From IMG/VR virus record IMGVR_UViG_3300033388_002189, positions 1-22,661 of that record: a DNA stretch of 22,661 bases; one strand, 5' to 3'. This document shows positions 1 through 22,661 of this stretch, in pieces. A program made the position numbers and the translations under genes. Position 1 is the stretch's first letter. Each line of letters opens with the position of its first letter. The stretch comes from a virus. The notes under the pieces are model-generated. The model ran no database searches. It saw nothing but the letters and a program-made list of their open reading frames with translations, and was not told the origin of the DNA.

Positions 1-1332
1 CAAAAAGAATGTGGCGTGATTCATAGATATCACCCGCATAATGGCTGGACAATTTTTAAGAATGATCAATACCAGACAGTTGATCCTAAACAACAGGTAG
101 CAAAATATCTCAGTAAATATGTACGGAATTGCTGGACACAAAAAGGTAAACGAAAGGAACGTATCAAACTATCTAATCGCCGAATTGCTGATGTTATTAC
201 ACAATTAAGTTATCTTGACAATGTTTATCTCCGCCCAAAACAAGCGGCTCCATGTTCTTTAGATGGTTCACTTAATATAAACCATATCATTGCACTTCAA
301 AATGGATTACTGGATTGGAGTAATTACCCATATAGATTAGTAACCAGTACAGAAAACTACTACACACTCAATTACTTGCCATATAATTGGGAAGGTGAAC
401 AGGACTCAGAACTATGGATTAAGTTCCTTATTGATGTTACAGGCGGCAACGAAGAACTATTTGACCTGCTTCAACAATGGGCAGGCTACTGCCTTATGAA
501 ACATAACCAGGACGAACAGCGTTTTATGATCGTTTATGGCGAAGCAGGGACAGGCAAGAGCGTCTTTGTTGATGTGCTGACACATTTATTAGGCCGCGAG
601 AACGTAGCAGCTATACCACTCGAGAAATTTGACGATCCACACTATGTTGTCCAAACTTATGGCAAGATGCTCAATGTTACAGATGAATCAGAGAGTAGGC
701 TCGAAGAGTCCATTGAATCGCATATTAAACATTATACAGGTGGAACAATATATACGTTCAAGAGGTTATACCAAGAGCCTTTTACAGCTTATCCAACAGC
801 TAAGATTATGATCGTAACCAATCACTTGCCAGCGTTCAAGGATACATCTGACGGAGTGTGGAGAAGACTTCTAATTGCTCCATTCGATATCGTTGTGCCA
901 GAAGATAAGAGAATTAAAGGATTATCGAATCAGATAATCAAAAACGAAATGCCCGGTGTACTTAAATGGGCATTGGAAGGAGCAAGGAAAGTTGAGAAAT
1001 ATGGGTTTGTTATACCTGAAATATGCAAGCAAAAAGTCGCTGAATATCGCCGTGAAGCAGTGCCAGAAATAGCGTTTTTTGATGAGAATTTTGAGCCGTG
1101 TGAAGCTGATGAATATGATGGCCGGGTGCGTTGTGATATCGTTCGAAGTTGTTACGAACAGTGGTGTAAGGCTCAAGGTTGCGGCGTAAAGAGCCAAAGA
1201 AAACTCGGAAAAACGTTCAAAAAGTTGTTCCCCCTTTGCACGAGGAAAAGGGGGCGCGCCGGATTACAACTTACCTATTTTTACTATGGCGTTAAAATGG
1301 ATAATGAAAGTGAGTTTATCGTAAATGAGTAA
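1..1332 (+). CDS. Phage primase-helicase, D5/P4 type (SF3 ATPase), 5'-partial
   Basis: Replicative helicase, probably with a primase domain upstream of the window. The frame is open from base 1, so the GTG at 16 is probably internal; 443 residues are visible (numbered from base 1). A D5_N-like region (about 90-165, with NGLLDW) precedes an SF3 core: Walker A GEAGTGKS (180-187), Walker B-like NVTDES (D228/E229), sensor IMIVTNHLP (N274) and DGVWRR (R288/R289 as probable arginine finger). This matches the poxvirus D5/phage P4 alpha family, hexameric ATPases that unwind DNA at phage and plasmid origins. The C-terminal tail is Cys/basic-rich. The gene overlaps the next one by 8 bases, and its last 110 bases carry repeats that continue into that gene. 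SF3 helicase is secure; primase activity is inferred. Confidence 0.9.
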   Translation, partial: QKECGVIHRYHPHNGWTIFKNDQYQTVDPKQQVAKYLSKYVRNCWTQKGKRKERIKLSNRRIADVITQLSYLDNVYLRPKQAAPCSLDGSLNINHIIALQNGLLDWSNYPYRLVTSTENYYTLNYLPYNWEGEQDSELWIKFLIDVTGGNEELFDLLQQWAGYCLMKHNQDEQRFMIVYGEAGTGKSVFVDVLTHLLGRENVAAIPLEKFDDPHYVVQTYGKMLNVTDESESRLEESIESHIKHYTGGTIYTFKRLYQEPFTAYPTAKIMIVTNHLPAFKDTSDGVWRRLLIAPFDIVVPEDKRIKGLSNQIIKNEMPGVLKWALEGARKVEKYGFVIPEICKQKVAEYRREAVPEIAFFDENFEPCEADEYDGRVRCDIVRSCYEQWCKAQGCGVKSQRKLGKTFKKLFPLCTRKRGRAGLQLTYFYYGVKMDNESEFIVNE

Positions 1333-1560
1333 TGTTCCCCCAAAACAACAAAAGTTCCCTCTTTGTTCCAATTCTGGGGGGAACAGTAAAACCTTGTTTT
1401 TGAAGCTGAAAACTCAGCAAAACAACATTGTTCCCCTTTGTTCCCCCTTATTCTTACCAAAGTCCAGTAGGGAAAAAGAGGGTGTTAAAATAGGTAAGAT
1501 GGAAAAAAAAGATATATATAGGGGTAACATAGGGACCAAAGGGGGAACAAGGGGGAACAA
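1225..1560. repeat. Cluster of GTTCCCC(C)TTTG direct and inverted repeats
   Basis: Top-strand copies are GTTCCCCCTTTG (1227-1238), GTTCCCCC (1334-1341), GTTCCCTCTTTG followed by GTTCC (1354-1369), GTTCCCCTTTG (1430-1440) and GTTCCCCCTTA (1440-1450). Inverted copies are GGGGGGAAC (1376-1384), CAAAGGGGGAAC (1537-1548) and AAGGGGGAAC (1549-1558). CCCCCTTT (1230-1237) can also pair with AAAGGGGG (1247-1254). The copies lie inside the end of the helicase gene and the start of the next gene. Repeats beside a P4-type helicase suggest an origin or iteron function, but that is inference; recombination or an RNA role is also possible. Confidence 0.75.
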
Positions 1561-1870
1561 TACAGACCCTCGTTTCCGCTCAGAATCATTCAGAAAAACC
1601 GTGCGTTTTGTTCTTGAATCTCTCGGTTTTAAGTCCAATATGAAGAACTTCAAAGAGTGGGATAATTTTTTTGACTGGCAAACTCTTTCCGGGAATCTCA
1701 GAAATCCGAAAAAGATACAAACCAGATGCAGTGTATGTGGGAAAAAAGCAAATGTTTTGGTGGTGATTGAGGCCACGAACAAATGCTGCTGTTCGAGCTG
1801 CTGGCAGAAAGTACTGAGTACCCCAAATTCTAATGAGGATAGGGCAAGGTTCAACGATAGTTCAAATTAG
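1325..1870 (+). CDS. Hypothetical protein with C-terminal Cys4 zinc ribbon
   Basis: 181 residues, family not recognised. The ATG at 1325 overlaps the helicase stop (ATGAGTAA), implying translational coupling. The first 80 residues are low-complexity and basic because they translate the GTTCCCC repeats (FPLCS, VPLCSPL, GTKGGTRGN). A more ordinary segment follows (about 85-130, aromatic and basic), then a probable zinc ribbon with C135-x2-C138 and C156-x2-C159 plus extra C154/C155. An internal ATG at 1499 would give a product without most of the repeat-encoded part, but its ribosome site is weak. Position suggests a replication accessory or DNA-binding role; this is inference. Confidence 0.65.
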   Translation: MSNVPPKQQKFPLCSNSGGNSKTLFLKLKTQQNNIVPLCSPLFLPKSSREKEGVKIGKMEKKDIYRGNIGTKGGTRGNNTDPRFRSESFRKTVRFVLESLGFKSNMKNFKEWDNFFDWQTLSGNLRNPKKIQTRCSVCGKKANVLVVIEATNKCCCSSCWQKVLSTPNSNEDRARFNDSSN

Positions 1871-1956
1871 GTATAATGGTTAGGGGTAGGTAAGGTTAGT
1901 GGCTTAGGATTGAAGCTGAGCGTTTTTAGTAAATAATAAAAATAATAAAAAGAACA

Positions 1957-1985
1957 TTGACAAAAATTCAATAAAGGTGTAAAGT
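1957..1985 (+). promoter_or_regulatory. Candidate sigma70-type promoter
   Basis: TTGACA at 1957-1962 is a perfect -35. A 17-base spacer leads to TAAAGT at 1980-1985 (4 of 6 to TATAAT). It lies in AT-rich DNA between the replication genes and the accessory block. The predicted start near 1992 is only about 30 bases before the hairpin at 2022-2078, so the transcript would either be a short RNA or be attenuated before the 2148 gene. Confidence 0.5.
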
Positions 1986-2021
1986 TGACGATATGCGGCG
2001 TGGAACAATACAATTTACTAA

Positions 2022-2084
2022 AGCCAACCAGAGGCATTTCGGGTTTACGTCCATTCTGCGCTGCAACTCTGGTTGGCTCCTTTT
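2022..2084 (+). terminator. 12-bp inverted repeat followed by a T-rich tract (attenuator, terminator or small-RNA end)
   Basis: AGCCAACCAGAG (2022-2033) pairs perfectly with CTCTGGTTGGCT (2067-2078). The loop is 33 bases, in which GCA (2034-2036) can also pair with TGC (2062-2064). CCTTTTATTT follows. The stem is strong but the loop is longer and the U-tract less pure than in a typical intrinsic terminator. The arms could instead be a DNA-level dyad. Confidence 0.5.
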
Positions 2085-2147
2085 ATTTGGATCAGATTGA
2101 CTTAAAGATGTTCAGAAGTGAAGCTGAGCAGAAAGGCGGTAAATGAT

Positions 2148-2417
2148 ATGGTATTAGGAAATGAGCAAAGAGCTTGGACGTATGCAGAATATGTAGAAAA
2201 ATACGAGCAACTTCAAGCTAAACTTGATAATAAAGATGCATTACTTTTAGCTTATATTGAAAAATCAAGGAAAACAGAAGTAGAATATTTGAGGGTAAAA
2301 GCTGAAAATGCCAATCATATTCGTACTATAAATACACTCATTGAAAACATAGACGATGGTACAAATATAGTAATCAAACAGCTTCAAGCCGAGAACAAGA
2401 AGTTAAGAACAAGCTAA
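2148..2417 (+). CDS. Small coiled-coil hypothetical protein
   Basis: 89 residues from the ATG at 2148, chosen because AAAGGCGG lies just upstream; a GTG at 2118 in the same frame would add 10 residues but has a weaker site. The product is mostly charged helix with heptad-like spacing (YVEKYEQLQAKLDNKDALLL, then KTEVEYLRVKAENA) and contains no enzyme motif. Family not recognised. The -1 frame stays open past the stop to 2491 and reads like a continuation of the same acidic helical protein, so the true product may be longer. First gene of the accessory block. Confidence 0.6.
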   Translation: MVLGNEQRAWTYAEYVEKYEQLQAKLDNKDALLLAYIEKSRKTEVEYLRVKAENANHIRTINTLIENIDDGTNIVIKQLQAENKKLRTS

Positions 2418-2507
2418 CAAAACAAAAGAATATTAACTCATTTACAGAGATATGGGATGTTGAAGAAGAAGAAATTTGTAATAAATTTTAATTAAGGAGA
2501 AAGTAAA

Positions 2508-2798
2508 ATGAAGAAGACAATCGTATTAACCATTTTATTAACAGCAACAATATGGCTGGCTGGATGCACGACTGCGAAATTTAATTATCAGTTTGCCCAG
2601 ACCGACCCGAACCTTACTGCTGCTCGTATCAGTGCTGATTACACTACAGTAGGCGGTAAGGAGTATCAGGGATTGGAACTTGAAGCTCCAAATGACTGGG
2701 GCTTAAAAGTTGACAAGAGTAATCAACAGGAAGTCGAAGTTGAAACATTAGCCTCAAAGGTTGCCGAACTCGTCGGTGCTGCTTTAGTGGAGAAATAA
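2508..2798 (+). CDS. Small phage-encoded lipoprotein
   Basis: 96 residues. A hydrophobic signal sequence (residues 4-18) ends in the lipobox LAGC (17-20), so Cys20 should be lipidated after signal peptidase II cleavage and the mature protein anchored in a membrane. The mature part is short and polar with no recognised domain. AAGGAG lies 9-10 bases before the ATG. Small lipoproteins occur in phages as o-spanins or as lysogenic-conversion and superinfection proteins. This one has no overlapping Rz-like partner, so neither role is supported directly. Lipoprotein: confident; function: unknown. Confidence 0.8.
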   Translation: MKKTIVLTILLTATIWLAGCTTAKFNYQFAQTDPNLTAARISADYTTVGGKEYQGLELEAPNDWGLKVDKSNQQEVEVETLASKVAELVGAALVEK

Positions 2799-2799
2799 A

Positions 2800-3159
2800 A
2801 TGCGAATACAAGTTGATGGACACTTAGACCTTAGAGTCTTACCAAATGGTAGATGGTGTGAACTACTAAGTGAGTTAAAGGTTAGAGTCGGTTCTGTTGT
2901 TACTGTGATACCAAAAGGCTTTCAGACTGACTTTGGCAGTGTTATGAAAATATTCTGGAGTATAGTTTCTCCGATGGGATTGCATACAATAGCAGCAGTT
3001 ACACACGATTATCTCTACAGTACAGGTGATGTAAGTAGATTAAACGCAGATAAGATTTTCTATCAGCTAATGTGTTTCTACGGTGTTGGATTCTTTAAAG
3101 CTAAACTAATGTATTGCATGGTGAGATGGTTTGGCTGGTCTCACTATACACATGATTGA
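2800..3159 (+). CDS. DUF1353 family phage protein
   Basis: 119 residues. The central signature fits DUF1353 as I know it: IPKGFQTDFGS (37-47), AAVTHDYLY (65-73) and a following NADKIF (82-87), with an aromatic C-terminus (VRWFGW). The family is common in phages, often near lysis or tail genes, and has no settled function. The gene begins two bases after the lipoprotein gene, with GGAG about 8 bases upstream of the ATG, so the two are probably co-translated. The length is normal for the family. Conserved His69 and Asp70 invite comparison with metal-binding hydrolases, but that is speculation. Confidence 0.75.
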   Translation: MRIQVDGHLDLRVLPNGRWCELLSELKVRVGSVVTVIPKGFQTDFGSVMKIFWSIVSPMGLHTIAAVTHDYLYSTGDVSRLNADKIFYQLMCFYGVGFFKAKLMYCMVRWFGWSHYTHD

Positions 3160-3278
3160 TTTTGAAAATTGATAGGTCGGGTATTAACTAATTAACTTTA
3201 ATTGATTGCTTTCTTTATGTTAAGTCAAAACTAAGTTTCTCATTATTGTTAATATTACAATTGGTTGTTTGCAACGCA

Positions 3279-3293
3279 TCGGGAACGTCCCGA
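3279..3293 (+). terminator. Short GC-rich hairpin in the 3160-3325 spacer
   Basis: TCGGGA (3279-3284) pairs with TCCCGA (3288-3293) around a 3-base loop in otherwise AT-rich DNA. A T-run appears only about 12 bases later, after ACCCGGCC, so this is a weak terminator candidate or a small regulatory hairpin. I see no convincing promoter in the rest of this spacer. Confidence 0.3.
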
Positions 3294-3325
3294 ACCCGGC
3301 CTAAATTTTTAGAAAGAAGAACAAA

Positions 3326-3529
3326 ATGAGTAATGAATTTGAGAACAAAATAAAAGAGTTTGACAGTCAAATAACCAGTAAGCAGACAAGGGCTAAAAGC
3401 CTGTTTTTAGAAGCAGAAAATATTCGACTATTAAAATGGGATTACTGTAAAACACATGGCGGGCATTTCAAACGTTCTTCAGATGCTTACGGGGAGGGTT
3501 TTTGTTGCAAATGTAGTAAACCTATGTAA
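3326..3529 (+). CDS. Small coiled-coil protein with C-terminal Cys/His cluster
   Basis: 67 residues from the ATG at 3326, preceded by AGAAAGAAG. Residues 1-37 form a charged helix. The C-terminus holds C41-x2-H44, H47 and C60-C61-x-C63, a plausible single zinc site. Family not recognised. It resembles other small zinc-finger-like proteins of phage accessory regions and belongs to a local series (see the genes at 3936 and 4708). Confidence 0.6.
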   Translation: MSNEFENKIKEFDSQITSKQTRAKSLFLEAENIRLLKWDYCKTHGGHFKRSSDAYGEGFCCKCSKPM

Positions 3530-3559
3530 AATAAAATACTTTTTAGAAAGTGAGGAATA

Positions 3560-3766
3560 ATGACTCTCGGATTTGATGAACTTATGCAAGATGACTCTGA
3601 CCCTATTATTCCATTTGGTAAACATAAAGGTAATTATGCCAGCAGTATAGATGTTTGTTATCTCAATTGGCTTGTTGGTGAGAAATGGTTTTGTGAAAAG
3701 TTTGCAGAATTGAAGTTGCAGATTGAAGAGCATCTTAAAAATAGGCAAGAAAGGATTAAAAAATGA
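3560..3766 (+). CDS. DUF3820-like small protein (PFGKxKG motif)
   Basis: 68 residues. The motif PFGKHKG (18-24) followed by YLNWL (34-38) and a C-terminal amphipathic helix is the pattern of DUF3820 and of the small domain at the end of some exonuclease X-type proteins. That makes a nucleic-acid-related role likely, but the activity is unknown. GTGAGGA lies 6-7 bases before the ATG. The stop overlaps the next gene by an ATGA junction. Length is normal for a stand-alone member. Confidence 0.65.
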   Translation: MTLGFDELMQDDSDPIIPFGKHKGNYASSIDVCYLNWLVGEKWFCEKFAELKLQIEEHLKNRQERIKK

Positions 3767-3939
3767 TAGGATTGGTTGGAGTAGTAGTATTAGCATATTG
3801 TTATGTTTTTGATATTTTTGTATTGACCGAGAAACAAGCGGCTATGTTAGTACTTGCTGTAATGGCCGAGTTTCTGCTGGAGATTATAATTGTTATGATT
3901 ATTGGTGAATGGAAGAAATGGAAGGAAAGGAATAAATGA
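3763..3939 (+). CDS. 58-residue two-helix membrane protein
   Basis: A short ORF that completes the chain between the 3560 and 3936 genes, overlapping both by ATGA. Residues 1-21 are hydrophobic (IGLVGVVVLAYCYVFDIFVL), a short polar turn TEKQ follows, residues 27-48 are a second hydrophobic stretch, and the tail is basic (KKWKERNK). E36 and E40 fall within the second segment. AAAGGA lies upstream. The topology (two segments, basic C-terminus, very short) is compatible with a class II holin, but also with many unrelated phage membrane peptides, and no endolysin gene is visible beside it. Confidence 0.65.
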   Translation: MIGLVGVVVLAYCYVFDIFVLTEKQAAMLVLAVMAEFLLEIIIVMIIGEWKKWKERNK

Positions 3940-4337
3940 AAGAAGTAAAATATAAATGCGATATTTGTGGCAAAAAGGAAACTGCAAGATGCTATGATGG
4001 CGAAGAAATGTTGCCATATCTATGGTCAAAAACACATGAAATAGTATCCGGTGAGCATGATTCAGCTTGTATGAATTTCGAGACCACTATAATAAGATGC
4101 AAGGATTGTAGGACAAATGAACACGAAAAGGAAGAAGTGGATTCACCTACTATGCCACCAAAATCCAGCAAAATGGTAGTTTGCATACCTACTAAGGAAT
4201 ACTTTGAACAGAAGAAGCTGATAGAGCAGTTGGTTGAGGCATTGGAAAAAATAAGCAACTGGAAAGGTTTGTCTTGGCAGTACATTACAAGTATTGCAGA
4301 TAAAGCACTTGAAGCAGCCAAGAAAGCGGGGTACTGA
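3936..4337 (+). CDS. Hypothetical protein with zinc-finger-like N-terminus
   Basis: 133 residues. C8-x2-C11 (CDICGK) and C55-x2-C58 (CKDC) make a probable treble-clef or zinc-ribbon site with a 43-residue insert. A linker follows, then a C-terminal helix (about 90-133, QLVEALEKISNWKGLSW and DKALEAAKKA). Family not recognised. The ATG overlaps the preceding stop and AAGGA lies upstream. A DNA- or RNA-binding function is inferred from the Cys pattern alone. Confidence 0.65.
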   Translation: MKEVKYKCDICGKKETARCYDGEEMLPYLWSKTHEIVSGEHDSACMNFETTIIRCKDCRTNEHEKEEVDSPTMPPKSSKMVVCIPTKEYFEQKKLIEQLVEALEKISNWKGLSWQYITSIADKALEAAKKAGY

Positions 4338-4343
4338 GCAACA

Positions 4344-4535
4344 ATGAGTAAAGACTTTATTACAAATATCGAGTTAGCTAACCAGATGGATTTGTCGATC
4401 AGTACGATACAGCGTTTGGTTGACAGAAATGAACTACCACAATATTCCTATGGCAATCATCACACAAAGAAAAAGGGATGGCATAAGAGTGTACTTGAAA
4501 AACATTCACTTTATCGTTATCAATTAAAGGGGTGA
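4344..4535 (+). CDS. Small helix-turn-helix protein (excisionase/AlpA-like)
   Basis: 63 residues. Residues 10-34 (ELANQMDLSISTIQRLVDRN) form a MerR/excisionase-type HTH. The C-terminal KKGWHKSVLEKHS resembles the wing and last helix of the HTH_17 group, which includes Xis/Cox directionality factors and AlpA-type regulators. It starts 6 bases after the previous gene. It lies just upstream of a promoter flanked by repeats (4592-4670), the natural place for its operators, though binding is inferred. No integrase is in the window, so an excisionase role cannot be judged. Confidence 0.7.
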   Translation: MSKDFITNIELANQMDLSISTIQRLVDRNELPQYSYGNHHTKKKGWHKSVLEKHSLYRYQLKG

Positions 4536-4591
4536 TTTGGTATACAATTCAATATTTTTTTTATCTCAAAAAAGCATACAAGAGCAATACA

Positions 4592-4611
4592 CCGCAATAG
4601 TCCGCAATAGT
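4592..4611. repeat. Tandem 10-bp repeat CCGCAATAGT x2
   Basis: Two exact adjacent copies (4592-4601 and 4602-4611), preceded by a partial relative (GCAATACA, 4584-4591). Phasing at about one helical turn suits protein binding on one DNA face. They lie 28 bases upstream of the -35 element at 4639, in the spacer after the HTH gene. Confidence 0.6.
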
Positions 4612-4633
4612 CAAAAAGTTTATTATACCTATG

Positions 4634-4670
4634 TTGTATTGATAGCATTTGTCCGAAATATACAATACAA
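4634..4670 (+). promoter_or_regulatory. Promoter with overlapping inverted-repeat operator
   Basis: TTGATA (4639-4644) and TACAAT (4661-4666) are separated by 16 bases, each 5 of 6 to consensus. A perfect dyad, TTGTATTG (4634-4641) and CAATACAA (4663-4670), covers both elements, so a bound protein would block RNA polymerase. ATACAATGTAT (4666-4676) is a further near-palindrome. Expected target: the gene at 4708 and the genes behind it. Confidence 0.5.
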
Positions 4671-4707
4671 TGTATTTGAAGGTGCATTTTTTTTGCACGG
4701 GGCAACT

Positions 4708-4935
4708 ATGGCTATTTGCAGGATATGCGGATATGAAGATGAGCGGTTACCAAAAGATTGGGCAAATTGGGAGTGCTGGCAATGCTTCGTTGAGAGCTTC
4801 ATTTCTTGTATCGAACCTGCCGATTCAGATCAGCACAAGGCGATTATCGCGGATGTGCAGCAGAAATGCGATAAGCTCAATAGTGTTCTGATAAATTCTA
4901 AAATGAAATTAGCATTGAAAGAGGCGGAAAAATAA
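4708..4935 (+). CDS. Small Cys4 zinc-finger protein
   Basis: 75 residues from the ATG at 4708. The frame is open further upstream, but that part overlaps the promoter and reads as non-coding. C4-x2-C7 and C23-x2-C26 (WECWQC) form a compact zinc ribbon. Residues 40-75 are helical and charged (KAIIADVQQKCDKLNSVL). A short hairpin GTGCA/TGCAC (4682-4698) with a T-rich loop precedes the gene and may affect translation. The stop overlaps the next start (TAATG). Family not recognised; probably a regulator or nucleic-acid binder. Confidence 0.65.
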   Translation: MAICRICGYEDERLPKDWANWECWQCFVESFISCIEPADSDQHKAIIADVQQKCDKLNSVLINSKMKLALKEAEK

Positions 4936-5102
4936 TGGCAAACACTAAAAAACATCCAGGATTCAAAGCAGTGCAAAACAAAATTGCGAACAGGCAAGGT
5001 ATATCTAAGAAGAGAGCAGGAGCAATACTTGCATCTGCGACTCGTAAGGCTTCTGCTAAAGCTGTGAGAAAAAACCCAAGACTGAAAAGAGTAAAAGGAT
5101 AA
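4935..5102 (+). CDS. Very basic 55-residue phage protein
   Basis: The product has 17 Lys/Arg among 55 residues and no Asp or Glu. It contains HPGFKAVQNKIANRQGISK, an alanine-rich helix (AGAILASATRKASAKA) and the ending NPRLKRVKG. I recall very similar small proteins (KGFKAVQ..IA...G.S...A.AILA..TRKAS...K..NP.LKRV) in many phage genomes, usually unannotated. It probably binds nucleic acid or is packaged in the virion, but no function is established to my knowledge. It starts on the previous stop (TAATG) and is followed by the AGGAG of the next gene. Confidence 0.75.
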   Translation: MANTKKHPGFKAVQNKIANRQGISKKRAGAILASATRKASAKAVRKNPRLKRVKG

Positions 5103-5121
5103 ATTCTTCAGGAGCAAATAA

Positions 5122-6177
5122 ATGCTAAAAAAGATTTTAATATTTTTGTTGATGTGTAGTGTGTGTTTGGCAGCTGAAACAGAAGGTCTGGATATAACAA
5201 TAAAAGGTTTGACTACAGAGCAAACCCTACAGAAGGTTATTGCAGAAAGCAATGATGTTAATGTAGTTAACGAAGCAAGGTATGATCTTATTATAATGAA
5301 GTATGATAATCAAGATTATATCGAAACCCTTAATTTATGTAATGATGTAATTAAAGACAGTAATGATATAGATGCCTATCTTTTATCTAATATAATCCTT
5401 TACAAAGGATGGTGTACTTTTAGGCTTGGAGATGAAACTGAGGCATTGTCATTATTTAATTCAGTTATAAATGATGCAAATCAAAATGCTGACCAGAGAA
5501 ATCAAAATATGTGTGCCAGTGCTTATGTTAGAATTGAGTCTAATCAATTAGCTGATGTTTCAACTGACCTCAATAATATAATTAACAATCCTATAGCCAA
5601 CCCAATCCAGATTAGGGAAGCTAAAAATTTAATGATATATTATAGTACAAAGGTTAAATGTGATGAAGATGATATAGATAATTATATTACAAACTACACT
5701 AATGATTATAATGAACCACTTGATATTTATAGAGTTGCTAATTGGTGCATTAGTAGTAAATTGCGTCAAGGCAAGAATGATGAAGCAAAAGTTTTAGCCA
5801 ATGATTATGTTGCTAACAATATCAATTCACCATATACCAAAGATGTAATAAGGTATATGGCGGAAATTGAAGGCAGCAAAGACAACCACCAAAAAGCAAT
5901 CAAAGAATTTGAAACATCTAAATTACATACTGATTTCATGATAGGTTTAGAGTATCAAAAGCTTAATGATTATAATACTGCAATACCTTATTTTCAAACT
6001 GTCAGAGACGCTAATGATTTCAATCTCTCATGGCGGGCAGCATATAGATTGGCTGAATCACTTGAGGAAATAAATAAGCTGGCAGATGCTGATAAAGCTT
6101 ATCAATTCTTGATAGACAATTATCCAAATTGTTCTTTATATGATGCAGCAGTTATCAAGAAAGGGCAATTAAAATGA
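5122..6177 (+). CDS. Exported TPR-repeat protein
   Basis: 351 residues. A signal peptide (KKILIFLLMCSVCLAA, cleavage near residue 18) is followed by tandem helical hairpins typical of tetratricopeptide repeats: about 70-115 (YKGWCTFRLGDETEALSLFN), 273-295 (YQKLNDYNTAIPYFQ) and 304-340 (RLAESLEEINKLADADKAY). The layout resembles YbgF/BamD-like periplasmic TPR proteins, which mediate protein-protein contacts at the cell envelope. A secreted TPR protein is unusual in a phage genome. AGGAG lies 7 bases before the ATG. Base composition is very AT-rich (13 G/C in 5281-5340). The ATGA overlap with the next gene suggests a joint unit. Alternatively it is a host-derived cargo gene. Confidence 0.8.
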   Translation: MLKKILIFLLMCSVCLAAETEGLDITIKGLTTEQTLQKVIAESNDVNVVNEARYDLIIMKYDNQDYIETLNLCNDVIKDSNDIDAYLLSNIILYKGWCTFRLGDETEALSLFNSVINDANQNADQRNQNMCASAYVRIESNQLADVSTDLNNIINNPIANPIQIREAKNLMIYYSTKVKCDEDDIDNYITNYTNDYNEPLDIYRVANWCISSKLRQGKNDEAKVLANDYVANNINSPYTKDVIRYMAEIEGSKDNHQKAIKEFETSKLHTDFMIGLEYQKLNDYNTAIPYFQTVRDANDFNLSWRAAYRLAESLEEINKLADADKAYQFLIDNYPNCSLYDAAVIKKGQLK

Positions 6178-6626
6178 AAAGATTAGCAATTTTACTTATT
6201 TTGTTCTGTTATACAAATATTTTTGCTTGCAATGTAAATCCAGTTGCAGTTTTAACAATAAGTAAATCAAGGAGTGTTTTTGGTGAAATAATTACTCTTG
6301 ATGGTTCTGCTTCTGCTGACCCCGATGGAGGTAATTATGGTTCTAATAATATTAAAACGTATCAATGGGATTTTGATTATAACGGCACATTTTTGGTAGA
6401 TTATGCAGAAAGCTATCCAGAAGATGGTATAGCGACTCATGGTTTTAAGCCGACTTTTGTGATGGGTAGAACAAGAAATAGGTTTGCTAAAAAAACAATT
6501 ACAGTTGCATTGAGAGTAATAGATAATGATTATATTGAGTCCTATCTGCTATATCCAAACCATATGGATATAGATATAGCTACATTGGAAGTTTCAGCTG
6601 GAACAAGACTTAGATATAGATATTAA
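6174..6626 (+). CDS. Exported protein with a PKD-like Ig domain
   Basis: 150 residues. A signal peptide (MKRLAILLILFCYTNIFA, cleavage about 18) precedes a single PKD-type beta-sandwich: PVAVLTIS (23-30), TLDGSASADPDG (41-52), YQWDFDYNG (63-71) and a closing strand, KTITVALRVIDND. These are the hallmark PKD positions, with DGSAS-DPDG as a probable Ca2+ site and WDFD as the core strand. PKD domains bind polysaccharide or protein surfaces outside cells. The gene overlaps the TPR gene by 4 bases and is followed by the fibre-like gene, so all three may form an envelope-exposed set. No catalytic domain is attached. Confidence 0.8.
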   Translation: MKRLAILLILFCYTNIFACNVNPVAVLTISKSRSVFGEIITLDGSASADPDGGNYGSNNIKTYQWDFDYNGTFLVDYAESYPEDGIATHGFKPTFVMGRTRNRFAKKTITVALRVIDNDYIESYLLYPNHMDIDIATLEVSAGTRLRYRY

Positions 6627-6639
6627 ATAGGAGAATAAA

Positions 6640-8139
6640 ATGAAAAAGATATTAGCGGGAATAATTTTGTTGTTGATTCCCTGTTTATTATTCTCTGGTG
6701 ATAGAAATCGTTATGATTTTTCTGAGTATCTTAATGCTGATGGCTCAATGCCGCTAACTGCTGATTGGGATGCAGGGCCATTTAAGATCACTACTGAAAC
6801 TTTGGATGTTAATGGGGTTGCTGATGTTGGTGGAGATTTCTCTGTAGATGGAGATGTTTTAGTCGTTGATGCAAATAATAACTGGGTAGGTATCAACAAT
6901 GATGACCCTTCTTGTGCATTGGATGTTAATGGTGATGTTAAAAGTTCGGGGTTGGTATCTGGAGCGAAAGTAGCAATAGGTAATGGTACATGTTCAGTTC
7001 CAACGCTATATTTTACCGATGACCCCGATACAGGGATATTTAGGAATGCCGCTGATAGTATTGGTCTCACGGGTGGTGGAAAAGTAGGTCTCGCAATATC
7101 TCCTACTTCAGTATATTTTTATCGTCCTGAGTTGATATTTGAGAAAAATGATACTCACGATGGAACTGGTGGGAAATTCATATTCAAACAAATACGAAAT
7201 ATCGCACCTTACGGTGTTTTAGATGGTTATAGATTAGGTGAAATTCAAGGTCAAGGACGCAACGCAGAAAATACTACTTATGGCACTGGTGCTTTAATTG
7301 GCTTTGAGGCAGAGGAAGATTTTTCTACAGGTAAATATGGTTCTAAAATTATATTTCAAACTTGTGCAATAGACGATGATACTTTAACGACTCGAATGAC
7401 AATAGACAATGCGGGTGTGGCATCTATCGGCGATGGTACAAATGAGACCCAAATATCATCTACTGGTAACGTACTTTTACCCGCTGGCGATACTGGTGCT
7501 GGCAAATATCCGCTTAAATTCCAAGCTGGGTCTAATTTAACCGAACCCGAAGCAGGAACGATAAATTATATAGATGATGGTACTGGAAATGACACTGGCA
7601 AATTTTGCATTACTAATGTAGCTACTTGCAGGGCAATTGATAGGACAAATGATGTTGCAGTGGAAACTGTAACCGTTGCCAATGAAGCGGCTGAAACAGT
7701 GCTGTGGACAGGCCCTATGCCTGCTAATAGCTTGCGAGTAGGTAATGTTTTTAAGTTTTTTGCAAATGGACTTGTCTCTAATAATGGAAATAGCTCAGCT
7801 AATGATTTTATCTTACGAGTTAGGGTTGGTGGCCTTACAGGAAATGAAGCAGCATCACTCAATATTTCAGAAAAAGCAATAACTGATGCTCATTGGCATA
7901 TTATAGCCGAAGCTACACAAAGAACCCTTACTGATGGAGCAACGGCTGGGAAAAGGGCTGTACATATACATGCAACTCTTCAAGACGATGTTGAAATACT
8001 TGCTGAAGACCATGTAGTTAGTTTAGCGGATATAGATACAGAAGCAAATATGGACGTGGTTATTACAATTGACTGGGTAACTGCAAATGTGAATAACACA
8101 ATAAGTTTATTACAAGCGTTTATGGAGTACAAGAACTAA
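6640..8139 (+). CDS. Fibre/spike-shaft-like protein with signal peptide
   Basis: 499 residues. MKKILAGIILLLIPCLLFSG is a signal peptide. The mature N-terminus (YLNADGSMPLTADWDAGPFK) and the modules VGINNDDPSCALDVNG (about 82-97) and LYFTDDPDTGIFRNAADSIG (about 124-143) are typical of phage tail-fibre shafts. The last 160 residues form a separate beta-rich domain of the jelly-roll kind found at fibre tips. Genuine virion fibres lack signal peptides, so this protein is either displayed by the host or a virion protein with an odd N-terminus. GGAG lies 8-9 bases before the ATG. The stop overlaps a 21-codon ORF. Fibre-like fold: fairly sure; role: open. Confidence 0.8.
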   Translation: MKKILAGIILLLIPCLLFSGDRNRYDFSEYLNADGSMPLTADWDAGPFKITTETLDVNGVADVGGDFSVDGDVLVVDANNNWVGINNDDPSCALDVNGDVKSSGLVSGAKVAIGNGTCSVPTLYFTDDPDTGIFRNAADSIGLTGGGKVGLAISPTSVYFYRPELIFEKNDTHDGTGGKFIFKQIRNIAPYGVLDGYRLGEIQGQGRNAENTTYGTGALIGFEAEEDFSTGKYGSKIIFQTCAIDDDTLTTRMTIDNAGVASIGDGTNETQISSTGNVLLPAGDTGAGKYPLKFQAGSNLTEPEAGTINYIDDGTGNDTGKFCITNVATCRAIDRTNDVAVETVTVANEAAETVLWTGPMPANSLRVGNVFKFFANGLVSNNGNSSANDFILRVRVGGLTGNEAASLNISEKAITDAHWHIIAEATQRTLTDGATAGKRAVHIHATLQDDVEILAEDHVVSLADIDTEANMDVVITIDWVTANVNNTISLLQAFMEYKN

Positions 8140-8204
8140 TGGCACTTAAATTACAAAAAGATGTAAAAGGTTATCCATTTGAATTTATAGAAAGTGAGAA
8201 TTAG
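8139..8204 (+). CDS. 21-codon ORF, possible truncated phage gene
   Basis: The ATG overlaps the fibre-like stop (TAATG). The product MALKLQKDVKGYPFEFIESE plus one Asn resembles the beginning of small phage proteins that follow fibre genes, but stops early. It may be a remnant, a coupling peptide that carries ribosomes to the 8213 gene, or chance. No second-frame continuation is obvious. Confidence 0.3.
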   Translation: MALKLQKDVKGYPFEFIESEN

Positions 8205-8212
8205 AGGTAATT

Positions 8213-8452
8213 ATGATTTTTTCAATTACAATACCAGATGAAAAGCTTACGGAATTTAAGAATGGGTTTTTAGCTCAATGTCCTATTCCTCAAGTTCACA
8301 CGTCTGAAGAAGATGAAACGCTAAAAGACGAATACACCCCAATACAGTGGTTCAAAAAGAAACTTATTGAGTATGCGATGCTGGAATATCGCAGAGGTAA
8401 AACCAAGTTGGCCAGGGCGGCGGCTCAAATTGATGGTAATATTTTGGAATAA
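8213..8452 (+). CDS. Small tail-fibre-associated phage protein (hypothetical)
   Basis: 79 residues. The start FSITIPDEKLTEFKNGFLAQ, the middle TPIQWFKKKLIEYAML and the basic end EYRRGKTKLARAA match a layout I recall for small phage proteins next to fibre genes (an I.IPD...V...F start, then a K-rich helix), with no known function. AGAGG lies 5-6 bases before the ATG. The stop abuts the ATG at 8453. Presumably co-expressed with the fibre-like gene. Confidence 0.65.
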   Translation: MIFSITIPDEKLTEFKNGFLAQCPIPQVHTSEEDETLKDEYTPIQWFKKKLIEYAMLEYRRGKTKLARAAAQIDGNILE

Positions 8453-8482
8453 ATGAATTCACAGAAAGTGAGGATTGTTAAA

Positions 8483-9085
8483 GTGAAGAAGATATTAGCA
8501 GGTTTTATGTTAGCGGTTATTTTAGTTTGTCTGGTAGGTGCTACCTTTGTAGTCGATCAGACGGTTCACTCCCCTTATTACCTCTTGAGGGCAGCGGCTG
8601 ATGAGGATGCAACGACTATTGATCTTGCGGCAAGCAAGGGTAATTTCGCAAGTATGCCGTCCGGTGCGGTTCAGATAAGACCTAACACTGAGAGAGGATC
8701 AACGGCGAATGGTATTGAGATTATATTTGCTGGTGGCTCTGCTGCGGATAAGACATTTAGCTATAAAATATATGCGTGGCGGGCTATCAATGGCCCCGCG
8801 GCTCTTGTGTGCAGTGGAACGGGGACGCTTGGTACGATGGACGTTGTGACATATCCATCCGGTGCGGCTGTTACAGATATATTCTATGCCGACACTCTGA
8901 CCTGCACTGATACATGGATAACTACGATTGGAACGGTGGACAATAGCGGTGGAAACAGGTGTTCGAGATTGGTTTTCGATACCTGTGGGTATGAGTGGTT
9001 CTACGTTGAGATAACAGAGGCTGATGGTGTTGACCCTGGTACAGGGCAGGCAGGAGACGTTTCGGCATTTTATAGCTACTATTAA
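8483..9085 (+). CDS. Exported beta-rich hypothetical protein
   Basis: 200 residues from a GTG at 8483, chosen over the ATG at 8453 because GTGAGGA (8468-8474) lies 8 bases upstream. The resulting MKKILAGFMLAVILVCLVGA is also a standard signal peptide whose first seven residues equal those of the 6640 product. The mature protein is Gly/Ala/Thr-rich and beta-rich, with VQIRPNTERG and a C-terminal FYVEITEADG, and Cys residues that could form disulphides. No family recognised; it resembles small beta-sandwich virion or surface proteins. GC content is visibly higher than in the preceding genes. Confidence 0.65.
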   Translation: MKKILAGFMLAVILVCLVGATFVVDQTVHSPYYLLRAAADEDATTIDLAASKGNFASMPSGAVQIRPNTERGSTANGIEIIFAGGSAADKTFSYKIYAWRAINGPAALVCSGTGTLGTMDVVTYPSGAAVTDIFYADTLTCTDTWITTIGTVDNSGGNRCSRLVFDTCGYEWFYVEITEADGVDPGTGQAGDVSAFYSYY

Positions 9086-9087
9086 AA

Positions 9088-9549
9088 ATGATTAAACCTT
9101 TAGAACAACCTAATTACGAGATTGCGGAACTGTTTGGTGAAACAATCGCCGAAGCTGATAGAGAGCAGATATTCGCTGAAGTATCTGCCAGATATGCTGA
9201 TGGTGAACCGTTAGACGATATTGCTTTAGATTATAAAACTACCGGTGAATCACTTCGTGGTATATTAAAAAAGTATGATTTGATTAAGTATAGAGAATCA
9301 AAGGGAAAGGCAGTAGAGGCCAGATTAGATGCCAGAGAGCGAAAATATGGTAGAGGAGTGAGCTTTGCAGTAAACAAACTGGTTGAACTGTTAGAAGGAG
9401 GTGAAAAAATAAGTATCGGTGATCTTTGTAGGATAGAAAAGACATTAGGTGATAGGCTCGCGATTATGAGAGGCGAGGCGACAAGTAGCGAAAAACAGAC
9501 ATTAGAGATAGTGAATTTTTCAGAAATTAAGAATGAAGATACCAATTAA
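9088..9549 (+). CDS. Probable small terminase subunit (TerS)
   Basis: 153 residues, directly upstream of the large terminase and overlapping it by 17 bases, the usual TerS position. Residues about 33-65 (ARYADGEPLDDIALDYKTT) look like an HTH that would recognise the packaging site. The middle and C-terminal region (FAVNKLVELLEGGEKISI, IEKTLGDRLAIMRGEA) is helical, as expected for an oligomerising core, and the tail is acidic. TerS would bind phage DNA and hand it to TerL. Sequence-level recognition is weak; the call rests mainly on position and HTH character. Confidence 0.65.
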   Translation: MIKPLEQPNYEIAELFGETIAEADREQIFAEVSARYADGEPLDDIALDYKTTGESLRGILKKYDLIKYRESKGKAVEARLDARERKYGRGVSFAVNKLVELLEGGEKISIGDLCRIEKTLGDRLAIMRGEATSSEKQTLEIVNFSEIKNEDTN

Positions 9550-10924
9550 ACAATTTTTGGATGGTATGCACAAGCATCAGAAGGCGGTTTTCCGTGCTTT
9601 TGATGGTGGCAAGTGTAATTATTTCATTCTTGAATGGGCGAGACGGCACAGAAAGACAACGCTTGCGATTAACTTGCTTATAAGAGAGTGTTTTAAGAAT
9701 CCTAACAGTAAATATGTTTATATTGCCCCAACTCAGGTAATGGCAAGAAATATTGTTTGGGATGATCCAAACATGCTTAGAGCGTATTTACCAAATGGTG
9801 TTTGTGATCTTAATGAGCAAAAAATGCTTGTCAAGTTTCCCAATGGCTCGATGCTCAAAATTGGTGGTTCTGACAATCCTGATTCGCTTCGTGGAATAGA
9901 TGCTATTGGTGTTGTGTTTGACGAATGGGCTTTGATTAAAGAGAATACATGGACAGAGATATTCAGACCTATCAAAGCGGGTCCCGTTCCGCCTCATTTG
10001 GGTGATGATGTATTTAGGTGGGCAATGTTCCTCTATACGCCCAAAGGCGTTAATCATGCTACGATGATGTTTAATCACGCCGCTTGTATTGGTGATGGTG
10101 GTTCACTTCCAGATTGCGGAGTGGCTGAGAAGCTTTTAGATAACTGGTTTGCTTCGAGAGTTGATGGTGAATTTGCTGGTTTGATGACTAAAGATGCCCT
10201 TGCCTCGGCGAAGAATGATATGACACCAGTGTTTTACGATCAAGAAATTAAATGCAGGCGGGTAACAAGTGAAGAAATGACGCTTATTACTTCAAAATTA
10301 CTCGATGAGGCGGCGAAACGTAAGGTTTATAGACCATATATCAAGCGAATTATTGCTATTGATACAGCTACCGGTGGTGATGAGTGCTGTATGGGCTTGA
10401 TTGAGAACGGTCATATTGTTGATATGGACATTAGTCATGAAACGGATGAGATGAAAATAGCAGGCCGGGCGATGATATTCAGTAACGAGCATAAATGCAA
10501 TGATTTTATAGTTGCTACAGTTGGCGTAGGCGGTGGTGTTGCTGGTAGGCTCAAAGAATTAGATAAAAATGTCCAGCAGTTCAAAGAGTCTTACGCTTCG
10601 ACCGATGAGAGATTTCTTAATTGCAGGGCTGAGTCATTTTGGTACTCAAAGAAACAGCTTGAGGATAATAAAATAGACCATCCCGGGCAGAAATGGCAGG
10701 AGGTTGTGAGACAATTACCTTATGCCTCTCGTTTTATGGTAGCTAATTCATCAGGTAAAATAAAGATTGTTCCCAAAGAGCAGATCAAGAAGGACTTGGG
10801 CTGTTCACCTGATAGGGCTGAGATGTGGAATATGGGTGTATGGGGACTAAGGAATGTAGAGCCGAGTGAAGGCCAAGTAATAGAATCAAATATCAGTGTA
10901 ACTATACCGCAGTTTGCGAGTTAA
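9533..10924 (+). CDS. terL: Terminase large subunit (packaging ATPase-nuclease)
   Basis: 463 residues. TerL translocates DNA into the prohead and cuts concatemers. The ATPase domain has an atypical Walker A, WARRHRKTT (35-43, K41), with Arg where GKT usually has Gly, and Walker B VVFDEWA (D130/E131). The RNase H-like nuclease domain has a first acid in IIAIDTA (D277) and a third in SPDRAE (D427). The middle motif reads IVATVGVGGGV, with Ala328 where Asp is usual. Length and order are normal and the frame is intact. The ATG lies within the end of the TerS gene. Confidence 0.92.
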   Translation: MKIPIKQFLDGMHKHQKAVFRAFDGGKCNYFILEWARRHRKTTLAINLLIRECFKNPNSKYVYIAPTQVMARNIVWDDPNMLRAYLPNGVCDLNEQKMLVKFPNGSMLKIGGSDNPDSLRGIDAIGVVFDEWALIKENTWTEIFRPIKAGPVPPHLGDDVFRWAMFLYTPKGVNHATMMFNHAACIGDGGSLPDCGVAEKLLDNWFASRVDGEFAGLMTKDALASAKNDMTPVFYDQEIKCRRVTSEEMTLITSKLLDEAAKRKVYRPYIKRIIAIDTATGGDECCMGLIENGHIVDMDISHETDEMKIAGRAMIFSNEHKCNDFIVATVGVGGGVAGRLKELDKNVQQFKESYASTDERFLNCRAESFWYSKKQLEDNKIDHPGQKWQEVVRQLPYASRFMVANSSGKIKIVPKEQIKKDLGCSPDRAEMWNMGVWGLRNVEPSEGQVIESNISVTIPQFAS

Positions 10925-10926
10925 TT

Positions 10927-12912
10927 ATGACAAATGAAAAAATAGCAAGTCAATGTTTAGAGTTTATCAGGCACGCTGAGAGTAGCCAGAAACTCCAAGA
11001 CCGTAAAGACCGAGCGGTACTTAATCAGGATTTTCTTCGCGGTATTCAGTGGACTAAGGACGAATGGGATTATTACAAGACCCGGGGCGTTAAGCCTCAC
11101 ACGATTAACCGTTGCTTGCCTACTATATTGGTTCTTTGCGGTATGCAGAGCCAGAATAGTCAGCAGATCAAAGTTAGGCCTCGCAAAGGTGCGACAGAGG
11201 GTTCAGCCAACATATATACCGAGCTTATTAAGCATACGGAAGATTTGAGTAGCGATGAGGGTGGCGAGTACGTTTATTCGAGGTTATTTAAGAGGGGCGT
11301 TGTTGATGGTGATAGTTATATCCGGGCAGATATTGATAAGGACAGGAATCCGAACGGTCAGATAACTTTTAAGGTTAGATCGACCTGCGATATAGATGTT
11401 GACCCAACTGCTAATGAGTACAATGTAAATGCTTCGGCCAAATACGTTATTGACAAGTCTTGGGTAGATAAGGATTATCTGAAAAATAAATATGGTTCTG
11501 CGATAGATAAGGCGGTTGAGCAAGGAGTAGGTATATCGGACGATGGGCAAGATTCTAACGGAGTATTAGCGTTTCTTTTAGATGATGCTGATATTGATAC
11601 AGGTGATAGAGACGGAGACGAGCAGTACAAAAAATTCAGGTATAGGATTCGTGAGGTATTCTGGAAAGAGCAAATCAAGGGTTTATTGGTAATTGACCAT
11701 CAGACCGGCAAACGCAAGATTGAGACTAAGAAAATCGACATACTTGAACGTAAGGCTGGTAAATCTACACGTTTCACAATCCGCAAGGTAACACAGAGAT
11801 TACACCAGACGATTATGTTAGGTCGTTTTGTTTTAGATGACGTAGAGAACCCATTCGGCGAGACTATTAGCGATTATCCGATATTCCGGTTCAGTCCGCA
11901 TTTTGATAATGGCTATTGCTTCGGTGTACTTGATAATATCATATCCTTGAACCGAGAAGAAAACATAGCCCGCACACAGTACACCAGATTACTTAACCAG
12001 ACGGTCAATTCTGGATTCAAAGTTGGAGGTGGTACTAAGAAGAAAAAAAGAGAATTAGCGAACTATGGTAGTGTAGAGGGTGCTGTAATAGATGAATCTG
12101 ATTATGGCGGTAAAGTTGACAAGTTCCAGCCTAATATACCATCGACCGGACACATGATAAATGCCGAGCAATTTGAAGGTGATGTCAAGCAAGTATCTGG
12201 TATTGATAACGCAACGCTGGGTTATGATTCAGGGAAGGCAGAGTCAGGACGTGCTATTTACCTCAAGCAAAAGCAAGGTCAGATTACTACTGAGGCAATA
12301 TTCAAAAACTTTTATTCTACTTTGCAATCGTTTGGTAAGTTCATTCTAAATACTATTCGTGCAATGCAGATTTATACCGATGATGAGATAAAAGCGGTAG
12401 TTTCAGAATCTTCATTGTTAACAGAAGCCAATTTGACAGCAGCGAAAAACGAGCTTGAATTAAAGATTGGTGCGGGACTTCCTGAGCCGATGCAACCTAA
12501 TGTTGATCCTCAGCAGGTTTTGCAAATGACACGGCCAGCGGATAGGCTTGCTGTAATGCAGACTATCAAAGCGGGTATGGAATCGGCACAGATATACCTG
12601 AAACATTACCCGATGTTAAGGGATCAGTGGGATAAGGTTATTAAGGGCTACGCGGTACGCTTACAGATGGAGGATTTGAAGAAGAACGAGACAGTTGAGT
12701 ATGGTGTTAAAGTTGATCTATCACCGACGGCACCGACTGTAAGATTAAGTAATTATCTGGAATTGTCAGAGATACAGGATAAGTATGGTTTAGTACCACC
12801 TGACCTGCTGATTGATTCTACAGATTTAACTAATAAGGATGAAATTAAAGAACGTTTACGGCAGGCGGCACAGCAACAGCAAACTCAGCCTGCACAACCA
12901 CAAGTAGTATAA
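10927..12912 (+). CDS. Portal protein, P22-like
   Basis: 661 residues. A dodecameric ring at the capsid vertex through which DNA enters and leaves. Diagnostic stretches are FLRGIQWTKDEW (about 36-47), INRCLPTILVLCGMQSQN (about 60-77), VYSRLFKRGVVDGDSYIRAD and FKVRSTCDIDVDPTA. A later segment has YPIFRFSPHFDNGYCFGVLD, then a helical wing or stem. The length and order match P22-type rather than HK97-type portals, consistent with a podovirus. The C-terminus is Gln/Pro-rich (RQAAQQQQTQPAQPQVV). Follows TerL by 2 bases. Confidence 0.88.
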   Translation: MTNEKIASQCLEFIRHAESSQKLQDRKDRAVLNQDFLRGIQWTKDEWDYYKTRGVKPHTINRCLPTILVLCGMQSQNSQQIKVRPRKGATEGSANIYTELIKHTEDLSSDEGGEYVYSRLFKRGVVDGDSYIRADIDKDRNPNGQITFKVRSTCDIDVDPTANEYNVNASAKYVIDKSWVDKDYLKNKYGSAIDKAVEQGVGISDDGQDSNGVLAFLLDDADIDTGDRDGDEQYKKFRYRIREVFWKEQIKGLLVIDHQTGKRKIETKKIDILERKAGKSTRFTIRKVTQRLHQTIMLGRFVLDDVENPFGETISDYPIFRFSPHFDNGYCFGVLDNIISLNREENIARTQYTRLLNQTVNSGFKVGGGTKKKKRELANYGSVEGAVIDESDYGGKVDKFQPNIPSTGHMINAEQFEGDVKQVSGIDNATLGYDSGKAESGRAIYLKQKQGQITTEAIFKNFYSTLQSFGKFILNTIRAMQIYTDDEIKAVVSESSLLTEANLTAAKNELELKIGAGLPEPMQPNVDPQQVLQMTRPADRLAVMQTIKAGMESAQIYLKHYPMLRDQWDKVIKGYAVRLQMEDLKKNETVEYGVKVDLSPTAPTVRLSNYLELSEIQDKYGLVPPDLLIDSTDLTNKDEIKERLRQAAQQQQTQPAQPQVV

Positions 12913-12931
12913 AATATAAAGGAGAATTATA

Positions 12932-13141
12932 ATGGCAGTAACAGCAACATTTGCGGCGGGTGCAGAATACGCATTAAACGCAATATCGGAAATCGTAGAA
13001 AAGGGTGGCAAGATAACAGACGCTTCACAGGTAACAGACATACAAGCTATCTCTGTCGCTGCACAATCAGAAACTACCGATGCTCTGTATCAGGCTAAGG
13101 TAGTCGAACAGGCATTTGCAAAGATCGGGACGAGTCTTTAA
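12932..13141 (+). CDS. Small Ala-rich hypothetical protein
   Basis: 69 residues with a strong AAAGGAG site 10 bases before the ATG. Ala/Thr-rich, low in aromatics, with no Cys. The sequence (ALNAISEIVEKGGKITDASQ) suggests two short helices. Position between portal and glycosyltransferase genes, plus good translation signals, suggests a virion or assembly factor such as a small decoration or head-vertex protein. That is inference; the family is not recognised. Stop overlaps the next ATG. Confidence 0.6.
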   Translation: MAVTATFAAGAEYALNAISEIVEKGGKITDASQVTDIQAISVAAQSETTDALYQAKVVEQAFAKIGTSL

Positions 13142-13689
13142 TGAAACTGAGTATCCTGATATGTTCGTTGACCGAAAGGTCAGAGAGTATTAAAAGATTA
13201 CTTGATACCTTAAATTGTCAAGCAACTAAAGATGTTGAAATACTGCTGAATATTGATAATAGGCAACGTACTATTGGTGAAAAAAGACAGTCTTTATTGG
13301 ATAGTGCGATAGGTGAATATATAGTCTTTATTGACGATGATGATGCTGTACCGGAGTATTATGTCGAGGAAATATTAAAGGCTATTGAAAGTAAGCCTGA
13401 TTGCGTAGGCTTCTGGGGCGAAATTGAATCCAGTGTAAACAATGTTAAGCGGCGGGTTCATTATTCCAGAGAGAACATTCAATGGTCTTTAAAGGACGAT
13501 GTCTATCTTCGCAATATTCAGCATGTAACGCCGGTTCGCAGAGAGATATTGAGTACTTTTGAGTTTCCTCATGTAACTGTCAATGAAGATAATTATATGG
13601 CAGGTTGGCTGATGGTTGACAATAAAATTAAAACACAGGTGTTTATTGACAAGGTAATGTATTTTTATAGGGCTAACTATACGATATGA
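13141..13689 (+). CDS. Glycosyltransferase family 2-like protein
   Basis: 182 residues with a GT-A fold signature: N-terminal strand LSILICSLTERSESIKRLL, a second strand VEILLNIDN (about 35-43), and the acidic metal/nucleotide-sugar site YIVFIDDDDAVP with D65-D68. The C-terminal part is shorter than in stand-alone GT2 enzymes (often 230-300 residues), so it may be a minimal phage version. It should transfer a sugar from a nucleotide donor. The acceptor is unknown. First of three overlapping glycosyltransferase-like genes. Confidence 0.8.
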   Translation: MKLSILICSLTERSESIKRLLDTLNCQATKDVEILLNIDNRQRTIGEKRQSLLDSAIGEYIVFIDDDDAVPEYYVEEILKAIESKPDCVGFWGEIESSVNNVKRRVHYSRENIQWSLKDDVYLRNIQHVTPVRREILSTFEFPHVTVNEDNYMAGWLMVDNKIKTQVFIDKVMYFYRANYTI

Positions 13690-14321
13690 AGATAGTTTTA
13701 GCAATACCAACTGGAAACAGAGTTGATAAGATTCGCAAGGTCGTTGAGAAATGGCGTAAGGCTTGTGGTTTCGATATAGCTATTTATACATGGGACGATG
13801 AGACAATCAAGGCCGTCAAAGATAAAGTGGACTATCTCTTTGAGGGTGAATTACAATCATTTGCTAAGAACCAGAATTTAATGGCAAGAAAAATAAAGGA
13901 CTGGGATGTTTTTATATGCGGTGCTGATGATCTTTATCCTGAGAGTGGATTATGGCATATCGAGACTGTATGCGAGCAAAATCCCGACAAGGTGATATGG
14001 GTCAAAGATGGCTTGTTTGACCAACAGCCTACCCACCCGGTTATTACAAAGGGCTGGTACGATAAACATGGTTATATTTTTGATGAACAGTTTTGTCATA
14101 ATTACTGTGATACAGATTTATTTGTAAGGACGGTTCGGGATGGTGAGTTGGTTAAATGCTTCCAGATAAGTTTTGACCATCGCCACTACCTTAAAACCGG
14201 AAAGAAACCAGATGAGATTTATAAATTAGGTGCGTCAAGTTTCGCTGACGACAAAAAAAGGTTTAGGTCTAAATATCCATTGCCAGTTATTAAGTCAGAT
14301 ATTAAGGAAATTTATGTCTAA
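13686..14321 (+). CDS. Glycosyltransferase-like protein (GT-A type)
   Basis: 211 residues. It begins MKIVLAIPTGNRVDKIRKVV, the first beta strand and helix of a GT-A nucleotide-binding fold. The metal-site equivalent is VFICGADDLYPE (A80, D81, D82). YIFDEQFCHNYCDTDLFVR in the middle fits the acceptor-side acidic motif, and FDHRHYL the histidine-containing strand near the end. It overlaps both neighbours by 4 and 8 bases, so the three enzymes are probably made together. Substrate unknown. Confidence 0.75.
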   Translation: MKIVLAIPTGNRVDKIRKVVEKWRKACGFDIAIYTWDDETIKAVKDKVDYLFEGELQSFAKNQNLMARKIKDWDVFICGADDLYPESGLWHIETVCEQNPDKVIWVKDGLFDQQPTHPVITKGWYDKHGYIFDEQFCHNYCDTDLFVRTVRDGELVKCFQISFDHRHYLKTGKKPDEIYKLGASSFADDKKRFRSKYPLPVIKSDIKEIYV

Positions 14322-14964
14322 GAAGCGAACAATAAGACGCAGGAATACGCAGTTATCAGCTAATGTGCTGATAGGTATGCCTGTTCCCCAGAGTAAGAAC
14401 GTCAATCATGAAGCGGCTATGTTCTGTACTAAGGCGGTACAAAGGGGTATGGCGATAAGAACTATCTATTCCCGCACTTCTGAGGACGGTAGGAACGATA
14501 TTATAGATTTTTTCTTGAGACATAAGGAGTTTTCGCATTTATTCTTTCTTGATGCCGACACTGCACCGCCTGACTATGCGATTGAGAAATTGTTGAGTTT
14601 GAATAAACCGGTGATTGCTGGTCTTACGCCGATATATCGTCAGTCAAATAAAAAATGGCAGTGGTCGGCGGTAGTAAAAGACGGTGATAAATTGAAAAAA
14701 ATTAAGATTGACGAAAAGCCAAACAAACCTTTCAAGGCAGAGCGTGTTGGTGGTACTACTATTTTGATTAAAAGGTGTGTTTTAGAGAAGATTAAACCGC
14801 CTTATCAGGTAACAGTAAGAGATGACCTCGGCAAGGTTACACTGAGCGAGGATTTTTACTTCACAGATAAGATAAAAGCCGCGGGATTCGATTTATGGGT
14901 TGATCCGTCAATAGTTTGTAAGCATTTCCATACAGTAGATTTATTGGAGATGGCGAGAATATGA
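14314..14964 (+). CDS. Glycosyltransferase-like protein (GT-A, DxD)
   Basis: 217 residues from the ATG at 14314, with AAGGA upstream; an upstream in-frame GTG at 14230 would overlap the previous gene by 92 bases and is rejected. FFLDADTAPP gives the DxD motif (D80, D82). SEDFYFTDKIKAAGFDLWVD (E179, D180) is the ED-containing acceptor motif. VCKHFHT supplies the late metal-binding His. The N-terminus is strongly basic (KKRTIRRRN). Third member of the glycosyltransferase cassette. It could modify virion proteins or host surface glycans; sequence does not decide. Confidence 0.8.
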   Translation: MSKKRTIRRRNTQLSANVLIGMPVPQSKNVNHEAAMFCTKAVQRGMAIRTIYSRTSEDGRNDIIDFFLRHKEFSHLFFLDADTAPPDYAIEKLLSLNKPVIAGLTPIYRQSNKKWQWSAVVKDGDKLKKIKIDEKPNKPFKAERVGGTTILIKRCVLEKIKPPYQVTVRDDLGKVTLSEDFYFTDKIKAAGFDLWVDPSIVCKHFHTVDLLEMARI

Positions 14965-15134
14965 GTATAAAAACTAAAAAAGAAAAGACAATTACTCAAA
15001 TAGATAAATTTCTCGACAAACTCTTAACTAAGAGGCCGGATTTTTACGGTCAGATCGAGCTTAATTTTAATAATGGTAATGTTCCGAATATAAACGTGAA
15101 ATATTCAGAGAAATTTGATAAACTAAAAACATAG
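14961..15134 (+). CDS. 57-residue basic hypothetical protein
   Basis: A short ORF overlapping the previous stop (ATGA). The product has a Lys-rich start (MSIKTKKEKTITQIDKFLDK) and a short beta-type end (QIELNFNNGNVPNINVKYSE). Family not recognised. It is the last gene before the terminator at 15181. Its open frame, coupling and codon content like its neighbours support a real gene. Confidence 0.55.
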   Translation: MSIKTKKEKTITQIDKFLDKLLTKRPDFYGQIELNFNNGNVPNINVKYSEKFDKLKT

Positions 15135-15180
15135 CTCTTTTTAATAACTGAATAATTATTAGGGACAATCTGAAAAACAG

Positions 15181-15227
15181 AAGCCCTGTTTTGTGTGCAA
15201 TTAAGCGCATAGAGCAGGGCTTTTTTT
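15181..15227 (+). terminator. Strong intrinsic terminator
   Basis: AAGCCCTG (15181-15188) pairs with CAGGGCTT (15215-15222). Inside it TGTGC and GCGCA can pair (one G-U) around the loop AATTAA. Seven T's at 15221-15227 follow. It separates the terminase-portal-glycosyltransferase block from the capsid block. Confidence 0.85.
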
Positions 15228-15230
15228 ATT

Positions 15231-15248
15231 GCCTCTTGGCCAAGAGGC
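15231..15248. repeat. Perfect 18-bp palindrome
   Basis: GCCTCTTGGCCAAGAGGC is its own reverse complement and begins 4 bases after the terminator's T-run. With no loop it is better as a double-stranded protein site (operator-like) than as an RNA hairpin. Confidence 0.7.
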
Positions 15249-15256
15249 GGGCTTTC

Positions 15257-15331
15257 CGGTGAGCTGTATCACCGTTGTTTCGGCAAACTGCAAGCCGCAA
15301 ATTGCAGGAATCGCACTAAGTGACTCGGTGC
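15257..15331 (+). promoter_or_regulatory. Structured leader upstream of the scaffold gene, possible pseudoknot RNA
   Basis: CGGTGA (15257-15262) pairs with TCACCG (15269-15274). Next, CGGC (15281-15284) pairs with GCCG (15294-15297), and CTGCAA in its loop (15288-15293) pairs with TTGCAG (15302-15307). The linkers are AAA, none and CAAA, which satisfy H-type pseudoknot geometry. GCAC (15313-15316) can pair with GTGC (15328-15331). The segment is GC-richer than its flanks. No good promoter is visible in it. The scaffold ribosome site follows at 15340. Confidence 0.45.
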
Positions 15332-15353
15332 AGTAATGAAAAGGAGTAAAATT

Positions 15354-16118
15354 ATGGCTGTTAATGTAGATGAATTTGTAGACGAAGGTATGAAAGAGGC
15401 AGGAATAGAAACTGAGGTTACAGAGACCGAAGAGCCGGAAGTGAAAGAACCGGAAACAAAGGTCGAAGATACTACAGAGGAAACTCCGTCTGTTATGGAA
15501 AGTTTTTTAGATAGTGAGCCAGAAAAAAAGGCAGCTGAAAAAGAACCAACCATGGTACCAGTACATGTACTACAAGAAGAACGCCAGAGAAGAAGAGACG
15601 CAGAGGAAAAACTGAAAGGATTCTCTCAATCCCCTCCGGACGGGGCAAAGTTCGCAGTAGATGAGATTCTTGCAGGTGATGAGGATGATCTTTTGACAAG
15701 AGGCGAGGTTAAAAAACTCGTTTCAAGTCTGCAAAGAGCAAATCCCCAGAAATCCAATGCTGATATTGTAGAGCAGGTCAAGAGCATTATCGAACAAGAT
15801 AGGATGGCTTCACAGCTTCAACAGACAAGGCAGCTTGCTATTGCTTCTGAGAAAGAAGCTAAAGAGGCCAATGCCGACTTTGAAAAGGTAGTGAATACCG
15901 CAAAAAATCTTGGTCTGATAAATGACGTTGATCGCAAAAAGGCGTTTAGCTCAGCTAAACCGGCTCAGGTACTCTATGATATATCAAAAGCGAAACTCGA
16001 TGAGATTCGTTCTACTCTTGGTGTTTCAACTCCTACAGGAAAGCCAAAAAAAGAAGACAACAACAATGTTCCTTCGGACGATGACATTTTCAATGAGGTG
16101 TTTAGCTCCGAGGAGTAA
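15354..16118 (+). CDS. Capsid scaffolding protein
   Basis: 254 residues from the ATG at 15354, preceded 7 bases upstream by AAAGGAG; an in-frame ATG at 15336 lies before that site and is not used. The N-terminus is highly acidic (VTETEEPEVKEPETKVEDTT), the middle is charged helix with coiled-coil character (VLQEERQRRRDAEEKL, QLAIASEKEAKEANADFEKV), and the C-terminus is acidic (PSDDDIFNEVFSSEE). Composition and position directly before the coat gene match phage scaffolds, which template the procapsid and then leave. Length is normal. Confidence 0.82.
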   Translation: MAVNVDEFVDEGMKEAGIETEVTETEEPEVKEPETKVEDTTEETPSVMESFLDSEPEKKAAEKEPTMVPVHVLQEERQRRRDAEEKLKGFSQSPPDGAKFAVDEILAGDEDDLLTRGEVKKLVSSLQRANPQKSNADIVEQVKSIIEQDRMASQLQQTRQLAIASEKEAKEANADFEKVVNTAKNLGLINDVDRKKAFSSAKPAQVLYDISKAKLDEIRSTLGVSTPTGKPKKEDNNNVPSDDDIFNEVFSSEE

Positions 16119-16131
16119 GGAGTTTTAAGAA

Positions 16132-17313
16132 ATGGCAAATACTACTTTTTTGAGAGATTCGTCTAATACGAATTTCATTCCACAGAAATGGTCAGCGAAG
16201 TTGTTCAAACATGCGTTTGCAAACAACCCACTGGCTCCGTATATGGGTACCGGAAGTGATTCTGTTATCCAGATACAAAAAGATTTTCTAAAAGACAAAG
16301 GCGATAAGATGATTGTTGGTCTTCGTGCCCTGCTCGATGACAACGGTGAGACCGACAACGAGACTTATGAGGGTAACGAAGAAGCTCTGGTTTTCCACGA
16401 TATGAATTACCAGATTCATGAAAGAGGTCATTCTGTTCGCAAGGCCGGTAATATGACCGACCAGAGTTCAATCTTTAACCTCAGAAACGAGGCTAAACTG
16501 GCTCTTGGTGAGTGGTCTGCGATGAAACAGGCTTCCGATCTCATCACTGCCTTGTCAGGTCTGGCTAATGTGAGTTTCCCAGGCCATAGAACTGGTGAAC
16601 TTGAGACCAGTACAACTGGTAATTCTATCGCAACGATTGACCAAACGGCTATCGGTACGAAGAGTGCTACTTCTTTGAGGTACTTCTTCGGTGGCCAAAC
16701 AGCGGGTGGTACGCTTGAGCGTGTTGCTAACGATGCGGCAATCGACTCTTCTACTGACAACCTGTTTGGTACAAAGGTTATCTCCGCGGTCAAGCTGATG
16801 GCAGAAACCACCTTTAATACCTCAGGTGAGTTCCTGAGTCCTATCAGACCGGTTATGGTAGATGGCGAGAGGCTTTACCTGATGTTCATCAGTCCATATC
16901 AGGCAAAGAGTCTGAAAAACGAGACTGCATGGATTCAGGCTCAAAGAGATGCCGGTATCAGGGGTAAGAAGAACGCCCTGTTTACAGGTGCTTTGGGTAT
17001 CTGGGACGGCGTTGTTATCAAGGAAACACCTTGGTGTCATGTTCGTTACGGTATTAACGGTACAGCGAGAACAGAGTTCTTCGATTCTACAGGCGATGTC
17101 TGTGCTTCGGGTATCTATGTTGCTCGTGGTTTGTTCTGCGGTGCTCAAGCTGCGGTTATGGGTTACGGTAAAATGCCGTCATGGGTCGAAGAAGATTTTG
17201 ACTACAAGACTAAACTCGGTGTTCACACCGATATGATCTATGGTGTCAAAAAGACTGTTTTCAACTCCGTTGATTTCGGCTGTATTACTGTTGATACTGC
17301 GGTGAATTTGTAG
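16132..17313 (+). CDS. Major capsid protein, N4-gp56 family
   Basis: 393 residues. Family hallmarks are LFKHAFANNPLAPYMGTGSD (about 24-43), GDKMIVGLRALL (about 57-68) and YEGNEEAL (79-86), followed by IHERGHSVRKAGNMTDQSS. These match the N4-gp56 (DUF4043) coat family. Coat subunits of this HK97-like fold build the icosahedral head. AAGGAG lies 9 bases upstream of the ATG. GC content is higher than in the accessory block (34 G/C in 16681-16740), as expected of a strongly expressed gene. A strong hairpin terminator follows directly. Confidence 0.9.
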   Translation: MANTTFLRDSSNTNFIPQKWSAKLFKHAFANNPLAPYMGTGSDSVIQIQKDFLKDKGDKMIVGLRALLDDNGETDNETYEGNEEALVFHDMNYQIHERGHSVRKAGNMTDQSSIFNLRNEAKLALGEWSAMKQASDLITALSGLANVSFPGHRTGELETSTTGNSIATIDQTAIGTKSATSLRYFFGGQTAGGTLERVANDAAIDSSTDNLFGTKVISAVKLMAETTFNTSGEFLSPIRPVMVDGERLYLMFISPYQAKSLKNETAWIQAQRDAGIRGKKNALFTGALGIWDGVVIKETPWCHVRYGINGTARTEFFDSTGDVCASGIYVARGLFCGAQAAVMGYGKMPSWVEEDFDYKTKLGVHTDMIYGVKKTVFNSVDFGCITVDTAVNL

Positions 17314-17320
17314 TTTAATT

Positions 17321-17350
17321 GGGGGCGGGGAAACCTGCCCCCTTATTTTT
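17321..17350 (+). terminator. Terminator hairpin with GAAA tetraloop after the coat gene
   Basis: GGGGGC (17321-17326) pairs with GCCCCC (17337-17342). The stem extends inward by three pairs (one G-U) to a GAAA loop at 17330-17333, giving 9 pairs in all. TTATTTTTT follows. It should end most coat transcripts and shield their 3' end, with read-through supplying the tail genes. Confidence 0.85.
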
Positions 17351-17360
17351 TGGAGTTATT

Positions 17361-17948
17361 ATGACTTCCGGTGATATTTTAACAAGGGTAAACCAGATAA
17401 CCAAAAGGTCACTGACGGCGGCACAGTTCGAGGACTTTCTTTACGAGGCTCTGCTTCGTATCACAAGGCGAACATGCGATCTAAAAACATCAGCTACAGG
17501 AACATTATCCAGCACTAATTATATAGATAAACCGAGTAACTTTGTTGATGTTGATTCTTTTGTCGTTGATACTGATTTTGTCTTAAACCCTATTACATTT
17601 GACGAGTATCTAAGAGACAGGGTTCACGGTTACGTTGTCAAGGGTGATAAGATATATTACAGATACGAATCCGATACAGAGGATTATACACTTTATTATT
17701 CCTACGAGCATCCAAGCGACTTAACTACCATTCTCTTAGGTGAGAAATACAAGAGGGCAATTTATCGACTCTGTGCTTCGCTGGTTTATGAGGATTATGA
17801 GATTTACGACCGGATGGAAGAACAGATTGTTCTTTATGAGCGAGAAATGAAATGGCTCTCGATGGACGATGATGATCCTCCGCCTGTTGTCAAACCGCAT
17901 ACACTGGAAACCTGTCTAAATTCTAATCAGAAGGGATATAAATTATGA
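17361..17948 (+). CDS. Head-tail adaptor-like protein
   Basis: 195 residues from the ATG at 17361, with TTGGAG at 17350-17355; the open frame further upstream falls in the terminator. The N-terminus (SGDILTRVNQITKRSLTAAQ, FLYEALLRITRR) and the C-terminal helix (RAIYRLCASLVYEDYEIYDR, YEREMKWLS) match the helical adaptor proteins that bind under the portal (P22 gp4 or SU10-adaptor type). Position after the coat gene agrees. A run of acidic residues (DDDDPPP) precedes the tail. The stop overlaps the next gene by ATGA. Confidence 0.7.
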   Translation: MTSGDILTRVNQITKRSLTAAQFEDFLYEALLRITRRTCDLKTSATGTLSSTNYIDKPSNFVDVDSFVVDTDFVLNPITFDEYLRDRVHGYVVKGDKIYYRYESDTEDYTLYYSYEHPSDLTTILLGEKYKRAIYRLCASLVYEDYEIYDRMEEQIVLYEREMKWLSMDDDDPPPVVKPHTLETCLNSNQKGYKL

Positions 17949-18787
17949 GTACATACGATGTAAGTAAGCCTGAAGGTTCTTCTGACCCGAAGTTGGGCGA
18001 TGACGCTATAAGGACTCTTGCTGATGCTAATCAGGAGATAAACGATGTTGACCATTACTGGGAAAAGACCGGCAATCAGGTAACAGATGCCGACAAGGGT
18101 AAACACAGGCAGGTTCGCTTTGCGGAAAAACAAGACGATTCGACTTTAGACAATAATACTTTAGCTGTTTCAAACGGTACAACAAAGGACGAAAACGAGC
18201 TTGTCTATCAGAATACTGACGATGACCCTGTTCAGATAACAAAGGGCGGTAAGGTCAATATCAAAGAGGCAAATTCACTTGAAAACGATACATACCTGAC
18301 GGCAGAGAACGAAGCCGGTGATGGTGGTACGGTTAATTTGATTAAGGCTGGACGTAACGAAGCGGACGATGCCGATGTTGCAGTTGTTCCTGATGCAATA
18401 AGAACGGCAACAAATGCGGCACCGGCTGAGAATACAGGGATAGCCAATAAGAAGTATGTGGATGATCAGAGGAAATATTATAGCGGTGATTCAACACCTG
18501 CACCATTATCGTTTGATGAGTGGAAATATGAGGGTGGGGAAAGTGTCACAGAACCAAGTGGGCGAATAGTTAAATCTGGTTACAAGTCTTGCTCGTCTGG
18601 TGAGCAGACAGTTACTTTTGCAACTAAATTTCCAACTGGGATCGTGTCAGCTTTAGTGACACTTAAAGGTAGTGCGTCACATTACTCACAGACAATAATA
18701 AAGAACTATGATACCGAAGGGATAACAGTAATACAGCCAAACGAAGGAGGAGAAGAAGGGTTTACATGGTTTGCAATAGGATATTAA
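17945..18787 (+). CDS. Tail fibre protein with gp53-like C-terminal domain
   Basis: 280 residues. The N-terminal half (YDVSKPEGSSDPKLGDDAIR) is the start commonly seen in short phage fibres. A polar, Asn/Asp-rich shaft follows. The C-terminal about 80 residues (SCSSGEQTVTFATKFPTGIV, ending GFTWFAIGY) fit the gp53-like receptor-binding tip, with its closing AIGY. The fibre should attach to a host surface receptor. It lies between the adaptor and the large tail gene and is followed without a gap by the next ATG. No chaperone gene is adjacent. Confidence 0.78.
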   Translation: MSTYDVSKPEGSSDPKLGDDAIRTLADANQEINDVDHYWEKTGNQVTDADKGKHRQVRFAEKQDDSTLDNNTLAVSNGTTKDENELVYQNTDDDPVQITKGGKVNIKEANSLENDTYLTAENEAGDGGTVNLIKAGRNEADDADVAVVPDAIRTATNAAPAENTGIANKKYVDDQRKYYSGDSTPAPLSFDEWKYEGGESVTEPSGRIVKSGYKSCSSGEQTVTFATKFPTGIVSALVTLKGSASHYSQTIIKNYDTEGITVIQPNEGGEEGFTWFAIGY

Positions 18788-20608
18788 ATGAATAAATTCT
18801 CAATTTTATCTCCGTCACTCGGTCAGCGAGAAGATGCCCCAAACATCCTCTTGCGCAATGCCTTTACGCCTGAAAATAAGAACGTCCAGATATGGGACGG
18901 TGAGGTAAGAACGGCGAAGATGCGCAAAAAGGAGTTGTTGCGTGATGTTTATGCGATAACCAGTGTTGATACTTCTGGTGATACCTTGACAATAGCAGAT
19001 GACCAGTCGGCGGAGTTCACTACTGGCGATACGCTTTGTGCTTACAAACAGCCAGAAACTTCCGGTACGACAGGCGATTATACTACTTATGCCGTAACTT
19101 CTGTTAGTGTCTCAGGCGATACGACTATCGGTGTATCAGGTGATGTAATAGACTCTTATGACCATCTCTATAATACTGAATATGTTACAAGCAATGAGCC
19201 TACAAGTAAGGATTTCCGCAAGGTAGTTACTCCAGATGGCAATGAGATAATGCGTTATGAGCGGTTCATGCTGTCAAGTGAGACTGAGCGGTTACTTGCT
19301 TTTACCAAGACGCACGTCTATTACTGGCTTCCAAGTTTGACGATGTGGATAGAATTGTTCAGCGGTACAGAGTGTGAGTATTGGGACGCATGTCAGTACG
19401 GCGATTACATGGTAATGACCAATAATGAGGATAAGCCACAATACTGGGACGGCTCCGGGGCTTCTACATCTCCTATTGATACGGCAAGCGGTATTGAGGT
19501 TTCAAGCGGTCAGTATATCGAAAAGGCCGCCTTTATCGCTTCTTACGAAAATTACCTTATCGTTGGCGATGTTACCCTGTCAAATGGTACGAGATACCAG
19601 CATTATATCTACTGGTCTGCGATCGGCGAGGGAGTGGGAACAAGTACCGACTGGATGGGAAGTGATTCAGGAAACTCATACGTTGAGGGTGAGGGTGAGC
19701 TTACCGGTGGGTTTGGCAAGTGGGGAAGTTACCTGATAATATTCAAGCGGTGGAGTACGAGAAAGCTCTGGTTTACCGGCGGTTCTTTAGTATTCAATCA
19801 ATCGTCTCATAACCCATCTATTGGCTGTATCGCCCCGGGCAGTGTTATAAATGACGAGGACGGAAGATTATACTGGTACGCAACGGATAAATCGTTCAGG
19901 GAGGCTACACTTGGCCGTATCAGCCAGGGCGTAAAGAACACAGCAAGGGATATTAACCCAGAAGAAACAAAGACTATCAGGGCAACTTATATCATTGAAT
20001 ACGATGAGGTCTGCTGGGCAGTTCCGCATGGCAACTCGGCAACTGCGAATAATAAGGTTCTGGTCTATACAAACGGTAAGTGGATGGAAAAGGCGATTGC
20101 CGTTACCGCCTTTGGTGAATACAACCGTCAGGATTCTTATACTTGGGATACACTTCCCTTTGCTACATGGGACACATTTGGTTGGAACTCGTGGGATGAT
20201 GCAAGTGCTAACCCGGACTTCCCTGTCCAGCTGTGCGGTGATTCTGAGGGTCATACATACGAATTTAACGGGGCATATACAGACGATGACCAGAGTTATA
20301 CCAGTTATTTCACCTTGACAACTGACTTAGCTAATAAGGGTGCTTTGAGTATCTATAAGCGACTCTTGGGTATTTATGTCTATGTACGCAAAGAAAGCAC
20401 AGGATCGGCAACGCTTTACGTTAAGTGCGACAATGAGCAAGACTGGCGGAGTATGGGCGATATTGCCCTGACTGGTGATGAGGCTATTTTGCGAAAATTC
20501 TTAGCGGTAGATGAGCGGGCAAGGCATTTCCTTATAAAGTTAGAGACTGACAATAAATTCAGCTTTGCCGGAATGGAATTTGAATTTTTACCAAGTGGAG
20601 ATAGATAA
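18788..20608 (+). CDS. Large tail protein (hub/nozzle-like)
   Basis: 606 residues. It is rich in repeated Trp-containing beta blades (MWIELFSGTECEYWDACQYG, YWSAIGEGVGTSTDW, RLYWYATDKSFREATLGRIS, TWDTLPFATWDTFGWNSWDD), which suggests a propeller, with a C-terminal beta domain ending EFLPSGDR. Proteins of this size and make-up form the tail tube or nozzle under the adaptor in podoviruses, comparable in position with P22 gp10. AGGA lies 8 bases before the ATG. The assignment is by architecture and place, not by a specific motif. The stop overlaps the next ATG. Confidence 0.65.
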   Translation: MNKFSILSPSLGQREDAPNILLRNAFTPENKNVQIWDGEVRTAKMRKKELLRDVYAITSVDTSGDTLTIADDQSAEFTTGDTLCAYKQPETSGTTGDYTTYAVTSVSVSGDTTIGVSGDVIDSYDHLYNTEYVTSNEPTSKDFRKVVTPDGNEIMRYERFMLSSETERLLAFTKTHVYYWLPSLTMWIELFSGTECEYWDACQYGDYMVMTNNEDKPQYWDGSGASTSPIDTASGIEVSSGQYIEKAAFIASYENYLIVGDVTLSNGTRYQHYIYWSAIGEGVGTSTDWMGSDSGNSYVEGEGELTGGFGKWGSYLIIFKRWSTRKLWFTGGSLVFNQSSHNPSIGCIAPGSVINDEDGRLYWYATDKSFREATLGRISQGVKNTARDINPEETKTIRATYIIEYDEVCWAVPHGNSATANNKVLVYTNGKWMEKAIAVTAFGEYNRQDSYTWDTLPFATWDTFGWNSWDDASANPDFPVQLCGDSEGHTYEFNGAYTDDDQSYTSYFTLTTDLANKGALSIYKRLLGIYVYVRKESTGSATLYVKCDNEQDWRSMGDIALTGDEAILRKFLAVDERARHFLIKLETDNKFSFAGMEFEFLPSGDR

Positions 20609-20772
20609 TGAAATCACCAAAGGCATTACCTTTTGAGCAAGTGAATGTAACAACGCTGGAGGGTTTGATTAAGAAATTTAACGACTTTATAAAGGTCTCA
20701 GATGAGATGCACAGATTAAAGACAAGTGAAATAGAACAGATTGAGCAAAGGCTCGATGATGGAGGTCTATAA
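20608..20772 (+). CDS. 54-residue helical hypothetical protein
   Basis: A short ORF joining the large tail gene to the next gene by TAATG overlaps at both ends. After a short Pro-containing start the product is almost wholly charged helix (LEGLIKKFNDFIKVSDEMHR, SEIEQIEQRLDDGG), compatible with a coiled coil. Family not recognised. It may be a small structural or assembly factor coupled to the tail gene. Confidence 0.65.
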   Translation: MKSPKALPFEQVNVTTLEGLIKKFNDFIKVSDEMHRLKTSEIEQIEQRLDDGGL

Positions 20773-21599
20773 TGGGCTGGAAACTAATACCAAGTACGCC
20801 GGATCAGAACACTGCAAGAAGCTGGCTGATGGACAATTTACAAAAAGATTTGCAATTCCCTACTCAGGACATTGCAGAAATGACACCATTTCAGCAGGAG
20901 TTGCAAAGCTATCTTCAACAGTCAATGCCAGGTATGCAGCAGAACTACGAATTAAGTCAACAGCAATTACAGGACACTTTACAAGGTGGCTATAATCCGC
21001 AGGATTCGCCTTACTGGAAAGGCTACAGGCAGACAGCAAACCAGATGAAGGCTGATTCGCAGACCGATATAAGGCAACGCAGTCAATTAGGTGGTATGCT
21101 CAAGAGCTCACCATCAGCAAACGTGGAGGCAGATAGTAATCGCCAATATGACTCGATGATGTTAAGAGAGTTAGGACAACTCTACGAGAACGAGCGTAAC
21201 AAGATGTATAACGCCGCACAGGTATCGGGGCAAGTTACCAGTCAGCAGACACAGAACCTTGCGCAGGCCACAGCACTTGGTAACCTACCGAGAGAAATTG
21301 AGCAACAACAGAATGATGCAATGTACGAGGCAGCAATGCAGGAACTACTTGCACCATATCAATACCAATACAAACTCGCCGAGCCGATACTATCTGAGAC
21401 GAGATATTACTATAAGAGTAAAAGTAAGAGTGGTTTTAGTAGTGCATTAGGTGGTGCATTGGGTACTGGGTTAGGGATAGCAGGAGGTGCTTTACTTGGA
21501 GGTGCTTTACTTGGAGGGTCAGGTGGTCTTTGGGCAGGTGGTAATGCAGCACCTGGCCTTGGTGGAACATTAACATCTACAGGAACTATGTTTGCTTAA
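20772..21599 (+). CDS. Probable internal/ejection protein, Gln-rich with Gly-rich hydrophobic tail
   Basis: 275 residues. Residues 1-195 are Gln/Asn-rich helices (FQQELQSYLQQSMPGMQQNY, QQQLQDTLQGGYNPQDSPYW). The last 60 residues are Gly/Ala/Leu-rich (ALGGALGTGLGIAGGALLGG), compatible with insertion in a membrane. Proteins of this kind, placed after the tail genes of podoviruses, are usually internal virion proteins ejected with the DNA. A 15-bp tandem repeat encodes part of the tail. Role inferred. Confidence 0.6.
   Translation: MGWKLIPSTPDQNTARSWLMDNLQKDLQFPTQDIAEMTPFQQELQSYLQQSMPGMQQNYELSQQQLQDTLQGGYNPQDSPYWKGYRQTANQMKADSQTDIRQRSQLGGMLKSSPSANVEADSNRQYDSMMLRELGQLYENERNKMYNAAQVSGQVTSQQTQNLAQATALGNLPREIEQQQNDAMYEAAMQELLAPYQYQYKLAEPILSETRYYYKSKSKSGFSSALGGALGTGLGIAGGALLGGALLGGSGGLWAGGNAAPGLGGTLTSTGTMFA
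21483..21512 (+). repeat. 15-bp in-frame tandem repeat (x2)
   Basis: GGAGGTGCTTTACTT occurs twice without gap (21483-21497 and 21498-21512) and a third copy begins (GGAGGG). In frame it encodes repeated GALLG in the hydrophobic tail. Slippage could change copy number by five residues without a frameshift. Confidence 0.8.
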
Positions 21600-21621
21600 T
21601 AAAATTCAGGAGGCAAAAATA

Positions 21622-22566
21622 ATGCCTAATTTTAGAGTTATACGTGAACAAGAACAACCAAGTTTTGGTGAACAATTTGCAACATCTTTTGTTAATAAGA
21701 TGGTACAACAAATACCATTACAGATCGCCAAGCAAAAAGAGCAGGCAGCTCAGCAGATGGTTGTTGAAACGATGTATCAGTCGAGGAAAAACGGATTATC
21801 TGACGATGAGTCTCTTGATACTTTGATGCAGAATAAACAGGTGATGGATACTCAGTTTGGACAGCAGGCAGCAATGAGCTTAATGAATAGGGGTCAGAAC
21901 AGCCAGGCCAGTTTCAGCAACCCATCTTTTGATTGGCAGCAATATTACCAGAAGCAAGGATTGACACCAGAGCAATCAAAAAAGGCTTACGAATACAAGG
22001 TAGGTCTTGGGAGCAGGCCAAGAACTGGACAGAAAGATGACTTCTCTGCTTTTGATAAACTCTACACTAAATGGGATGACGAAGTGGATGATAGTAAAAA
22101 GGCTATCTACGAAAAGGAACTAAATAAGCGATACCCCGATCGTATGCAGTCAATAAGAGAGGCTGGGGAAAAAGGAGAGCAGTTAGGCGCACAGAGTCAG
22201 CAAAAACTTGAAGATTTCCTGAATTTTCCACAGGACACAAAAAGAACTTTCCTTGACGATACTATCAGCACACAAAATGCACAGCAGGGAATAGCCAATT
22301 ACGTTGCACATCTTGTCAGAAATGGCATGAGCCAGCAGGAAGCACAAACAAAGGCATTAAATGATTACACACAGTTGCAGACTGCACAATCAGGTACGTT
22401 TCAAAAATATCCGGTACTAAATAGCGGAACACAGGCAACCGCACAGGAACAGCCTATGGCTGGGCAGCCAGCGGGGCAGGGACAGCCTATGACAGCTACT
22501 AATCCAAAGACAGGTGAACGGATTATTTCGTACGATGGAGGTAAAACTTGGCAACCAATACAATGA
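21622..22566 (+). CDS. Probable internal virion protein, Gln-rich
   Basis: 314 residues from the ATG at 21622, with a consensus AGGAGG (21608-21613) 8 bases upstream; the upstream TTG overlapping the previous gene is rejected. The sequence is helical and Gln-rich (VNKMVQQIPLQIAKQKEQAA, QQGIANYVAHLVRNGMSQQE). A Pro/Gly/Gln linker (EQPMAGQPAGQGQPM) follows, then the ending TNPKTGERIISYDGGKTWQP, a short beta motif often seen at the C-terminus of phage structural proteins. Probably an ejection protein partnered with its upstream neighbour. The stop overlaps the next ATG. Confidence 0.6.
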   Translation: MPNFRVIREQEQPSFGEQFATSFVNKMVQQIPLQIAKQKEQAAQQMVVETMYQSRKNGLSDDESLDTLMQNKQVMDTQFGQQAAMSLMNRGQNSQASFSNPSFDWQQYYQKQGLTPEQSKKAYEYKVGLGSRPRTGQKDDFSAFDKLYTKWDDEVDDSKKAIYEKELNKRYPDRMQSIREAGEKGEQLGAQSQQKLEDFLNFPQDTKRTFLDDTISTQNAQQGIANYVAHLVRNGMSQQEAQTKALNDYTQLQTAQSGTFQKYPVLNSGTQATAQEQPMAGQPAGQGQPMTATNPKTGERIISYDGGKTWQPIQ

Positions 22567-22661
22567 GACTACCAGAAGGCTTTGTTTTAGATAATAAACC
22601 AGAGATGGGACTGCCAGAGGGCTTTGTGCTTGATAGCCAGCCTAATATTGGAGGTGGTATA
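22563..22661 (+). CDS. Start of a further virion gene with LPEGFVLD repeats, 3'-partial
   Basis: 33 codons before the window ends. MRLPEGFVLDNKPEMG is followed by a second LPEGFVLDSQP. I recall tandem LPxGFVLD motifs at the N-terminus of large phage internal or structural proteins, some with lytic transglycosylase domains further on. Here only the start is visible, so the domain cannot be named. The ATG overlaps the previous stop (ATGA). Confidence 0.65.
   Translation, partial: MRLPEGFVLDNKPEMGLPEGFVLDSQPNIGGGI

Follow-up and report, generated by a model that had tools for sequence, protein, structure and literature searches.

The operator of phage T4 gene 32 consists of a pseudoknot of ~28 nt which is followed by a component of >40 nt containing the ribosome-binding site (PMC535899). 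In STAXI RNA (RF01728) a pseudoknot is repeated in tandem two or usually three times (PMC2864571). Consecutive pseudoknots are also present in an untranslated region of tobacco mosaic virus; this upstream pseudoknot domain supports translation and RNA accumulation (PMC4683447). For tandem pseudoknots in phages no report was found in the open-access literature. Phages need hundreds of capsid and scaffold subunits per virion, yet few portals, and the genes often reside in one operon. A shared RNA device placed before exactly the scaffold and capsid genes would help to explain how such dosages are set. Rfam lacks such a class of RNA, which the device would define, and portable leaders for adjusting gene expression could be derived from it.

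The DNA analysed is a virus record of 22,661 bases; the whole stretch is referred to as the window. The initial annotation had proposed that the mRNA of the coat module starts with a regulatory RNA, and had pointed to a palindrome, a 6-bp hairpin and interleaved pairs. All these repeats are present at their given places. We define the leader as the interval from an intrinsic terminator to the scaffold start codon at 15354. The features are as follows.

15179-15224 or 15179-15228, plus strand: intrinsic terminator with a bulged stem, AGCCCTG..CAGGGCT, and a T tract; it adjoins the 5' end of the leader.
15231-15248, no strand assigned: perfect 18-bp palindrome GCCTCTTGGCCAAGAGGC, specific to the window and outside the conserved element.
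15250-15274, plus strand: unit 1, a predicted hairpin CGGTGA(GCTGTA)TCACCG (stem 15257-15274) with compensatory changes in the relative L255.
15281-15307, plus strand: unit 2, a predicted H-type pseudoknot CGGC-AAA-CTGCAA-GCCG-CAAA-TTGCAG, from interleaved pairs.
15313-15331, plus strand: unit 3, a predicted hairpin GCACT(AAGTGACTC)GGTGC, found by RNAalifold with L255.
15340-15346, plus strand: Shine-Dalgarno motif AAAGGAG, read from the sequence and kept in L255.
15354-16118, plus strand: open reading frame of 254 aa in scaffold position, between the portal and major capsid genes.
16132-17313, plus strand: major capsid protein (phrog_334, E 5.5e-70; Pfam Phage_capsid_3).

Further genes of the window encode a terminase (phrog_2) and a portal (phrog_156). 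The open reading frame 15354-16118 matched no Pfam or PHROG family and is named a putative scaffold gene by its position only; the Shine-Dalgarno motif of its start codon is rated good. No sigma-70-type promoter was found near the leader. The interval between portal and scaffold (13141-14964) holds three genes which are glycosyltransferase-like or of unknown function, and similar genes are located there in relatives.

Judged by its sequence the region is a 5' leader of the scaffold/capsid mRNA, composed of a hairpin with a possible pseudoknot, an H-type pseudoknot, a second hairpin and the Shine-Dalgarno motif. Unit 2 is the only clear pseudoknot in the window. It has the two interleaved helices and the short or absent second loop by which the H-type class is recognised: S1 is formed by 15281-15284 and 15294-15297 (4 bp, CGGC/GCCG), S2 by 15288-15293 and 15302-15307 (6 bp, CTGCAA/TTGCAG). 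Loop L1 is AAA (15285-15287), L2 has zero length and L3 is CAAA (15298-15301). The unit comprises 27 nt, extends from 73 to 47 nt before the start, and ends about 46-47 nt before codon 15354. Its formation is a structural potential. Unit 1 is possibly an H-type pseudoknot as well, in which GGC (15250-15252) would pair with GCT (15263-15265).

How does this leader compare with the known systems? As in the gene 32 operators of T4 and RB69 we deal with a phage mRNA leader, an H-type pseudoknot of ~28 nt at a distance of some 40-45 nt from the start codon, and a protein which is needed stoichiometrically (PMC535899). The location of unit 2 agrees with the range of about 40-70 nt before the start which marks the T4 gene 32 type. 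The unstructured tract rich in UUAAA or UAAA of that type is absent; the hairpin 15313-15331 is located there and no UUAAA repeats were seen. Whereas T4 and RB69 gene 32 have a single pseudoknot plus an unstructured UUAAA-rich tract, here two to four units or hairpins stand in a row, the genes are capsid genes, and there is neither a shared sequence nor a known ligand protein. These comparisons bear on a translational operator, the best rival to the mechanism which we prefer below. Excess scaffold, coat or another phage protein would bind the pseudoknots and spread to, or block, the ribosome-binding site, like gp32 on the T4 gene 32 mRNA. Unit 2 is near the T4 pseudoknot in size and position (PMC535899). 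The space between unit 2 and the Shine-Dalgarno motif, however, often contains another hairpin instead of an open tract for spreading. We regard the operator as a serious, albeit rather unlikely, explanation.

STAXI RNA likewise has its pseudoknots in tandem; it differs from the capsid leaders in being enterobacterial, in its vicinity to genes of DNA handling and in its UUCG tetraloops. Membership was discarded: at E <= 10 no match was found in the window or in 28 of 29 other records, and the three weak matches, all in one bacterial genome, are not in leaders. The tobacco mosaic virus domain shares the consecutive pseudoknots in an untranslated region; unlike the capsid leaders it is the 3' end of the genome of a plant RNA virus, and homology is not claimed.

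Rfam 15 returned zero matches at the gathering score for the window and 16 relatives. Lax Rfam searches of three leaders yielded a single weak match, M23 RNA (RF03006) at full length in L255. With 20.7 bits this is half of the gathering score of 41.2, the window had no match, and M23 matches in other records are mostly outside leaders; membership was thus rejected. The M23 consensus, CGGC-gu-GCCGCc-GCCG-GAAcag-GCGGC, permits a reading as the same H-type pseudoknot, with a hairpin and the Shine-Dalgarno-like GGAAAGG after it. M23 RNA may be a narrow known relative of the leader class. Mu-gpT-DE (RF03012) was rejected too, with nothing above its gathering score of 49 in 29 records and no match in the window.

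Some riboswitches are formed by small H-type pseudoknots, and a ligand sensor was among the functions initially considered for this RNA. A small-molecule riboswitch is nevertheless very improbable. No Rfam riboswitch was matched, a leader has two to four units, the genes are structural, and stems and loops vary freely, without a conserved sequence pocket.

Is the pseudoknot of the window more than chance? First-order shuffles of the whole 22.7-kb window contain about 0-6 pseudoknots of the size of unit 2 each (once 16). Thus, a comparable pseudoknot can arise somewhere in a shuffled window, and unit 2 alone is modest, not decisive, evidence. At its location, however, it is unusual: a pseudoknot whose end falls 34-54 nt before the scaffold start of the window has p = 0.0075, and a chain of two pseudoknots in 15249-15353 has p = 0.003 (1000 shuffles). 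Over both strands of the window, 15201-15310 ranks first as a pseudoknot array; its stacking energy is -52.6 kcal/mol, and the separate stretch which ranks second has -30.3 kcal/mol. The nested fold of the leader is ordinary (z = -0.6); the method is blind to pseudoknots, so this result is neutral.

About 300 loci were gathered by searches with capsid and portal protein alignments. Single-sequence protein searches of viral contigs and a DNA similarity search among phages gave no match, and the exact sequence of unit 2 does not recur in any other viral contig. Among the relatives whose leader is complete, L255 is the nearest; its capsid protein is 57% identical in the C-terminal part. Two contigs with closer capsid proteins (L253 and L254, 88% and 67% over the C-terminal part) end before the leader and were left out.

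The leaders of the window and L255 can be aligned. Unit 2 is identical except for one loop base. The hairpin stem of unit 1 displays two double compensatory changes, G-C to A-U and U-A to C-G. Its candidate crossing stem changes from GGC/GCU in the window to GGU/ACC in L255, in a register which was set by hand and is gapped in the automatic alignment. Unit 3 reads GCACC(AGGTTGCTC)GGTGC in L255; GCAC/GUGC is kept and a U-G pair has become C-G. From both sequences RNAalifold recovered the three nested stems. It further proposes a pairing between the terminator and the Shine-Dalgarno region: GCTTTTTT (15219-15228) could pair with AAAAGGAGT (15338-15347), therefore the ribosome-binding site might be hidden in read-through transcripts.

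The palindrome, the sole perfect one of at least 16 bp in the window, is absent from the L255 leader; it is not conserved and lies outside the conserved element. Covariation in homologous leaders, the check initially suggested for this RNA, was found: structure is kept while the letters change. The structured element at the start of the coat-module mRNA is thereby strongly supported by homologous leaders, whereas the ligand sensor is the part of that proposal which is unlikely.

A similar picture emerges in phages with a capsid identity of only 30-57%, which have pseudoknots at the same place with different letters. Examples from the group with about 30-47% identity are CCCC-AAA-CTGCCA-GGGG-TTAGT-TGGCAG in L076, ACCC-ATA-CTGTCA-GGGT-G-TGACAG in L334, a Planctomycetota MAG contig, CTCC-A-TCGGCG-GGAG-CATA-CGCCGA in L181, and CGCC-A-GCCACA-GGCG-CAT-TGTGGC in Microcystis phage Mae-JY35. 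Many relatives have three or four pseudoknots in a row: L203 and Mae-JY35 have three, L199 and phage Pam5 four. Mae-JY35 and Pam5, a Pseudanabaena phage, are cultured carriers which make the leader class testable. Genes closely related to the capsid gene also occur in three Planctomycetota MAG contigs, L333-L335, which hints at the host of the phage group.

Because the caller seeks pairing, its counts were compared with those from shuffles, from other genes and topologies, and from the opposite strand. With respect to position, 23 of the 32 closest loci reached p <= 0.05 for a pseudoknot ending 34-54 nt upstream of the scaffold start; combining 30 non-redundant loci by Fisher's method gives p = 2.8e-19, or 6e-17 when the window and L255 are left out. 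With respect to genes, the minimum p of the array statistic was attained at 26% of the scaffold starts and 30% of the capsid starts, compared to 3.4% and 6.5% at the starts of upstream and downstream genes (null about 2.4%). Arrays precede scaffold and/or major capsid genes, not portal or terminase genes. Altogether 99 of 257 leaders of capsid genes are significant at p <= 0.05; among the 185 scaffold leaders there are 60, among the 72 capsid leaders 39. The arrays mostly have 2-4 units with a median spacing of 28 nt, and their third loops are A-rich.

Topology and strand were compared next. As L2 increases from 0 to 8 nt, 34, 31, 19, 10, 11, 7, 7, 4 and 3 pseudoknots are found in 30 close leaders vs. 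3-4 in shuffles, with the counts at L2 = 1 partly repeating those at L2 = 0. At L2 = 0 the excess is about nine-fold (34 vs. 3.8), and the enrichment is specific to L2 of 0-1. In capsid leaders the counts fall in the same way with growing L2. A symmetric search restricted to Watson-Crick pairs yielded 53 pseudoknots where 5.5 were expected; in 42 of them L1 is the shorter loop and L3 the longer one, and in 6 it is the reverse. A shorter L1 is the geometry required for an RNA pseudoknot on the coding strand. Thus, the loop geometry fits the mRNA strand. The shuffles are first-order Markov resamplings, the loci are related by descent, starts were picked by a Shine-Dalgarno rule and scaffold genes called by position. 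None of these sampling caveats, the overlap of L2 = 1 with L2 = 0 included, explains the contrasts of topology and strand.

Compensatory changes, which the H-type class should display, are present in the close pairs: the true register has 16 double compensatory cells, the slid registers have 0, 0, 1, 1, 1 and 0. Each pair contributes cells from both of its members, so the events are fewer than 16. Unit 2 itself is unchanged between the window and L255. Across all alignable pairs the fraction of kept pairs is 0.30 vs. 0.21-0.28 and double changes number 29 vs. 0-6, a mapping diluted by spurious pseudoknot calls within coding sequence. A MAFFT alignment of 18 diverged leaders was unusable, hence pair counts were restricted to close pairs.

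These data leave little room for chance inverted repeats or a DNA-level site, for which the pseudoknots of shuffled windows and the palindrome, resembling a DNA site, might have spoken. The tests of position, topology and strand across relatives argue against it, as do the G-U pairs (18 of 233) and the unconserved palindrome; we consider it least probable of all. One can conclude with great confidence that the structural potential is real, that it is conserved while the letters change, and that it is tied to the mRNA strand and to these genes. The leader is a member of a class in which tandem pseudoknots stand before the scaffold gene, the major capsid gene or both, and this class extends over a broad group of phages. 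Structured leaders of phage mRNAs are a known kind; the tandem-pseudoknot form, with its tie to capsid genes, is apparently undescribed, and the row of pseudoknots is probably an unrecognised RNA device which controls the amount of capsid protein.

How might the array act? Units which share a leader resemble each other hardly more than units from different phages do; we therefore infer that shape matters more than sequence. A phage-specific S1/L3 signature common to the units of one leader was considered and not borne out. There is a weak preference for S1 starting with CG and for A-rich third loops. In 11 of the 32 closest loci a terminator ends 94-125 nt before the scaffold start, vs. 5 of 320 random positions. 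Between the end of an array and the start there are 12-50 nt, so that the Shine-Dalgarno motif stays free.

Our preferred mechanism, advanced tentatively, is a 5' barrier which acts by its shape and stabilises or insulates the capsid mRNA. It is favoured because the array directly follows a terminator in about a third of the close relatives, and it is in line with the repetition of units within a leader and with the free Shine-Dalgarno motif. The array would form a rigid barrier at the 5' side of the phage mRNA for which demand is highest. Positioned just after the terminator and its AU-rich tract, it would shield the downstream transcript, whether produced by read-through plus cleavage or initiated near the T tract, from decay that depends on the 5' end. 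It would also keep the ribosome-binding site clear of upstream structure. As a result, the output of capsid protein would be raised or stabilised relative to portal and terminase. Against the barrier stand that no upstream terminator was seen in most relatives and that the window has only one clear pseudoknot, unit 2. Further, the preference for CG and A-rich loops could signify a recognised sequence instead of a mechanical role.

The same observations bear on the operator. Arrays precede exactly those proteins which self-assemble, and post-transcriptional autoregulation of the P22 scaffold is known. On the other side, the units within a leader have no clear common sequence signature, and P22 has a 13-nt gap before its scaffold gene without an array. 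P22 scaffold and coat and T7 genes 9 and 10 showed no comparable arrays, the P22 scaffold gene having one weak pseudoknot (p 0.04); the feature is therefore not general to phages.

That the array often follows a terminator would also suit a put-type RNA antiterminator, in which the nascent array would modify RNA polymerase and thereby enable it to pass terminators further along the structural operon. Put RNAs are likewise short tandem stem-loops. This is improbable: many of these phages have separate scaffold and capsid arrays, which antitermination does not need, and there is no conserved sequence of the put-site kind.

Returning to the 5' barrier, a broader reading is possible, if somewhat doubtful. 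Tandem H-type arrays might be a widespread, undescribed class of leaders which are recognised by shape and set the output of capsid cistrons by blocking 5'-end decay. They would be to bacterial viruses what exonuclease-resistant and tandem-pseudoknot RNAs are to the RNA viruses of eukaryotes.

Some further observations concern the major capsid genes and other groups of carriers. Arrays of 3-4 pseudoknots ~27 nt apart occupy the gap between scaffold and major capsid genes in L023, L031, L033, L036, L042, L077, L150 and others, with the recurring form CGNN..NNCG-U(U/C/A)AA; in the window this gap has only 13 nt. A strongly conserved unit, CGTGCCGCC(G/A)ACGNTAAGGGCG, is located in the scaffold leaders of L020, L232, L234, L301, L302, L337 and L355, which are phages of rumen and Selenomonadaceae contigs. 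One stem and the loops of this unit are kept in sequence and the other stem changes in pairs. Finally, the distant relative Klebsiella phage vB_KpnP_ZX1 (L008:2648-2857) has a gene annotated as CsrA-like between its scaffold and major capsid genes, a further hint at post-transcriptional control of capsid genes.
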